Part shown: piece by piece, positions 1 through 64,000 of the stretch
Position numbering within the stretch: position 1 is the first letter of the stretch
Layout: every line of letters starts with the position of its first letter
NCBI RefSeq assembly: GCF_001747105.1
Contig: NZ_MDGQ01000005.1
Coordinates: 1,798,001 to 1,862,000, forward strand
DNA: 64,000 nt
From: Roseivirga misakiensis
Lineage (GTDB): Bacteria; Bacteroidota; Bacteroidia; Cytophagales; Cyclobacteriaceae
Direction of reading: 5' to 3'
The notes under the pieces: generated by a model
What the model was told of the DNA's origin: nothing
The model's database searches: none
What the model saw: only the letters and a program-made list of their open reading frames with translations
Program-made: the position numbers and the translations under genes

Positions 1-43
1 ATAGCGTTTTAATTTTTGCTTCAATGTCAATTACATTTTCCAT
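1..43 (-). CDS. possible 5' end of a gene running out of the window
   Basis: Reading leftwards, an ATG at 41-43 opens 14 codons (MENVIDIEAKIKTL) that stay open to the window edge. The residues look like an ordinary protein start, and the position, divergent from the regulator starting at 185, leaves a 141-bp AT-rich region that could hold both promoters. Too short to assign a family; it could also be a chance open frame. Confidence 0.35.
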   Translation of the reverse strand, partial: MENVIDIEAKIKTL

Positions 44-184
44 GAGTGCAAAAAAACAACCACTACAAGAACTCATCATTCATAAAGATTTGAATACTAC
101 AATAATACATCAAGTAGAGATATAAATAGGGATTAAGCTTATTTATGAGCATTTTTAGATTTCACAAAACATACAACTGAAATA

Positions 185-3106
185 TTGTATACTACAACAA
201 AGCACCTTCATACCTCTCGACTTCAGCGATTTTTGATTCAAAGAATTATCGGTGTTACATTCCTTCTTTTAGGCTTACTTACTCAAAGTTACGGCCAGGT
301 TAATACAGTTGAAGGCATCCCTTTCATTCAAAATTACGGACCAGACACTTACCTTGGTGGAATTCAAAATTGGTCTATCGTTCAACATCAGAACGGCTTA
401 CTTTATGTTGCCAATAATCTAGGCTTATTAGAATATGACGGCCATAGTTGGAGAAATTACGCGGTTAAAAACAGAACCAAAGTCAGGAGTATCCATATCG
501 CTGATGATGGGAGAATTTATGTTGGTTCTCAAAGAGACTTTGGTTATTTCTCCCCTGACCAACGTGGGCAATTATCTTATACATCTCTAGCTGATTCGCT
601 AAGCAGCTCCTTAAGAGACTTCGATGAAACTTGGAAGATTTACGGCATGGGTGACAATGTTTACTTCTGTACGTTCAGCGAGATCTTCATTTATAATGGC
701 TCTACGATTAAGGCTATCACCTCTGATTTCCCTTTAGAAATCTCCTTTCTGTTTGAAGGTGTATTACTCACACAGGAATGGGGCAAAGGATTGTCCAAGT
801 TATCTAACAGTACTCTTGAGCTATTGGAGGGTGGTGCATTTTTCAAGGATAAGCGTATTTCGAATGTCTTTCGTTACAATGACGATCAATGGCTTATCAG
901 TACCTTTTCTGAAGGACTTTTTACCTACAGCAATGGTGTTATAACACCGATGAAGGTTTCGAAATCCTTAGACTTATCGCAGCTGATCGTAAATTATGCA
1001 ACTAGGCTGAGTAGCGGTCTAATTGGGCTAGGTACACAAAATGGTGGCCTTATAGTAATTAATCAATCGGGTGAATTGATTTATCAGTTTGACCAGTCGA
1101 GCGGCTTAAAAGATAGAACAGTCAATTTCATTTATGAAGATTTACAAGGTAACCTTTGGCTCACTTTAAATAATGGAATTTCTAGAGTCGATTTAAACTC
1201 GGCTTTCAGCAGAATTGACGACCGATTTTCCTTAAGTGGTTCTGGCTATACTGCATTAAAAAGCGCTAGCGGCTTATTTTTAGGTACAAATAATGGTCTG
1301 TATCAGTTTAACTCGAAAACAGGAAAATACAATCTAGTACCCGGCACATCTGGTCAAGTATATTCAATTCAAGAAGTGAAAGACAGATTGTTTGTAGGAC
1401 ACCATAACGGACCAATGGAAATTGTAAACGGAAGAGCAAAACTTCTCTTTCCGGAAAAAGGTTCTTGGGTTTTCAAACCTCTTCCCTCCGACCCAGACAT
1501 TCTACTACAAGGCACATATTTGGGCATCAATAAATTCAATACTGAAACGAATCGATTTGATAAAATTCCTGGGTTCGAAGAATCTTCAAGAGTGATGGAA
1601 TTTGATGGAAATGACCTCTGGGTAACCCAGGGTTATAAGGGAGCCTTTAGGTTAAGCTTTTCGCCTGACGGAAATGAAATCCAAAACGTGAAGCTTTACA
1701 ATAGTGAAAACGGGTTTCCTTCTGACCTGTTGATTAATGTTTATAAAATCGACAATCAACTCATATTTACTTCAGACAGTGGATTTTATCAATTTGACGC
1801 TGCTACGGATCGATTTACTAGCCTAAAACCACTTGATGAACTTGTGGGTGCAGATGCTTCGATCGTGGATATGGAAGCCGATGATAAGGGCAATATTTAC
1901 TTTATTGAACGGAATAAACTCGGTGTATTAAAGCCTAAAGGTAATTTCAGCTACGAACTCACTACCAAGACTTTTAATAAAGTAAAGAACTTATGGAATG
2001 ATGATTTGGGCAATATTACAGTTCTTGATGAGGAAAACATTCTAATCGGAGCGAAAGAAGGGTTTATCCATTACTCGCCCAAAAAGGATCAGCTTAAGCA
2101 GAATAACTTTAATGTATTGTTGAGAGAAGTAAAGAATGAGGGCGTAAATGACTCCATTCTTAATTATGGGCATCCCTTTAATCAAGAGATTGGCACCCCT
2201 TCGTTGTTTAGCTACAGGCAAAACTCATTTCAATTCTCTTTCGCCGCACCACACTTCGAAAGCGATGGACAAGTCGCTTATCAGTATAAATTAGAGAACT
2301 TTCAAGAAGAGTGGTCAGAATGGAGCGCAACAAACTTTAAAGAATATACCAACTTACGAGAAGGCCGATATAAGTTTTCGGTTAGGGCAAAAAACATCTT
2401 CGATCAGGTGACTTCTGAAACGAGTTATGAGTTTAAAATCAACCCTCCAATCCATCGAACTACTTTTGCTTATGCTCTTTATGGTGTAACTGCATTTATT
2501 CTAATTTTCAGCGGATTTAAAACGGTAGAGGTCAAGCATAAACGGAAAACGCAAGCCATAGAGGACTCAAAGAACGAAGAAATTCAGCAACGAGATTCCA
2601 AAATACAGGATATTACAAAGAAATCGGAAGACGAGATATTCAGGTTGAGAAACGAGAAACTTCAGACCGAAGTAGGCCTAAAAAGCCAAGCTCTGACCTC
2701 TTCGGCGATGCACTTAATCCAAAAGAATCAACTGCTAAACCAGATTAAGAACACACTCAAAAACATTAACAAAGAGCAGGAAGACAAACAGCTGGTCAAA
2801 GAATTAGGCAGAATTGTCAGATCTATTGACAAAGACCTTTCGACAGGTACGCAATGGGATCAATTTCAAGCCAATTTCGATCAAGTACACGGAAACTTTA
2901 TTACTCGACTGAAGGAAGCATATCCTGGGTTAACTCCTCAAGAATTAAGGTTTAGTGCATACATCAGGATGAACTTGAGCACAAAGGAAATTGCCAACCT
3001 GCTCAATATCTCTGTGCGAGGTGTAGAAATTGGTCGCTATCGGGTGAGAAAGAAATTAGAACTGAAAAGAGAGAATAACCTCAGTGATTTTATTCTAAGG
3101 TTTTAG
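185..3106 (+). CDS. membrane-bound propeller sensor/regulator with Y_Y_Y domain and LuxR-type HTH
   Basis: A 973-residue one-component regulator. A signal/anchor segment lies at about residues 14-37. Residues 45-650 form two-component-regulator-type beta-propeller repeats (for example DLQGNLWLTLNNGISR). A triple-tyrosine (Y_Y_Y) Ig-like domain sits at about 680-755, one membrane helix at 758-776, a long coiled coil at 780-880, and a C-terminal LuxR/GerE-type helix-turn-helix at about 915-970 (LTPQELRFSAYIRMNLSTKE). There is no histidine kinase or receiver domain, so a periplasmic signal would pass through the membrane straight to the DNA-binding domain. The start is a TTG; the frame has no upstream ATG after the stop at 146-148. 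Its stop is 1 bp from the end of the convergent LacI gene. The ligand is unknown; related proteins in Bacteroidota often respond to glycans. Confidence 0.88.
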   Translation: MYTTTKHLHTSRLQRFLIQRIIGVTFLLLGLLTQSYGQVNTVEGIPFIQNYGPDTYLGGIQNWSIVQHQNGLLYVANNLGLLEYDGHSWRNYAVKNRTKVRSIHIADDGRIYVGSQRDFGYFSPDQRGQLSYTSLADSLSSSLRDFDETWKIYGMGDNVYFCTFSEIFIYNGSTIKAITSDFPLEISFLFEGVLLTQEWGKGLSKLSNSTLELLEGGAFFKDKRISNVFRYNDDQWLISTFSEGLFTYSNGVITPMKVSKSLDLSQLIVNYATRLSSGLIGLGTQNGGLIVINQSGELIYQFDQSSGLKDRTVNFIYEDLQGNLWLTLNNGISRVDLNSAFSRIDDRFSLSGSGYTALKSASGLFLGTNNGLYQFNSKTGKYNLVPGTSGQVYSIQEVKDRLFVGHHNGPMEIVNGRAKLLFPEKGSWVFKPLPSDPDILLQGTYLGINKFNTETNRFDKIPGFEESSRVMEFDGNDLWVTQGYKGAFRLSFSPDGNEIQNVKLYNSENGFPSDLLINVYKIDNQLIFTSDSGFYQFDAATDRFTSLKPLDELVGADASIVDMEADDKGNIYFIERNKLGVLKPKGNFSYELTTKTFNKVKNLWNDDLGNITVLDEENILIGAKEGFIHYSPKKDQLKQNNFNVLLREVKNEGVNDSILNYGHPFNQEIGTPSLFSYRQNSFQFSFAAPHFESDGQVAYQYKLENFQEEWSEWSATNFKEYTNLREGRYKFSVRAKNIFDQVTSETSYEFKINPPIHRTTFAYALYGVTAFILIFSGFKTVEVKHKRKTQAIEDSKNEEIQQRDSKIQDITKKSEDEIFRLRNEKLQTEVGLKSQALTSSAMHLIQKNQLLNQIKNTLKNINKEQEDKQLVKELGRIVRSIDKDLSTGTQWDQFQANFDQVHGNFITRLKEAYPGLTPQELRFSAYIRMNLSTKEIANLLNISVRGVEIGRYRVRKKLELKRENNLSDFILRF

Positions 3107-3107
3107 A

Positions 3108-4115
3108 TCACCTTGATGAATCTCTGATGATGACTCGAGAATCAAACTTTCTATTTCTTAAATGAGGAGGTATATGTCTTTTCTGGATTACTTTGAATAG
3201 CAATTCAGCAGCTGCCTCTCCCATTTCAATTGGCTCGTGAGTTACACTTGTTAAGTGTGGCTCAACAATTTCACAAAGGTTACTATTTCCAAACCCAACC
3301 ACAGACACATCCCTCGGTACATTAAGTCCCATTTTCTTCAGTTTAAGAATCGCCTCCACAGCCAATTCGTCGCTGAATGTGAATAATGCATCGGGAGAAT
3401 TCTTAGGGTCTTTGAACATATCCTCTATGATATCCTCATGAGTTTCATCTGGATTAGTAAAGACAACAAAATCCTCATTCACCTCATAAGCATATGTTTT
3501 TAAAGCCTCTAAGTATCCTTCGTATCGTCTCTTGCTAATTCCTAAAAGCCCTGGTCCACCCAAGTGTGCAATTCTTTTTCTACCTCTTTTTATAAGATGC
3601 TCAACTGCTTGAAAACCACCTGTAAAGTCGTTGGCCTCCACGGTAGGCATGTCAAACCCTGGTGCTACACGATCGAACAGGACAAATGGCGTGTCATAAG
3701 CTTCTAAAGTCTCTAAATGTTCGTAATCGTTTGTTTCACTAGAAATAGATAGAATCACACCTTCTACTTTACATGAAAGCAAAGACTTGATCTGATCTAC
3801 TTCATTATGATAAATTTCATTAGACTGGCAGATGATGGTGAAGTACCCTTGATCGGTCACAATTTTTTGAATCCCATCAATGGCCGACGCAAAGAACGAA
3901 CTGGTGATATGAGGAACCAGAATCCCAATTGAATTCGATTTCTTGGTTCTTAGGCCTGCTGCAATGAAGTTTGTTTGATACTTCATCTCTTTCGCCTTCT
4001 CCGCAACTACCTTTTTCGTCTCTTCGCTGATGTTGGGGTGATCATTCAGCGCCCTTGAAACAGTAGATGGGGAAATCTTTAGCGCAGTCGCAATATCCTT
4101 AATAGTAATTGCCAT
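3108..4115 (-). CDS. LacI/GalR-family transcriptional regulator
   Basis: 335 residues, the usual family length. The N-terminal LacI helix-turn-helix is clear (IKDIATALKISPSTVSRALN, residues 4-23) followed by the hinge region, and residues 60-335 form a periplasmic-binding-protein-like sensor domain (SIGILVPHITSSFFA; VSVVGFGNSN). It is probably a repressor or activator of sugar or metabolite genes; the effector cannot be read from sequence. It starts 2 bp after the stop of the upstream iron-sulfur gene, so the two are probably co-transcribed. No sugar-utilisation genes adjoin it, so its targets are probably elsewhere. Confidence 0.93.
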   Translation of the reverse strand: MAITIKDIATALKISPSTVSRALNDHPNISEETKKVVAEKAKEMKYQTNFIAAGLRTKKSNSIGILVPHITSSFFASAIDGIQKIVTDQGYFTIICQSNEIYHNEVDQIKSLLSCKVEGVILSISSETNDYEHLETLEAYDTPFVLFDRVAPGFDMPTVEANDFTGGFQAVEHLIKRGRKRIAHLGGPGLLGISKRRYEGYLEALKTYAYEVNEDFVVFTNPDETHEDIIEDMFKDPKNSPDALFTFSDELAVEAILKLKKMGLNVPRDVSVVGFGNSNLCEIVEPHLTSVTHEPIEMGEAAAELLFKVIQKRHIPPHLRNRKFDSRVIIRDSSR

Positions 4116-4117
4116 AG

Positions 4118-4531
4118 TTATTTGTCTTTTGGTTTAGCATGTGAGCCGTCGCAATAAGGAAATTTCTGTGATCGACCACATCGACAAAATGAGACGGTTC
4201 CATCTACTTGTTCTGTCTTCTTTCTGTGATGAATAGTTGCTCCTCCTTTTATAATAAGGGGACCACCTGTGATTAATGTGACATCTGTTTCGTTCGTTTG
4301 AGTATCCTTAAAACGAACGCCTTTAATAGTTAAGGCTTTTGAGGGACATTCACGAACTGTTTCTACAATAGACTTAGCATCACTCCCATTGATGTTCACC
4401 CATGGTCTAGACTTTAAATCGAATACTTTAGGCAAACCACGCAAACAAATACCAGAATGGATGCACTTAGCAGGCTCCCAAACAACTGTCACTTCTTCCG
4501 AAGAATATTCTTTAATCACTGGTTCTTCCAC
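4118..4531 (-). CDS. Fer4_19 ferredoxin–CDGSH iron-sulfur fusion protein
   Basis: 137 residues with two predicted iron-sulfur modules. Residues 15-70 match the YjdI-like Fer4_19 domain with cysteines 23, 29 and 62 (CIHSGIC ... ECPSKAL). Residues 113-135 match the CDGSH signature exactly, C-x-C-x2-S-x3-P-x-CDGSH, with ligands C116, C118, C127 and H131. CDGSH domains usually bind a redox-active [2Fe-2S] cluster with three Cys and one His. This domain pairing is known in bacteria but its role is not established; electron transfer or cluster carriage is plausible. No signal peptide, so cytosolic. It is the first gene of a probable two-gene operon with the LacI regulator. Confidence 0.9.
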   Translation of the reverse strand: MEEPVIKEYSSEEVTVVWEPAKCIHSGICLRGLPKVFDLKSRPWVNINGSDAKSIVETVRECPSKALTIKGVRFKDTQTNETDVTLITGGPLIIKGGATIHHRKKTEQVDGTVSFCRCGRSQKFPYCDGSHAKPKDK

Positions 4532-4650
4532 AATATTGTTTAAGTCTAAACTTGAAATTAACTCAAAAAGATCAGTTTGTGAAACAACAAATTGAAGTTA
4601 ATTGTTCGTACATATTTTATATACATGTTAATTATAACATATATTTATAT

Positions 4651-5217
4651 TTACTTATATTTATGCAAACGTTGCATTTCATAGGAGACGTAGTTTCTCC
4701 ATTCTGCTTGTTTAATTTGTTGCTCTCCATGAACAGTTTCGTAATCATACAAAGCAGATTTTCTCTTAAATTCCTCTAACAATATTTTTATTTTCTTTCG
4801 GTAAGCCGATAATCGTTTCTCATTTTGGCTCCCCATGGCGGCAATCTGTTTACGCAATTTTCTGCCGTATAATTCAGCTAAATCGAAGTGCAACCTTTCA
4901 TGCTCAAACAAGAGGCTATCGCTCCTACTCGTTGTCCAAGATCTTCTCTTTTTAAAGAGCACATAGACCTCAAAATTAGGCTTCCCCTTTTCTATCCCTC
5001 CTCGTACCGAATGTGTAACCGCCGTAAGTGCTGTTATACCCAAATCGATAGTATCAGACTTTAAAAGCCTATAATCAGACCATGTCAACGGCCTTTCATC
5101 ACTCCAAACGATGTACCTCGTGGTATCTACTTTCAGGAAACCGGTTTTTTGGGCAATGCCTTGATGAACTGATAATGTGAAGAAGAAAAGGAAGATTAGC
5201 TTTGAGCCAATGTGCAT
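4651..5217 (-). CDS. secreted DUF922-type putative zinc metalloprotease
   Basis: 188 residues from the ATG at 5217, chosen because it puts a standard signal peptide at the N-terminus (MHIGSKLIFLFFFTLSVHQG, cut near AIAQ-K); an ATG 21 bp upstream is possible. The mature part carries WSDERPLTWSDYRLL and an HExxH motif (HERLH) followed by a conserved D and a helical segment, typical of the DUF922 family of predicted secreted Zn-dependent proteases. Probably periplasmic. It diverges from the DEAD-box helicase; the shared region holds an inverted repeat. Substrate unknown. Confidence 0.75.
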   Translation of the reverse strand: MHIGSKLIFLFFFTLSVHQGIAQKTGFLKVDTTRYIVWSDERPLTWSDYRLLKSDTIDLGITALTAVTHSVRGGIEKGKPNFEVYVLFKKRRSWTTSRSDSLLFEHERLHFDLAELYGRKLRKQIAAMGSQNEKRLSAYRKKIKILLEEFKRKSALYDYETVHGEQQIKQAEWRNYVSYEMQRLHKYK

Positions 5218-5271
5218 ATGCAAATCAAACCCATGCATTTCAAGATTTCAAATAATTGAGCATTATTTAGC

Positions 5272-5293
5272 TTGATTATCTAGGTATAATCAA
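5272..5293. repeat. 8-bp perfect inverted repeat TTGATTAT-N6-ATAATCAA
   Basis: The arms 5272-5279 and 5286-5293 are perfect complements around a 6-base centre (CTAGGT). It lies between the divergent DUF922 and helicase genes, 54 bp upstream of the DUF922 start. The core GATTAT-N6-ATAATC recurs at 16474-16491, which suggests a common DNA-binding protein; this is inference. Confidence 0.45.
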
Positions 5294-5378
5294 AGAAGCT
5301 AGAAGCCATCGGCACCAATTGACTTAAGATCGAAAATAAAGTGCGTTTCAAAATCACTGTTCATCCACCATTAATCGA

Positions 5379-5386
5379 TAACTTTG
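5379..5386 (+). promoter_or_regulatory. candidate -7 element TAACTTTG upstream of the helicase
   Basis: TAACTTTG fits the Bacteroidota -7 consensus TAnnTTTG. It ends 6 bp before the ATG at 5393, so transcription would begin at or next to the start codon, giving a leaderless or nearly leaderless mRNA. The -33 TTG element is not clear. Confidence 0.4.
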
Positions 5387-5392
5387 CTGGCC

Positions 5393-6631
5393 ATGAAGTT
5401 TGAGGAGTACCGCATTGCAGATGGCATAAAAGCCAGTATCGCACAACTGGGATACAAAAAGCCAACAGACATTCAATACAAGTCTATTCCAGCTATTTTA
5501 AAAGGTGAGGATGTTCTGGCTATTGCGCAAACTGGTACTGGGAAAACTGCAGCCTTTGCTATTCCCATTCTTCATTTGCTCAATGAGCGAAAATCTATGA
5601 AGTTAAGGCCTGATGGTGTGAAGTGTTTGGTAATGGCTCCCACACACGAACTGGCTCAACAAATAGAAGGCGTTTTTAAAAAACTAGGGAAGAACACCCG
5701 ATTGAATATACTCTGTATTCATGGAGGTGTGGATCAAGCGCCACAAATTAAAAAACTGAATAAGGGAGTAGATATTCTGATTGCCACTCCAGGCCGAATG
5801 TTTGATTTAGAGAGTCAAGGTGCGCTCAAACTTGGGCGTGTTGAAGTTTTGGTTCTTGACGAAGCTGATCATATGCTTGATCTTGGTTTCATAAAAGACA
5901 TCAGACAGCTGATACATCATCTACCAAAACGAAGGCAAACCCTTTTCTTTTCTGCCACGATTGATGAAGCCATAAAAAAACTAGCCTACTCACTGGTGAC
6001 CAACGCAATCAGAATTCAAATTTCTCCTAAAAACCCTGTTGCTAAAAATATTGAGCATGCGGTTGCCCATGTAGAAATGGATCATAAGCGCTTCTTTCTT
6101 GAAAACGTGATCAATAATGAACCCGACAAGAAGATGCTAGTTTTTGTGAGAACAAAAGTTCGGGCGGAACGAGTGAAAAAAGCATTAGAACGCGTAAACC
6201 TTAACGCCGAAACGATCCACAGTGATAAACTACAAGCCGAACGTGAAAAAACGATGGCAAGGTTTAGAAACGGAGAAAACAAGATATTGATCGCCACCGA
6301 TATCAGTGCCAGGGGAATAGATATACCTAATGTGGACTATGTCATTAATTATGACTTACCTGATTCCTCAGAGAATTATGTCCACCGTGTAGGCCGTACT
6401 GGTCGAGGAAGAGAAAAAGGACAGGCGTTTTCATTCTGCGCAACTGAAGAAAAAGAATTGCTCCAAGAGATAGAAGAAAACTTAGGACAGCCCATCGGCC
6501 GACTTTCAATGTCTAAAGGCGATTATCAAATGATACTCGATACCACACAGGATACTACCGATGATTGGAAACAATTAATGCAAGCTGCCGAGTCTTCCAA
6601 AAGCAACCGACGTAAGAAGAAACGTAAGTAA
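5393..6631 (+). CDS. DEAD-box ATP-dependent RNA helicase
   Basis: 412 residues. It has the full motif set: Q-motif region (KPTDIQYKSIP), motif I AQTGTGKT, PTHELAQQ, TPGR, motif II DEAD, motif III SAT, and motif VI HRVGRTGRGR. The tail is short and strongly basic (SNRRKKKRK), typical of RhlE-like helicases that unwind structured RNA in ribosome assembly or mRNA decay. I chose the ATG at 5393 over a TTG 9 bp upstream because that TTG overlaps a candidate -7 promoter element. A second helicase of the same class is encoded at 47591-48877. Confidence 0.95.
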   Translation: MKFEEYRIADGIKASIAQLGYKKPTDIQYKSIPAILKGEDVLAIAQTGTGKTAAFAIPILHLLNERKSMKLRPDGVKCLVMAPTHELAQQIEGVFKKLGKNTRLNILCIHGGVDQAPQIKKLNKGVDILIATPGRMFDLESQGALKLGRVEVLVLDEADHMLDLGFIKDIRQLIHHLPKRRQTLFFSATIDEAIKKLAYSLVTNAIRIQISPKNPVAKNIEHAVAHVEMDHKRFFLENVINNEPDKKMLVFVRTKVRAERVKKALERVNLNAETIHSDKLQAEREKTMARFRNGENKILIATDISARGIDIPNVDYVINYDLPDSSENYVHRVGRTGRGREKGQAFSFCATEEKELLQEIEENLGQPIGRLSMSKGDYQMILDTTQDTTDDWKQLMQAAESSKSNRRKKKRK

Positions 6632-6723
6632 CCCTCCTACTCACTTTCTACAAAATCACTTTTTTCTTTTCCCGTGCATCCTTTTTAAATGTGCTAGGTC
6701 TATAATTCAGAATTTTTATTAAA

Positions 6724-6778
6724 ACTGCAATTACGAATAATATATTTTTATATATTTACTGCAATTACGAATAATATA
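6724..6778. repeat. two 21-bp direct repeats upstream of padR, candidate operators
   Basis: The same 21 bases (ACTGCAATTACG followed by AATAATATA) occur at 6724-6744 and 6758-6778, exactly 34 bp apart. The spacer completes an AT-rich dyad (AATATAT...ATATATT). The second copy ends 3 bp before the padR ATG. Position and repetition suggest a binding site for the PadR regulator controlling its own operon; the claim of function is inference. Confidence 0.6.
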
Positions 6779-6781
6779 AAA

Positions 6782-7108
6782 ATGAAGAAAACGAAATTAG
6801 GTGAGTTTGAAGAGCTAGTACTGATGACGGTAGTGGTACTCCAAGCCGATGCTTATGGTGTAGAAATCAAGCGAGAATTAGAAGATCGTTTGAATGAAAC
6901 ACTCAGTGTTGGTTCCATTCAATCAGCTCTAAAACGTATGGAAGAAAAGGGATTCCTTACTTCTGAGTTTGGAGAAGCTAGCCAAAAAAGAGGTGGTAAA
7001 AGAAAAAGAATCTATCAAGCCACTCCTCACGCTCACAAGGTATTACAGGACATGAAAGATGTACGCTCTCAACTTTGGGCTGCTATGCCCAACATAGTTA
7101 CAGGTTAA
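6782..7108 (+). CDS. PadR-family transcriptional regulator
   Basis: 108 residues: a winged helix typical of short PadR proteins (FEELVLMTVVVLQADAYGVE; SVGSIQSALKRMEEKGFL; KRKRIYQATP). PadR proteins are usually repressors released by a small molecule or stress. The stop codon overlaps the ATG of the downstream permease (TAATG), so translation is coupled. In Bacteroidota, this regulator type commonly precedes FtsX-like permeases. Two 21-bp direct repeats directly upstream are candidate autoregulatory sites. Confidence 0.93.
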   Translation: MKKTKLGEFEELVLMTVVVLQADAYGVEIKRELEDRLNETLSVGSIQSALKRMEEKGFLTSEFGEASQKRGGKRKRIYQATPHAHKVLQDMKDVRSQLWAAMPNIVTG

Positions 7109-9720
7109 TGCAAAACCGTCAAAACGATATCCGTCCACCTCAATGGTCATTGCTATTGCTCAGACTATTCGTCAGAGAACATTTTCTGGAAGAAATAGAA
7201 GGCGATATGGAAGAGGTATTCATGGATGATCTGGATCAATACTCAATTAAAAAAGCTAAGTGGAAATATGTTTTAGGGGTTTTCAAACTCATGAGACCTT
7301 CCTTAACACGACTGCTTAGTGGAAGTCAAAAACTCAATTATCTCGGTATGATACAACATAACTTATTAATCACTTTAAGAGGTTTTAAGCGTCACAAAAC
7401 CTCATTCTTTATCAATTTAATTGGTCTATCTACAGGTTTAGCCGCTTCATTGCTCATTTTTCTATGGGTAAATGATGAACGCTCTGTTGATACATTCCAC
7501 GAAAAGAACGATCAACTTTATTGGGTCTTCGCCAATTTCCAACTACCCAATAGTATTACTACTTGGAATTATACATCCGGCCTAATGGGTAAAAGTATGA
7601 AACAAGACTTCCCAGAAGTAGAAGAAGCTGTAACTATTGGGAATACAGGTTTCTTTAAACCAAAAGGAATTGTTTCAAATGGCGAAAGCAATTTTGAACT
7701 AGACGGTCTTTTCGCAAGCAAAAACTTCTTTGATATATTAACCTATCCCCTGCTTATTGGTAATCAAGAAAACATACTGGAGGACAATGAATCCATTGTT
7801 TTGTCTGAATCAATGGCTATGGCCATGTTCGGCAATTTGGAAAGTGCCCTAGGAGCTACCGTGGAATGGGAGAATCAGTTCTTTAATAAAACCTTCATTA
7901 TAAGTGGAATTTTCCAATCACCTCCAAAGAATGCTACGAATCAATTTGATGCCGTCATTAACTATGATTTACTAGTTCAAACCGACCAATGGGCGGCAGA
8001 ATGGAATGGCGGTTATGCACAGAACTTTTTAGTACTTCGAAAGGGCACTGACATTGAGGAGTTCAATGCTAAAATTGAAAATTACATGGATGATAAAATA
8101 AACAATGACAGGTTTACTCTTTTTGTCCAGCCTTATGCTAAAAACTACCTCTATGGTGAATATGATAATGGTGTTCAGGTTGGAGGAAGAATCGAAAATG
8201 TTCGCCTATTCACTATTATCGCAATCTTTATCCTTTTAATTGCCTGTATTAATTTCATGAATCTTTCTACCGCTCAAGCTTCAAAAAAGATGAAGGAAGT
8301 TGGCGTAAAAAAAGCTATTGGAGCTAATAAAGGATCACTCATATTCCAGTTTCTCGTGGAGTCAATTTTACTTGCTTCGCTTGCAGTTATCGTAGCTATT
8401 ATACTCGTAAATGTATTACTTCCTCAATTCAATGAGATTACATCTAAGGAACTTGAAATTAATATCATTGACTTTATTCTACCGTTGATTGGAATCACAC
8501 TGATAACAGGATTCCTAGCAGGTAGCTATCCAGCATTTTACTTATCAGGTTTCAAGCCTGTAGCGGTTCTAAAAGGTAAGATCTCTAACCTGAGAGGAGA
8601 AGAATGGATTAGAAAAGGGCTCGTTATAACTCAATTCGTACTTTCGATAGTTTTCATCATTGGAGTGATTACTATAAACCGGCAAATAGAGTTTACCCAA
8701 AGTAAAGATCTAGGGTACAATCGTGAGAACATAGTGACTTTTGCAAGAAAAGGTCAAATCAATGAGAATGCCCAAGTTATGCTTGCGGAATTACAGAAAA
8801 TCCCTGGTATTGAGAGTATTGCAAATATGGCAGGAGATTTTTTATGGGGTGAAGACAGTGGCAGTGGTTACTCTTGGGACCCGTCTAGTAAAGACGATGA
8901 TAATCATCTTTTTAAGTCACCTAAAATTGGGTATAACATTATCGAAACTTTAGGAATAGAAGTCATCGAAGGAAGGTCCTTTTCAAAGGAGTTTATGGAT
9001 GATAAAACAAAAGTAATTATCAATGAATCTGCCGTTAAACTTATGGGTATCAAAGAACCGATTGGTACAATACTCGATTATGGAAGCGGAGGTACAAGGG
9101 AAATAATCGGTGTAGTCAAAGACTTTCAGTATGGTTCAATGCACCAACAAATCGAACCACTTCTTTTTCGTTTTAGAGAAGAGGGGCGAAATTTTGTAGT
9201 CAAAATACAAACTGGTACAGAAGCAGCCACACTTCAACAAATAGAAGACATTTATACACAGTTTCATCCTAAATACGACTTTAACCCTACTTATTTACAA
9301 GATGATTATAAAGCCCTTTATAGTACGGAAAGCAAAGTTGCTATTCTGGCCAACTACATGGCCATTATCGCGATTTTAGTCTCCTGTCTGGGGCTATTTG
9401 GACTTGCCGCTTTTACTGCTGAACGAAGAAGCAAAGAGATTGGCATACGGAAGATCTTGGGAGCCAGTCATTTAGTTATCATGAAGATACTTACAGGTTC
9501 CTTTACTAAAACGGTCTTAATTTCTGTTCTTTTTGCTCTGCCTCTAGGCTACATTCTCGCTAATAACTGGCTTAATAATTTCGCCTATACTATACAATTG
9601 GAGTGGTGGATTTTTGCCCTTGCTGGACTAACAGCATTACTAATTGCTTGGATTACAGTAAGTTTTCAAACGTTCAAGGCTGCCTTGGTCAACCCTGTAG
9701 AATGTTTGAGGAATGAATAA
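7108..9720 (+). CDS. MacB/FtsX-type ABC transporter permease with N-terminal prefix domain
   Basis: 870 residues from the ATG overlapping the padR stop; a longer frame from 7075 would sit inside padR. Residues 1-85 form the permease prefix segment (RPPQWSLLLLRLF; LEEIEGDMEEVF). Then come a membrane helix at about 105-125 after the conserved RHKTSFFINLIGL-type motif, a large periplasmic MacB-like core, and two FtsX blocks (about 365-490, ending near GSYPAFYLSGFKPVAVLKGK; and 755-865 with SCLGLFGLAAFTAERRSKEI). It probably exports or extrudes a substrate or transmits mechanical force, and would need an ATPase partner, which is not encoded nearby. It overlaps the next permease by 8 bp. Confidence 0.9.
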   Translation: MQNRQNDIRPPQWSLLLLRLFVREHFLEEIEGDMEEVFMDDLDQYSIKKAKWKYVLGVFKLMRPSLTRLLSGSQKLNYLGMIQHNLLITLRGFKRHKTSFFINLIGLSTGLAASLLIFLWVNDERSVDTFHEKNDQLYWVFANFQLPNSITTWNYTSGLMGKSMKQDFPEVEEAVTIGNTGFFKPKGIVSNGESNFELDGLFASKNFFDILTYPLLIGNQENILEDNESIVLSESMAMAMFGNLESALGATVEWENQFFNKTFIISGIFQSPPKNATNQFDAVINYDLLVQTDQWAAEWNGGYAQNFLVLRKGTDIEEFNAKIENYMDDKINNDRFTLFVQPYAKNYLYGEYDNGVQVGGRIENVRLFTIIAIFILLIACINFMNLSTAQASKKMKEVGVKKAIGANKGSLIFQFLVESILLASLAVIVAIILVNVLLPQFNEITSKELEINIIDFILPLIGITLITGFLAGSYPAFYLSGFKPVAVLKGKISNLRGEEWIRKGLVITQFVLSIVFIIGVITINRQIEFTQSKDLGYNRENIVTFARKGQINENAQVMLAELQKIPGIESIANMAGDFLWGEDSGSGYSWDPSSKDDDNHLFKSPKIGYNIIETLGIEVIEGRSFSKEFMDDKTKVIINESAVKLMGIKEPIGTILDYGSGGTREIIGVVKDFQYGSMHQQIEPLLFRFREEGRNFVVKIQTGTEAATLQQIEDIYTQFHPKYDFNPTYLQDDYKALYSTESKVAILANYMAIIAILVSCLGLFGLAAFTAERRSKEIGIRKILGASHLVIMKILTGSFTKTVLISVLFALPLGYILANNWLNNFAYTIQLEWWIFALAGLTALLIAWITVSFQTFKAALVNPVECLRNE

Positions 9721-12328
9721 TAAAGACATGTCAGATTACCCTAGCCCGCCGAAGTGGCTCATTATGATAGTCAGGTTTATGGTCAAACCTGACTATGTAG
9801 AAGAAATCGAGGGTGATTTGGAAGAGGTATATTATGATTTCAGAAACACAAAAGGAAAAAGGCGGTCGGATTATCTCTTTTTCCTTGAAACCTTCAGAAT
9901 ACTCAAACTCAATTTAATCAAACCAATTATGTCAAACTCAAAAACAACGCTGGTTACTCAACTCCTATACAACGTCAAGTTTTCTTACCGTGGTTTTATG
10001 CGCCACAAAACATCCTTTTTCATTAACATCATTGGCCTTTCAACTGCTATTGCAGCCGCTTTAGTTATCTTTTTGTGGGTGAATGATGAAAAAGGTGTCG
10101 ATGCTTTCCACACGAAAGATGGGGTTGTTTATCAAGTCTTAGAACACGAAGTAAATCCAGAAGGTCTAGAGACCAGTTTTGGTACGGCATTTATTCTTTC
10201 TGATGCATTACGAGAGGGCTTCCCAGAGATAAATAAGGTTGTAACGGTCGGAAACGATGAAATGAGTCGAAACGCCGTTTTATCAATTGATGATAAGAAA
10301 ACACTGGCCAAAGGCATTTTTGCCAGCAAAGAGTTCTTCGAAACTTTCTCTTTTCAATTGGCTTCAGGAACGGCCAAAGAGGTATTGACAATTGAAAATT
10401 CCATTGTCCTTTCCGAAACAGTAGCGATTTCACTTTTCGGTTCTATTGACAATGCAATAGGCCAATCCATCAAAGGAAATAGGGCTTTATATAATGCATC
10501 TTATGTAGTAACCGGGGTTTTTGAAAACATACCGACTAATTCTACCATACAGTTTGAGTATGCAGCCAATCACAGAATGGCGTTGAAATACGAAGATTGG
10601 CTTGGAGATTGGTATGCTGGCGGAGGCATTACTTATTTGACCCTAAATGAGGGAACTGACATTACTGCTTTCAATCAAAAACTCAGAAAGTTCATTACCA
10701 ACCAACCTGGCCGTGCCGATGATCTCTTGGAAGCTTACCCATTCAAAGACCTATACCTAAAAGGGGAATTTACAAATGGACTACCATCTGGCGGAAGAGA
10801 ATCCTATGTGCACATCATGACTTTAGCTGGAATATTCATCCTTTTCTTAGCTAGCATAAACTTTATGAATCTAGCCACAGCACAAGCTGCAAAAAGACTG
10901 AAAGAAGTAGGTATGAAAAAGGTTTTTGGCGTTAAACGAAAAACGCTAATCACTCAGTTTCTTACAGAATCATTTTTGATCACAGGTATGTCAATACTTG
11001 TAGCATTGGGTTTAGTGAGCCTTTTATTACCACAGATAAACTTGGTCATAGAAAAGGAGCTTTCCTTGGTGAGTGATCAATCTATCTTACAGTTTGGCCT
11101 TTTTGCGCTTCTTAGTATTTCATTTCTTTCAGGCCTCTACCCTTCTATTTACTTATCCAAATTCAAGTCGAATGATATGATCAGAGGTAAGCTCAAAAGA
11201 GGCGTTAATGACATTTGGATTAGAAAAGGATTAGTCATTTTACAATTCTCAGTATCCACCTTATTTGTCACGAGTTTTTTGGTGCTGAACAATCAAATAG
11301 ATTTCATCAGAGAGGTCGACCTTGGTTACAATCGGGATAATCTAATTCACTTCACCTTTATTGGAGATAGCAAAAGAAAACCATTCTTAGATGAGCTGAA
11401 CAAGCTTCCAAACGTAACTAACATTACAAGTTTATATGGCGGCAGCATTGCTAGCCTTAGAGGTGCCGGAGGAGGTTTTAGCTGGGGAAACCCTGTTGAA
11501 AACGAAGAAGTTGATTTCAGGCGACCGCAGGTGGCTCATGATTTCTTTGAAACACTCGATATAAATATGGTTGAGGGCAGGACGTTCTCTAAAACATTTC
11601 AAAATGAGGAAAACAAACTCATTATCAACCAAGCGGCAGCTGATCTGATTGGAATTGAGAACATTGTTGGTAAAACCATTATGGATGGCGATATAGAAAA
11701 ACAAGTAATCGGTATAGTCGAAAACTTCAAAATCCAGTCGCTTTACGAACCAATGCAGCCGGCCATTATCAGGTTTATCGGAGAAGGCAAAGGAAATCAT
11801 TTAATGGTCAGAATTTCAAATGAAAATCAACCTGAAACCATCAAATCTATAGAGGCCCTTTATAATAAGTTTGGCCCCGAATATCCTTTCAATCCACGTT
11901 TTGTCAATGATGAGTATGACAAGGTTTATAACGCCGAAAGTAAAATTTCCATGTTATCGGGTTATTTCACAATAGTAGCCATACTGATAGCGTGCTTAGG
12001 GCTTTTCGGATTGGCTACTTACAATACAGAAAGAAGAATCAAAGAAGTAGGTATTAGAAAGGTACTCGGGTCGAGCACCTTTGGCTTAGTGAGACTATTA
12101 TCTGCCGACTTTATTATCCTGGTAAGCGTTGCTTTAATTATCGCTTTACCGATAAGTTATCTTGCCGCAAACAATTGGCTAAATGGCTTTGCGATACATT
12201 ATGAACCAGGGATTGCATTATTTGGTATGGTTGTATTAGCTACATTAGTTCTATCCATTTTTACCGTTGGTTTAAAAACACTGAATACTGCCAATGCCAA
12301 TCCAGTTGATTCACTCAGAACGGAATAA
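9713..12328 (+). CDS. second MacB/FtsX-type ABC transporter permease with prefix domain
   Basis: 871 residues, same architecture as its upstream neighbour and clearly a paralogue: prefix segment with EEIEGDLEEVYYDF, an RHKTSFFINIIGLS motif before the first helix, a periplasmic core, and two FtsX blocks (NFMNLATAQAAKRLKEVGMK; ACLGLFGLATYNTERRIKEV). The ATG at 9713 overlaps the upstream stop by 8 bp; an ATG at 9728 is an alternative. Two different full-size permeases in one padR operon suggest a heteromeric pair or alternative partners for one ATPase encoded elsewhere. A perfect 17-bp inverted repeat follows 35 bp after the stop. Confidence 0.9.
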   Translation: MNNKDMSDYPSPPKWLIMIVRFMVKPDYVEEIEGDLEEVYYDFRNTKGKRRSDYLFFLETFRILKLNLIKPIMSNSKTTLVTQLLYNVKFSYRGFMRHKTSFFINIIGLSTAIAAALVIFLWVNDEKGVDAFHTKDGVVYQVLEHEVNPEGLETSFGTAFILSDALREGFPEINKVVTVGNDEMSRNAVLSIDDKKTLAKGIFASKEFFETFSFQLASGTAKEVLTIENSIVLSETVAISLFGSIDNAIGQSIKGNRALYNASYVVTGVFENIPTNSTIQFEYAANHRMALKYEDWLGDWYAGGGITYLTLNEGTDITAFNQKLRKFITNQPGRADDLLEAYPFKDLYLKGEFTNGLPSGGRESYVHIMTLAGIFILFLASINFMNLATAQAAKRLKEVGMKKVFGVKRKTLITQFLTESFLITGMSILVALGLVSLLLPQINLVIEKELSLVSDQSILQFGLFALLSISFLSGLYPSIYLSKFKSNDMIRGKLKRGVNDIWIRKGLVILQFSVSTLFVTSFLVLNNQIDFIREVDLGYNRDNLIHFTFIGDSKRKPFLDELNKLPNVTNITSLYGGSIASLRGAGGGFSWGNPVENEEVDFRRPQVAHDFFETLDINMVEGRTFSKTFQNEENKLIINQAAADLIGIENIVGKTIMDGDIEKQVIGIVENFKIQSLYEPMQPAIIRFIGEGKGNHLMVRISNENQPETIKSIEALYNKFGPEYPFNPRFVNDEYDKVYNAESKISMLSGYFTIVAILIACLGLFGLATYNTERRIKEVGIRKVLGSSTFGLVRLLSADFIILVSVALIIALPISYLAANNWLNGFAIHYEPGIALFGMVVLATLVLSIFTVGLKTLNTANANPVDSLRTE

Positions 12329-12363
12329 TAACTGAGGAAATTTTCTCATAAATAGCCTGATCA

Positions 12364-12403
12364 TCAAAAGTGTTGTTTAAATTATATTAAACAACACTTT
12401 TGA
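12364..12403. terminator. perfect 17-bp inverted repeat, probable bidirectional terminator
   Basis: Arms 12364-12380 and 12387-12403 are perfectly complementary around the 6-base loop ATTATA. Each arm carries AAAAGTGTTG or its complement, so an A4 run leads and a T4 run follows the core on either strand, as in a bidirectional intrinsic terminator. It follows the permease operon but ends only 7 bp before the ATG of the TlpA-like gene, so it could instead be an operator or a 5'-leader hairpin for that gene. Confidence 0.7.
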
Positions 12404-12410
12404 AACGGTC

Positions 12411-12977
12411 ATGCTCAAAAAGCAACACTACGTCTATCTCCTATTCCTCACTCTTTTACTTGGGGGATGCAAAAAAGAAAAATCTCCTTTGGATGGGCTA
12501 AGAGTGGTAACAGAAAAGGATAAAGTCCATGATTACCTTGGTAAAAAGCTCCCTAATCACTCATTAAAAAGCCTAGATAATAGAGAGTTACTTCTGTCTG
12601 ACTTTGAAGGAAAACCTACTGTAATCAATTGCTGGTTTGTTTCCTGTGCGCCGTGTATAGATGAAATGCCAATCCTAAATGATTTAAAAAGCCAATATGG
12701 CGATCAAGTCAATTTTCTATCATTAACATTCGATACTGCCGAAAAGGTGGAAAAACTACTTAAAAAGCATGCATTTGATTTTTATCATTTAGTCGGTGCC
12801 CAAGAATTCTTGCAAGAAATTGGCGTTCAGGGTTATCCAAAGAATATATTCATTGGAGCTGATGGTATCATAAAACGAATCGAAGGCGGAGTTCCTTACG
12901 AAAAGATCGATGGAAAGCTGGTACGCGGAGATGGGAAGGCCTTTTACGATTATGTTGAAGAACTAATCAAACTTTAA
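12411..12977 (+). CDS. TlpA-like thiol-disulfide lipoprotein
   Basis: 188 residues. A lipoprotein signal ends at LLLGGC-KK with Cys20 as lipidation site, which fixes the start at 12411. A thioredoxin fold follows, with the redox pair C79-A-P-C82 (WFVSCAPCIDEMP) and a cis-Pro region (GVQGYPKNIFIGADG). Probably a periplasm-facing reductase or maturation factor of the TlpA/ResA type, as are two other proteins in this window (34783-35895 and 59497-60714). A perfect palindrome lies 7 bp upstream. Its 3' end is 12 bp from the convergent lipoprotein gene. Confidence 0.9.
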   Translation: MLKKQHYVYLLFLTLLLGGCKKEKSPLDGLRVVTEKDKVHDYLGKKLPNHSLKSLDNRELLLSDFEGKPTVINCWFVSCAPCIDEMPILNDLKSQYGDQVNFLSLTFDTAEKVEKLLKKHAFDFYHLVGAQEFLQEIGVQGYPKNIFIGADGIIKRIEGGVPYEKIDGKLVRGDGKAFYDYVEELIKL

Positions 12978-12989
12978 GCTACTAAGGGG

Positions 12990-14144
12990 CTACTTTAGTT
13001 TAAATAATTTGAAGCTCAAATAATCTTCTTCATTCTCTTCATTTTCTGGATGGTTGACGGATAAATAAAGTCCATCTCTGCCAACAAATGCATTGCTCAC
13101 AACATACTGTCCCGTTTGAGATAATTCTGTTTCTCCTATTAGATTTAAATCTTTGGATAAAACCATCACAGAAAACTTACTTGGAAATCTAGCCAAGACC
13201 CCAATATCAGCACCGTCTTCAACTTCTACCTTTGGAAAAGCAAACCGATAGTAAACTTCACGGTAAGGATCATAGATTATATTGCCGTAATGCGCACTTC
13301 CAGCAAAATATTTCGCCCGATCCATTCTACTACCACCTAACGGCAAAGCCTCCCATTCCGTAACTAGAGCTTCACTCCTTGCGAGTTTCTCTTCAAGTTG
13401 AGCGTTCTCATCTTTCAAGAAATAAAGGTTATGATCACCCCAAAAACTATAAGCAATACCATTTTCTGTTGCCGAAAAACTGAATTGAAAGTGCTTTTTC
13501 ATTGAGCGCATATAATCATCAGGAAAAGTGGGGCTTAACAGATTAGTGACGCCACTTTTCAAATCGATCGCATAACTGGTATGCCGTCGGCTAAGCTCTT
13601 GATTGGTGACAGTACTATAATTTCCTTGGTATAATGTTTTGGCGATAAGCTTACCATTTTTAACCAAAGGCTTAGCAGAAAAGAATGTCGTCGATACCTC
13701 AGCGCTACCGTACCCTTCAGGCACCTGATACTCAATACTATTAAGTGATTCGTCTATAGAACTTACAAGAAATAGTTTACCTCCACTATTGGGAAATAGT
13801 AACAGGCTATCTAATCCATGCACGTAGAAAGCACCAATACTGCCTACCCCTCGAGGTCCTTCAACGTCAAAGGCGAGTCGTTTTATTAATTCATTACGCT
13901 CGAAATCAAAAACTTGAATCTCATTTTTGATTGTATTCAGTGAAAACAGCAATTCTTGACCAGTTTTCTCATCAAAGAAGTATTGTAGTCCATCACTTAC
14001 ATTTGAGGTACTTTGGTCCAATTGAAACGTTACTAAACCATTTACTGGTTTTAAGGATAGACTATTTGACGTATCAGAACTTCCACATCCCAAAAGGCCG
14101 ATAAAAAGGGTTAAAAACAATGCAATCTGAATACGTTTCTTCAT
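12990..14144 (-). CDS. DUF4221-like lipoprotein
   Basis: 384 residues with a lipoprotein signal (ALFLTLFIGLLGC-GSS). The rest is beta-rich with propeller-like features (VFDFERNELIKRLAFDVEGP; GSIGAFYVHGLDSLLLFP; YDPYREVYYRFAFPKVE) as in the DUF4221 family that is common in Cytophagales and often multi-copy. Probably at the cell surface or in the periplasm. No enzymatic motif is visible, and the family assignment rests on general resemblance. Confidence 0.65.
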   Translation of the reverse strand: MKKRIQIALFLTLFIGLLGCGSSDTSNSLSLKPVNGLVTFQLDQSTSNVSDGLQYFFDEKTGQELLFSLNTIKNEIQVFDFERNELIKRLAFDVEGPRGVGSIGAFYVHGLDSLLLFPNSGGKLFLVSSIDESLNSIEYQVPEGYGSAEVSTTFFSAKPLVKNGKLIAKTLYQGNYSTVTNQELSRRHTSYAIDLKSGVTNLLSPTFPDDYMRSMKKHFQFSFSATENGIAYSFWGDHNLYFLKDENAQLEEKLARSEALVTEWEALPLGGSRMDRAKYFAGSAHYGNIIYDPYREVYYRFAFPKVEVEDGADIGVLARFPSKFSVMVLSKDLNLIGETELSQTGQYVVSNAFVGRDGLYLSVNHPENEENEEDYLSFKLFKLK

Positions 14145-14187
14145 TGCGTTTGATGATTATAAATTCTTCAACTATAAATTTAGTAGA

Positions 14188-15012
14188 ATGTTTGATCTAA
14201 TTAAATGCCTACCTTTCATAAGCTCTCCAAGTACAACAACTAAATTCAAATCATTGGCTATACCGAAGTTTACTCAGAGACTCCTTTTACTACTCTTTTT
14301 TACCGCATTTCTCTTAGGGCCAGGAGTTACCATTGCATGTGCCCAATCAACTCAATATGTTATTAATAGATTCGGAACACCGCTAAGAACTTCGGCGAAT
14401 GTGACTTCAGATACTATAACGCTTCTAAAGCCAGGAGAAGCTCTCTCAGTACAGCCTTCATTTACCGCACCCGATTCTGTGAGATACGATGATAACAATA
14501 TAACGCTAGCCGGTTTCTGGTTGCTTGTCGATTCAAAAGGTCAGAAAGGTTATGTATTTAGCGCCGATCTATCTTACAATGAACCTGTTATAAGTGCCTC
14601 TAAATCCTACAATATGGATATTTATGAGGTGAATATTTTAGGGCTAAAAGTCGATTCCAGCGTAGTTAAAAAACAAGTAGAATACAGCCCTGGAAACATG
14701 GTGGACTACACCGACGATCATTTCCAATATGAATATGGAAGATCTGTTGAAACTTGGTTTGATGGCTGCCTAAATACAGAATTCATCTTGGATGGCTGGC
14801 AATTGAATAATGCTTTTCACTTGCTTCGAAATGAAATCTATAGCGATGGTATGTTGTACGGGAAAGAGTTTTACATCGATACGCCGAGACTCATTGAATA
14901 TTCCAACTTTGAGTATAAATTCGAAATTAGTTTTGGTGCATCACAAGATATCGTGATTAAGTATGATAAAGAGCGAAATGAGACTTGGATAAGCTATGCG
15001 AGTTGCACCTAA
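14188..15012 (+). CDS. secreted protein with SH3-like N-terminal domain
   Basis: 274 residues. A long basic N-terminus precedes a hydrophobic signal (LLLLLFFTAFLLGPGVTIAC, cut near CAQ-S). Residues about 55-125 resemble a bacterial SH3 domain (FGTPLRTSANVTSDTITLLK; KGQKGYVFSADLSY). The C-terminal 150 residues are not recognised and are rich in aromatic and acidic residues. It diverges from the DUF4221-like gene across 43 bp. Bacterial SH3 domains often bind peptidoglycan, but no catalytic domain is seen here. Confidence 0.6.
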   Translation: MFDLIKCLPFISSPSTTTKFKSLAIPKFTQRLLLLLFFTAFLLGPGVTIACAQSTQYVINRFGTPLRTSANVTSDTITLLKPGEALSVQPSFTAPDSVRYDDNNITLAGFWLLVDSKGQKGYVFSADLSYNEPVISASKSYNMDIYEVNILGLKVDSSVVKKQVEYSPGNMVDYTDDHFQYEYGRSVETWFDGCLNTEFILDGWQLNNAFHLLRNEIYSDGMLYGKEFYIDTPRLIEYSNFEYKFEISFGASQDIVIKYDKERNETWISYASCT

Positions 15013-15071
15013 GTCCAGAAAAAGGGTTTAGAGGTCACGACTAGCGCAACCCCTAATAGAGCATAACTTAG

Positions 15072-15094
15072 AAAAAGGGCTGGTCAAGGCCCTT
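15072..15094 (-). terminator. terminator for the NHL-repeat lipoprotein gene
   Basis: The complementary arms AAGGGC (15075-15080) and GCCCTT (15089-15094) are followed, read on the minus strand, by a run of T. It lies just downstream of the gene ending at 15105. Confidence 0.5.
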
Positions 15095-15104
15095 CAAAAC
15101 TCAA

Positions 15105-16439
15105 TCATCGGTCTAATGGTAAGACCCTTAAGTTAGCTCCCCCAGTAGTTGCACCATCTGAAACGTACAGCACTCGCTTAGCCTTGTCAACCGCGATTCC
15201 ATTTGGAATAGTGAACGTTGCATCTTGAAACTCGCCATCGGAAGATCCTACGACACCACTTCCCGCAAAGACGGTTACTTCTCCACCCAACGATACTTTG
15301 TAAATTCTTTTTCCACCACCTGATGTAGCGTAAACGTTACCTTCAAAATAGGTCAAATAACCAATCACGGAACCCCTACCTAAAGTCGGTACAGTTCCAA
15401 TTAATGAAATATCACCAGAAGGATTAATCGAGAGCACCGCACCAGTTAAAAAATTCCCTACGATAATATTTCCATTATCATCATAAACGATTCCAACACC
15501 TCCTTTTAACCTTTCATCACGAACAAAATCTGTAATAGTCCCATCGGGGGTCACTTTATTGACAACGCCTATGTTATAATTGCTCACATAAAAATTGCCA
15601 TCCGTACCTAGAAGTAAACCAGAAGGATAGCCCTGAATATTGGCAATTGTAGTTTTGGTGCCATCAGGAGCCACTTTGACTAGGTTACCAGCATTAGACA
15701 CATTATCATCATTTACATAAAAGTTTCCTTCGGAATCTATGGCATTACCAACAGGATTTGCCAAACCAGTGACAAAGACAGAGACATCTCCTGCAGGCGA
15801 TATTTTCAGAGCAGTCGTACCATTCCCTTTGCCAATTGAATTATCCCATACCCCATAATTAGAAACGTAGATATTACCAGCTGCATCGATTGAAATGGCG
15901 TCATTGGCCGGCATATTGGAGACTAGTGTGCTCGTTTCAGGGTTATTGATCAGTTTAAAATCAGTTGATGGTTCTGAAAGCACATAGACTGTTTCCTCAT
16001 TGAAAGTGCCTATTGACAGAATAGCTATACGATAGTCAATGTCTGAAGTAACGCTTTCTCCATCGATATCATTTTGAAGAGCGTCGAGTTGAAGTTCTTG
16101 ATTGATTTGGTTTCCGGCATGGCTTGCATAACTACTATTTGGCAAGGATTTCATGCTTTCGACGGTAAGGTTAGAAACTGCAGAACTCTTTACAATCATT
16201 ATTCTATACTCCTGAATATTCTCCCTAGCCTGCCCAGTATTAAATTTCACTTGGATATCACTAGCATCACCTTTATTCGTTACATCTGTAACAGCAGTAA
16301 TCTGCACTTTGTAATCATTTTCATTCAAAACGGCAGGTTCGGATTCAGGGGCATCACCATCACATGCCAAACTGAATGTCATCAGAAAAAGAATAAAAAA
16401 TAGACTCGTTGTTTTTGAGCGTAGGTAATTCATAGTCAT
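15105..16439 (-). CDS. NHL-repeat beta-propeller lipoprotein
   Basis: 444 residues. A lipoprotein signal ends at MTFSLAC-DGD. A fibronectin-like or linker region spans about 40-165, then at least five NHL/SMP-30-like blades: AISIDAAGNIYVSNYGVW, AIDSEGNFYVNDDN, LLGTDGNFYVSNYN, YDDNGNIIVGNF, and AVDKAKRVLYVSDGA. NHL propellers act in protein or ligand binding and sometimes in catalysis; no enzyme motif is evident. Starts at MTM or, two codons later, at MNYL. A 9-bp inverted repeat ends 2 bp upstream of the start. It lies downstream of the membrane AraC regulator on the same strand, a possible target of it. Confidence 0.82.
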   Translation of the reverse strand: MTMNYLRSKTTSLFFILFLMTFSLACDGDAPESEPAVLNENDYKVQITAVTDVTNKGDASDIQVKFNTGQARENIQEYRIMIVKSSAVSNLTVESMKSLPNSSYASHAGNQINQELQLDALQNDIDGESVTSDIDYRIAILSIGTFNEETVYVLSEPSTDFKLINNPETSTLVSNMPANDAISIDAAGNIYVSNYGVWDNSIGKGNGTTALKISPAGDVSVFVTGLANPVGNAIDSEGNFYVNDDNVSNAGNLVKVAPDGTKTTIANIQGYPSGLLLGTDGNFYVSNYNIGVVNKVTPDGTITDFVRDERLKGGVGIVYDDNGNIIVGNFLTGAVLSINPSGDISLIGTVPTLGRGSVIGYLTYFEGNVYATSGGGKRIYKVSLGGEVTVFAGSGVVGSSDGEFQDATFTIPNGIAVDKAKRVLYVSDGATTGGANLRVLPLDR

Positions 16440-16441
16440 TT

Positions 16442-16469
16442 AGGTTTGTTAAAAAATTCAAACAAACCT
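16442..16469. repeat. 9-bp perfect inverted repeat next to the NHL lipoprotein start
   Basis: AGGTTTGTT (16442-16450) and AACAAACCT (16461-16469) flank a 10-base AT-rich centre. The repeat begins 2 bp from the start codon of the NHL gene, so as RNA it would form a hairpin next to the initiation site, and as DNA it could be an operator. Confidence 0.45.
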
Positions 16470-16472
16470 GAC

Positions 16473-16492
16473 CGATTATCAGCCTATAATCG
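16473..16492. repeat. 7-bp inverted repeat CGATTAT-N6-ATAATCG
   Basis: The perfect arms 16473-16479 and 16486-16492 flank CAGCCT, 3 bp beyond the previous repeat. The core GATTAT-N6-ATAATC is identical to that at 5274-5291, with the same spacing. Confidence 0.45.
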
Positions 16493-16517
16493 ACCGACTG
16501 GGTACAAAAGCACAAAT

Positions 16518-17654
16518 TCAGGCGATTTGCGGCTTATTATTTAGTGATTTGATGTACTGACTTGGTGTTAATCCCATTTGCTCTTTAAAGACTTTATTGA
16601 AGGTAGACTTAGAGTTAAAACCAACCTCCATGGCAATAGAAAGTATTGTTTGCTTTGCGTGGTCATTGTTGTGTATTCTTTTTAGAAATGCACGTACCCG
16701 ATATCCGTTGATAAAGTCGTAGAAACTCATCTGATAGACATTATTCAATAACCATGAGACATCATTTGGCGATGCACTCAATAATGCTGAAAGCTTTGCC
16801 AGCGTAAGGTCGCTTTCTAAGTAAATAGAATCCTTGACAAGCAAATTCTCTAAAGCACTCTTTAGGACATTCGTTTCACTATCATTCAATCTTTTTGTAG
16901 CCTCTTTTGAGACCTTAGAATCATTAGACTGCAGAATCCTAAAGAGTTCTGGCTGCTTTAAGCTAAAGTAGCCTACCGTATAGATTAAGAAAGGGATGGT
17001 TATCCAAATATTGTCATATGACATATACTCATATACCCTGCGGAAATAATAGGTATTGATATAACTGAATATCCAAAAGGACAAGCAGATGGCGATCGTT
17101 AATAAAAAGATAAGAAGAAAGCGATGAAAGCCTTGAGTATTCGAAAGCTTCTTTTTCTCTTCTTTCCGATACCTTTCGAGTAACCTAAAGTTTTTAACCA
17201 GGTAGAAAATATTACCACTAAGTCCAATGACTTCGAAACCATTAAAAAACCAATAGACGAACCCTTGTTGAAAAAGACGTGCTCTAGTTTCCACGCTTAC
17301 TGCATTGAAATAGATGAATATGCCTGAGCAAACAATCAAAGGGATATAGTGCCAAAAAGACAAGCTATATTCACTCTCACTTTTAACCACTAACCGCCTG
17401 ACATACAAGTAGCTAAGTGGTCCAAAAAGGAAGATAATACAGTCAACGAATGACACCCATTTGAAGAAGTTCATAGCAACCTGATGCGCTATCAACATTC
17501 GTCCCGTCAGGATGAAGGCGGTTACAAGAAGTAACTGAACAAGAACTTTATTAGCACTTCTATTTTGCTCCTTAATTTTGGAGAGCGCCCAGGCTAAAAA
17601 CAGGCCTTGAACAATACCAAGTGATAAAATAATATCGATTAGTTCAAACTTCAT
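16518..17654 (-). CDS. membrane AraC-family transcriptional regulator
   Basis: 378 residues from the ATG at 17654; an upstream in-frame start adds 13 residues without a conserved look. Six to seven membrane helices fill residues 1-230 (IILSLGIVQGLFLAWALSK; WHYIPLIVCSGIFIYFNAV; FLLIFLLTIAICLSFWIFSY). The C-terminal 100 residues are an AraC helix-turn-helix pair (QTILSIAMEVGFNSKSTFNK, LTPSQYIKSLN). Such proteins in Bacteroidota link a membrane signal to transcription, but the signal is unknown. The NHL lipoprotein gene follows 78 bp downstream on the same strand, across two inverted repeats. Confidence 0.9.
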   Translation of the reverse strand: MKFELIDIILSLGIVQGLFLAWALSKIKEQNRSANKVLVQLLLVTAFILTGRMLIAHQVAMNFFKWVSFVDCIIFLFGPLSYLYVRRLVVKSESEYSLSFWHYIPLIVCSGIFIYFNAVSVETRARLFQQGFVYWFFNGFEVIGLSGNIFYLVKNFRLLERYRKEEKKKLSNTQGFHRFLLIFLLTIAICLSFWIFSYINTYYFRRVYEYMSYDNIWITIPFLIYTVGYFSLKQPELFRILQSNDSKVSKEATKRLNDSETNVLKSALENLLVKDSIYLESDLTLAKLSALLSASPNDVSWLLNNVYQMSFYDFINGYRVRAFLKRIHNNDHAKQTILSIAMEVGFNSKSTFNKVFKEQMGLTPSQYIKSLNNKPQIA

Positions 17655-17774
17655 ACTTACGTTCCTAAGAGCAATTAACCTCCAAAAAATCATCGGGACT
17701 AAGCACCATGCACTCGAACAGGAGTATGCAAAACCCGTAAGGGAACGTTAAAAAGATATAAAGTTTCAGTTTCT

Positions 17775-17800
17775 AAAAAGGAAATGTTGAAATCCCTTTT
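17775..17800 (-). terminator. weak terminator candidate after the kinase/reductase operon
   Basis: The arms AAAAGG and CCTTTT flank a 13-base loop and the minus strand ends in TTTTT. It sits 15 bp past the stop of the reductase fusion. The stem is short and the loop long, so the call is weak. Confidence 0.3.
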
Positions 17801-17814
17801 GGTATAGTTACTTG

Positions 17815-19479
17815 TTAAACTTCAGCCAAATATTCATGGACAAACTTGATCGCCATGGCACCCTCTCCGACTGCCGATGCTACCCTGTTCATGGCGCCTG
17901 CTCTGACATCTCCAGCGGCCAATATTCCAGGAGTGCTGGTTTCCAAAAGGAACGGTTCTCTTTCCTTTTTCCAGAGTTTTTTGTGATCAGACTCTTTTTG
18001 TAGATCACGTCCAGTGATGACAAAACCACGGTCATTTTTAAGTATACCATTGCCTGTCCAATCGGTATAAGGTTTAGCACCAATGAAAATCAACAGCGCT
18101 CCTGCTGGTTTCTTCACAATTTCACCAGAATCTAGGTTTTTCAACTCAACGCACTCCAGATTTCCATCACCAACGGCTCCGTCAATAACCGTCCTGGGCA
18201 CCAATTGGATGTTTTCTGTACCATCAATTTGGTCTATTAGGTACTGACTCATACTTGATGAAAGGTCTGGTTTTCTGATCACTATATGTACATCGCATGC
18301 AAATTTGGCCATGTACATGGCGGCTTGACCAGCTGAATTCCCACCTCCCACGATGTAGACATTTTTGCCTCTACAAGAGTTAGCCTCTGTGGTAGCAGCG
18401 CCATAATAAATCCCTCGGCCAGTAAAGTCATCAATACCACGAGATTCTAGTTTTCTGTATTGAACACCTGTTGTAATAATGACGGCCTTGGTGTTAATCT
18501 TTTCACCACCTTCTAGACTTACAATCTTATAATCGTCTTGCGTTTCTATGCCAGTAACAGTTCGTGGCGAAAGAAACTCAATACCAAAGCGCTTGGCTTG
18601 CGTTATCGCGCGATGTGTTAAATCTGCACCAGATAGGCCCTTTGGGAAGCCAAGATAGTTTTCGATTCTAGAGCTTGTTCCTGCTTGCCCGCCTGGAGCA
18701 TGTTTTTCGATCATAAGGGTCTTTAAGCCTTCCGATCCTCCGTAAACGGCGGCAGCCATTCCGGCAGGACCTGCACCCACTATAACCACGTCATACATTT
18801 CTTCAGCTACGGTGGTCTGCAAACCAATCTTATTGCCAAGGTCGGTCATGGAAGGATCCTTTAAATGTGATCCATCCTCAAAGTAGACGACTGGTAAGTC
18901 ACTTCGATCTATCTCTGCCAAATCTAGCAGTTCTTGGCCTGCTTCTTCGGTTTCTATATCAAGCCACTGATATGGCATCAAATTCCTAGAGAGGAAATCT
19001 TTGATATCGTGAGATTTTGGAGAGTATTGGTATCCAACAACCCTAATGCCTTTGAAAACTGGAATGTGATTGATTTGCCATTCATCCAGCAGATCATTCA
19101 ATGTTGGGTAGAGCTTTTCTTCAGGCGGATCCCAAGGCTTATTGAGGTAATAGTCAAGTTGAACGTCATTAATTGCCTTAACCGCTGCTTCAATATCCGA
19201 GTATGCAGTGAGCAGTACCCGTTTAGCCTCTGGATAGAGTTCCTTGGCTTTCTCCAAGAATTCTACACCCGTCATTTCAGGCATTCTTTGGTCCGATAGA
19301 AAAAGTGCTACATCCTCCCCCTTTTGCTTCAGCTCCTTTAAAGCATCTAGTGCCTCATGTGCTGAAGTGGTGCTCATGACACGGTAATCTTTTCTGTATT
19401 CTTTTCTTACATCTCTTCTGATGGCCGCCAAGACTTGTTCATCATCATCGACAGTAAATATAATCGGTAGTTTTGCCAT
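17815..19479 (-). CDS. receiver–glutaredoxin-like–thioredoxin-reductase-like fusion lacking redox cysteines
   Basis: 554 residues in three parts. Residues 5-130 are a CheY-type receiver with the acidic pocket D11-D13, phospho-acceptor D63 (LSDQRMP), T91 and K114. Residues 140-222 look like a glutaredoxin fold, with Y-S-P-K-S (152-156) where CPYC would be and DLPVVYFEDG as the cis-Pro strand. Residues 228-554 are a thioredoxin-reductase-like flavoprotein with a FAD site (VVIVGAGPAG), an NADPH site (VGGGNSAGQAA) and a C-terminal FAD motif (GILAAGDVRAG). The usual CxxC is replaced by YYGAATTEA (358-366). Database records name this class fused response regulator/thioredoxin-disulfide reductase, but disulfide reductase chemistry is not supported here. 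It starts 8 bp after the stop of its partner kinase. Confidence 0.92.
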   Translation of the reverse strand: MAKLPIIFTVDDDEQVLAAIRRDVRKEYRKDYRVMSTTSAHEALDALKELKQKGEDVALFLSDQRMPEMTGVEFLEKAKELYPEAKRVLLTAYSDIEAAVKAINDVQLDYYLNKPWDPPEEKLYPTLNDLLDEWQINHIPVFKGIRVVGYQYSPKSHDIKDFLSRNLMPYQWLDIETEEAGQELLDLAEIDRSDLPVVYFEDGSHLKDPSMTDLGNKIGLQTTVAEEMYDVVIVGAGPAGMAAAVYGGSEGLKTLMIEKHAPGGQAGTSSRIENYLGFPKGLSGADLTHRAITQAKRFGIEFLSPRTVTGIETQDDYKIVSLEGGEKINTKAVIITTGVQYRKLESRGIDDFTGRGIYYGAATTEANSCRGKNVYIVGGGNSAGQAAMYMAKFACDVHIVIRKPDLSSSMSQYLIDQIDGTENIQLVPRTVIDGAVGDGNLECVELKNLDSGEIVKKPAGALLIFIGAKPYTDWTGNGILKNDRGFVITGRDLQKESDHKKLWKKEREPFLLETSTPGILAAGDVRAGAMNRVASAVGEGAMAIKFVHEYLAEV

Positions 19480-19487
19480 GTGTGTTA

Positions 19488-20885
19488 CTAAGCATTAATA
19501 GGGAAACAAAATTCAAATTGGGTTCTTCCGGGCTTCGAGTTCAGCCTGATATGGCCTTTATGTCTATCAACAATGTTTTTAACCACCTCAAGTCCAAGTC
19601 CAGTGCCTTTGCCCACATCTTTTGTGGTGAAAAATGGCTCAAAAATTCGGCTTTGTATGTCTTCTGGTATTCCCGGACCAGAATCAGTGATGTAAACCAT
19701 TAGGTTTTCTGCATTCGTGGCAGTTGTCAACTCAAGCGTACCACCTTCTTCCATGGCATCCAGCGCATTGTCAATCACGTTTGTCCAAACCTGGTTTAAC
19801 TCGCCTGAAACTGCTTTTATATTTGGCAGATCATCTTCAAGGTCTTCTACCAAATTGACATTATTCTTTTTGAACTTATGATTCAAAATTGTAATTGTGC
19901 TGTGTAGTCCTTCGTGCACGTTAGTTGGTTCGAAATCTGTCGAACGATCCATATGTGAATAGTCTTTCACAGAGCTGACTAGTTTGGATATTCGGTTAGA
20001 TGCTTCTTTGATTTCACCAACCATTTTTTCTGTTGTCAGTACATTTTCAACCCAGGTAAGTACCGAAGGAAATGTCTCTGTGCCAAGCATTTGTTTCATT
20101 CCTTCCAAGTCGTTGTCACAGAAGCCGTATTCGGCGAGCGTTTCGCTTAACATATAACAATCTCCAAAACCGTTATCATCGAGCCAGTCGGTCAATTCGT
20201 CTTCCCGGTTAGTTCGTTGCATCAGAGACTCGCTCTTGTTTATCCCATCTTTGATCTTACCAAAAAGGAGTGCATTCACCTCATCTACCTGTTCATTGGT
20301 TACTTTCATGGAAATAACCTTCTTGAACTTTTCTGGCACATGAGCCAAATGACTCTGTAGTGATTCGGAACTGCGAACTATGGCCGCAGCAGGATTATTT
20401 AACTCATGCGCAAGGCCCGCAGAGAGTTTTCCAAGCGCCATCAATTTCTCGCTTTGCTGTTGAGACTTCATACTACTTCTTACCCGATCAGTCATCATAT
20501 GCACAAGTACTTCGGTAAAGTCTTGGCATTCGCAAATCATAGCATGGAAGTAAGATTTATTGAGTGTGAACATTCTCGAATCTTGCATTACTCGGCCATT
20601 AGCCGATGAGGATTGAGCTCGGCTGTATGGTAGTGCACCAGATATATCTCCTCCGTTGATCCGTCCTATTTCCATGTACTGGCCATTTCGTTCCATCATG
20701 AAACTTATACTGCCCTCGAGCATAATAATTAGGCTATCGATAGAATCGCCCCGGTTAAAGAAATTTTCACCCACTTTTACCTCAAAAAGTTCGCCTCGAT
20801 CTACCACCCATTCGATCTGATTGCGTGATACTCCATCAAGCGAAGGAAACTTAGAAATCTCGTCAATAATGGTCTGCTTATCCAT
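19488..20885 (-). CDS. cyclic-nucleotide-binding-domain histidine kinase
   Basis: 465 residues, no membrane segment. Residues 1-135 form a Crp-like cNMP-binding domain (VGENFFNRGDSIDSLIIMLE; INGGDISGALPYSRA). Residues 145-220 and 300-330 hold the dimerisation region with H-box H160 (GLAHELNNPAAA). The HATPase domain has an N-box (NVIDNALDAME), G1 (DSGPGIPE), F-box (FFTTKDVG) and G2 (GTGLGLEVVKN). The phosphorylation partner is almost certainly the receiver at the N-terminus of the next gene. The input is probably a soluble ligand or redox state. A 7-bp inverted repeat (20892-20898 with 20913-20919) lies just upstream of the start and may be an operator. Confidence 0.92.
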   Translation of the reverse strand: MDKQTIIDEISKFPSLDGVSRNQIEWVVDRGELFEVKVGENFFNRGDSIDSLIIMLEGSISFMMERNGQYMEIGRINGGDISGALPYSRAQSSSANGRVMQDSRMFTLNKSYFHAMICECQDFTEVLVHMMTDRVRSSMKSQQQSEKLMALGKLSAGLAHELNNPAAAIVRSSESLQSHLAHVPEKFKKVISMKVTNEQVDEVNALLFGKIKDGINKSESLMQRTNREDELTDWLDDNGFGDCYMLSETLAEYGFCDNDLEGMKQMLGTETFPSVLTWVENVLTTEKMVGEIKEASNRISKLVSSVKDYSHMDRSTDFEPTNVHEGLHSTITILNHKFKKNNVNLVEDLEDDLPNIKAVSGELNQVWTNVIDNALDAMEEGGTLELTTATNAENLMVYITDSGPGIPEDIQSRIFEPFFTTKDVGKGTGLGLEVVKNIVDRHKGHIRLNSKPGRTQFEFCFPINA

Positions 20886-20976
20886 GACTATGAAACTATC
20901 AATTCTTTGGATTAGTTTCCTGCTGAACTTGTGATTTATTTCTCCGGAAATATGTGAATGGGAAGCTGGCTTAACT

Positions 20977-22110
20977 TTAAGACGCTGAAATAGCTTTCAA
21001 GTCTTCTATCATCAATTCCGCTACTCGTTTTGAAGCACCAACGCCACCTAACTTAGTTTCAAGTTCTTCGTAATCGGTAAGAATTCTATTTCGAGCCTCA
21101 GGTGCTAGAATGGCCTTTAACTCCTTGGTCATTCGTTGTTCATTCAAGTCTGATTCAATCAACTCGGTTACCGCCCTCCTATCTAGAATTAGGTTAACCA
21201 TACAAATATGGTTTATGCTGATGACCCCTTTTAAAACATAGAAAGTGACTAAACCTGGCTTGTAACAGACTACTTGAGGCACTTTGAACAAAGCAGTTTC
21301 TAAGGTGGCTGTACCAGAAGTTACTAGTGCAGCTTTTGCATTATTCAAAATATCATAAGTCTGACCAAAAATTACTTTAACCTGTTGACTTGTATAAGCA
21401 TCATAAAGTGATTGCTCCATCGTTTCCGATCCAGCTACAACAAATTGATAATCAGGAAAGTGTTTCACAACACGGAGCATCTTTGGCAGCTTAGTTCTAA
21501 TCTCCCTTTTACGACTTCCCGGCAATAGCGCAATGATAGGCTTATCTGAAAGTTCATTTTTTTCCAAGAACTCGTTTTTATCTAATAAAGCTGGTTTTCG
21601 TTGAGCGATAGCATCTAAAATTGGGTGCCCAACATAGTCGACTTTATAACCATAAGATTCATAGAATTTCGGTTCAAAGGGTAAAATAGAAAACCGTCGA
21701 TCCGTCCAACCTTGAATCGTATGCACCCGTTTTCTTTTCCAAGCCCAGGCTTGTGGAAGGATATAATAGAAAATACGTGTTGGAAGATTTGAATTCTTAA
21801 CGAATTTGGCGATTCTCAAATTGAAACCAGAGTTATCTATTAAGATTAAAACATCGGGTTTATAAGCCATAATATCTTCTTCACAGAATGTAAAATTGGC
21901 CTTGATGGTTTTTAAATGACTAACTACAGCAAAAACTCCCATAAAGGATGTCTCACGAATATGTTTAGCGAGTTCTTGAGCTTCTTTCGCCATATTATCT
22001 CCACCCCAAACTCTAAAATAAGCGTCGGGGTCACGAAGCTTTAACTGCTTCATCATATTTGCGGCATGCATATCGCCAGAGGCCTCTCCTGCTATGATGT
22101 AGTACTTCAT
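20977..22110 (-). CDS. lpxB: lipid-A-disaccharide synthase
   Basis: 377 residues, the usual length for LpxB. Hallmarks are the N-terminal GEASGDMHAANMM, GGDNMAKE, LLPGSRKREI and the C-terminal donor-binding motif TSGTATLETALFKVPQVVCY. It joins UDP-2,3-diacylglucosamine and lipid X to make the lipid A disaccharide, a cytosolic, membrane-associated step of outer-membrane synthesis. It shows that the organism makes an LPS-type outer membrane. It is transcribed leftwards, divergent from the small secreted gene at 22202. Confidence 0.97.
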   Translation of the reverse strand: MKYYIIAGEASGDMHAANMMKQLKLRDPDAYFRVWGGDNMAKEAQELAKHIRETSFMGVFAVVSHLKTIKANFTFCEEDIMAYKPDVLILIDNSGFNLRIAKFVKNSNLPTRIFYYILPQAWAWKRKRVHTIQGWTDRRFSILPFEPKFYESYGYKVDYVGHPILDAIAQRKPALLDKNEFLEKNELSDKPIIALLPGSRKREIRTKLPKMLRVVKHFPDYQFVVAGSETMEQSLYDAYTSQQVKVIFGQTYDILNNAKAALVTSGTATLETALFKVPQVVCYKPGLVTFYVLKGVISINHICMVNLILDRRAVTELIESDLNEQRMTKELKAILAPEARNRILTDYEELETKLGGVGASKRVAELMIEDLKAISAS

Positions 22111-22201
22111 TTTCTAGAATCTAACCCGAAGTTCTATGTTCCTGAGTAATAATCAAACGAAATTACTGACTGACTTAAAAAGCAACCTCTATATTAGTAA
22201 A

Positions 22202-22747
22202 ATGACCTTACGAGAATCTATTTTTTCCCTTTTGATATTATTATTTCTCAACATTGGACTGAAAGCTCAAATAATAAACAAGGACTATATTAAGGTCAAG
22301 ACTATTGAAAGAGACTACAGAAACCAGGTAAGTCTGCCATTTTATTATCTCTGGAACGAGCAGCAGGAAATATTGATAATAGGGTTCGATTTTAAACCTT
22401 CAAAATTTGAAGTTTTTGAGACTAAAACTTGGAAGAGGTTATCTTACTTTCAAACAAGGGGTCATTCTTTTGAACCTGAGTCTTTTTTCTCGCCGAAAGA
22501 GACTAACGTAGTATATATCAAGAAAAATAGAGGAAAAACGCTTTATAAAGTTGATTATTTAAAAGGAGTAATACTTGAAAAAACTTCCATCAAAAAGCTA
22601 GACTTTGAAAGACCTGCGCCTAATTATGAGTCCCAATTTTATGATTCTTACTGGCAACAGAACTTCCCTAGACATCACTATTTGTTCTTCGAAGATTATG
22701 CATTGATTATAAAGGATAGTGAAATCGATGTTTACAAAAGAGATTAG
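22202..22747 (+). CDS. secreted protein of unknown function
   Basis: 181 residues from the ATG at 22202, chosen because a signal peptide starts there (MTLRESIFSLLILLFLNIGL, cut near KAQ-I); an upstream ATG at 22136 adds 22 residues of poor signal character. The mature part is basic, aromatic and beta-rich (LPFYYLWNEQQEILIIGFDF; KDSEIDVYKRD). I do not recognise the family. It is AT-rich compared with flanking housekeeping genes. It may be periplasmic or outer-membrane associated. Confidence 0.55.
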   Translation: MTLRESIFSLLILLFLNIGLKAQIINKDYIKVKTIERDYRNQVSLPFYYLWNEQQEILIIGFDFKPSKFEVFETKTWKRLSYFQTRGHSFEPESFFSPKETNVVYIKKNRGKTLYKVDYLKGVILEKTSIKKLDFERPAPNYESQFYDSYWQQNFPRHHYLFFEDYALIIKDSEIDVYKRD

Positions 22748-22842
22748 TTTGCTTCGTTGATAGGCTCTTCATTACAGCTCTTTACCTTGTCCCTTGATTC
22801 TTTAGACACTACCTTTACAACATAATCAGAAACGATAATTCA

Positions 22843-23829
22843 ATGCTCAAAATAGGCGTACTCGGAGCCGGACATCTCGGCAAAATCCACATCAAATGCA
22901 TCAAAGATATTCCTGAATATGAATTGGTTGGGTTTTACGATCCTGTAGCCGAAAATGCAGCTAGTGTTTCAGAAGCCTTCGGCATTCCGAGCTTTGATAC
23001 AATTGAGGCGCTCCTAAGTGCAGTGGACTTGGTAGATATTGTTACGCCTACTCTTTCTCATTTTGAATGTGCAGAAAAAGCGCTCAAAGCTGGCAAGCAT
23101 GTCTTTATAGAAAAACCTGTTACCAATACGGTTGAAGAGGCTGAAAAACTGATCGAATTATCTGAAAAGATGGGACTCAAAATGCAGGTTGGCCATGTAG
23201 AGCGATTCAACCCTGCTTTTGTAGCTGCACAGCCCTATTTAAAGCAACCCATGTTTATTGAGACCCATAGGTTAGCACAATTCAACCCGCGTGGCTTAGA
23301 CGTACCTGTGGTTCTAGACCTGATGATTCACGATATCGACGTAATTCTAAAAGCTGTTGGTTCGGAAGTCGAGAAAATCTCAGCTAGTGGTGTAAACGTG
23401 GTGGCCGATACGCCTGATATTGCCAATGCAAGATTAGAGTTTGCCAATGGCTGCGTCGCCAACCTTACCACCAGCCGTATAGCGGTTAAAAACATGCGTA
23501 AATCACGTTTTTTCCAAAAAGACGCTTATGTGGCCGTAGATTTTCTAGAGAAAAAATCCGAAATCGTCAGGATGCAGGAGGCTACAGGAAATGAAGGTGC
23601 ATTTTCTATGGTTTTAGATTTAGGTGAAGGAAAAGGTAAAAAGGAGATCATTTTTGAAAACCCGAAGGTATTGGAGACCAATGCCATAAGAGAAGAGCTT
23701 TATACCTTCCACCAAGCGATCGTGAACGATACGGAACCAATAGTAACTATAAAAGACGGCTACAAGGCCTTAAAAGTGGCTTATGGTGTCTTGGATGAGA
23801 TAAAGGCCAACTTGAAAAAAATAGGATAA
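22843..23829 (+). CDS. Gfo/Idh/MocA-family NAD(P)-dependent oxidoreductase
   Basis: 328 residues. The N-terminal Rossmann fold is clear (KIGVLGAGHLGKIHIKCIKD), followed by the family's EKP motif (HVFIEKPVTNTVEEAE), which holds the catalytic lysine, and the C-terminal domain with HDIDV. Substrates of this family are usually sugars or cyclitols; the exact one cannot be read. It follows a gap of 95 bp after the unknown secreted gene and ends at a small terminator, so it may be a single-gene unit. Confidence 0.92.
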   Translation: MLKIGVLGAGHLGKIHIKCIKDIPEYELVGFYDPVAENAASVSEAFGIPSFDTIEALLSAVDLVDIVTPTLSHFECAEKALKAGKHVFIEKPVTNTVEEAEKLIELSEKMGLKMQVGHVERFNPAFVAAQPYLKQPMFIETHRLAQFNPRGLDVPVVLDLMIHDIDVILKAVGSEVEKISASGVNVVADTPDIANARLEFANGCVANLTTSRIAVKNMRKSRFFQKDAYVAVDFLEKKSEIVRMQEATGNEGAFSMVLDLGEGKGKKEIIFENPKVLETNAIREELYTFHQAIVNDTEPIVTIKDGYKALKVAYGVLDEIKANLKKIG

Positions 23830-23833
23830 CAAT

Positions 23834-23856
23834 AGCCCTTGAAAAGGGTTCTTTTT
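23834..23856 (+). terminator. intrinsic terminator after the Gfo/Idh/MocA gene
   Basis: AGCCCTT (23834-23840) pairs with AAGGGTT (23844-23850) around a GAA loop, one G-T wobble included, and is followed by CTTTTT. It begins 4 bp past the stop codon. Confidence 0.6.
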
Positions 23857-23932
23857 CAAACTATATAACGATTAACCGATCGCCCATCGCGAGACAGTGA
23901 TAGGCTATAAGCATAAATTAAAAAGTAAAAAC

Positions 23933-24757
23933 ATGGATAACAGAAAATTATTACCCATTGTCGTGATTACAATTATTGCATTGATTGTAGTTGTTGGATT
24001 ATCATCAAGCATTTTCTACACGATTCAATCGAACGAACGTGCTGTCATATTCAAAAAGTTTGCAGGAGGTCTTGACAAAGAAGACATTAAACAACCTGGC
24101 TTTCATTTAAAGTCCCCCTGGAACGACCTTTATGTATATGATGTCTCTGAAAATCAGGCAGAAGAAACGATGGACGTTTTAGAAAAAAATGGTTTATCAA
24201 TCCAAGTAGATATTTCGGTACGTTTTCACCCGATGTATGATAAAATTGGTGAGATACACGAAACTTTTACCAGAGACTATGTAAACAGGCTAGTTGTTCC
24301 CGAAGTAAGATCTACTGTAAGGCAAGTGATGGGTCGATTTACGGCTGAAGAAATTTACTCGACAAAACGTTCAGAAGTAGAACAAGCCATCATTTCAGAA
24401 ACTGGAGAAGTTCTAGGAAATGAGAACAACAATATTCAAATGAAAGCACTATTGATCCGTTCTATCAACCTTCCAGAAAAAATTAAGACAGCTATCGAAA
24501 GTAAACTGCAACAAGAGCAAGAAGCACTTGCCTATAGGTTTCGTTTGGATAGAGAAAAGAGTGAGGCTGAAAGAAAGCGTATCGCTGCCGAAGGTGAATC
24601 TAATGCTAACAAGATCATTAACAACAGTTTAACCCCTGCTCTTCTTAAAATGAGAGGTATAGAAGCGACACTAAAACTTGCTGAATCTACAAATTCTAAA
24701 GTAGTTGTGATCGGTCAGGGTAAAGACGGCCTTCCACTTATTTTAGGCAATAATTAA
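23933..24757 (+). CDS. prohibitin-family SPFH membrane protein
   Basis: 274 residues from the ATG at 23933; a GTG at 23897 would add 12 residues ahead of the membrane helix. One N-terminal helix (IVVITIIALIVVVGLSSSIF), then the SPFH/PHB domain (SNERAVIFKKFAGGLDKEDI; VVPEVRSTVRQVMGRFTAEE) and a long charged coiled coil (LQQEQEALAYRFRLDREKSE). Prohibitin-like proteins form large ring assemblies at the membrane and modulate proteases or membrane domains. No FtsH or NfeD gene adjoins it. Citrate synthase follows after 103 bp. Confidence 0.93.
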   Translation: MDNRKLLPIVVITIIALIVVVGLSSSIFYTIQSNERAVIFKKFAGGLDKEDIKQPGFHLKSPWNDLYVYDVSENQAEETMDVLEKNGLSIQVDISVRFHPMYDKIGEIHETFTRDYVNRLVVPEVRSTVRQVMGRFTAEEIYSTKRSEVEQAIISETGEVLGNENNNIQMKALLIRSINLPEKIKTAIESKLQQEQEALAYRFRLDREKSEAERKRIAAEGESNANKIINNSLTPALLKMRGIEATLKLAESTNSKVVVIGQGKDGLPLILGNN

Positions 24758-24860
24758 AAACATTCGGCTCTCTTTGGAACAACTGTTTCATTTAAGTGTT
24801 TATTAAATTAAATTCGCTCGCGGAAACGAGAGGAAATTACAGAAAACACAAATTTAGATA

Positions 24861-26147
24861 ATGTCAAATACTGCAGAGATCAAGGTTGGAGGACAAACTT
24901 ACGAACTACCGGTTGTAGAAGGTTCTGAACAAGAACAAGCCATCGATATTTCGAAGCTCCGAGGCCAAAGTGGTGTTATTACCATTGACCCAGGTTTTAA
25001 AAACACGGGTTCAACTACGAGTGCTATTACGTTCTTGGATGGTGAGAAAGGTATATTAAGGTACAGAGGTTATTCAATTGAAGATTTGGCTGAGAAGTCA
25101 AACTTTCTAGAAGTATCCTTTCTATTGATATATGGACACCTTCCGTCAAAAGAAGAGTATACAAGGTTCGTAGAAAGCATAACAAAGCATACGCTTGTTC
25201 ATGAGGACGTAAAGAAGATTTTAGAAGGCTTTCCTTCTACTGCGCATCCAATGGGTGTTTTATCTTCATTAGTTTGTGCTCAAACAGCTTTCTATCCTGA
25301 ATCACTTGATCCTAATAGATCGTCTGACGAAGTTGACATGAGCATCATCCGTTTGATCGCTAAAATGCCAACGTTCGCTGCATGGTCCTATAAGAATCAA
25401 ATCGGACAGCCAGTAAACTACCCGGATAACAAACAAAACTATGCTTCGAATTTCTTGAAGATGATGTTTGCGAACCCTGCTGAGCAGTATGAGGTAGATC
25501 CTGTAGTGGCAAATGCATTAGATAAATTATTAATCTTACATGCCGATCACGAGCAAAACTGTTCTACTGCAACTGTAAGAGTTGTTGGTTCGTCTCATGC
25601 GAGCATGTATGCTTCTATTTCTGCTGGAATCAATGCACTTTGGGGACCACTTCATGGTGGAGCAAACCAAGCAGTGATTGAGATGCTTGAAAACATTAAA
25701 CAAGATGGCGGTGACACTAAAAAGTGGATGGCCAAGGCAAAGGACAAGAACGATCCTTTCCGTTTAATGGGCTTTGGACACAGAGTTTACAAGAACTTTG
25801 ACCCTAGGGCTAAAATCATCAAAAAAGCTGCTGACGATGTGTTAGAGAAATTGGGTGTGAAGGATCCGGTACTCGATATTGCCAAAGGTTTAGAAGAAGA
25901 AGCACTGAGAGATCCATACTTTGTAGAAAGAAAGCTTTATCCTAATGTAGATTTTTACTCTGGTATTATCTACAGGGCCTTAGGTATTCCTACTGATATG
26001 TTCACTGTAATGTTCGCCATGGGTAGACTTCCGGGTTGGATTGCTCAATGGAAAGAAATGAGAGAGAATAAAGAGCCAATTGGTCGCCCAAGACAAGTAT
26101 ATACTGGCGCCAACGAAAGGCCATATGTTGGAATGTCCGACAGATAA
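24861..26147 (+). CDS. gltA: citrate synthase
   Basis: 428 residues, type II length. Catalytic motifs are present: HADHEQNCSTATVR with an active-site His, GPLHGGANQAV, and GFGHRVYKNFDPRAK with a second active-site His; the catalytic Asp lies in NVDFYSGI. It condenses acetyl-CoA and oxaloacetate in the TCA cycle. The final codons GANERPYVGMSDR and the terminator behind them are repeated 1,005 bp downstream as a non-coding relic. Confidence 0.98.
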   Translation: MSNTAEIKVGGQTYELPVVEGSEQEQAIDISKLRGQSGVITIDPGFKNTGSTTSAITFLDGEKGILRYRGYSIEDLAEKSNFLEVSFLLIYGHLPSKEEYTRFVESITKHTLVHEDVKKILEGFPSTAHPMGVLSSLVCAQTAFYPESLDPNRSSDEVDMSIIRLIAKMPTFAAWSYKNQIGQPVNYPDNKQNYASNFLKMMFANPAEQYEVDPVVANALDKLLILHADHEQNCSTATVRVVGSSHASMYASISAGINALWGPLHGGANQAVIEMLENIKQDGGDTKKWMAKAKDKNDPFRLMGFGHRVYKNFDPRAKIIKKAADDVLEKLGVKDPVLDIAKGLEEEALRDPYFVERKLYPNVDFYSGIIYRALGIPTDMFTVMFAMGRLPGWIAQWKEMRENKEPIGRPRQVYTGANERPYVGMSDR

Positions 26148-26196
26148 CTTTAGTTGAAAGAGAATTGAAAGGGATGCTTTTAGCATCCCTTTTTTT
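26106..26196 (+). repeat. first copy of the 91-bp gltA-tail/terminator duplication
   Basis: Positions 26106-26196 align without gaps to 27111-27201, with about 7 mismatches. The block holds the last 13 codons of gltA, its stop, and the terminator hairpin with a T7 tract. Similarity continues at protein level just beyond it. Confidence 0.9.
26171..26196 (+). terminator. intrinsic terminator of gltA
   Basis: GGGATGCT (26171-26178) and AGCATCCC (26182-26189) form an 8-bp stem with a TTT loop, followed by T7. A classical intrinsic terminator 23 bp past the stop. Confidence 0.92.
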
Positions 26197-26250
26197 GTCC
26201 AATTGGCTTTAAGAGATTACTTTAAGAACCTTAAACTGAACCTTAAAAAA

Positions 26251-27045
26251 ATGAGAATACTAATAAGTGGCTTGCTATTAATGAGTGCTATCTGCATCAG
26301 TGCTCAAACTAAACTAGATAAAGTACTGATGGTGAATGGAGAAACTAAAACTGGTAGCGTAGTCGGCATATCTGACGATGCTATCGAATTTATTCACGAA
26401 GGAGAAGCTTTGAAATATAAGCTCAAAAAAGCTGATATAAGTAAGATTGAGTTTGGCAGTGGTAGAATAGAAGTATTTAATGAGGTAAAAGGCTCGACAA
26501 AGGACGCCATGTTAATCGATCATCACAATAAGATTGCGGTCTTACCATTTACCTATATTCTTGATGGAGAACAGAAAAAAAATGATGCCACCGAACGCAA
26601 AGTTCAACAAGAGTTTTTCAGCCTTATGAAAGACCATGTGGGAATACTGAATGTACAGCCTACAACAGAAACGAACGCTATACTGGCTAAAAGTGGAGTA
26701 AACGATGAGAATTTCATTCAATTCTCAATGCCCGAAATTGCTAATATGCTAGGTGTTGAATATATAATTCAAGCGACCTTATCAATCAGCAAAAAAGGAG
26801 CATCCTCTTACAATTCTAGTTCACTATTTGTAAAACAGAACCAAAGTAAAGATAAAGCCAGAGGTTCTTCGTTTAGCGTAAACTCTACCCAAATAGAATA
26901 TCAAACAAGCTTAAATATGCTACTCTACAACGACAATGGTGATGTAGTATGGTCGCGAACAAAAGAAGCTTTTTGGCCTAATAAGGACGCTTACAAGCAG
27001 ACTTTGAAGTTTTTACTTAAAAGGATGCCTATATACACTAAGTAA
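26251..27045 (+). CDS. secreted protein with CsgG/TolB-like domain, function unknown
   Basis: 264 residues from the ATG at 26251, which begins a signal peptide (MRILISGLLLMSAICISAQ). The frame also runs upstream to a TTG at 26203 (encoding LALRDYFKNLKLNLKK), a stretch with a relic counterpart at 27202. After the signal, about 60 residues look like a small beta-barrel (VNGETKTGSVVGISDDAIEF), then a CsgG/TolB-N-type fold (KIAVLPFTYILDGEQ; MPEIANMLGVEYIIQATLSI). No enzyme motif seen. It is bracketed by the two copies of the gltA-tail duplication and has its own terminator copy at 27176. Confidence 0.7.
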   Translation: MRILISGLLLMSAICISAQTKLDKVLMVNGETKTGSVVGISDDAIEFIHEGEALKYKLKKADISKIEFGSGRIEVFNEVKGSTKDAMLIDHHNKIAVLPFTYILDGEQKKNDATERKVQQEFFSLMKDHVGILNVQPTTETNAILAKSGVNDENFIQFSMPEIANMLGVEYIIQATLSISKKGASSYNSSSLFVKQNQSKDKARGSSFSVNSTQIEYQTSLNMLLYNDNGDVVWSRTKEAFWPNKDAYKQTLKFLLKRMPIYTK

Positions 27046-27110
27046 AATCTTAAGCATTATGAATGGCTTTCAAGTGTTCTTTTAAACATATCCTGATCAT
27101 AATTGGATTA

Positions 27111-27152
27111 GGCACTAACGAAAAGCCTTATGTTGGAATGTCGGACAGATAA
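27111..27152 (+). pseudogene. relic of the citrate synthase C-terminus
   Basis: The bases encode GTNEKPYVGMSDR and a stop, against GANERPYVGMSDR in gltA. No start or upstream gltA sequence precedes it except a short AATTGG match, so it is a non-functional fragment left by duplication. Confidence 0.85.
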
Positions 27153-27175
27153 CTTTAGTTAAAAGAAAATTGAAA

Positions 27176-27201
27176 GGGATGCTTTTAGCATCCCTTTTTT
27201 T
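27176..27201 (+). terminator. duplicated intrinsic terminator
   Basis: Identical hairpin to the gltA terminator (GGGATGCT, TTT, AGCATCCC, T7). It now lies 130 bp downstream of the CsgG-like gene and probably serves it. Confidence 0.85.
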
Positions 27202-27252
27202 ATGGCAATACGAGAATTTTTCAAAGGCATGACTTGTTTAAAGGGAAACTAA
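27202..27252 (+). pseudogene. 16-codon relic reading frame after the duplicated terminator
   Basis: An ATG directly after the T tract opens MAIREFFKGMTCLKGN and a stop. The first nine residues match the frame that starts at 26203 after the first terminator copy (LALRDYFKN), residue by residue with conservative changes. It looks like the truncated beginning of a duplicated gene, ending 6 bp before the next gene. A functional micro-ORF is not excluded. Confidence 0.5.
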
Positions 27253-27258
27253 ATAGTT

Positions 27259-27669
27259 ATGGAGCAAAAATTCCCACTTCCCCCTTTCACCTTAGCAACC
27301 GCTAAGGTGAAAATTCAAGCAGCCGAGGATGGCTGGAATTCACAAGACCCCATAAAGGTTTCTATGGCTTATACTGAAGATACTGAATGGCGAAATAGAG
27401 ATCAATTCATCAATGGAAGGCCTGAAGTGCAGGCATTTTTAAAGGAAAAATGGCGAAATGAGCGAAACTACAAGCTTAAGAAATCCTATTGGGCGCATAA
27501 CGAAAATCGAATCGCAGTTCGTTTTGAATATGAATTTCAGGATGAAAATGGACAATGGTTCCGTGCTTATGGAAATGAAAACTGGGAATTCGATGAAAAC
27601 GGATTAATGAAAAAGCGCTATGCCAGCATAAATGATTTGAAGATTAATGAATCTGATCGCAGATTATAG
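27259..27669 (+). CDS. DUF1348 / NTF2-like family protein
   Basis: 136 residues with the family's run of signatures: [49 protein letters not shown], and [23 protein letters not shown]2-like folds form a small open barrel that can bind or convert small molecules, but this subgroup has no agreed reaction. Cytosolic. It stands alone, 89 bp after the previous frame's relic terminator T tract begins to end and 55 bp before an AraC gene. Confidence 0.9.
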
Positions 27670-27724
27670 GTACCGAGTGTATACTTAACCTAATCATTTC
27701 CGTATTTTATTCTAGGCAATAATT

Positions 27725-28669
27725 ATGCGCTTAGATCAATTTCCGGATATCAGATGGTTGCAACAGCAATCTAAATCGAATTTTCGCGACGCTAAAGGCG
27801 TGAATAATACGCGACTTCCTACCAGCGGCTGGCCCAATGTTGTGCTCAATACGCGTTCTTATGGAGCAGAAAGAAATGACATTAAAGGTCCATTTAGTCT
27901 TTTCTTAAATATTTCGGGCAACAGTCTTGTCAAAGTAAATCGAAAGGAAGTTAGGTTAACTGATGATAATCTGTGCTTGACCAATCAAGGTGATTATTAT
28001 GATCTGATTATTCCTGAGGGAGACGTCACTGAAACCTTCAACATTCATTTTGGTGAAAAGCTTTTCAACGAAGTCTTAAGCGTCGAAACTACTCCCTTCG
28101 AATCCCTTTTGGATACCCCATTTCAGAAGCGCGACTTAAATTATGGACTTCATTTCCGCTCAATTTGGAAAGACGAAGATGTGAATTGTCAAATAAATAG
28201 GCTCCGCTACTTTTATAAAAACTCCTCTGCAAGCCAAGACCAAGAATACAATCTACTAGCAGGCTTACTTTCTACTATGCTTAGACAGCACAGCAAGAAT
28301 TCTAAGAACTCTGTTGATTTACTGGCGCTAAAGAAGTCTACCCAGACCGAGTTAATGGAAAGAATTAGCAGATCTGTCGACTATATACATACCTGCTACA
28401 AAGAAAGCATCAGTTTAGATAAATTAGCGTCTATCGCTTGCCTATCGAAGTATCATTATTTGAGAACATTTAAAATGATTTACAACTGTACACCGCAGCA
28501 AATGATCGCCAGTTTAAGGTTTAAGAAAGCTAAATCTGCTTTGCTAAATTCCAACACATCCATTGTAGAGATAGCACCAAGCCTCGGCTTCAGTGAAATT
28601 GCCTCATTCACAAGATTCTTTACCAAACACGCTGGTCTGTCACCAAAAGCCTTCCGCCAGAACAATTAG
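27725..28669 (+). CDS. soluble AraC-family transcriptional regulator
   Basis: 314 residues. Residues 1-190 are an effector or oligomerisation domain, not recognised in detail. Residues 210-314 hold the two AraC helix-turn-helix motifs (ISLDKLASIACLSKYHYLRT; TSIVEIAPSLGFSEIASFTR) and the ending HAGLSPKAFRQ. Usually an activator. The neighbouring membrane-protein gene begins 55 bp downstream on the same strand and is a plausible target or operon partner. Confidence 0.92.
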   Translation: MRLDQFPDIRWLQQQSKSNFRDAKGVNNTRLPTSGWPNVVLNTRSYGAERNDIKGPFSLFLNISGNSLVKVNRKEVRLTDDNLCLTNQGDYYDLIIPEGDVTETFNIHFGEKLFNEVLSVETTPFESLLDTPFQKRDLNYGLHFRSIWKDEDVNCQINRLRYFYKNSSASQDQEYNLLAGLLSTMLRQHSKNSKNSVDLLALKKSTQTELMERISRSVDYIHTCYKESISLDKLASIACLSKYHYLRTFKMIYNCTPQQMIASLRFKKAKSALLNSNTSIVEIAPSLGFSEIASFTRFFTKHAGLSPKAFRQNN

Positions 28670-28724
28670 CAATTTGAGTTAAATTTATAGTTGCCACTCA
28701 GCTTACTTTTGACAAAAAAGAAAA

Positions 28725-29396
28725 ATGGTACAACTCGGTTTTTATATACTCACGGCTATCATGATTGTAGCTGTTTTCTATCTTTTGAATTACGGAGATC
28801 AAGTACAAAAACTAAGAAAAAATGCCATATTCCTACTTATTGTATGGATCGCTTATGTTGTTGTGATGAGCTTTACGGGGTTGTTAGATAACCTCTCTAT
28901 GCCTCCAAAAGCTCCTTTTTTGATCATTCTACCGGCATTTATCATCGTATTTATTACCACCTCCAGAAGAAGCTTTAAGAAAGTAATAGAGAATACTCCT
29001 AAGCACATTCCTGTTCTTATTCAGGTATTTCGAATCATTGTAGAGCTGTTGATCTATGGTGCTTTTATGGAAGGCTTTTTTCCAAAACGAGTAACTTTTG
29101 AGGGCTTAAATTATGATATCATCATGGGCATACTAGCAATCCCGGTTGGCTTATTGATCATGAAGGGTACAATTGATAGGCAGATCATTTTGGCTTACAA
29201 TATTTTAGGTCTCTTGGTATTGAGCCTGACGGGCTACGCTTTTATTTCCTCCTTTTATTTCTCTGATTTTGTCAGTGCATCAGGTGAAATAGCACTAGTA
29301 AAAACTCCTTTCATTTTACTACCAGGCGTTTTATTACCTTTTGCCATCTTTTATCACGTGGTTTCTATTAAGCAAAACTTGAAAGCAAGAAATTAA
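28725..29396 (+). CDS. polytopic membrane protein of unknown function
   Basis: 223 residues with about seven hydrophobic helices (FYILTAIMIVAVFYLLNYG; FLLIVWIAYVVVMSFTGLL; FLIILPAFIIVFITTSR; LLIYGAFMEGFFPKR; MGILAIPVGLLIMKGTI; ILLPGVLLPFAIFYHVV). No transport or enzyme motif is visible. Inner-membrane location is clear; function is not. A TAnnTTTG-like element (TACTTTTG, 28704-28711) lies 13 bp upstream. Confidence 0.65.
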   Translation: MVQLGFYILTAIMIVAVFYLLNYGDQVQKLRKNAIFLLIVWIAYVVVMSFTGLLDNLSMPPKAPFLIILPAFIIVFITTSRRSFKKVIENTPKHIPVLIQVFRIIVELLIYGAFMEGFFPKRVTFEGLNYDIIMGILAIPVGLLIMKGTIDRQIILAYNILGLLVLSLTGYAFISSFYFSDFVSASGEIALVKTPFILLPGVLLPFAIFYHVVSIKQNLKARN

Positions 29397-29439
29397 TAGA
29401 CACTAATCAGGAAACTGAATTAGCGTACAGAATAGAAGG

Positions 29440-30507
29440 TTAAATGCTTTGCCAATCTAGAGGTGAATTGTAGAGTAACTCACCTTTTCTAATTTCTAGT
29501 GGTGATGCAATATTGTTGTGGTAAAGCTGTCCAGTGCCTAATCCCTGTGGTAGCGTTGGTTTATACTGGGCGGTAAACTGCGCAATAGCATTTAGGCCAA
29601 CATTAGACTCCAACATTGATGTCATCCACCAACCGATATTCATGCTTTCAGCGATGTCGATCCATTCTATACAGGATTGAATTCCTCCGACAAGCGATGG
29701 TTTAAGAATGATATACTGAGGATTAATACCCCGCAATAACTGCTCTTTTTCCGCTAATTCATGAACGCCAATTAATTCTTCGTCTAGCGCTATGGGAAGA
29801 ACACCCGAAGCACACAACTTAGCCATTAACTCCGACTGTCCTATGGCTACAGGTTGCTCAATGGAATGAATATCCAAAGCGGCCAATTGCATCAGTTTTT
29901 CTTCAACATCATGGGCATGAAAAGCGCCGTTGGCATCAACCCGTAATGTAATTTCATTCGCAGAATATTCTGCTCTGATAGCCTCTAGAATACTTAATTC
30001 TCGATCGAAATTTATAGCACCAACCTTCATCTTAATAGTATTGAAGCCTGCTTTAAGCTTTTCCGCCACTTGTTCGCGCATAAATGACTCATCGCCCATC
30101 CAAATCAGCCCATTGATCGGCATGCGGTAATTTCCTTGATAGAAATCGGTATCGAAAATTAGGTGGTTCCCCCCTTGTGTTAAATCAAGAAGGGCTGTTT
30201 CTAATCCAAAGCGGATTGAAGGAAAATCAGAGGAGACATTTTCTTTTACGAAATCCAAAACTTCTAATGGCGTTTCAGGTATTTCTAAAACAGCAATAGC
30301 ATCTAAGATCGCTTTAAGTTTTTCCTCATAATCGGTACAGTAGTCATCGCTAAGTCCTTTGAGTGGGCTTGCCTCGCCTATCCCAACCGTATTTCCATTT
30401 TTCGCTTTAATAAACCAAGTTTCCTTTTCAGTAAAAGAGCCCCTAGATGTACCCGCTTCAAAGCGGAACTTCAATAGATGTGGGACAACTTGAAATTGAA
30501 CTTTCAT
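29440..30507 (-). CDS. menC: o-succinylbenzoate synthase
   Basis: 355 residues of the enolase superfamily, muconate-lactonizing subgroup. Active-site features are the K-x-K lysines (TIKMKVG), the metal ligands D in LRVDANGAF, E in SIEQPV, and D/E in IALDEELIG, and the second lysine in IILKPSLVGG. It dehydrates SHCHC to o-succinylbenzoate in menaquinone synthesis. A dipeptide epimerase is the main alternative, as both share the fold. Its ATG overlaps the ribE stop (ATGA), so it is the second gene of a ribE–menC operon. Confidence 0.82.
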   Translation of the reverse strand: MKVQFQVVPHLLKFRFEAGTSRGSFTEKETWFIKAKNGNTVGIGEASPLKGLSDDYCTDYEEKLKAILDAIAVLEIPETPLEVLDFVKENVSSDFPSIRFGLETALLDLTQGGNHLIFDTDFYQGNYRMPINGLIWMGDESFMREQVAEKLKAGFNTIKMKVGAINFDRELSILEAIRAEYSANEITLRVDANGAFHAHDVEEKLMQLAALDIHSIEQPVAIGQSELMAKLCASGVLPIALDEELIGVHELAEKEQLLRGINPQYIILKPSLVGGIQSCIEWIDIAESMNIGWWMTSMLESNVGLNAIAQFTAQYKPTLPQGLGTGQLYHNNIASPLEIRKGELLYNSPLDWQSI

Positions 30508-31091
30508 GATTTGCCCAACAGTCGTTTCACGTATTTTCCAATAATATCAAATTCCAGATTGACTTTGTCGCCCAATTTCAATTGATTGAAATTTGTGAAT
30601 TCATAGGTGTAAGGAATAATCGCAATACGGAACTTTCCTTCTTCGGAATTAAAGCAAGTCAAACTAGTTCCATTCACGCAAATTGACCCTTTTTCTACCG
30701 TTACATTGCCTAGTTCGGGATCATAAGAGAAATCGAACAGCCAACTTCCATCTTGCTCGGCGATTCCCGTAACTGTACCAATTTGATCCACATGACCTTG
30801 CACAACATGACCATCAAATCGTCCGTTAGCGATCATACAGCGCTCTAAATTGACAATTGTGCCAATTTCCCAATCGCCCAAGTTAGTCTTCTGTATGGTC
30901 TCGTCGATCGCTGTGACCTGATGTATATCATCTACTACTTTAACCACCGTAAGGCAAGTACCATTGTGTGCTATACTTTGGTCAATTTTCAGTTCAGCAC
31001 TCACCGAACTTTTAATATCGAAGTGAATATTTGTCCCCTCTTTTTCAATGGAAACTACCTCACCTGTTGTTTCAATAATACCTGTGAACAT
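30504..31091 (-). CDS. ribE: riboflavin synthase, alpha subunit
   Basis: 195 residues made of two lumazine-binding repeats, the family's hallmark: MFTGIIETTGEV with NGTCLTV, and GHVVQGHVDQIG with NGTSLTC. It dismutates two 6,7-dimethyl-8-ribityllumazines to riboflavin in the cytosol. The stop overlaps the menC start. No FMN riboswitch is visible in the 102-bp upstream region. Confidence 0.96.
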   Translation of the reverse strand: MFTGIIETTGEVVSIEKEGTNIHFDIKSSVSAELKIDQSIAHNGTCLTVVKVVDDIHQVTAIDETIQKTNLGDWEIGTIVNLERCMIANGRFDGHVVQGHVDQIGTVTGIAEQDGSWLFDFSYDPELGNVTVEKGSICVNGTSLTCFNSEEGKFRIAIIPYTYEFTNFNQLKLGDKVNLEFDIIGKYVKRLLGKS

Positions 31092-31141
31092 ATCGCAATG
31101 TTAATGATAGTGTAAGAAAGATAACAGGATATTGAGTGGGA

Positions 31142-31180
31142 AGTTCGAACTAACTTTCGTTAACTTAATTCTCAACGAAA
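31142..31180. promoter_or_regulatory. dyad-rich region between ribE and the DUF4345 gene
   Basis: The divergent intergenic region contains the perfect palindrome AGTTCGAACT (31142-31151) and the inverted pair TTTCGTT (31155-31161) and AACGAAA (31174-31180). These may be operators for the gene at 31194 or for ribE. Confidence 0.3.
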
Positions 31181-31193
31181 CTGTCGGTTTTTT

Positions 31194-31610
31194 ATGCGTA
31201 AAACTGCAACTATTAAGAAGAACATTCATTTAATCATCTCCTTGACAATAGTCGTACCTTTTGCCTTTGTTTATGGCCTTAATCCAGAATCGATTCTCCC
31301 CAATTACTTTGATTTTGAGGTAAATAACGTTGACCTCAAACATTTTTTTCGAGCAATTATGGGACTATATCTTGCCATAGCTACTAGTTGGGTATTTGGT
31401 ATTATAAAACCCTCCTTTTGGAAAAGTGCCACCATAATCAATTTGATCTTTATGTTTGGACTAGCATTTGGTAGAATAGTTAGCCTTGCCTTCGATGGTA
31501 TTCCCTCACAAATTTTGATTAGGGCAATAGCGTTAGAATTAATACTGGGCTTCTTTGCCCTCTATCAATTAAGAAAATACGGGAAAGATCAAACTCTTCA
31601 ATATCAGTGA
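31194..31610 (+). CDS. DUF4345-family small membrane protein
   Basis: 138 residues with four hydrophobic helices (LIISLTIVVPFAFVYGL; FFRAIMGLYLAIATSWVFGI; IINLIFMFGLAFGRIVSLAF; IALELILGFFALYQL). Helix order and the RAIMGLYL and FGRIVS motifs fit DUF4345. Inner membrane; function not known. The next gene, an NAD(P)-binding protein, starts 12 bp downstream, so the two are probably co-transcribed. Confidence 0.82.
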   Translation: MRKTATIKKNIHLIISLTIVVPFAFVYGLNPESILPNYFDFEVNNVDLKHFFRAIMGLYLAIATSWVFGIIKPSFWKSATIINLIFMFGLAFGRIVSLAFDGIPSQILIRAIALELILGFFALYQLRKYGKDQTLQYQ

Positions 31611-31622
31611 TCATCATAAAGT

Positions 31623-32276
31623 ATGAAACTACTACTACTAGGCGCAACTGGTCGGACAGGCAAACATATTTTAACCGAAGCACTGGCAAAAAACTATCAA
31701 GTCACCTGCCTATCCAGAAATGCTCATCGGCTTCCACATCATGTTGGTTTAACCATAATTGAGGGTGATCCATTAGATGAAGAAGTATTGACCGAAGCTA
31801 TATCTGGTTGTGATGCCATTATTAATGCACTGAATATCTCAAGAACCTCTGACTTCCCTTGGGCCAAACTTCGAACGCCTAAAAATTACCTCTCTGATGT
31901 CATGAGGCAATTGGCACCTATTGCTGGAGCTAATTCGGTTGATCGCTTGGTAGTCTGCTCCGCTTGGGGAGTTGCTGAAACAAGTGATGACATACCCGGA
32001 TGGTTTAAATGGTTTATTGACCACAGTAATATCGGTGTGGCCTATTCTGATCATGAAAAGCAAGAACGAATCATTACAGATTCTAAATTAAAATGGACTA
32101 TCGTTCGCCCCGTTGGTCTCACGAACGGCAAAAAACAGGAAAGTGCCAAGGTTTCGGTGAATAATCAGCCCAAACCAAGTATTCTTATCAGCCGAAAAAC
32201 GGTAGCCAAGTTTATGGTCGATGCATTAGCAAATGATGCCTTGATAGGCCAGAAAGTCGTGATCTCTAAAGCATAG
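31623..32276 (+). CDS. NAD(P)-binding atypical short-chain dehydrogenase (NmrA-like)
   Basis: 217 residues. The N-terminal motif LLLLGATGRTGKHILTEALA is the GxxGxxG dinucleotide site of the atypical SDR group, followed by IIEGDPLDEE and CDAIINALN. A serine-rich VVCSAWGV and RPVGLTNG line the presumed active site. Such proteins act as epimerases, reductases or redox sensors; the substrate is unknown. Confidence 0.88.
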   Translation: MKLLLLGATGRTGKHILTEALAKNYQVTCLSRNAHRLPHHVGLTIIEGDPLDEEVLTEAISGCDAIINALNISRTSDFPWAKLRTPKNYLSDVMRQLAPIAGANSVDRLVVCSAWGVAETSDDIPGWFKWFIDHSNIGVAYSDHEKQERIITDSKLKWTIVRPVGLTNGKKQESAKVSVNNQPKPSILISRKTVAKFMVDALANDALIGQKVVISKA

Positions 32277-32337
32277 GAGATAATCTTTTCCAACCGATTT
32301 TTCATCTTTTGTGTCTTATTAGTGTAACTCATACGAT

Positions 32338-32763
32338 ATGAAGAAAACACTATATTTTTTAGGCACCGTACTCTTAGTTTCTTGTTTCAGCTGCTCCAAC
32401 AAAGACGAAAACCCTGATTCCTTTCCAGACGGTACATATATGGGGAATTTTACAGTGGACTATGCAAATGGAAATTCATATACAAATCCAGTTTCAATCA
32501 CATTTATTTCGGGAGAGTACTACAGTACAGCCAATGTGAACAGATTCCCCGCTGGCGGTAGTGGAGATTACAACATATCGAATGGCACTATCGAATTTAC
32601 AGATGAAAACATTTGGACCGCCGATTTTGACTGGAACCTGATACTTCATGGTAAATACAGTATAGAGGTTACTGAAACTCAAATTCGATTCAGTGCCGCA
32701 AAGAATAACTTAGGCACCTATACTTATGTGCTTGAAAAAGAAATGAAGCTTAATGAGCATTAG
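32338..32763 (+). CDS. small lipoprotein, possible calycin-like barrel
   Basis: 141 residues. The lipoprotein signal ends at LLVSCFSC-SNK. The mature domain is beta-rich (FPDGTYMGNFTVDY; SITFISGEYYSTANV; GTIEFTDENIW; TQIRFSAAKNNLGTYTYVL), suggesting a small barrel seen in many Bacteroidota lipoproteins. No partner or function can be assigned. Confidence 0.65.
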   Translation: MKKTLYFLGTVLLVSCFSCSNKDENPDSFPDGTYMGNFTVDYANGNSYTNPVSITFISGEYYSTANVNRFPAGGSGDYNISNGTIEFTDENIWTADFDWNLILHGKYSIEVTETQIRFSAAKNNLGTYTYVLEKEMKLNEH

Positions 32764-32854
32764 GTCAAACTCAATTTCTTAAAAACTTGAAGTCTCTTTT
32801 CAGATAAATCATGAAGCATTTCTTCTAGCTTAAACTATCTTCGTTTGCATAAAC

Positions 32855-33502
32855 ATGGAAGATAGTTACAGACATAAAGGTATGCGCCGCCAATTGGTGA
32901 AAGTGCTGCAAAAAAAGGGCATAACAGACCAACGCATACTCGAAATTATCGGTAAAATACCTCGACACTTTTTCTTTGAAAATGCACTTGTAGAACATGC
33001 CTATGAGGATAAAGCTTTTCCAATTGGTGCAGGGCAAACCATATCACAACCTTACACCGTAGCCTTTCAAACAGAACTACTTCAGATAAAACCGGGAGAA
33101 AAAGTCCTAGAAATAGGTACAGGCTCAGGGTATCAAGCCATGGTTTTAGTAGATATGGGGGCCGATTTGTACACTATTGAATATCAAAAGGTTCTCTATG
33201 AAAGAACTAAGAGTTTTCTTCCGAAACTTGGGTATCAACCAAATTTCTTTTTCGGTGATGGTTCTAAGGGATTAAGCCGTTTTGCCCCTTTTGACAAGAT
33301 TATAGTAACTGCCGGCGCACCGACCGTACCAGATGCGCTTATAGACCAATTAAATATTGGTGGATGTCTCGTAATTCCCGTCGGGAATCAAAAAACACAG
33401 CAGATGCTTCGCGTAACCAAAACTGACAAGGATAAGATAAGAAACGAGGTATTTCATGATTTCAAGTTCGTTCCCCTACTTGGTTCGGATGGGTGGAAAT
33501 AA
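32855..33502 (+). CDS. pcm: protein-L-isoaspartate O-methyltransferase
   Basis: 215 residues, normal for the family. The signatures AGQTISQPYTVAFQTELLQI and the SAM-binding VLEIGTGSGYQAMVL are present, with IIVTAGAPTVPDAL downstream. It methylates isoaspartyl residues to start repair of aged proteins. Start at 32855; a region of AT-rich sequence without genes follows its stop. Confidence 0.96.
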   Translation: MEDSYRHKGMRRQLVKVLQKKGITDQRILEIIGKIPRHFFFENALVEHAYEDKAFPIGAGQTISQPYTVAFQTELLQIKPGEKVLEIGTGSGYQAMVLVDMGADLYTIEYQKVLYERTKSFLPKLGYQPNFFFGDGSKGLSRFAPFDKIIVTAGAPTVPDALIDQLNIGGCLVIPVGNQKTQQMLRVTKTDKDKIRNEVFHDFKFVPLLGSDGWK

Positions 33503-33631
33503 TAAGTGAATATTAAATTATATATTAATATGTTATTATATCAATATATAGAATATTGTCTTGGCAATTCTCCTGATTATCGATCGATTTAACAGATACA
33601 ATCCTTAATTTTGCCTCAAACCGAATTTAAT

Positions 33632-34156
33632 ATGGCAAAGCAGACCAAGAACCCAAGCGCATCGTGTGTTACTATGACCGAGCTAGTACTCCCAAACGAC
33701 ACAAATACTCTGAATAAATTAATGGGTGGTAGATTGATGCATTGGATGGACATTGTTTCTGCCATAGCCGCTCAAAAGCACTCTAACAGGATAGTAGTCA
33801 CCGCTTCTGCGGATAATATTTCTTTCAGACACCCTATTGAACTGGGTGATGTAGTTACCCTTGAGGCCAAGGTAACAAGGGCCTTCAGCTCTTCTATGGA
33901 AGTTTCTGTCAAAGTATTTGCTGAAAACATACCATCAGGCACCAAATCTCAGAGTCATAGTGCATTCTTTACTTTTGTTGCTGTGGATCAGGGTGGTAGA
34001 CCGATAGACGTACCTGAATTAATTCCAGAAACCGATGAAGAAAAAGAAATGTATGATGGTGCCTTACGCCGAAGACAACTGAGACTTGTTTTAGCCAAGC
34101 GTATGGATCCTGCAGATGCTTCTGAATTAAAAAGTATTTTTGACGTTCAGGCCTAG
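33632..34156 (+). CDS. hotdog-fold acyl-CoA thioesterase
   Basis: 174 residues from the ATG at 33632; a TTG 21 bp upstream lies in a TAATTTTG element (33606-33613) and is less likely. Hotdog motifs: GGRLMHWMDIVSAIAAQKHS, VVTASADNISFRHPIELGD, and the sheet segment SMEVSVKVFAENIPSG. It matches the YciA/BFIT-like acyl-CoA hydrolases, which free CoA from fatty acyl-CoA in the cytosol. Substrate length is not readable. The next gene starts 45 bp downstream. Confidence 0.9.
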   Translation: MAKQTKNPSASCVTMTELVLPNDTNTLNKLMGGRLMHWMDIVSAIAAQKHSNRIVVTASADNISFRHPIELGDVVTLEAKVTRAFSSSMEVSVKVFAENIPSGTKSQSHSAFFTFVAVDQGGRPIDVPELIPETDEEKEMYDGALRRRQLRLVLAKRMDPADASELKSIFDVQA

Positions 34157-34201
34157 TGATTTGCCTTTGTTCATTATCTTAATGAGCAGATTATACATTA
34201 T

Positions 34202-34765
34202 ATGACTGATTCAGACTTTCTACACTTATTTATAGAAGAGCCGATTTATATTATCGATGGCGAGGGACCCGATATGGCTGTCAGTAAGGATGAATCATCG
34301 CCAATCGCAAATCCTACCCCTCTGAAAGAAGAGACACCCGAAATAGCATCATCCGTTGTCGAAGAACCTGCTGCTCCAGTCTATGTGAAGCCTTTGCCAA
34401 CCCTTGGCGAGAACTTGAAACACTGTATTGTTTTGGTCGATTCGGCTGAAGAGATACTGGAAGAACCTCTTAAAGCTTTACTGTACAAAATCATGGGTTC
34501 GGTAAAAAGAAACCCGGATGATATTTTGCTTGCCAATTGCCGTAATGCCGATAGCGATCAGCTTGAAGCCTTACTCGCCAATAATAACCATCGACATGTT
34601 CTTTCATTCGGTTGTGATTTACTACCGCAGTTGAAAGGTCTTGACAATTATGAGATTCAGCGTGAAGGGCCAAAATCCTTTATTAAAGGAGATTCCTTAG
34701 TCAACATTCAGGATGATGTAGAAAAGAAAAAAGCGCTTTGGAAAGCGCTTCAAGAAATGTTTTAG
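34202..34765 (+). CDS. hypothetical protein with acidic, proline-rich linker
   Basis: 187 residues. Residues 1-35 are followed by an acidic, proline-rich stretch (about 36-70, many E and P) and a compact alpha/beta domain (about 75-187; ILEEPLKALLYKIMGSVKRN; LLANCRNADSDQLEALL; HVLSFGCDLLP). I do not recognise it; a resemblance to DNA polymerase III psi-like proteins (HolD) is faint and unproven. Its last codons, KKKALWKALQ, overlap the hairpin of a terminator that serves the convergent TlpA gene. Confidence 0.6.
   Translation: MTDSDFLHLFIEEPIYIIDGEGPDMAVSKDESSPIANPTPLKEETPEIASSVVEEPAAPVYVKPLPTLGENLKHCIVLVDSAEEILEEPLKALLYKIMGSVKRNPDDILLANCRNADSDQLEALLANNNHRHVLSFGCDLLPQLKGLDNYEIQREGPKSFIKGDSLVNIQDDVEKKKALWKALQEMF
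34725..34750 (-). terminator. terminator of the alaS–gatB–tlpA operon inside the convergent coding sequence
   Basis: Read on the minus strand, AAGCGCTT (34750-34743), a TCCA loop and AAGCGCTT (34738-34731) form a perfect 8-bp stem followed by TTTTCTTTTC. It lies 33 bp beyond the TlpA stop, yet inside the last codons of the plus-strand hypothetical gene. Confidence 0.75.
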
Positions 34766-34782
34766 AGTTAGTTTCTGAGATA

Positions 34783-35895
34783 TTATTCCCCAAAAATACT
34801 TTCCAGTTTTCTCTGTAACATTATTCCCCTTAAGTTCTTACCAATTACGCGCCCTTCTGGGTCTAGTAAAAGAGCAAATGGAATAGCATTTACTTTATAA
34901 TCGATAGCAGCGATAGACTGGAAATACTTTATATCAGATACATGATTTGGCCAAACCAGGCCATCTTTTTCAATTGCATCTAGCCATTGTTCTCTAGTTC
35001 TATCCAAACTCACACTAAACACATCAAAACCTTTCTCATTGTACTTATTGTACATGTTGACAATATTTGGGTTTTCAGCTCTACAAGGCTTACACCAACC
35101 CGCCCAAAAGTCCAAAAGCACATATTTACCTTTCATATCAGACAGGCTTAAATTCTCTCCGTTAGGCTTAGGTAGCGTTATTTCTGGCGCCATATCACCA
35201 ATAGATACGGCTGGTTTAAAGAATGGTAGGCTTTGTGCGAAATAATCAACATCCTTGGCATTCGGGACATCTTTTTTGAGTTTGGTCACTAGCGAATCCA
35301 AGAAATAGTATTCGTCGGCCTTATTTGGGATATAATCAACAATTAAAAGCGCTACTAAAGACCCATCAAAGTCCCAAGCAAGTTCTTTTAATCGATCTAT
35401 TTTCTTCTGTTCTAGGCCAAGGCCTTCTTCCGTAAGTGATTTTAAGAGTTCTTGATCACCCGAATTTCTCGCGCTCACATAACGTTGGTTAAATGATCCC
35501 ACTAAACCCTGGTACTCATCAAGGAAGGCATAAAGTTTTTCTATGTTTTCAGCATCTTTCGAGCCACTCACGGTGATATTCGATCCTCCATCGCCTTCGG
35601 CTTCAATACTCAAATCCTCATCATCTAGTACAATCGTTTCGAACTGTTGGCCGTAAATATTGATTCTGTAGAAACTTGGGGTCTCTACCGCAACTTCAAT
35701 CTCGAAATTTCCTTTATGATCAGAATATACAGTTGTAACAGGGGTTATTTGTCCTTGTTCGTACTTCTCAAGAATCACCTCTCCTTGCGGAATGGCATTT
35801 TCAATCTTGCCTGTAATCTTTACTAGCCCATCGTTAGCGCTTCCACATGCCGTGATCATTCCAACTAAGACTAAAAGGACTATAAGTTTTTTCAT
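34783..35895 (-). CDS. DUF4369–TlpA thiol-disulfide lipoprotein
   Basis: 370 residues. Lipoprotein signal ending LLVLVGMITAC-GS; a DUF4369 domain at about 25-125 (ITGKIENAIPQGEVILEKYE); a helical middle; and a TlpA/thioredoxin domain from about 230 with the redox site WAGWCKPCRAENPNIV. Probably periplasmic and involved in disulfide reduction or cytochrome c maturation; this domain pair is characteristic of Bacteroidota. It starts 2 bp after gatB and may belong to the alaS–gatB transcript. Confidence 0.94.
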   Translation of the reverse strand: MKKLIVLLVLVGMITACGSANDGLVKITGKIENAIPQGEVILEKYEQGQITPVTTVYSDHKGNFEIEVAVETPSFYRINIYGQQFETIVLDDEDLSIEAEGDGGSNITVSGSKDAENIEKLYAFLDEYQGLVGSFNQRYVSARNSGDQELLKSLTEEGLGLEQKKIDRLKELAWDFDGSLVALLIVDYIPNKADEYYFLDSLVTKLKKDVPNAKDVDYFAQSLPFFKPAVSIGDMAPEITLPKPNGENLSLSDMKGKYVLLDFWAGWCKPCRAENPNIVNMYNKYNEKGFDVFSVSLDRTREQWLDAIEKDGLVWPNHVSDIKYFQSIAAIDYKVNAIPFALLLDPEGRVIGKNLRGIMLQRKLESIFGE

Positions 35896-35897
35896 TG

Positions 35898-37361
35898 TTA
35901 CTGATTTAACTTCTTATTCAATTTCTCCTTCAATACGCTCGGGTTTGCTTTGCCCCTACTCTTTTTCATGACTTCTCCCATGAACAAACCGAAGAGTTTC
36001 TTTTTACCCGCTTTATAGGCTTCAACTTCTTTGGGTAGTAAATGTAAGACTTCGTCAATCATATCATCGACGAAACTATCATCTTCGACAACCAACAAGT
36101 CATCTTCCTTTGCAATATCGAAAGCACTAAGTTCAGACTCTAGCATTTTTGGTAGAACATGATGAACGGCTACCTTCTGGCTGATCTTTTTCGATTCGGT
36201 AAGATTAATAAGCTCACCAAGCCGATCGCTTGAAATACCTAAGTCACTGATTCCCACATTCCGATCGTTCATCAGACTTTTTATCGTTCCATTTACCCAA
36301 TTTGCCGCGCTTTTCGGTTTCCCAACCTTTTCACATAACGCTTTAAAGTAAATTGCAGTTTCCTTCTCTTCCGTTAAAAGTGCCGTATCATAGTCAGTTA
36401 ACTGATAAACTTCCTCAAACTCTTTTCTGACCTCGGCTGGAGTTGAGGCCATTTCTCCTTTCAACGATTCAACAAATGCTGACTCTATAACTAATGGTGC
36501 TAAATCAGGACATGGAAAATACCGATAATCATTTAGGGTTTCTTTCATCCTCATACTCGCGGTTGTGCCAGTACCAGGGTCGAAAGTCCGAGTTTCCACT
36601 ATGATTTCTTTACCTTTCTTTAATAACCCAAGTTGTCGCTCTAATTCAAAAGAAATGGCTCGCCTCACATGATTAAACGAATTCATATTCTTAATCTCGA
36701 CCTTGCTACCCAGTTTTGAGGCAGTCTCTGGCATAATGGAAATATTTGCATCGCACCTAAACTCCCCTTTTTCCATATTCGCCTCGCTGATACCCAGATA
36801 GCGTACTATTCGTCTGATCTCTTGCAAAAAAGCCGCGGCCTCTTCGGGTCCTTGAATCACTGGTTTGGTCACAATTTCAATCAATGGACTTCCAGCTCGG
36901 TTCAAATCGATCAATGTCGCATCTCCCTCATCATGAACCGATTTACCCGCATCTTCCTCCATATGAATATGGTCTAAGGCAACTTGGGTCTGTGAAAGGT
37001 CTTTACCTATGATTTCGACAAAACCACCTTGACATATCGGTGTTTTGTCTTGTGTTGTTTGATACCCCTTGGGTAAGTCTGGATAGAAATAGCTCTTTCG
37101 CGCAAAGTGATTGATCTGAGTAATTTCACAATGACAAGCTAGCCCCATTAAGACAGCCTTTTTGACTACCTCCCGGTTTAGGACTGGGAGCGTTCCAGGA
37201 TGACCTAACGATATAGCACTGATATGCTCATTTGGTAATGCATCGGCGCTATTCGGATCGGAAGAAAAGATTTTTGATTCAGTATTCAGCTGAACATGAA
37301 CCTCCAACCCTACTACGGCTTTAAATCCCGCTTGGGTCAATTTGGTCAACGCCTCATTCAC
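35898..37361 (-). CDS. gatB: Asp-tRNA(Asn)/Glu-tRNA(Gln) amidotransferase subunit B
   Basis: 487 residues. Hallmarks: AVVGLEVHVQLNTESKIFSS at the N-terminus, KSYFYPDLPKGYQ, and the C-terminal helical YqeY-like region that reads tRNA. GatB holds the ATP-dependent kinase site of the GatCAB complex. Starts at GTG, whose last bases overlap the alaS stop (GTGA). gatA and gatC are not in the window. Confidence 0.97.
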   Translation of the reverse strand: MNEALTKLTQAGFKAVVGLEVHVQLNTESKIFSSDPNSADALPNEHISAISLGHPGTLPVLNREVVKKAVLMGLACHCEITQINHFARKSYFYPDLPKGYQTTQDKTPICQGGFVEIIGKDLSQTQVALDHIHMEEDAGKSVHDEGDATLIDLNRAGSPLIEIVTKPVIQGPEEAAAFLQEIRRIVRYLGISEANMEKGEFRCDANISIMPETASKLGSKVEIKNMNSFNHVRRAISFELERQLGLLKKGKEIIVETRTFDPGTGTTASMRMKETLNDYRYFPCPDLAPLVIESAFVESLKGEMASTPAEVRKEFEEVYQLTDYDTALLTEEKETAIYFKALCEKVGKPKSAANWVNGTIKSLMNDRNVGISDLGISSDRLGELINLTESKKISQKVAVHHVLPKMLESELSAFDIAKEDDLLVVEDDSFVDDMIDEVLHLLPKEVEAYKAGKKKLFGLFMGEVMKKSRGKANPSVLKEKLNKKLNQ

Positions 37362-39988
37362 AAGGCCGCTATCATCTCGTTGGCCTTGATCTCTACTTTA
37401 TCTAGACCAAAAAGATCTTTTCCACCCGCTGTAGCAAAGAAAGGTTGACCACCACCACCACCCTTAATTTCTTTAGCCAATTCACGGACCATCTGACCCG
37501 CATTAAGCCCTTTTTCTTTCACCAAATTATCAGCTATAATCACTGCAATTTGTGGTTTTCCGTCAATATCAGCAGCCAATACTGCCACTAAATTTTCGAC
37601 TTCATTCTTTAACTCAAACGCGAGCTTCTTTAAACCATCTGCATTTGGTAAAAGTACTTTTGCTACTAAAGCGTTGAAGCCATCTTGAGCACTAACTTCC
37701 TCCAGCAAACTCTTTTTCAAAACGTTTGCTTGTTTAGCATAAAGCGTGTCGATAATCTTGGTCAATCTTTTTTGGCCATCCATCAGATCAGTGATTGCTT
37801 TGGTTAGATCCTTTGGATTTTTCAGGACATCTCTCACCTCGCTCAAGGCTTTATCTTGTGCTTGAACATGTTCAAATGCTTTGGGACCCGTATAAGCTTC
37901 AATTCTCCTAATACCGGCTGCTACTGCACTTTCCGAAACAATCTTAAATAAACCGATGTCTCCCGTCGCATTGACGTGAGTTCCTCCACAAAGTTCTACC
38001 GAGTATTTCGGATCGAAAATGATGACTCTCACAAAATCGCCATATTTCTCACCAAATAAAGCCATCGCGCCTAAAGACTTGGCTTGATCGATCGGTACGT
38101 TACGTTTCTCATCTAAGGCAATGTTCTGACGAATTCGGTCGTTCACGATTCGCTCAATCTCAACGATTTGTTCATCTTCAACCTTTGAAAAATGAGAAAA
38201 GTCAAATCGTAATACCTGGTCAGAAACAAGTGATCCCTTTTGCTGAACATGTGTTCCTAAAACATCTCTCAGGGCAGCGTGTAAAAGGTGGGTTGCACTG
38301 TGGTTCCCTTTAATTAGCACCCTTCTGTCCTCATTAATTGTAGCTCTAAACGTCGCAGAAGGATTTTCTGGAAGTTTATCGGTAAAGTGAACGATAAGAT
38401 CATTCTCTTTCTTAGTATCTAATACTTTAATGGTTTCTGTGTCGCTCGTCAGCAAACCAGTATCACCAATTTGACCACCACTTTCTCCATAAAATGGTGT
38501 TTTCTCCAATACAACCTGATAAACCGTTCTTTTTGCCTCTTTTATCTCGCGATACTTGATGATCGTCGTATCGGTGGCTACTTCATCATATCCAATAAAT
38601 GCAACGGATGCCTCATCATTCACGGTGATCCAATCACCCTTTTCAGAAACAGCATCAGCTTTCGAACGCTGCTTTTGCACGTTCATGGCCTTTTCAAAGC
38701 CTGCTTCGTCAATCGAAAGGTTATGCTCACGAGCGATTAAAGCAGTTAAATCTATTGGGAACCCAAAAGTATCGTACAATTCGAAAACCTCTTGTCCTGG
38801 AATGGTTTGTTCTCCAGACTTGCTAAGCCTTTGTTTGATTTGTTCTAACCGCTTCAGGCCATTTTCGAGGGTTCTTAAAAAAGACGCTTCCTCTTCTTTG
38901 ATCACTTTAGCAATCAAGTCTTTCTGACTTTCAAGCTCATCGAAGAACCCCTTGTATTGACTTGCTAGAACAGCCACTAATTCGTGTAGAAATGGTTCGT
39001 TTAGGTTTAGAAATGTATATCCATACCGTACAGCACGCCTCAGAATTCTACGAATAACGTAACCTGCTTTATTATTTGATGGTAGTTGATCATCGGCGAT
39101 CGCAAAAGAAATAGCCCTGATGTGATCAACAATAACCCTTATAGCAATATCTGTCTCTTCCTTTTCGCCATACTCAATGCCAGCTTTTTTAGACACAGCA
39201 TCAATCAAAGGCATGAACACATCCGTGTCATAATTAGAGTGTTTACCCTGTAGGGCCATCGCCAAACGTTCGAACCCCATTCCTGTATCGATATGCTGTG
39301 CAGGCAGGTTTTCAAGGTGTCCATCTGATTTACGATCAAATTGCATGAAAACCAGGTTCCATACCTCTATAACCTGTGGGTGATCTTGGTTCACCAATTC
39401 TTTGCCAGGAACTTTAGCCCTTTCTTCCTCCGATCGCAAATCGATATGTAATTCAGAGCATGGACCACAAGGACCGGTATCTCCCATTTCCCAGAAGTTG
39501 TCCTTTTTGTCTCCATTCAATATTCTGGATTCATCTATAAACGCCTTCCAATAATCGTAGGCTTCTTGATCAAAAGCTAAATTATCCTCTTTGTCTCCTT
39601 CAAATACGGTTACATATAAACGGTCTTTTTCTAACCCATAAACTTCAATCAAAAGCTCCCACGCCCAACTGATAGCGTCTTTTTTGAAATAATCACCAAA
39701 AGACCAGTTACCAAGCATTTCGAACATGGTGTGGTGATAAGTATCTATACCTACCTCCTCTAAGTCGTTGTGCTTACCCGAAACGCGCAAACATTTTTGA
39801 CTATTTACCGCACGGGTGTAGTCTGCGGTGGCGTTGCCTAGAAACAAGTCCTTAAATTGGTTCATGCCAGCATTGGTAAACATTAAAGTAGGATCACTTT
39901 TTAGCACCATTGGCGCGGACGGAACGAACTTATGTTTCTTTGATTCAAAGAATTCTATAAACTTCGATCTTATCTCTCTAGACTCCAT
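37358..39988 (-). CDS. alaS: alanine–tRNA ligase
   Basis: 876 residues. Class II motifs appear near the N-terminus (HHTMFEMLGNWSFGDYFKKD; FWEMGDTGPCGPCSE), the editing domain has the HSATHLLHAAL and CGGTHV zinc sites, and the C-terminal DHHA1 region ends with GGGGGQPFFATAGGK. It charges tRNA-Ala and edits Ser and Gly mischarging. The stop overlaps the gatB start by 4 bp, giving a two-gene translation operon (with the TlpA gene third), divergent from the M23 peptidase. Confidence 0.98.
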   Translation of the reverse strand: MESREIRSKFIEFFESKKHKFVPSAPMVLKSDPTLMFTNAGMNQFKDLFLGNATADYTRAVNSQKCLRVSGKHNDLEEVGIDTYHHTMFEMLGNWSFGDYFKKDAISWAWELLIEVYGLEKDRLYVTVFEGDKEDNLAFDQEAYDYWKAFIDESRILNGDKKDNFWEMGDTGPCGPCSELHIDLRSEEERAKVPGKELVNQDHPQVIEVWNLVFMQFDRKSDGHLENLPAQHIDTGMGFERLAMALQGKHSNYDTDVFMPLIDAVSKKAGIEYGEKEETDIAIRVIVDHIRAISFAIADDQLPSNNKAGYVIRRILRRAVRYGYTFLNLNEPFLHELVAVLASQYKGFFDELESQKDLIAKVIKEEEASFLRTLENGLKRLEQIKQRLSKSGEQTIPGQEVFELYDTFGFPIDLTALIAREHNLSIDEAGFEKAMNVQKQRSKADAVSEKGDWITVNDEASVAFIGYDEVATDTTIIKYREIKEAKRTVYQVVLEKTPFYGESGGQIGDTGLLTSDTETIKVLDTKKENDLIVHFTDKLPENPSATFRATINEDRRVLIKGNHSATHLLHAALRDVLGTHVQQKGSLVSDQVLRFDFSHFSKVEDEQIVEIERIVNDRIRQNIALDEKRNVPIDQAKSLGAMALFGEKYGDFVRVIIFDPKYSVELCGGTHVNATGDIGLFKIVSESAVAAGIRRIEAYTGPKAFEHVQAQDKALSEVRDVLKNPKDLTKAITDLMDGQKRLTKIIDTLYAKQANVLKKSLLEEVSAQDGFNALVAKVLLPNADGLKKLAFELKNEVENLVAVLAADIDGKPQIAVIIADNLVKEKGLNAGQMVRELAKEIKGGGGGQPFFATAGGKDLFGLDKVEIKANEMIAAL

Positions 39989-40007
39989 ATTTTGGATGAT
40001 TATCGGA

Positions 40008-40040
40008 TTGAAACCGTTAGATTAATTTTTATTATTTTTG
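40008..40040 (+). promoter_or_regulatory. candidate TTG...TAnnTTTG promoter of the M23 peptidase
   Basis: TTG at 40008-40010 and TATTTTTG at 40033-40040 are 22 bp apart, within the 17-23 bp range reported for Bacteroidota. The start codon follows 60 bp later. Confidence 0.5.
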
Positions 40041-40100
40041 CGATACCCAAGCATCTGAAGCAAAGCCACAAAATTAGGAGATTTTCAAAAAGGATTCTTA

Positions 40101-41093
40101 ATGTCGAAAATAAAATATTACTACGATACCGAGACTTGCAAGTACGAGCGAGTTAAGATCAAAAAAAGTGACGTAGTTATCAATGCGTTGGGATTTTTAT
40201 CACTTTCCATGGTAATCGCTGTGGGCATGGTTTTCGTCTTATCTACTTACTTTGCTTCCCCTAAAGAAACAGCGCTAATTCGCGAAAATGAGGAGCTGAA
40301 ACTGTATTATGATTTAATGCAGGAACAAGTGGCTAGCATGGACGATATGTTAGACGTACTTCAAGAAAAAGACGATCACGTTTACCGAACTGTATTTGAA
40401 GCTGAACCTATTCCACAAACAATTCGTGAAGCGGGCTCAGGCGGCGCTCTAAAATATAGAAACCTTCTGGAAAGCGACTTGGCCAACAAAGACCTTGTAG
40501 TCGGCACGCTCAATAAGATAGATAAGGTTAAGAAAAAGATTTATATCCAAACGAAGTCATATGACGAGGTGATGGAGTTGGCCAGAAATAAAGAAGATTA
40601 TTACGCGGCGATGCCTGCCATGCAACCAGTTTCTAACAAAGAATTGAGAAGACTTTCTTCTGGTTTTGGTAGACGTACCGACCCGATTCTGAAGGTTAAG
40701 AAGATGCACTATGGTACCGATTTTTCTGCGGAACGTGGTACTCCAATTTATGCCACTGCCGACGGCACCATCACAAAGGCTAGAAAAGACTTTAGTGGTT
40801 TAGGTCACCATATTAAGATCGATCATGGCTTTGGCTTTGAAACCCTTTATGGTCACATGAGCCGTTTTGCTGTAAAAGTTGGGCAAAAGGTAAAACGAGG
40901 AGACGTTATCGGTTACGTTGGGAACACTGGAAAATCGACTGCCCCTCACCTACATTATGAAGTCCATGTAAAAGGCAAAGCCGTAAATCCTATCAACTAT
41001 TTCTATCAAGACTTAACGGCCGAGGAATACGAAGAACTATTAAGACTTTCTTCTATCGAGAATCAGTCATTAGGTTCCTATTCAAATCGATAG
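40101..41093 (+). CDS. M23-family murein metallopeptidase
   Basis: 330 residues. One N-terminal membrane helix (FLSLSMVIAVGMVFVLSTYF), a coiled-coil periplasmic section at about 55-120, then the M23/LytM domain at about 195-305. The LytM zinc ligands are present: H and D in MHYGTDFSAE, H in LYGHMSRF region, and HLHYEV. It cleaves cross-links in peptidoglycan or activates an amidase. Inner-membrane anchored. It diverges from alaS across 112 bp with a good promoter. Confidence 0.95.
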   Translation: MSKIKYYYDTETCKYERVKIKKSDVVINALGFLSLSMVIAVGMVFVLSTYFASPKETALIRENEELKLYYDLMQEQVASMDDMLDVLQEKDDHVYRTVFEAEPIPQTIREAGSGGALKYRNLLESDLANKDLVVGTLNKIDKVKKKIYIQTKSYDEVMELARNKEDYYAAMPAMQPVSNKELRRLSSGFGRRTDPILKVKKMHYGTDFSAERGTPIYATADGTITKARKDFSGLGHHIKIDHGFGFETLYGHMSRFAVKVGQKVKRGDVIGYVGNTGKSTAPHLHYEVHVKGKAVNPINYFYQDLTAEEYEELLRLSSIENQSLGSYSNR

Positions 41094-41169
41094 CTAAAAG
41101 TTTCATCCGCAGAGAGTTTAATTTTAGTTGTTAAAGCTATTGTTGACACATATTTTGTAACTTTCTGAA

Positions 41170-41508
41170 ATGCCGTATAAAGAGAAGCCTATAGTTAAAA
41201 AGTATTTCACCATTGGTGAAGTAGCTAAACTATTAGGCGTTGCCACTTCTCTCATACGTTTCTGGGAAACTCAATTTGACTTTATTCGGCCGAAAAAGAA
41301 TGCCAAGGGCAACAGAAAATTCACCCAAGACGACCTAAAAAAGCTCAAGCTAGTCTATCATTTGGTCAAAGAGAAAGGATACACACTTCAAGGAGCTCAA
41401 GAGCATATTAAAAATAGTAAGGACAGCGTGGATGATAAAGCGGAGATTATAGAGTCGCTAAGAAACGTTCGCTCATTTCTCGAGGAAATGAAAAAGAACT
41501 TACCTTGA
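41170..41508 (+). CDS. MerR-family transcriptional regulator
   Basis: 112 residues. A winged helix at the N-terminus (YFTIGEVAKLLGVATSLIRF; WETQFDFIRPKKNAKGNRKF) and a helical tail. It lacks the extra C-terminal effector domain of classic MerR proteins. The stop TGA overlaps the TTG start of dprA (TTGA), so the two are translationally coupled; a link to competence or DNA processing is inference from position. Confidence 0.92.
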   Translation: MPYKEKPIVKKYFTIGEVAKLLGVATSLIRFWETQFDFIRPKKNAKGNRKFTQDDLKKLKLVYHLVKEKGYTLQGAQEHIKNSKDSVDDKAEIIESLRNVRSFLEEMKKNLP

Positions 41509-42614
41509 CCTCCGAAAAGCGTTATCAAATTGCGCTTTCTCTCATATCAGGTATAGGTCCAGTTTTATCCAAACAACTTCTCAATCACTTCGGCACTCCC
41601 GAAAACATCTTTCAAGCATCAAAAGGTAGCATTGCGAAAGTTGAAGGCATAGGTGCTAAATTGTCCAGACTCTTATCCAATCAAGACACCTTACTTAAGC
41701 AAGCAGATGCCATCATTGAGGGTTCCGCTAAAGCCGAAGTCGAGATACATTTTTACAAAGACTTATCCTATCCAAAAAGACTCCTGAACATATCAGATGC
41801 TCCGCTAATTCTCTATTCGAGAGGAAAAACTAATCTAAACCCGCTGAAATCAATTGGTATAGTTGGTACAAGAAAATCGACTAAATATGGTGCGGATACT
41901 ACAGAAAAAATCATGGCCTCAGCTAGATCAAATGAACCTACGATTTTCTCTGGATTGGCTTATGGAATTGATATAAAAGCACACGAAGAAGCTCTAAAAC
42001 AAGACTTACCTACCATTGGGGTGCTTGCTTGCGGATTAGATCAGGTTTATCCAGCTGGTAATCGGCCCATAGCTAGAAAAATGCTCAACAACGGTGGATT
42101 GATAAGTGAATACCCTGTGGGTACAAAAGCTGACCCGCGCTTTTTTCCAGCCCGCAATAGAATAATTGCTGGGCTTTCAGATGCTTTGATCATTGTAGAA
42201 GCTGCAAAAAAGGGTGGCGCTCTGATCACAGGAAATTTGGCGCATGGATATGATAAACCCGTTTTTGCCGTTCCTGGTCAATTGGATAAATCAAATTCGG
42301 CTGGTTGTAACCAGTTGATCAAAACAATGAAAGCCACTATTTATACTGATTTTCAAGATGTAGTTGAAGCATTGAATTGGGATATTTCTGAACCAGAAAG
42401 GCTTACCGTTTTAACCAGTAAACTTGAACGCCTTACGGGCCGAGAAAAAACCGTTGTTGACACTATGCTCAAAAATAATCAACAGATGAGTATTGATGAT
42501 CTTAGTTGGCAAAGTCAAATCCCGTTAAACCAGTTAGCCTCAATTTTGCTACAGCTTGAATTTGAGGGGTTGGTTACTCCTTTACCGGGAAAAGAATTCC
42601 GGCTTTGTTCGTAA
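41505..42614 (+). CDS. dprA: DNA-processing protein DprA
   Basis: 369 residues. A helix-hairpin-helix N-terminus (ISGIGPVLSKQLLNHFGTPE), the Rossmann-like DprA core (GIVGTRKSTKYGADTTEKIM; FSGLAYGIDIKAHEEAL; GLISEYPVGTKADPRFFPAR; GGALITGNLAHGYDKPVFAV) and a C-terminal winged helix. It loads RecA on incoming single-stranded DNA in natural transformation. The TTG start overlaps the merR stop by 4 bp. Confidence 0.96.
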   Translation: MTSEKRYQIALSLISGIGPVLSKQLLNHFGTPENIFQASKGSIAKVEGIGAKLSRLLSNQDTLLKQADAIIEGSAKAEVEIHFYKDLSYPKRLLNISDAPLILYSRGKTNLNPLKSIGIVGTRKSTKYGADTTEKIMASARSNEPTIFSGLAYGIDIKAHEEALKQDLPTIGVLACGLDQVYPAGNRPIARKMLNNGGLISEYPVGTKADPRFFPARNRIIAGLSDALIIVEAAKKGGALITGNLAHGYDKPVFAVPGQLDKSNSAGCNQLIKTMKATIYTDFQDVVEALNWDISEPERLTVLTSKLERLTGREKTVVDTMLKNNQQMSIDDLSWQSQIPLNQLASILLQLEFEGLVTPLPGKEFRLCS

Positions 42615-42658
42615 AACTTGCAATACATACCTAGTTATTTCGTGTAGTATTCATTGCT

Positions 42659-43195
42659 ATGCGCCTTCTCTTTTCATTCATTTTATTCTGCTCTTTCAAT
42701 GCTTCTTTAATGGGTCAAGACACGCTTTTCTATCGTCAAGATTGGGGTGAATTCGTAAAACATGATTTATTCATTGGCTACAACGGTAGCCCAACTGAAA
42801 ACAGTCAACTCAGAGATAATTATCATAGTATAGAATTGGGAATCTGGCGTTCTAAAGTCTTGAATTACAACCACCCTGCTAGTGCATCGGTATATTTTAG
42901 CCAAGAATTAGGACTCGCGACAGGCGATTTTATTCATGGAACTAAATTCGGTGGTCAAGTTACTGCCATGATGTACATTTTAGGAGCGGAAGTAACGCAT
43001 CACACGGACTATGACTCACATTCTGTCACTTTCTCTCCTTTCATGGGGATAGGCGCATACTCTTTTCGGGCCATTTTTGCTTGGAGATTGCGGTTTACGA
43101 ATAAAGATTTCTTGCCACTTAGCGCTTTAAACGTCAATGTCTCATTCAAGGTATTTGGTATCAAAAGTAAGAAGGTGCGCGGTTACCCTTATTAA
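42659..43195 (+). CDS. secreted beta-rich protein, possible outer-membrane barrel
   Basis: 178 residues with a signal peptide (LLFSFILFCSFNASLMGQ). The rest alternates polar and hydrophobic residues in strands (SIELGIWRSKVLNYN; ASVYFSQELGLA; FSPFMGIGAYSFRAIFAWRL; LNVNVSFKVFGIKSK), suggesting a small outer-membrane barrel. It ends 3 bp from the convergent serine hydrolase. No recognised family. Confidence 0.55.
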   Translation: MRLLFSFILFCSFNASLMGQDTLFYRQDWGEFVKHDLFIGYNGSPTENSQLRDNYHSIELGIWRSKVLNYNHPASASVYFSQELGLATGDFIHGTKFGGQVTAMMYILGAEVTHHTDYDSHSVTFSPFMGIGAYSFRAIFAWRLRFTNKDFLPLSALNVNVSFKVFGIKSKKVRGYPY

Positions 43196-43198
43196 TAA

Positions 43199-44578
43199 TT
43201 ACCAGTGCCTGCCTAAGGTATAAGTACCCTGTCCTATTCTGATGAGCTCATATACCAAGTTGTGTATATCAGGTCTTACGTTGAGTTGATAGATTTTACT
43301 ATTATTTCTGGTTGGGTAAACCCGATTGGACAAGAAAATGAATAGTAAATCATTGGCGGGATCAGCCCAAACTAAGGTGCCAGTATACCCCGTGTGTCCA
43401 TAACTTTCAGGACTAGCGTCTTTAGCCACACTACTTAGGTTGGCATCATATTGCACCAACGGTTTATCAAAACCAAGACCTCTCCTATTTCCACTTTTAC
43501 AAAACTGGCAACGCGTAAATTCGGTAATGGCATCTTGGCTTAAATATCTTTTACCATCAAATTCTCCTCCATTCAAAAGCATTTGATAGACTTTCGCTAA
43601 GTCCTCGGCATTACTAAATAGTCCAGCATTTCCAGATACACCCAACATCATAGCAGCTCCTTCGTCATGCACGACACCATGTAATTGCTGCATTCGGAAA
43701 AAGGAATCCAATTCTGTAGGCACAATCCTTTCCAGTGGAAATAGCTCTCCAGCGTTGAAGCGTAATGTTTCGGCATTCAGGGGAATATAAAATTCATCAT
43801 AGAGAAACTCTTCGAAGGTTTTGCCTGTCAACCGCTTCACCAAGTCTGGAATCAAATAGAAGGTTAATCCTGAATAGAGATACTTTTTATCGTCACTTAC
43901 TTTAGATTTTCTAATTAGCTTGTAAATACGTTTTTCGATAAAATCTTTGTGCATAAACAGACCAGAGGAAGAAATACGGTATGGATACTTTGCTGAAGAA
44001 TCACTTTTCACCGTGCGGTTCCTATACCTTCCATTTTTCTTTTGCGATACCGACCAGTAAGGAATCCATGCTTTCAAACCTGCCTGATGTGCCAACACAT
44101 CTCGCATTATTAATTCCTTCTTTTTGCCCTTCGCTACCTTGGGGAAGTAGTATCCCATAGTTTGATCAGGATCGAAGAGGCCTAAATCGTACAACTTCAT
44201 TAATGCTAAAGTGGCCGCTGTAGTCTTAGTAACTGAGGCTAAATCATACAAATCCGTGAGCTGGACTTTGTTTTCTTTAGCATAAGTATGATAGCCAAAT
44301 GCTTTATGATAAAAGACCAGGCCTTTTCGAGCAATTAAAACTTGCCCTCCCGGAAAAGCCATCGAATCGATAGCTCTTTTCATAATCGTTTCTATTTCAG
44401 CGTCTAGCTTCTTTACGTCGAAACCAATTGGGTTTACTGGTCTATCTTTTAATCTATCTCCTACGCCAATATTTAAGGAAGTCGACTTTTGAGACTTGAG
44501 CAATGGTCGAGTTTGGGCGTTGACAGCACTAAAAAGTACTGTGATCATAAGATATATAAAAACCGATCGGCGCGACAT
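43199..44578 (-). CDS. serine hydrolase of the beta-lactamase/PBP family
   Basis: 459 residues from the ATG at 44578; a TTG at 44587 would add 3 residues and overlap the upstream stop. Signal peptide (SVFIYLMITVLFSAVNAQ). Class C-like motifs: S-V-T-K with the nucleophile near residue 115, Y-S-G in place of Y-x-N, and HTGYTG in place of K-T-G. The overall look, including DVLAHQAGLKAWIPYWSVSQ, resembles the C-terminal lactamase-like domain found fused to GH3 glycosidases in Bacteroidota; here it stands alone. Probably a peptidoglycan or ester hydrolase. Likely co-transcribed with mvaB. Confidence 0.9.
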   Translation of the reverse strand: MSRRSVFIYLMITVLFSAVNAQTRPLLKSQKSTSLNIGVGDRLKDRPVNPIGFDVKKLDAEIETIMKRAIDSMAFPGGQVLIARKGLVFYHKAFGYHTYAKENKVQLTDLYDLASVTKTTAATLALMKLYDLGLFDPDQTMGYYFPKVAKGKKKELIMRDVLAHQAGLKAWIPYWSVSQKKNGRYRNRTVKSDSSAKYPYRISSSGLFMHKDFIEKRIYKLIRKSKVSDDKKYLYSGLTFYLIPDLVKRLTGKTFEEFLYDEFYIPLNAETLRFNAGELFPLERIVPTELDSFFRMQQLHGVVHDEGAAMMLGVSGNAGLFSNAEDLAKVYQMLLNGGEFDGKRYLSQDAITEFTRCQFCKSGNRRGLGFDKPLVQYDANLSSVAKDASPESYGHTGYTGTLVWADPANDLLFIFLSNRVYPTRNNSKIYQLNVRPDIHNLVYELIRIGQGTYTLGRHW

Positions 44579-44583
44579 ATCTT

Positions 44584-45435
44584 TCAATTAACAGGAAAAA
44601 CGTCTAAGCTCATAATCATAGCTTTTTGGAATGCCTCCATATCTAGTCCCGAATTTCTATTTTCTTCGGTCAAGTATGCTAATAATTTTTCTGTGGCAAT
44701 ATTTCCTGTAAGGTCGTCATCGGCCATCGGACAACCACCAAAACCTTTAATGGCCGAGTCGAATCGAGCACAACCAGCATCTAAAGCGGCTTTTAGTTTT
44801 TCGTTGGTTTTATCGGGTACTGAATGAAAATGTGCACCAAACTCTATTTCTGGATGTGCCGCAATGCTATGTTTAAAAACACGTTCTATGGCGTCGGGTT
44901 TAGCTACCCCAATCGTATCAGAAAGGCTTATAATACTTGCGTTTATGGACTTCTGTTTATCGACAAACTCCGCGACTATTTCTTCATTAAAAGGTTCACC
45001 ATAAGGATTTCCGAATCCCATGGAGATATAGGTGACTAAGGTCTTGTTCGTACGAATACAAACATCTTGAATATCAGAAAGGGTGTTTAAAGCTTCAGCG
45101 ATCGACTTATTGGTATTTCGCTTTTGAAACTGTTCAGAAATTGATAGTGGAAACCCTAAATAGTCAATTTGATCAAACTTAGCGGCATCCTCTGCACCTC
45201 TCAGGTTAGCAACAATTGCCAAAAGTTTTGTCTTTGTTTCTGACAGATCGAGCTGGTCTAAAACTTCTGAGGTGTCTCTGAGTTGAGGGATGGCTTTTGG
45301 CGAAACAAAACTGCCAAAATCGATCGTATCGAAACCAACTTTGAGTAGCTGGTTGATATAACTCGCCTTTTTATCCGTAGGGATAAACTGATGCAAGCCC
45401 TGCATGGCATCTCGCGGACACTCTATAATTTTCAT
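44584..45435 (-). CDS. mvaB: hydroxymethylglutaryl-CoA lyase
   Basis: 283 residues. The catalytic set is present: ECPRDAMQG (Arg and Asp), GAHFHSVPDK (metal-binding histidines), and FGGCPMADDDLTGNIATEKL with the catalytic Cys. It splits HMG-CoA into acetoacetate and acetyl-CoA at the end of leucine breakdown. Homocitrate or other DRE-TIM enzymes are the main alternative, made unlikely by the GGCP loop. The serine-hydrolase gene begins 5 bp after its stop. Confidence 0.9.
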   Translation of the reverse strand: MKIIECPRDAMQGLHQFIPTDKKASYINQLLKVGFDTIDFGSFVSPKAIPQLRDTSEVLDQLDLSETKTKLLAIVANLRGAEDAAKFDQIDYLGFPLSISEQFQKRNTNKSIAEALNTLSDIQDVCIRTNKTLVTYISMGFGNPYGEPFNEEIVAEFVDKQKSINASIISLSDTIGVAKPDAIERVFKHSIAAHPEIEFGAHFHSVPDKTNEKLKAALDAGCARFDSAIKGFGGCPMADDDLTGNIATEKLLAYLTEENRNSGLDMEAFQKAMIMSLDVFPVN

Positions 45436-45503
45436 ACTTCAAGTTTACGGAAGAGAACTCACTACACAAAGTAATCTATACCTAAGCCTCAAGTTTTGGG
45501 CAT

Positions 45504-45531
45504 AAAAAAGGCCACTCCGTATAGAGTGGCC
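45504..45531 (-). terminator. intrinsic terminator of the fasciclin gene
   Basis: GGCCACTC (45510-45517) and GAGTGGCC (45524-45531) form a perfect 8-bp stem around CGTATA; on the minus strand a T6 tract follows. It lies 22 bp past the fasciclin stop. Confidence 0.88.
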
Positions 45532-45552
45532 CCAACAACATTAATACAACGA

Positions 45553-46050
45553 TTACATATTAGGAGGTAAAATCACCTTGTCGATGATGTGTACTACTCC
45601 ATTTTTTGCTTTCACGTCTGCAGCGATAACTTTCGCTCCACTAATCTTAACGTCACCATTGCCAATAGAAACAGTAACTTTTTGTCCATTCACAGTAGCA
45701 GCTTTCTGGCCATTAGATAAGTCCGTAGACATTACTTTACCAGCAACAACGTGGTAAGTAAGGATAGCCACTAATTTGTCCTTGTTTTCAGGCTTCAATA
45801 GCATATCTAAAGTACCTTTTGGTAAAGCAGCAAATGCTTCATCGGTTGGAGCAAAAACTGTAAAAGGACCATCGCCTTGTAAAGTTTCTACTAAACCACC
45901 TGCTTTCACAGCAGCTACTAAAGTTTTAAGGTTGTCTGCTCCAGCAGCTAAACCTACAATATCTTTTGATTGTGCGTTAGCAACTGAAGTTGTAAGCATT
46001 AAAGCGAACATTGCACCGAAAAGTGATCTCATTATTTTTTGAGTTTTCAT
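45553..46050 (-). CDS. fasciclin-domain secreted protein
   Basis: 165 residues. Signal peptide ([19 protein letters not shown]). One fasciclin domain fills the rest ([68 protein letters not shown]). Fasciclin domains mediate adhesion or surface sensing. It lies 74 bp downstream of an anti-sigma gene on the same strand, like mpt70/mpt83 beside SigK–RskA in Mycobacterium tuberculosis; it is likely a sigma-factor target. Confidence 0.95.
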
Positions 46051-46124
46051 AATAGAATAATTTGTTACATTTTGATTAAACTATCCTATATACGACCCGA
46101 CTTAGGTGCTTGGATTTTTGGATG

Positions 46125-46940
46125 CTAACTTTTTTTCAAAAAACCTTTAACAAAGGTTTTTTCTACTGTAGCAATTGGACTTCCACCTTCTTTTTCAAGG
46201 GTTACGGCAAAGGCTTGAACGTTTCCTTTGATCACTTTCAACTCCTGAACAAGCTTACTATGATCGAAAATGCCTGCGTCGATTGGGGCTAGACCCGGTT
46301 TGATCGCCCACAATTGATACTGATGTCCGTGTGGCGGCTCCGGAAGATTATCAACACTGATAAAAACTGAGTTATTATTCTTATTCCAAAATACGTTGGC
46401 AAAGGACTCTGGAGAAACATCCAAGCCATCCATACGCACATGGATATTATCTTCATTTAAGAAATGTGCTATTCTGAGCTCAGCATATTGAAGCTCTAGT
46501 CTATTATTATCAACTTGATTTGCCAATGTTTCTTGACTTGCTTCAAGAACTGTCAATTGGTCTTTTGCACTTTTAAACTGAGTGTAGAACATATAATTGA
46601 ACCCTAAACTCATCACCAAAAGAATACTCGCGGCTATAGACCATGCTGGGACTACATTTACTCTCTTAATTTTTATTTCTTCGTCTTCCAATACTTGTAA
46701 AAATTGTTCTTTCTCTGACTCTTTAATGGACAAGAGTGTTTTACGGAGTATATCTTTATTCGGTGCTTTATCTTCAGCTTGGGCGTACTGGTTAATACTG
46801 TCACGAATAGCATTTAGCTCATCTTGAATTTCAGGATGCTTATGTGCCATCTCGTCCACAGCTATCATTTCAGCGGTGTTTAATTCACCCGCCAGATAGG
46901 CTTCTAGTATGCCAGATTTTATGTATTCTTTTATATCCAT
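46125..46940 (-). CDS. RskA-type anti-sigma factor
   Basis: 271 residues. The N-terminal cytosolic part (AYLAGELNTAEMIAVDEMAH) would bind the sigma factor. One membrane helix sits at about 95-115 (WSIAASILLVMSLGFNYMFY), a coiled coil at about 120-145, and the RskA C-terminal domain (SVFISVDNLPEPPHGHQYQL; WAIKPGLAPIDAGIF) faces the periplasm. Signal-triggered proteolysis usually releases the sigma. It begins immediately after the sigma stop, with no gap. Confidence 0.92.
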   Translation of the reverse strand: MDIKEYIKSGILEAYLAGELNTAEMIAVDEMAHKHPEIQDELNAIRDSINQYAQAEDKAPNKDILRKTLLSIKESEKEQFLQVLEDEEIKIKRVNVVPAWSIAASILLVMSLGFNYMFYTQFKSAKDQLTVLEASQETLANQVDNNRLELQYAELRIAHFLNEDNIHVRMDGLDVSPESFANVFWNKNNNSVFISVDNLPEPPHGHQYQLWAIKPGLAPIDAGIFDHSKLVQELKVIKGNVQAFAVTLEKEGGSPIATVEKTFVKGFLKKS

Positions 46941-47498
46941 TTAGATAATAGACCTTAGCTGTTTTATGGCAAGCCTAATTCTAGTTTTAACAGTTCCCAA
47001 AGGGATTTTCAATTGCTCACAAATCTCCTTGTGCGTATACCCTTCAAAGAAAGACATGTTGATTAACTGCTGATGATCTGCAGGCAAGCTAGAGATAAGT
47101 TGCTTTAGGTAAATCTTCTCAGCTTCATCCTCTACAAGTACTTCCTCTGCCATATTTACGACTTCAGGAGTCTGTTTGGATTCTTGCGTCAATCGAAAGT
47201 CTTTCGTTCTGGTCTTGTCTATAGCTGCATTGCGGCTAATTCTAGCAAGCCAAGTGAAAAGCGTACCCTTCGAAGCGTCAAAGTTGATACCATTTTCCCA
47301 AATTTTCAATAAAACTGTTTGCAAAACATCTTCACTCATGGCATCGTCTTGGACCACCCTATTGATGATGTTCAACAATAGACTGCCATAATGCTCAAAT
47401 ACTAGACTTACCGCCTGTTTGTCCTTATCGGCTAACAGGTAGGCAATTTTGTCTTCGATTGACGTTGAGGCCACAAATGATTCTGCTGGATGATTCAC
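46941..47498 (-). CDS. ECF RNA polymerase sigma factor
   Basis: 185 residues. Region 2 (SLVFEHYGSLLLNIINRVVQ; AMSEDVLQTVLLKIW; TLFTWLARISRNAAID) and region 4 (LPADHQQLINMSFFEGYTHK; LKIPLGTVKTRIRLAIKQL) are complete. Start is GTG at 47498; no ATG precedes region 2. Together with the adjoining RskA-type anti-sigma it forms a regulated pair, and the fasciclin gene is a likely target. Confidence 0.95.
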   Translation of the reverse strand: MNHPAESFVASTSIEDKIAYLLADKDKQAVSLVFEHYGSLLLNIINRVVQDDAMSEDVLQTVLLKIWENGINFDASKGTLFTWLARISRNAAIDKTRTKDFRLTQESKQTPEVVNMAEEVLVEDEAEKIYLKQLISSLPADHQQLINMSFFEGYTHKEICEQLKIPLGTVKTRIRLAIKQLRSII

Positions 47499-47590
47499 TG
47501 AGTAATAATTCTACCTATAAACTTCAGTAGGTTAGTTTTGTTTAACTAAGTATTAAACTCGGCTTTCCTAGTGATGGCATAGGCCTAGAA

Positions 47591-48877
47591 TTAGTACCTT
47601 CTTTTCTTACTTTTGGGTTTTTGAGGATGATTGTTTTTTGCCGAAGGCTGATTCTTTGAGTAGCTCCATTTCTTCTTTTTTGGAGTTTCCTTGGGCTTTT
47701 TAGAAACTTGAGTAGCCTTTTTTATTGGGTGCGTGCCTACTTTATCTTTGGGTTCAAATCCTGCGATAACCTGGCTTGGAATTTTCTCTCCCAATAGTTT
47801 TTCAATTCCCAGTACAAGCTCCATTTCGTCAGCAGTAACCAAAGAAATAGCTTCGCCACTTGCTCCTGCCCTTCCTGTCCGACCTATCCTATGAACATAG
47901 TCTTCTGAAACATTAGGAAGTTCATAATTGACGACATGTGGTAATAATGGAATATCTAAACCACGAGCTGCTATATCGGTAGCCACCAAAACACGGACAG
48001 TGCCTTCTTTAAACCCTGCCAATGCATTAGTTCTTGCACCTTGGCTCTTATCGCCATGAATAGCCCTTGATGTTATACCACGTTGATCAAATTTCTTGCT
48101 CAACCTATTTGCCCCGTGTTTCGTCCGAGTAAAAACTAGTACTTGTTGCCAATCTCCTTCAGCAATCATTTTAATCAAGAGAGTAGCTTTGTTTCCTTTG
48201 TCCACATGGATGATTTTTTGGATAATTTTCTCCACAGCGGTATTCTCAGGCGTCGCCTCAACCATTTCTGGATCATACATAAATGATCCCGCTAGTTCTT
48301 TTATCTGTTTTGAGAATGTAGCCGAAAACAAGAGATTCTGTCTCCTATCGGGAATAATCGAAAGAATCTTCTTAATGTCTCTTAAGAAGCCCATGTCTAG
48401 CATACGATCGGCCTCATCCAATACAAGAATCTGAATTTGATCTAAGAATAGTAGTCTCTGGTTGTGTAAATCGAGTAACCTGCCTGGTGTCGCTACTAAA
48501 ATATCGACCCCGTTTTTTAATGCTCTAACTTGTGCCTGTTGCTTTACGCCACCAAAAATCACGGCAGTATCTAGGTGGAGAAATTCGCTATATGCATTAA
48601 CATTATCATAAATCTGGGCCGCTAATTCACGCGTTGGCGTCAGAATTAATGATCTTATTGGCTTTCTCTTACGCTGTTTCTCTTGGGAGAGAATCTCCAA
48701 AATGGGCAAAGTAAAACCAGCAGTTTTTCCTGTTCCAGTTTGCGCAGATGCTAATACGTCTTTACGATCGAGTATTACTGGAATAACTTTTTCTTGAATC
48801 GGAGATGGTTGATCGTAGCCAACTTTATCGATGGCATGTAATAAGGATTGGGATAATCCTAATGATTTGAATGTCAT
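47591..48877 (-). CDS. RhlE-like DEAD-box RNA helicase
   Basis: 428 residues. Full motif set: Q-motif region (YDQPSPIQEKVIP), AQTGTGKT, PTRELAAQ, TPGR, DEAD, SAT, and HRIGRTGRAG. The C-terminal 60 residues are basic and lysine-rich (KKPKETPKKKKW; KSKKRRY), an RNA-binding tail. It is a paralogue of the helicase at 5393-6631. The start is 110 bp downstream of metF on the same strand. Confidence 0.95.
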   Translation of the reverse strand: MTFKSLGLSQSLLHAIDKVGYDQPSPIQEKVIPVILDRKDVLASAQTGTGKTAGFTLPILEILSQEKQRKRKPIRSLILTPTRELAAQIYDNVNAYSEFLHLDTAVIFGGVKQQAQVRALKNGVDILVATPGRLLDLHNQRLLFLDQIQILVLDEADRMLDMGFLRDIKKILSIIPDRRQNLLFSATFSKQIKELAGSFMYDPEMVEATPENTAVEKIIQKIIHVDKGNKATLLIKMIAEGDWQQVLVFTRTKHGANRLSKKFDQRGITSRAIHGDKSQGARTNALAGFKEGTVRVLVATDIAARGLDIPLLPHVVNYELPNVSEDYVHRIGRTGRAGASGEAISLVTADEMELVLGIEKLLGEKIPSQVIAGFEPKDKVGTHPIKKATQVSKKPKETPKKKKWSYSKNQPSAKNNHPQKPKSKKRRY

Positions 48878-48987
48878 ATCAATGGTTTATGAAATGACAA
48901 CTCATACAAAGTTCCATTTCCAGGTGATGTGCAAAGGTAACTTGATTTAATAGGAATTAGCACATCTGCCTAAAGTATTAAATAGAA

Positions 48988-49941
48988 TCAGAAGAGTGCT
49001 TCCGCAATGCGCTTAGTCACTTGTGATTTACTCATTGTATAATAGTGTAAACATGGTACGCCTGCCGCCTTTAGCTCTTTGGATTGCTGAATTGCCCATT
49101 CTATACCTACTTCTCGTGCTGATTGATTGTCTTTGCAGTCATCTAAGGCATCCACCAAATCATCAGGTAAATCCACATGGAATACACTTGGCAACACACT
49201 CATTTGTTTTAAGGCGGTAATTGGCTTTAAACCTGGAATAATCGGTACGTCAATCCCAGCGTTCTTGCATTTTTCTACAAAGTCGAAGTATTTCTGATTA
49301 TCAAAAAACATTTGTGTCACGATATATTCCGCCCCCATGTCGACCTTTTGCTTCAAATATTTCAGGTCGGACTTTAAGCTAGGCGCTTCGAAATGTTTTT
49401 CTGGGTATCCGGCTACTCCTACACAAAAATCCGTCTCGTTTTGCTTGACTTCTTCATGCAGATACTCGCCGTTATTTAGATTGGTGACTTGGCGCAATAA
49501 CTCACTTGCATAAGAGTGTCCATTAGGTTCTGGCACAAAACGTCCTTCTGATTTTATGGCGTCACCTCGTAATACGAGTACATTATCTATCCCTAAGAAA
49601 TCTAGATCGATTAAAGCATTCTCTGTTTCCTCCTTTGAGAAACCGCCGCAGATAATGTGAGGAACCGCATCTACCCCATATTTATTGATAATGGCTGCAC
49701 AAATCCCAACCGTGCCTGGGCGTTTACGCGTTGATACTTTTTCTAGCAGATCATTTCCGCGGTCCTTGTAAACGTACTCTTCCCTATGATAAGTAACATC
49801 GATAAATGGTGGCTTAAACTCCATCAAAGGATCGATAGCATTAAAGATACTTTGTACGCTTTCGCCTTTTTTCGGCGGGAGAATTTCAAAGCTAAACAGT
49901 GTCTCCCCTTTAGCTTTTTTTATATGATCTGTTACTTTCAT
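48988..49941 (-). CDS. metF: methylenetetrahydrofolate reductase
   Basis: 317 residues, family length. FSFEILPPKKGE at the N-terminus, FIDVTYHREE, and VLVLRGDAI are typical. The flavoenzyme reduces 5,10-methylene-THF to 5-methyl-THF, the methyl donor for MetH. It starts 29 bp downstream of the metH gene on the same strand, as the last gene of a SAM-riboswitch operon. Confidence 0.96.
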   Translation of the reverse strand: MKVTDHIKKAKGETLFSFEILPPKKGESVQSIFNAIDPLMEFKPPFIDVTYHREEYVYKDRGNDLLEKVSTRKRPGTVGICAAIINKYGVDAVPHIICGGFSKEETENALIDLDFLGIDNVLVLRGDAIKSEGRFVPEPNGHSYASELLRQVTNLNNGEYLHEEVKQNETDFCVGVAGYPEKHFEAPSLKSDLKYLKQKVDMGAEYIVTQMFFDNQKYFDFVEKCKNAGIDVPIIPGLKPITALKQMSVLPSVFHVDLPDDLVDALDDCKDNQSAREVGIEWAIQQSKELKAAGVPCLHYYTMSKSQVTKRIAEALF

Positions 49942-49970
49942 TGCGTTTCGTTTGTGTTCAGGCTAGTTTT

Positions 49971-52658
49971 TTAGATATCGTAGGAAAGATTAGGCGCCAA
50001 CCATTTTTCTACCTCATCGATAGACTTATTTTTCCTTTTGGCATAGTCGATCACCTGATCTTTTTCAATTTTTCCAAGTCCGAAATATTTTGACTCTTCA
50101 TGCATAAAGTAGAAGCCAGAAACCGACGATGCAGGATACATCGCGAAGGATTCTGTCAAACTTATTCCGGTATTTTTCTCAACCTCTAGCAGGTTGAAAA
50201 GCAGTTCTTTTTCCGTATGGTCCGGGCAGGCCGGATAACCAGGTGCAGGACGAATTCCTTGATATTTCTCTTTTATTAAAGCTTCTCCATCTAAGTTTTC
50301 TGAGGCTGCATACCCCCATAATTCCTTCCTTACTTTTTCATGCATTAATTCTGCAAATGCTTCAGCCAGCCGATCAGCCACAGATTTGATCATAATTGAA
50401 TTATAATCATCGTGTTCTTTTTCATATTGGGCGACAAGTGGTTCAATACCAACTCCCGCTGTCACTGCGAAGCCACCGATATAATCGATTTTTTCGCTTT
50501 CTTTTGACGCTACAAAGTCGGCTAAGGAGAGATTAGGCAAGTCTTTCCCCTTTTTACCTTGCTGCCTTAGCATATGAAAGGTTGTCAACAATTGTGATCT
50601 AGATTCATCGGCATACACCTCTATGTCATCACCCACAGCATTTGCTGGATATAAACCCACCACCGCATTTGCATATAGCAAATCTTGGTCAATGATTTCT
50701 TTAATCATTATTTGGGCATCATCATAGAGCTTTTTGGCTTCCTCACCGATGACTTTGTTCTCGAAAATCTGAGGGAATTTCCCTTTCAGCATCCAGGTAG
50801 AAAAGAAAGGCGTCCAATCTATATAGCGGCTGATTTCCTCAATTGAATAGTCTTTGAAGACCTTATTACCAAGAAACGAAGGTTTGATACTCGTTTTATG
50901 TTTCCAATCGATTTTTGTCCTATTCGATTTTGCTGACTCGTAGCTGATGTAGTTTTTTACTTGTTTTCTATTCGCATGATCTTCTCGAAGTTGTGTATAC
51001 TCCGATTTCACACGGTTAAAAATGTTGTCGTATGTATCTGGACTGATTAATTCACCCGCCACTGGAACACTTTTCGAAGCATCTAAAACATGGACAACGG
51101 ATCCTGAATAAACTGGATCAATTTTCACCGCAGTGTGAATTCTTGAAGTAGTAGCCCCACCGATCATCAATGGAATTTTCAATCCACGACGCTCCATTTC
51201 TTTCGCTACGTGTACCATTTCATCTAAAGACGGGGTTATCAATCCACTCAGTCCGATGGCATCGACATTTTCTTCGACCGCTTTGTCGAGAATCTGTTCT
51301 GCAGGCACCATCACCCCCATATCAACGATATCGAAATTATTACAAGCCAAAACTACGCCCACGATATTCTTTCCTATATCATGTACATCGCCCTTAACAG
51401 TGGCTAAGAGTACCTTATAAGCAGACGAAGTATCATTATTAGCCGCTTTTTCAGCTTCTAAATAAGGTAATAAGTAGGCCACGGCTTTCTTCATAACTCG
51501 TGCACTTTTCACCACTTGAGGCAAAAACATTTTACCACTACCAAATAGGTCACCCACTACATTCATTCCGTCCATTAACGGCCCTTCAATGACATGCAAT
51601 GGCTTGTCATATTGCTGTCTCGCCTCTTCTGTATCTTCTTCTATAAACTCAACTATCCCCTTCACAAGGGCATGTTCAAGCCTTTTTTGAACAGATTCTC
51701 TCCTCCAAGAATCATCTTTGACCTGCTTTTTACCAGCGCCTTTAACAGTTTCGGCAAAATCAAGAAGCCTTTCAGTAGCATCAGACCTACGGTTTAGTAA
51801 GACATCTTCTACACGCTCGAGTAGGTCCTTGGGGATATCGTCATACACTTCCAGCATGGTAGGGTTTACAATACCCATATCCATTCCCTCTTTTATCGCA
51901 TGATAAAGAAATGCAGAGTGCATGGCCTCTCGCACCTTATTATTGCCCCTAAAAGAAAATGAGACATTAGAAACTCCTCCACTTACATGAGCACCTGGAA
52001 GGTTTTCACGAATCCATTTTGTAGCTCGAAAGAAATCAGTGGCGTTATTATTATGTTCTTCGATACCAGTAGCAACTGGAAATATATTAGGGTCAAAAAT
52101 GATGTCGTTTTGAGGAAAATTCACCACATCAATAAGTAGATCATATGATCGTTTACATATTTCCACTCTCCTTTCATAGGAATCTGCCTGCCCATGCTCA
52201 TCGAACGCCATCACAATCACGGCTGCTCCATATCGCTTTACTTTTTTAGCTTGCTCAATGAATTTCTCCTCTCCTTCCTTTAAGGAAATTGAATTCACAA
52301 CACCCTTTCCTTGAATACACTTAAGTCCCGCCTCTATAATTTCCCACTTAGAGGAGTCAACCATGATGGGAATTCTTGATATATCTGGTTCTGCGGCAAT
52401 AAGGTTCAGGAACTTAATCATGGCCTGCTTTCCATCAAGCATTCCTTCATCCATATTCACATCAAGAATTTGGGCACCGCCCTCCACTTGATTTCTCGCG
52501 ATCTCAAGTGCAGCTTCATAATTCTCTTCTTGAATTAGGCGTGCAAACTTTCTCGAACCTGTCACATTAGTACGCTCACCAACATTCACGAAATTTGACT
52601 CTGGTGTTACAATGAGTGGCTCAAGACCTGAAAGCTGAAGTGATACTCGATTAGTCAT
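49971..52658 (-). CDS. metH: cobalamin-dependent methionine synthase, pterin/B12/activation part
   Basis: 895 residues, lacking the N-terminal homocysteine domain of single-chain MetH. Domains in order: pterin-binding ([20 protein letters not shown]), B12 cap, B12-binding with the lower ligand histidine at about 425 ([15 protein letters not shown]), and the SAM-binding reactivation domain from about 560 ([17 protein letters not shown]). It transfers methyl from methyl-THF via cobalamin to homocysteine, working with the separate subunit encoded upstream. The ATG overlaps the upstream gene by 8 bp. Confidence 0.96.
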
Positions 52659-53679
52659 TTGATTCGGCTTTAGTCAAGAATTCTAATTGTGTCGAACGAG
52701 GAGTAACGCTTTTTGCTCTCTCTGCAATTAATTTGATATGATCTGGTGTAGTGCCACAACAACCACCTACAATATTCAAAAAGCCTTCTTCTAAGAAATC
52801 ACCAACAAGAGAGGCCATTTGCTCTGGCGTTTGATCATATTCCCCAAACTCGTTCGGTAATCCAGCATTCGGATGAGCGCTAGTATTGAAAGGTGACTTT
52901 TTGGAAAGAATCTCAACGTAAGGTCTCAGTTGCTCCGCACCAAGCGCACAATTCAATCCAATAGATAGTAATGGCACGTGTGATAATGAGATTAAAAATG
53001 CTTCTGTCGTCTGCCCAGATAGCGTTCTCCCACTAGCATCGGTTATGGTACCTGAAACCATAATTGGCCATTGTCTACCTTTTTTATCGAATACATTTTC
53101 AATGGCAAACAGTGCTGCTTTGGCATTAAGGGTATCAAAAACCGTTTCAACTAAAAGAATATCTACACCACCATCAATTAAAGCGGTGACTTGTTCCTCA
53201 TAAGCTTCTACGAGTGCATCATAGGTAACCGCTCGAAACCCTGGATCATTTACGTCTGGGGAAAGCGAAGCAGTCCTATTCGTTGGGCCCATTGAACCCG
53301 CCACAAATCGGGGTTTATTTGGTTCTTTTAAAGTGATTTCTTCCGCGACTTCTTTGGCAATTTTCGCCGAGTAATAATTGATGTCGTAAACGGCATCTTC
53401 GAGGTTGTAATCGGCTTGAGCAATTGTAGTTCCGCTAAATGTATTGGTTTCAACTATATCTGCTCCTGCTAGAAAATATTGCTTATGGATGTCTTTGATT
53501 ATATCAGGGCGAGTAATTGAAAGTAAATCATTGTTACCCTTCAAAGGACTATCATGATCTTTAAATCGATCCCCTCTAAAATCCTCTTCTTCTAAATCAT
53601 GCCGCTGGATCATGGTACCCATAGCCCCATCAAGCACTAAAATTCTTTCTTTTAGAATCTCTTTTATGCGTTTCGCCAT
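52651..53679 (-). CDS. homocysteine S-methyltransferase subunit (MetH N-terminal domain)
   Basis: 342 residues: the homocysteine-binding barrel alone ([20 protein letters not shown]). The zinc ligands C in GLNCALG and CC in [12 protein letters not shown] are present. It forms the first subunit of a split methionine synthase and needs the next protein for cobalamin chemistry. It is the first gene after the SAM-I riboswitch, with the start codon 14 nt past the aptamer. Confidence 0.95.
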
Positions 53680-53693
53680 TTTTTGTCTTTATG

Positions 53694-53827
53694 GCTTATC
53701 TCGAAAGTGGGAGAGTGAATTTATCGTCATCTTTTCCTCGATAGCTCGAGGCTAGGAATTAGCACCGGATATTACTCAGGTTGCTAAGACATCATAGGGC
53801 CTAGTCCCTCCGTCTTTCTCGATAAGC
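53694..53827 (-). promoter_or_regulatory. SAM-I (S-box) riboswitch controlling the methionine operon
   Basis: Read on the minus strand, the 5' side GCTTATCGAGAAAG, then GGAGGGAC (kink-turn part), GGCCCTATGA, TTAGCAACCTG, GGTGCTAATTCC, a CCTCGAGCTATCGAGG hairpin, and the closing GATAAGC all fit the S-box consensus. P1 pairs 53821-53827 with 53694-53700. There is no terminator hairpin between the aptamer and the start codon at 53679, only 14 nt, so control of translation start, or of RNA access, is more likely than attenuation. It would repress metH/metF when SAM is high. Confidence 0.92.
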
Positions 53828-53874
53828 AAGGCAAATAAAAGCATAAAATGATTATCGAAGAACCGAAATCGAAA

Positions 53875-54600
53875 TTATTTCAAATTGATTACCAGTTTAA
53901 TATTTAAATTCATGGTAAGCAGAAATTCGTTATCGTCTTCACGATATAAAACACCGTAAGATCGGGCAAAATCTTCCGGCTTTCTGGCATCAGATGCCAA
54001 AGAACGGTGCATCATGCCAATGCCCCAATTAACTTCTAGGTCTACTGGTCGAATCAGTTCAATTAAAAACCCAATGTTTAGCCTAACGCCAATGTCTTGA
54101 TGTCTTATGCCATAGGTAGCTCTTTGAAAGTACTCACAATTATCACCACAATCGAACTTGAATGTTCTCGTCCGATCGAACTCAATCTGGTTATAAAAAA
54201 GCTCAACCCCTAAGTAGGGACGGACATCTGGCCCAACTTGTCCTGAACCACTCAGAAACCTGAAAAATGAGTCTTTTCCATCTGTGTCTATTTTATAGCT
54301 CTTGAGCATTATGGAACTTTTGAAACCAGACTTTCCAGCAAAATAAGTCGCGTCATCTTCAAAAACATTTTGATCTCTAATCAGACCAAAAGTATAATCT
54401 ACCGACAAACCTTCGCTTAAACGATGTTCGAGCCCCATGGTGTAGGCCGGAAACCTCCATATTAATTGAGATGGTATGAGCTTGAGCGAGAGAGCCGGTC
54501 CTTGTTTTTTAACAGAATCAACTTCTGTATAATAACTCTCTTGAGATAAGGCCGATACCCCGATTAACAAAGCAATAAGTGTAAGCAATTGTCGACGCAT
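53875..54600 (-). CDS. outer-membrane-like secreted protein of unknown family
   Basis: 241 residues. Signal peptide (LLTLIALLIGVSALSQ). Strand-like segments with aromatic ends follow (LIWRFPAYTMGLEHRLSEGL; SIMLKSYKIDT; VRPYLGVELFYNQIEFDR; IGVRLNIGFLIELIRPVDL; FLLTMNLNIKLVINL), which suggests an outer-membrane barrel. It is the third gene of a unit with two LVIVD lipoproteins, 1 bp after the preceding stop. Confidence 0.65.
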   Translation of the reverse strand: MRRQLLTLIALLIGVSALSQESYYTEVDSVKKQGPALSLKLIPSQLIWRFPAYTMGLEHRLSEGLSVDYTFGLIRDQNVFEDDATYFAGKSGFKSSIMLKSYKIDTDGKDSFFRFLSGSGQVGPDVRPYLGVELFYNQIEFDRTRTFKFDCGDNCEYFQRATYGIRHQDIGVRLNIGFLIELIRPVDLEVNWGIGMMHRSLASDARKPEDFARSYGVLYREDDNEFLLTMNLNIKLVINLK

Positions 54601-54601
54601 A

Positions 54602-55348
54602 TCAATCGGTAATAAAGCTTCCTAAAACTCCTGTTAATGCTGTATCGCTGTAAGAGACATTGTAAATCCCGTTAGTCGTTCTAACAATCAAGTAGCCAGT
54701 GTTAGCAATAATATCTAATGGAACAGCTCCGTCAATTGTCAAAAAATCCATTTCGATCAGTTCTCCTTCGGCATTGAAGCTATACATTGTGAGGCCACCT
54801 TTTTCGCATACAAATAAAGATGACCCTCGAATTGCTAAACCAAAAGGTGATTCTGTACTATATACTTTCAAAACCGTAGGGTTTTCGATATCAGAGATAT
54901 CAATAGCTTCTAACAAATCATCTGAACCCGCCCGGCAATCAGTTACTTTTAGCGTTGAAAATGCAATCCCATTTGATGCTACAACTGGATCGCATGCTGT
55001 TAAGTGATCATAAGTTGAGAGGATAGTCAATAGACCATCAGCATCGAATCCAAGAAAAATAACGGCTGCTGTACTACCTATCAGAATTTTATCCTCGTAA
55101 GGGAAAATAGTCTCCAATTGCCTAAATATTTGGAGTGTGTGTTTTTCTGATAATTCATCTGACGGGAGAATATCAAACTGTTTAACTTCAGAGCCATTGA
55201 TGACAATTACTTGATTATTTGAAATTGTAAACTTCGCAAGAGAGCCTCCCACTCCTGTTCCCGATAGATTTGGGACAAATTCAGAACTGTCTTCGGCACA
55301 AGCAAAAACAAATATTAGCAGTAAAAAGGCTAAGAGTTTCTTCATCAT
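54602..55348 (-). CDS. LVIVD-repeat lipoprotein
   Basis: 248 residues from the ATG at 55348, which overlaps the upstream stop (ATGA); an ATG 9 bp earlier gives a longer frame. Lipoprotein signal LLAFLLLIFVFAC-AED. The rest is propeller-like with LVIVD-type units (LLEAIDISDIENPTVLKVYS; SSLFVCEKGGLTMYSFNAEG; GYLIVRTTNGIYNV). Probably at the cell surface. Coupled to its upstream neighbour. Confidence 0.75.
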   Translation of the reverse strand: MMKKLLAFLLLIFVFACAEDSSEFVPNLSGTGVGGSLAKFTISNNQVIVINGSEVKQFDILPSDELSEKHTLQIFRQLETIFPYEDKILIGSTAAVIFLGFDADGLLTILSTYDHLTACDPVVASNGIAFSTLKVTDCRAGSDDLLEAIDISDIENPTVLKVYSTESPFGLAIRGSSLFVCEKGGLTMYSFNAEGELIEMDFLTIDGAVPLDIIANTGYLIVRTTNGIYNVSYSDTALTGVLGSFITD

Positions 55349-55887
55349 CTGAAACATTTAGGAGCTTCGATTGTCGTAAGTACCCAGCCAATAATTTTGC
55401 CTTTCGAAAAATCAACACACTCAAAAAAGTAGCCTTCAAGAGGTGGTACCACAGTTTCTTCGCCATTAGTACTGAGAACATCCTCATTTCTCGATATGAC
55501 CTGAACGTTTTCGGTATCGCTCACATCGATTGCCAATAACGAATTGAATTGATTTACATAAACAATACCATCCCGCAAAACCATGTTCTCACTACCCTGA
55601 ACAGTCAAAAAGCCTCTGGCTAAGGGGTTTGTAGGGTCTGCATTATCGATTACATGTATACCTTTCCCTACATCATTCATTAGCAACAAGTCGCCTAATA
55701 AATAAATTTGCCCAGGGTTCTCAATAGGCCTAGCCGCGACTAGTTCAATTGCGTTTTCTGGGTCAGTCAAATAAACTGGTTTATAACCCACCACTTCTCC
55801 TTGAGGAAATTCTGGTAAAGAGCTTTCTATACAACTAAAACAGAGTAAGAGTATTAGAATAGAAATAGGGTAAAGCGATCTTTTCAT
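55345..55887 (-). CDS. LVIVD-repeat lipoprotein, first gene of the unit
   Basis: 180 residues from the ATG at 55887, which starts a lipoprotein signal (LYPISILILLLCFSC-IES). LVIVD units are clear (GKGIHVIDNADPTNPLARGF; SLLAIDVSDTENVQVISR). It is shorter than usual for a full propeller, so it may pair with its coupled neighbour or be a fragment of a larger ancestor. It ends with CVDFSKGKIIGWVLTTIEAP, a conserved tail in LVIVD lipoproteins. Confidence 0.75.
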   Translation of the reverse strand: MKRSLYPISILILLLCFSCIESSLPEFPQGEVVGYKPVYLTDPENAIELVAARPIENPGQIYLLGDLLLMNDVGKGIHVIDNADPTNPLARGFLTVQGSENMVLRDGIVYVNQFNSLLAIDVSDTENVQVISRNEDVLSTNGEETVVPPLEGYFFECVDFSKGKIIGWVLTTIEAPKCFR

Positions 55888-56003
55888 AAAGTGACAGACT
55901 CTGAATAAATATATAAAAGTGCAACCATATTGCAAAAACGATAAATTGAGTTAAGGGAACATTTCTATTTATGATTTTATAAATTCATCAAAAACAAAAA
56001 AGA

Positions 56004-56903
56004 TTGAAGTTAGCCGCCATTGATATAGGATCGAATGCCATCCGGTTTCAGGTCACCAATGTTATCAATCATGATGGTAAGCTATCTTTTAAGAAACTAG
56101 AGTACATTCGTTTTCCTTTAAGGCTCGGAAACGATGTTTTTAGAACTAATAGCATAAGTCCTGACAAGGCCGATCGCTTCTTCAGGCTTATGAATGCATT
56201 CAAGCTTTTAATCGACTTGTATGAGGTTGATGATTATTATGCTTGTGCTACTTCGGCTATGCGAGAATCCGAAAATGGACGAACTATTGTGAGTCGTGTT
56301 AAGCAACTTCTTGGCTTAACTATCCATATAATAGATGGCGATGAAGAAGCTAAATTCATCAATAATATCATTCTCAAAGATATATCTGACGGTATTTTTC
56401 TGCATATCGATGTGGGTGGCGGTAGTACCGAATTGAATATTATTCAAAACCGCAAGAATCTCACTTCAAGGTCGTTCAAACTAGGATCTGTAAGAAGTAT
56501 TGAAGCCCAAACTTCAATCAGAATGATGCAAGAAATGACTGAGTGGATAGCGGCACAAACCGCTCACTACCATGAAGATATCACTGCCATAGGCACCGGC
56601 GGAAATATTCAAAAGCTTTATGAATTAACTGACAGCAAAGGAAAAAGTAAGTCCGCTCATTATGCCGATTTATTACAAACCCAGTCCTATTTAAAAACAC
56701 TGAGCCAAGAACAAAAAATTAAGCATTTGAAACTAAATGAGGACCGAGCAGATGTAATTGTTCCTGCCAGTCGAATTTATCTTGAAGCTATGAAAGCTGC
56801 TAGGGCTGATTTAATCTTGGTTCCTGATGTGGGTCTAAAAGACGGTATTATGCAGATGTTATATGAAAAGCACATCCCAGATTCTTTGCTAGGGCTGAAA
56901 TAA
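56004..56903 (+). CDS. Ppx/GppA-family phosphatase
   Basis: 299 residues, one ASKHA domain pair. LAAIDIGSNAIRFQV is the N-terminal phosphate-binding motif, followed by YYACATSAMRESENG, IDGDEEAKF, and HIDVGGGSTELNII. It hydrolyses polyphosphate or pppGpp; the short version without the C-terminal domain is usual in Bacteroidota. The start is TTG at 56004. It converges on gyrB across a bidirectional terminator. Confidence 0.93.
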   Translation: MKLAAIDIGSNAIRFQVTNVINHDGKLSFKKLEYIRFPLRLGNDVFRTNSISPDKADRFFRLMNAFKLLIDLYEVDDYYACATSAMRESENGRTIVSRVKQLLGLTIHIIDGDEEAKFINNIILKDISDGIFLHIDVGGGSTELNIIQNRKNLTSRSFKLGSVRSIEAQTSIRMMQEMTEWIAAQTAHYHEDITAIGTGGNIQKLYELTDSKGKSKSAHYADLLQTQSYLKTLSQEQKIKHLKLNEDRADVIVPASRIYLEAMKAARADLILVPDVGLKDGIMQMLYEKHIPDSLLGLK

Positions 56904-56930
56904 AAAAAGGGAGCTTAAGCTCCCTTTTTT
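56903..56930. terminator. bidirectional terminator between ppx/gppA and gyrB
   Basis: A perfect 28-bp palindrome: A6-GGGAGCTT followed by AAGCTCCC-T6. It terminates both converging genes and begins on the last base of the ppx stop codon. Confidence 0.92.
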
Positions 56931-56959
56931 ATGATATGAATTTCTATGATTCAATGGGA

Positions 56960-58966
<2,007 letters not shown>

Positions 58967-59008
58967 TCATCGAAAAATTGTAGGTCTCATTGGTCCTAAA
59001 TTGATCTT

Positions 59009-59016
59009 CAAATATA
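59009..59016 (-). promoter_or_regulatory. candidate -7 element for gyrB
   Basis: Read on the minus strand, TATATTTG fits TAnnTTTG and lies 91 bp upstream of the gyrB ATG. The matching -33 element is weak. Confidence 0.35.
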
Positions 59017-59028
59017 AGTAAAAAAAGC

Positions 59029-59394
59029 TTAGTAAACGCCTGTAGAAAGCATTACTAAAGTACAGGCTTCGATACATTCAATACCCGCATTTAATGCCAC
59101 CTCTTTAAACTCTTGATTTTCAGTACCTGGATTAAAAATTATACGTTTCGGAGCCAAAGAAATCATGTATTCATACCACTTCTTTTGCCGCGTAGGGTTA
59201 ATATAAAGAGTGATCGTGTCAACATCGTCAATTTTTGGTCGATCATGAACATTGAGTATTTCTTTTCCTAAAACCTCACCTTTTTGAATCCCCATTGGGA
59301 TAAAATCAAATGATCGTTCTTCCAACATTGTGGCGGCCTGATAAGCGTATCTGTATGGTTTAGGAACGCTGCCAATAATTACTGTTTTTCCCAT
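59029..59394 (-). CDS. CoA-binding protein (YccU-like)
   Basis: 121 residues with a CoA-binding Rossmann fold (TVIIGSVPKPYRYAYQAATM; FDFIPMGIQKGEVLGKEIL; IIFNPGTENQEFKEVALNAG). It has no acyl-CoA synthetase partner domain. Function unproven; it binds CoA and may sense metabolism. It diverges from the thioredoxin–TPR gene. Confidence 0.9.
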   Translation of the reverse strand: MGKTVIIGSVPKPYRYAYQAATMLEERSFDFIPMGIQKGEVLGKEILNVHDRPKIDDVDTITLYINPTRQKKWYEYMISLAPKRIIFNPGTENQEFKEVALNAGIECIEACTLVMLSTGVY

Positions 59395-59410
59395 TAACTT
59401 AATTTAACCC

Positions 59411-59438
59411 TTGGCGGAACTATTTATAGCTATTTTTG
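59411..59438 (+). promoter_or_regulatory. candidate TTG-N17-TATTTTTG promoter of the thioredoxin–TPR gene
   Basis: TTG (59411-59413) and TATTTTTG (59431-59438) are 17 bp apart, a good match to the Bacteroidota consensus TTG-N17-23-TAnnTTTG. The ATG is 58 bp downstream. Confidence 0.6.
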
Positions 59439-59496
59439 CCTGTGAATATAATCAACAGATAGCAAGTTCGTTGGTGGTGAAACAGTTATATAGAAA

Positions 59497-60714
59497 ATGA
59501 AAGTTCAATTGATCCTAGCCTTTTTGTTAGTAGGTACTTGTTTGTTAGCAAAACAAGCCGATCAAATATCTTTTGTAACGGTAAAAAATGATCAGGAATG
59601 GGATGCAATTTTCAAAAAAGCAAAAAGCGAAAATAAGCTAGTTTTTGTCGATGTATTCACTGATTGGTGCGGCTACTGCAAACAATTGGATGAAGAGGTT
59701 TATACAGACCCCAAGGTCATTGAATACTTCGAAGAACATTTCATTAACATAAAGTTTGATGCAGAATCAGAATTTGGCGAGCCACGTGCCGATCAATTTG
59801 GGGTTAGTACCTATCCTACCTTGCTATTTCTCACTAAAGATCAACAGGTCTTTCAGGCGCTGAACGGATTTGTGCCTGCATCTGCCCTAAACGCTTATGG
59901 TAACGAAGTACAACGGATGTGGTCTGTTTTACCAGAATTAGAAGAAAAATTAGCCTCAAAGGTAATTTCTAAAGATGAGACGCTTGAACTCATCAGTATT
60001 CTCGAAACTACTGATGAACTACGCGCTCGGGAAATTGCCAAGGACTACATTGTATGGTTAACTCCTGAAGATTACCTGAATTTAGAGACCATATGGCTGC
60101 TCTCGAGACATGAGAATCAAATAAATGGAACGCCTTTTAAATATATTAAAAATAACAGGGAGTTGATGATTGAAACACACGGTATCAACGAATTCAACGA
60201 TTACATGAGTGCTGTATATAACGATAACCTTCAATTAGCCATCAAGTATGGTGACAAACAGTTGCTCAATGGCCTAGTGATGGAAGTACTTCCAGAGTTT
60301 CTTGAAGCTAGTCAACTTCCAAGAGCGCGATACACTACAAAAGCCTTATATTTTGCGCAACGCGGTGAGTTTGATGACTTCAGGTTAGAAGTAAATTCAT
60401 ATATGAATAATCATTTGGCGGTAAGCCAAAAAGCTGATTTTGCCCTTTCAACTACCTATGATATCATTGAGAATTATCCTAGCGAGGAAATGTATCGTTT
60501 TTCTTCGGCGCTTTTAGGTCAAGCTTTAAGGATCGATGAGAAGAACTTTGAATTGAATTCAATTATGGGCTATACGAAAGGGTTGATCGGAGATTACAAA
60601 AGTGCCAACACCTTTTTAGAAAAAGCCAAAACCTTAGCGCAAGGTGCCGAAGAGCTCGAACTATTAAATAGTCTGTTCGAGGCTGTTAAAATGATGCAAG
60701 AGGGGCAATTCTAA
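59497..60714 (+). CDS. secreted thioredoxin-fold protein with C-terminal TPR-like helices
   Basis: 405 residues. Signal peptide (VQLILAFLLVGTCLLAKQ). Residues 30-135 are a thioredoxin-like domain with the redox pair WCGYCKQL (DVFTDWCGYCKQLDEEVY) and GVSTYPTLLFL. Residues 150-405 are helical and end with TPR-like units (ALLGQALRIDEKNFELNSIM; SANTFLEKAKTLAQGAEE). Probably a periplasmic disulfide-handling protein. Confidence 0.9.
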   Translation: MKVQLILAFLLVGTCLLAKQADQISFVTVKNDQEWDAIFKKAKSENKLVFVDVFTDWCGYCKQLDEEVYTDPKVIEYFEEHFINIKFDAESEFGEPRADQFGVSTYPTLLFLTKDQQVFQALNGFVPASALNAYGNEVQRMWSVLPELEEKLASKVISKDETLELISILETTDELRAREIAKDYIVWLTPEDYLNLETIWLLSRHENQINGTPFKYIKNNRELMIETHGINEFNDYMSAVYNDNLQLAIKYGDKQLLNGLVMEVLPEFLEASQLPRARYTTKALYFAQRGEFDDFRLEVNSYMNNHLAVSQKADFALSTTYDIIENYPSEEMYRFSSALLGQALRIDEKNFELNSIMGYTKGLIGDYKSANTFLEKAKTLAQGAEELELLNSLFEAVKMMQEGQF

Positions 60715-60833
60715 AGTACAAACCACTTTTCATTCAGTCGCGTTAAGCCACATTATAATTAGACAATTTTTAATAATCCCAATGATCGTTTAGGCCAAAA
60801 CGCATCAAAAGAGGTAAAAGAACAGGTACTATT

Positions 60834-62423
60834 TTATCTTTTTAAGACGGTGCTTTTTCCATACTTCAGGATGAGCTGATCCGCACATTTTTCGCCATCC
60901 ATCGCGGCTGATAGGATTCCTCCAGCGTATCCAGCACCTTCACCACAAGGAAATAACCTCTTAATTTCGACATGCTCACAGGTTTCTTTATCTCTGGGAA
61001 TTCTAACGGGTGAAGAGGTTCTACTTTCCACTCCCACTATTTGAGCTTCATTTGTCAAGTATCCTTTCATTTTTCTCCCAAAAGCTCTAAGCGCCTGCTT
61101 TAGCCGATCATTAACACCTGACGGCAGCACTTCGCTCATGTCCGAAGAAACAAGGCCGGGTTGATACGAAGTATCATTCAACGTGCGAGACACGTGCCCA
61201 TTAATATAGTCCGACATTTTTTGAGCTGGTGCAGCTTGTGTTCCACCTGCGATAGCACAAGCACGTTGTTCGACTTCCTGTTGGAAGGCGAGCCCGGCCA
61301 AAGCTCCGTGTTGTTGATATTCCCCGAGGTCTTCAAGTTCGATAGCTGTCACAATTCCAGAATTGGCATATTTAGAATCTCTTCTGGATGGACTCATACC
61401 ATTGGTTACCACCTCTCCCGGCGCCGTTGCACATGGTACCATAAAACCTCCAGGACACATACAAAAGCTAAAAACACCACGCTGTTTCCCCTCGTAACTT
61501 GTCTGATGTACCAACGCATAAGATGAAGCTGGCAACCAAGGACCACGATCTGTAGCACAGTGGTATTGAATTTTATCGATCAGCTGTTGAGGGTGCTCTA
61601 TTCGAACACCAAGGGCAAACGGTTTGGCTTCTATGAGTACTTTGTTTTCATCCAAAAGCCGAAAAATATCTCTGGCAGAGTGACCTGTCGCCAAAATTAC
61701 TCCTAAGCCTTCAACTTTGGATCCATCGGCCAATACCACACCTTTCATTTCCCCTTCCTTAACAAGAAAATCTGATACTTTGGTATCAAAATGTATTTCA
61801 CCACCGGCATCTAAAATCGATGACCTGATTTCTTGAACCACCTTAGGTAATTTGTTGGTACCGATATGCGGATGTGCATCGATAAGAATATCTTCTGTAG
61901 CCCCATGAGCAACCAGTATTTCGAGAGACTTTTGAATATCGCCTCTCTTTTTGGAACGAGTATAAAGCTTACCATCAGAATATGTACCGGCACCACCCTC
62001 ACCAAAGCAATAATTGGACTCTGGATTAACAATATGCTCCTTATTAATCGCTGCAATATCCCTTCGTCTTTGCTGAACGTTACTACCTCTTTCTATTACG
62101 ATCGGTTTATAGCCTAATTCAATTAATCTCAAGGCGGCAAACATTCCGGCAGGACCAAAACCAACGATTACAACAGGGTCTGCATTCGAGACATCAGGAT
62201 AATCTCTCTTATAGCTAATTAATGGTGGTAAATCCTCTTTAACTGTTACTAGAGCTTGAATATTGATTTTCACCCTTTTAGACCGTGCGTCAATCGATCG
62301 CTTTAAAGCACGAACCTCAGCCGAAGGATCATTAATGTGGGCTCTCTTTAGAACAACCTCCTCGAATAATTCAGGATTATAGGCTTCTTCTGGGCTGAGC
62401 GTAGTTTGTATCGTTTTCTGCAT
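60834..62423 (-). CDS. uncharacterised FAD-dependent dehydrogenase (COG2509-like)
   Basis: 529 residues. N-terminal leader of about 85 residues, then the FAD Rossmann motif (PVVIVGFGPAGMFAALRLIE), CFGEGGAGTYSDGKLYTRSK, GVILATGHSARDIF, and the C-terminal PCGEGAGYAGGILSAAMDGE. These are the signatures of a wide family of predicted FAD-dependent dehydrogenases with no proven reaction in most bacteria. Cytosolic. It is 77 bp downstream of the tryptophan dioxygenase gene. Confidence 0.9.
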   Translation of the reverse strand: MQKTIQTTLSPEEAYNPELFEEVVLKRAHINDPSAEVRALKRSIDARSKRVKINIQALVTVKEDLPPLISYKRDYPDVSNADPVVIVGFGPAGMFAALRLIELGYKPIVIERGSNVQQRRRDIAAINKEHIVNPESNYCFGEGGAGTYSDGKLYTRSKKRGDIQKSLEILVAHGATEDILIDAHPHIGTNKLPKVVQEIRSSILDAGGEIHFDTKVSDFLVKEGEMKGVVLADGSKVEGLGVILATGHSARDIFRLLDENKVLIEAKPFALGVRIEHPQQLIDKIQYHCATDRGPWLPASSYALVHQTSYEGKQRGVFSFCMCPGGFMVPCATAPGEVVTNGMSPSRRDSKYANSGIVTAIELEDLGEYQQHGALAGLAFQQEVEQRACAIAGGTQAAPAQKMSDYINGHVSRTLNDTSYQPGLVSSDMSEVLPSGVNDRLKQALRAFGRKMKGYLTNEAQIVGVESRTSSPVRIPRDKETCEHVEIKRLFPCGEGAGYAGGILSAAMDGEKCADQLILKYGKSTVLKR

Positions 62424-62500
62424 AATCTGGGTGATGTTTTAAAGGTCAAAAGTCATTAGACATTTGTGAATGGTGGAAAAAAGGATGCCCAATAACAATC

Positions 62501-63466
62501 TTATTTCCCATTTAGCTGCTTCATCACCCAATGTTTGCCCCATTCGGCTTTTTCCAGATCCGACCATAACGATGGAAAGAAAATAATTCCTTGGAAACGA
62601 GGCGGTAAATATTTCTGCCAGTTAGTTCCACCTGTAGCTGCAATATCCTCAGGGTCCTTTTGCAAATACCGCACTGCCGATCGATAATGCGCCAAAGGCC
62701 AGTCCACATTAGCTAAGAGATCAAATCGACGTAATTCTTCTTTTAAAGCCTCACTACCCTCTTTATCGGCATAAAATTTTAAATATGCTTGATAAAAGTT
62801 GGTAACCTTTACGTCACTAGCCAAATGGAGGAATGATGTTGAATATTTCTCTTCAAAATGTTCCAGCGTCAAGGTCTTTTTACCCGATTTCAATTCGGTG
62901 GCACCAGTCTTCCAGTAAATAGCCTCATATAAGTCCTCAAGGGACGAATTTTCGGTGAACTGATCTCTAATATTTTTATTGACGAGGTTATACAGATCAG
63001 TTGCGCAAATTTCAATCATTCGGTACTGACCAGACTGAAAACCAGACGATGGCAGCAATGACATTCTAAACTTTAAAAACTGCTCTTTCTCCATGCCATC
63101 TGTCATCATGTTAAAAGAGTGGCATAAATGTTCGAAGTAGCTATTTATACGTTTTAACCTGGTTACAAAGAACTCCAAATCAGGATGTTTTAAAGCATGA
63201 ATCTGCTTCATTTCCCAAAGAGAGAGCTTAAAATAGAGCTCCGTAATCTGATGGTAAACGATGAAAATCATTTCATCGGGAAAATCTGTTTTGGGCTGCT
63301 GCAGCCCTAAAAGTGAATCAAGGTTGATGTAGTCCCAATACTTCAAAAAATCGGCGTGCAGCAAACCATCAAGATATGAAGACATATCTTGCCCCATGGC
63401 CTCGTATTTCTCCTCGAGCTTCTTAATTCTGTCAATTATATTTTGGTCGATATCAGAGTTGTTCAT
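62501..63466 (-). CDS. tryptophan 2,3-dioxygenase
   Basis: 321 residues from the ATG at 63466; the frame is open 100 codons further but that part overlaps the divergent gene. Motifs: LLHADFLKYWDYINLDSLLG, EMIFIVYHQITELYFKLSLW, SLLPSSGFQSGQYRMIE, and the C-terminal PLAHYRSAVRYL with a probable heme-ligand His. The usual GTGGSSG loop reads ATGGTNWQKYL. It oxidises tryptophan to N-formylkynurenine. Confidence 0.92.
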   Translation of the reverse strand: MNNSDIDQNIIDRIKKLEEKYEAMGQDMSSYLDGLLHADFLKYWDYINLDSLLGLQQPKTDFPDEMIFIVYHQITELYFKLSLWEMKQIHALKHPDLEFFVTRLKRINSYFEHLCHSFNMMTDGMEKEQFLKFRMSLLPSSGFQSGQYRMIEICATDLYNLVNKNIRDQFTENSSLEDLYEAIYWKTGATELKSGKKTLTLEHFEEKYSTSFLHLASDVKVTNFYQAYLKFYADKEGSEALKEELRRFDLLANVDWPLAHYRSAVRYLQKDPEDIAATGGTNWQKYLPPRFQGIIFFPSLWSDLEKAEWGKHWVMKQLNGK

Positions 63467-63529
63467 ACGTTTGCATACATTAAAAAGTGAGTCAAAATTG
63501 ACCACATTTAATTCAGAAAACAAATTCCT

Positions 63530-64000
63530 ATGAGCACTGATTCTTCTCCAAAAATCCAAAAATCTGCCAAGCAAGATATTTTCGAGCATCCTGACTTTTA
63601 TGGTATGGATGACTTGCTGACCGAAGAGCACAAAATGGTCAGAAGTGCTGTACGGGATTTCGTAAAAAGAGAAATATCTCCCTTTATTGAAAGTTGGGCT
63701 GAGAATGCCTATTTCCCATACGATATCGTGAAGAAATTTGGTGATATCGGTGCTTTTGGACCACAATTGCCAACTGAATATGGATGCGGCGGCATGGACT
63801 ACATTTCTTACGGCATTATTATGCAGGAAATTGAGCGTGGAGACTCGGGAATGCGTTCTACTGCATCAGTACAGGGCTCTTTGGTTATGTACCCTATCTA
63901 TAAGTTCGGTAACGAAGAGCAACGCAATAAATACTTGCCAAAACTTGCCTCTGGAGAATGGTTGGGCTGTTTTGGTTTAACAGAACCAGACCATGGCTCC
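63530..64000 (+). CDS. glutaryl-CoA/acyl-CoA dehydrogenase, N-terminal part
   Basis: The frame opens at the ATG at 63530 and runs without a stop for 157 codons to the window end. It encodes an acyl-CoA dehydrogenase N-terminus: DLLTEEHKMVRSAVRDFVKR, GAFGPQLPTEYGCGGMDYIS, IERGDSGMRSTASVQGSLVM, and WLGCFGLTEPDHGS, the FAD-contacting motif. The SGMRSTASVQ stretch points to glutaryl-CoA dehydrogenase, which turns glutaryl-CoA into crotonyl-CoA. The C-terminus is beyond the window. It diverges from the tryptophan dioxygenase gene across 63 bp. Confidence 0.88.
   Translation, partial: MSTDSSPKIQKSAKQDIFEHPDFYGMDDLLTEEHKMVRSAVRDFVKREISPFIESWAENAYFPYDIVKKFGDIGAFGPQLPTEYGCGGMDYISYGIIMQEIERGDSGMRSTASVQGSLVMYPIYKFGNEEQRNKYLPKLASGEWLGCFGLTEPDHGS

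Follow-up and report, generated by a model that had tools for sequence, protein, structure and literature searches.

Among the relatives of thioredoxin reductase (TrxB), the TrxR-type ferredoxin/flavodoxin-NADP reductases (FNR) and YpdA lack the CxxC dithiol. A bacterial ZF-UBP redox signalling system dependent on cyclic nucleotides was reportedly predicted by Burroughs, Iyer and Aravind in 2011 (Mol Biosyst). It reportedly unites zf-UBP, a Crp/cNMP domain and a redox protein, and the same association, with a TrxR-like protein, is found in the family described here; the window kinase lacks the canonical cyclic-nucleotide residues. A 2018 census names a REC-thioredoxin reductase combination, i.e., the same fusion, but the accessible passages of that census state no function, partner or CxxC status for it. 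In a 2022 study (PMC9584953), thioredoxin docks on response regulators; there, as in the fusion, a Trx-fold surface is physically coupled to a response regulator, but the docking occurs in trans and by thioredoxin itself, whereas the fusion holds a thiol-less glutaredoxin-like (Grx-like) domain in the same chain. Fusions of Crp, Grx-like and TrxR-like domains belong to the same CxxC-less clade as ours, but carry Crp in the chain in place of REC, and no kinase was found near them. A preliminary description of the locus had called its role little described, which seems right for the biochemistry; no function for a REC/Grx-like/TrxR-like fusion was found in the open-licence PubMed Central literature searched. 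The architecture itself is not new, and the broad lines of the system were apparently foreseen in earlier work.

Results

Architecture of the two-gene locus

The window, by which we mean the whole stretch of 64,000 nucleotides from Roseivirga misakiensis analysed here, carries on its minus strand a kinase ORF and a fusion ORF separated by the 8 bp originally claimed (Table 1), and the pairing of a kinase with a CxxC-less fusion is confirmed. Pfam recognizes Response_reg (7-119) and Pyr_redox_2 (229-540) in the fusion, with Glutaredoxin (154-203) at 17.2 bits falling under its cut-off of 22.9, and the AlphaFold2 model has a mean pLDDT of 90.7 and a pTM of 0.84. The middle domain is nonetheless akin to glutaredoxins and mycoredoxins in sequence and fold, matching PDB 2LQO (E 4.7e-9) and scoring 36.9 bits (E 3.7e-9) with the mycoredoxin model TIGR02200, short of the cut-off of 89.5, and it does read SPKS in place of the active-site cysteines, as first noted. 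None of the 117 homologue rows checked has CxxC at this site, and one cysteine is left in 8. Relative to L029, dN is 0.10; dS is saturated, and no ratio was obtained.

Table 1. Features of the kinase and fusion genes, in window positions
Feature	Position	Strand	Evidence
REC / glutaredoxin-like / thioredoxin-reductase-like fusion, 554 aa	17815..19479	-	ORF, Pfam, AlphaFold2 model
Thioredoxin-reductase-like FAD/NAD(P)H module, residues 229-553	17821..18795	-	
Segment replacing the CxxC centre, residues 358-369 (YYGAATTEANSC)	18373..18408	-	alignment of 128 rows
Glutaredoxin/mycoredoxin-like domain, residues 145-217, SPKS (153-156) for CPYC	18829..19047	-	profile, PDB match, model secondary structure
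Receiver domain, residues 7-119, D11, D12, D63, T91, K114	19123..19461	-	Pfam Response_reg 60 bits
Spacer, kinase stop to fusion start, 8 bp	19480..19487	.	
Histidine kinase with Crp-like sensor domain, 465 aa	19488..20885	-	ORF, Pfam, AlphaFold2 model
Kinase ATP-binding domain, residues 362-463	19497..19802	-	Pfam HATPase_c 87.1 bits
Helical insertion of ~90 residues (183-271) between two DHp helices	20073..20339	-	model
Phospho-acceptor H160 in HELNNP	20406..20408	-	invariant in 20 rows
Beta-roll of Crp/cNMP type (residues 35-117) without the Glu and Arg of a canonical phosphate cassette	20535..20783	-	Pfam, model

The kinase combines cNMP_binding (35-117), HisKA (151-190) and HATPase_c (362-463) domains by Pfam, and no transmembrane segment was noted in it by eye. 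Its model (mean pLDDT 81.6, pTM 0.45) places helices between residues 183 and 267, flanked by helix 121-181 and helix 272-314; the 50 Foldseek matches listed are to ordinary histidine kinases and are uninformative on this DHp insertion. The proposed Crp-like ligand domain stands as a fold, with PF00027 at 33.2 bits against a cut-off of 27.5 and a beta-roll in the model as well. Crp domains canonically bind cyclic nucleotides through a Glu and an Arg of the phosphate cassette. Both are missing from the window kinase, whose cassette reads ISGALPYSRAQSSSANG, and a GE...PR pattern is retained in the kinases at L041, L044, L045, L059 and L068. The window genome has six class III cyclase matches.

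A clade of reductase-like modules without CxxC

Where a thioredoxin reductase would have CxxC, the window fusion reads YYGAATTEA. No CxxC occurs at this position in the aligned reductase domains of 128 distinct clade members from several phyla, among which close homologues with an intact motif were sought in vain, whereas it is present in all six outgroup rows. A tree of 52 rows (46 clade rows picked by hand and the 6 outgroup rows) separates the two with support of 100/100. An artefact or local mutation is ruled out by a loss common to all 128, and independent losses are not favoured, given that the CxxC-less rows form one side of that branch. The replacing segment is conserved (Y359 in 128/128, E365 in 118/128, C369 in 100/128), and because CxxC is absent throughout yet its replacement is kept, the site looks repurposed rather than decayed. 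The single cysteine, C369, is absent in the other 28 members; where present, it could perform thiol chemistry.

The module retains the TrxB fold with its FAD GxGxxG and nucleotide Rossmann motifs. The FAD/NADPH motifs had been called intact, which holds for GGGNSA but not for the NADPH 2'-phosphate motif. In TrxB, HRRxxxR contacts the 2'-phosphate of NADPH. The three CxxC rows of the same alignment read HRRDxLR, and the window reads IRKPDLS, the only near-invariant residue left being Arg402 (127/128). The case for NADPH specificity is weakened, and the sequence does not reveal it. The nearest NCBIfam equivalog is TRX_reduct (TIGR01292), at 216.6 bits below its cut-off of 343.45, compared to 56.3 bits for the YpdA model. 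The fusion differs from TrxB in that it lacks CxxC and HRRxxxR, scores under the equivalog cut-off and sits on a separate branch of the tree, from which FNR and YpdA relatives were left out. FNR relatives are placed below TrxB in the VIA-align listing, though the module may still be akin to them.

The fusion model resembles the flavin-reducing form of thioredoxin reductases, with an rmsd of 2.2 to 5mh4 (L. lactis, titled FR) compared to 8.0 to 5mjk (the same enzyme, titled FO), and of 2.3 to 1f6m (E. coli with thioredoxin) compared to 8.3 to 1tde, though the shape that AlphaFold predicts supports the working conformation only weakly. The VIA-align structure rows span mainly residues 224-554, so that comparison barely probes the REC and Grx-like parts. 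Since the dithiol is missing, the module is most likely unable to act as an ordinary thioredoxin reductase, and the window genome has its own such enzyme, with CAVC (L005).

A dedicated kinase tracks the intact receiver

The receiver carries the acidic pair, phospho-acceptor Asp, Thr and Lys of response regulators, and D11, D12, D63, T91 and K114 are all present in 65 of 65 aligned homologues, which bears out the earlier view that it is complete. Of 148 family genomes, 30 gave a kinase match at E<=1e-50; these are exactly the genomes with a REC fusion, and the other 118 gave no such match (Fisher test 4.9e-32, phylogeny ignored). It is by this co-occurrence that the kinase is assigned as the cognate, dedicated partner that had been proposed. 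The two genes were not found adjacent in 6 of the 30 genomes, and four of the 30 REC fusions (G009, G019, G042, G139) are incomplete or broken up in the assembled sequence.

A second, actinobacterial order gives the same picture: 30 loci with an intact receiver were fetched, and in every one of them all five residues are kept and the kinase adjoins the fusion on the same strand, compared to no adjacent kinase at 12 hand-picked, fetched loci of sister classes. These twelve comprise eight with a degenerate REC, none of which has all five receiver residues, three with Crp in the chain, and L211, whose N-terminal part lies outside the frame. The kinase therefore tracks the intact receiver.

zf-UBP partners and other neighbours

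A zf-UBP match occurs in 20 of the 30 REC-fusion genomes compared to 1 of the 118 others (by genus, 15/21 against 0/63) and, in the actinobacterial order, in 74/77 against 6/40 genomes; these counts, too, ignore phylogeny. The six are genomes with zf-UBP but without a TrxR-like match, and the ten REC-fusion genomes without zf-UBP include the window's congener G057. Genome size was rejected as the cause in the listed genomes of that order, the association persisting among genomes of 3-6 Mb (29/3/3/11, p 7.7e-6). In the window genome, zf-UBP, at G000:C5:698420, lies 1.1 Mb from the fusion. Actinobacteria also fuse it to a Na_H_Exchanger domain, as Pfam showed for all three frames submitted to it and as 19 of 20 other long frames showed as well, and one such gene adjoins a family member (L210). 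Of eight zf-UBP regions tiled by longest frame, the zf-UBP frame was recovered in four (L162, L163, L164, L169) and not in L165-L168. All 47 aligned zf-UBP rows conserve an adjacent Cys pair and keep a surplus cysteine, and Asp or Ser replaces the Arg that binds the ubiquitin tail.

Bestrophin lies within 0.5 kb of the fusion in only 5 of 30 genomes. Flavin-reductase-like genes lie near four loci, L151 (Pfam Flavin_Reduct) and L152-L154 (by eye). None of the seven neighbour clusters listed was recognised as a peroxidase or other ROS gene, and most neighbours are unannotated.

Discussion

With a complete receiver and a dedicated kinase, the earlier reading of the locus as a two-component flavoprotein remains the best one; the sensing of NAD(P)H or nucleotides suggested along with it is hypothetical. 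We propose, at about an even chance of being correct, that the protein is an NAD(P)H flavoprotein under phosphorylation control, distinct from thioredoxin reductases, which passes electrons to an external acceptor together with a zf-UBP partner. The two-component unit would then control a flavoprotein rather than a promoter. The Crp-like domain of the kinase would gate autophosphorylation at H160, and the phosphate would pass to D63 of the fusion, where it may act via the thiol-less Grx-like spacer to switch the FAD/NAD(P)H module. Hydride would move from NAD(P)H to FAD, and electrons would be handed to the acceptor on the side of the flavin otherwise taken up by a CxxC; the zf-UBP protein, which Actinobacteria also build into Na+/H+ exchangers, would take part.

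The same data can be read without turnover, the protein being a pseudoenzyme scaffold whose shape shifts with its redox state or with the binding of FAD/NAD(P)H, with the receiver and zf-UBP reading or setting that state. Both thiol pairs are gone (0/128 reductase domains, 0/117 Grx-site rows), and sister classes place the module behind Crp or a degenerate receiver, as would be expected of a signalling module; but the FAD/Rossmann motifs, Arg402 and the CxxC-replacing segment are conserved beyond a mere scaffold's need, and the flavin-reductase-like genes near L151-L154 hint at real electron transfer, leaving a reduced-nucleotide sensor of this kind somewhat unlikely. Should the protein turn over, oxygen might itself be the acceptor: a dithiol-less reduced flavin of such a fold may react with it, as general flavoprotein knowledge suggests, and a phosphorylation-gated NAD(P)H oxidase would signal by hydrogen peroxide or superoxide. 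Given that no ROS gene was recognised nearby, a weak argument where so few neighbours are annotated, we regard this as improbable.

A thioredoxin or disulfide reductase that still works through C369 or a partner's cysteine is less probable again, and we give it very little credence. The cysteine kept in 100/128 rows, TRX_reduct as nearest equivalog and the zf-UBP Cys pair (47/47) speak for such an enzyme, but that equivalog's cut-off is missed, no second conserved cysteine lies near C369, which 28/128 rows lack, and L005 already supplies a CAVC enzyme.

Beyond the proposed phosphorylation-controlled flavoprotein, we can also imagine, although we think it unlikely, that this ex-thioredoxin-reductase lineage without thiol chemistry is a general output module, whose NAD(P)H/flavin state is under the control of phosphorylation, or of a Crp domain in the chain, and is read by zf-UBP, setting Na+/H+ exchange and perhaps bestrophin channels; the surplus zf-UBP cysteine could accept electrons. 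Bacteroidota and Actinomycetota would then have a redox-to-ion-homeostasis pathway in common, in which a ubiquitin-reader fold serves a purpose other than ubiquitin binding.

Genes of this kind are named 'FAD-dependent oxidoreductase' in many bacteria or, in the sister class, 'thioredoxin-disulfide reductase', a name that predicts the wrong chemistry because the dithiol is absent clade-wide. The preliminary description held that database names say thioredoxin reductase, which fits two of the partial PLSDB rows listed, named 'cyclic nucleotide-binding domain-containing thioredoxin-disulfide reductase' (the name is that of a Deinococcus plasmid gene whose match covers the query from residue 158 onward), but not the 10 rows covering at least 99% of the query, of which seven are 'FAD-dependent oxidoreductase' (one also touching 'ATP-binding protein'), with no gene listed for the remaining three.

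Natural controls are at hand in the intact REC with kinase, the degenerate REC without kinase and Crp in the chain. If the proposed mechanism is true, two-component phosphorylation would govern a flavoprotein directly, and the zf-UBP partner would link that flavoprotein to Na+/H+ exchangers, so that the redox state of the cell would bear on its ion balance in a way open to testing.

Loss of both redox centers across the clade

Both genes are present as the preliminary description had them, with the fusion following the kinase in a host genome of 4.45 Mb. Pfam recognizes cNMP_binding, HisKA, and HATPase_c in the kinase and Response_reg and Pyr_redox_2 in the fusion, whose middle is a mycoredoxin-like glutaredoxin domain without cysteines (PDB 2LQO, E 4.7e-9; TIGR02200, 36.9 bits, under the cutoff of 89.5). 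The closest named relatives among the best 80 of 575 loci are Roseivirga, with 86, 80, and 79% identity over the entire fusion. AlphaFold2 gave a confident model for the fusion (pLDDT 90.7, pTM 0.84) and a fair one for the kinase (pLDDT 81.6, pTM 0.45); the kinase model contains an insertion between the DHp helices that is absent from the preliminary description, and the conserved E228 and W234 fall inside it.

Homologs came from genome contigs (best 80 of 575 loci), the family of the window's genome (148 genomes), and an actinobacterial order (117 genomes; best 30 loci plus 12 hand-picked regions), yielding 131 distinct reductase domains of at least 290 positions each, with shorter pieces left out. 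The loss of the reductase CxxC claimed from the single sequence is borne out by all 128 domains of at least 262 bits, where C..C is missing from the aligned segment; it is kept in the other 3 of 131, all of at most 104 bits. In a tree of 52 rows (46 clade, 6 outgroup, the latter all with CxxC), a 100/100 branch has all CxxC-less rows on one side, and by N-terminal part these divide into a REC class, a class with an in-chain Crp domain, and a degenerate-REC class. On our reading of the alignments, the former center CATCD appears by position as AATTE. The acid following the second cysteine position is retained as Glu365 in 118 of 128 domains, Tyr359 is found in 128 of 128, and a lone Cys369 in 100 of 128. 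The glutaredoxin site likewise has no CxxC in 117/117 homolog rows checked, with a single Cys left in 8.

The NADPH motif of thioredoxin reductase is HRRxxxR, and all three CxxC rows read HRRDxLR there. Clade domains retain Arg402 alone (127/128), so the motif earlier called intact is not, and NADPH and NADH cannot be told apart from it. One frame at locus L084, outside the clade, combines a CPYC of the glutaredoxin type with a CATC center of the reductase type, and is apparently a thiol-intact Grx-TrxR fusion.

Features of the fusion, its kinase, and associated genes
Feature	Location	Strand	Remark
Kinase, 465 aa	19488-20885	minus	
Fusion, 554 aa	17815-19479	minus	8 bp after kinase
Kinase helical insertion, ~90 residues, between two DHp helices	20073-20339 (kinase residues 183-271)		AlphaFold2 model
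Putative LpxB (lipid-A-disaccharide synthase)	20977-22110	minus	by eye; 91 bp upstream of kinase, same strand
zf-UBP, single match in window genome	G000:C5:698420-698596 (L157 3352-3633)		1.1 Mb from fusion
Small GNAT acetyltransferase (PF14542)	L157 3638-3916		4 bp after zf-UBP
CPYC/CATC frame	L084 4920-6194		outside clade
Degenerate-receiver sister loci	L200, L201, L202, L204, L205, L208, L209, L210		phospho-site set incomplete; no kinase nearby
Na+/H+ exchanger proteins with zf-UBP at end	L162, L163, L164, L212-L231		common in actinobacterial order
Bestrophin-family channel gene behind REC fusion or its zf-UBP gene	L015, L020, L025, L026, L027		

A kinase that follows the intact receiver

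At E ≤ 1e-50, relatives of the kinase turn up in exactly those 30 of the 148 family genomes that carry the REC fusion (Fisher 4.9e-32, phylogeny ignored). These genomes span 21 of 84 genera, and four of their fusions are partial or interrupted in assembly (G009, matched over 192-509 only, G019, G042, and G139). The two genes lie at most 1 kb apart in 24 of the 30; in the other 6 the kinase is 3.2 Mb off or on a different contig. By co-occurrence, the kinase is a dedicated partner of the fusion. In the actinobacterial order, all 30 fetched REC loci have the five receiver residues complete and a kinase adjoining the fusion on the same strand. No adjacent kinase was found at the 12 hand-picked sister loci of that order (8 of them with degenerate receivers and 3 with an in-chain Crp domain, the last being L211, whose N-terminal part lies outside the frame), and none of the 8 degenerate receivers has the full five-residue set; nor was there a kinase match at E ≤ 1e-10 at ten Crp-in-chain loci of the window's family (L137-L146). 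This pairing pattern gives the strongest available support for the predicted phosphotransfer.

Four loci, L151-L154, hold REC fusions without an adjacent kinase. At L151, Pfam identifies a Flavin_Reduct gene directly upstream of the fusion and an ATP10/redoxin-like gene behind it; the others resemble L151 by eye, with the flavin-reductase-like gene more distant in L153 and L154. This gene is a possible electron partner.

The ligand domain described as Crp-like is real, as its Pfam match indicates, but the phosphate-cassette Glu and Arg are both substituted in the window kinase (ISGALPYSRAQSSSANG), and the same holds for the remaining kinases from Bacteroidota in the alignment. The GE...PR pattern survives in several kinases of Chloroflexota and Actinomycetota, and the cassette Arg is kept in 0/12 Crp-in-chain relatives. 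A ligand other than a cyclic nucleotide is likelier in this lineage, though cyclic nucleotides could still serve, since class III cyclases have 6 matches in the window genome.

zf-UBP and ion-transport genes

A zf-UBP gene accompanies the REC fusion in 20 of 30 genomes versus 1 of 118 others (p 2.1e-16, phylogeny ignored), the single exception (G098) carrying Crp-in-chain relatives. It lies within 1 kb of the fusion in 10 of the 20, and no zf-UBP match was found in 10 of the 30, including the window's congener. In the actinobacterial order, TrxR-like and zf-UBP matches are both present in 74 genomes and both missing in 34, with one type alone in 3 and 6. An invariant CC pair occupies 47 aligned zf-UBP rows (46 distinct) where HDAC6 reads CGR. 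The pocket Arg is therefore lost, and one of the two cysteines seems to be in excess; the pair aligns two ways against HDAC6, with the Arg lost in either. The extra cysteine is possibly redox-active or part of a metal site. In HDAC6, according to PMC10424181, R1155 and W1182 grip ligands that mimic the ubiquitin tail.

Many zf-UBP matches in the actinobacterial order lie within open frames of >600 aa. Pfam identified all 3 such frames submitted to it as Na+/H+ exchanger fusions. Of 20 additional long frames, 19 match exchanger and zf-UBP in a single frame and one across two; four other fetched zf-UBP regions lie outside these counts. In genome G246, an exchanger-zf-UBP gene adjoins a degenerate-REC relative (L210). 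Of the 30 REC-fusion genomes in Bacteroidota, 5 (4 genera) have a bestrophin gene within 0.5 kb behind the fusion, directly or after zf-UBP.

Standing of the system and proposed mechanism

Bacterial ZF-UBP domains were reportedly assigned by Burroughs, Iyer, and Aravind in 2011 to a novel cyclic-nucleotide-dependent redox signaling system. The REC-thioredoxin reductase combination is labeled "Mycobacterium-like" in PMC5847659. The system is thus known in outline as a prediction, and the fusion/kinase unit belongs to an already known kind whose function appears so far to be predicted only. Within a limited coverage of the open literature, we found nothing on the function of the fusion, on clade-wide CxxC loss, or on the kinase/receiver correlation, which is no proof of novelty.

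The observation in the preliminary description was sound, and its interpretation is supported in part only. Beyond the observed domain make-up, loss of both thiol pairs, kinase pairing, and zf-UBP association, we propose that H160 of the kinase would donate its phosphate to D63 of the fusion, which would bind its cofactors, change flavoprotein conformation within the two-component unit, and pass electrons to an external acceptor. The fusion model is nearest to flavin-reducing (FR) reductases (5mh4, rmsd 2.2; 1f6m, rmsd 2.3) and far from flavin-oxidizing (FO) ones (5mjk, rmsd 8.0; 1tde, rmsd 8.3); FR for 5mh4 and FO for 5mjk are stated in the structure titles, and 1f6m and 1tde we take to be FR and FO, respectively. 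We offer it as a suggestion only that a dithiol-less protein, with nothing to swing onto the flavin, could remain flavin-reducing.
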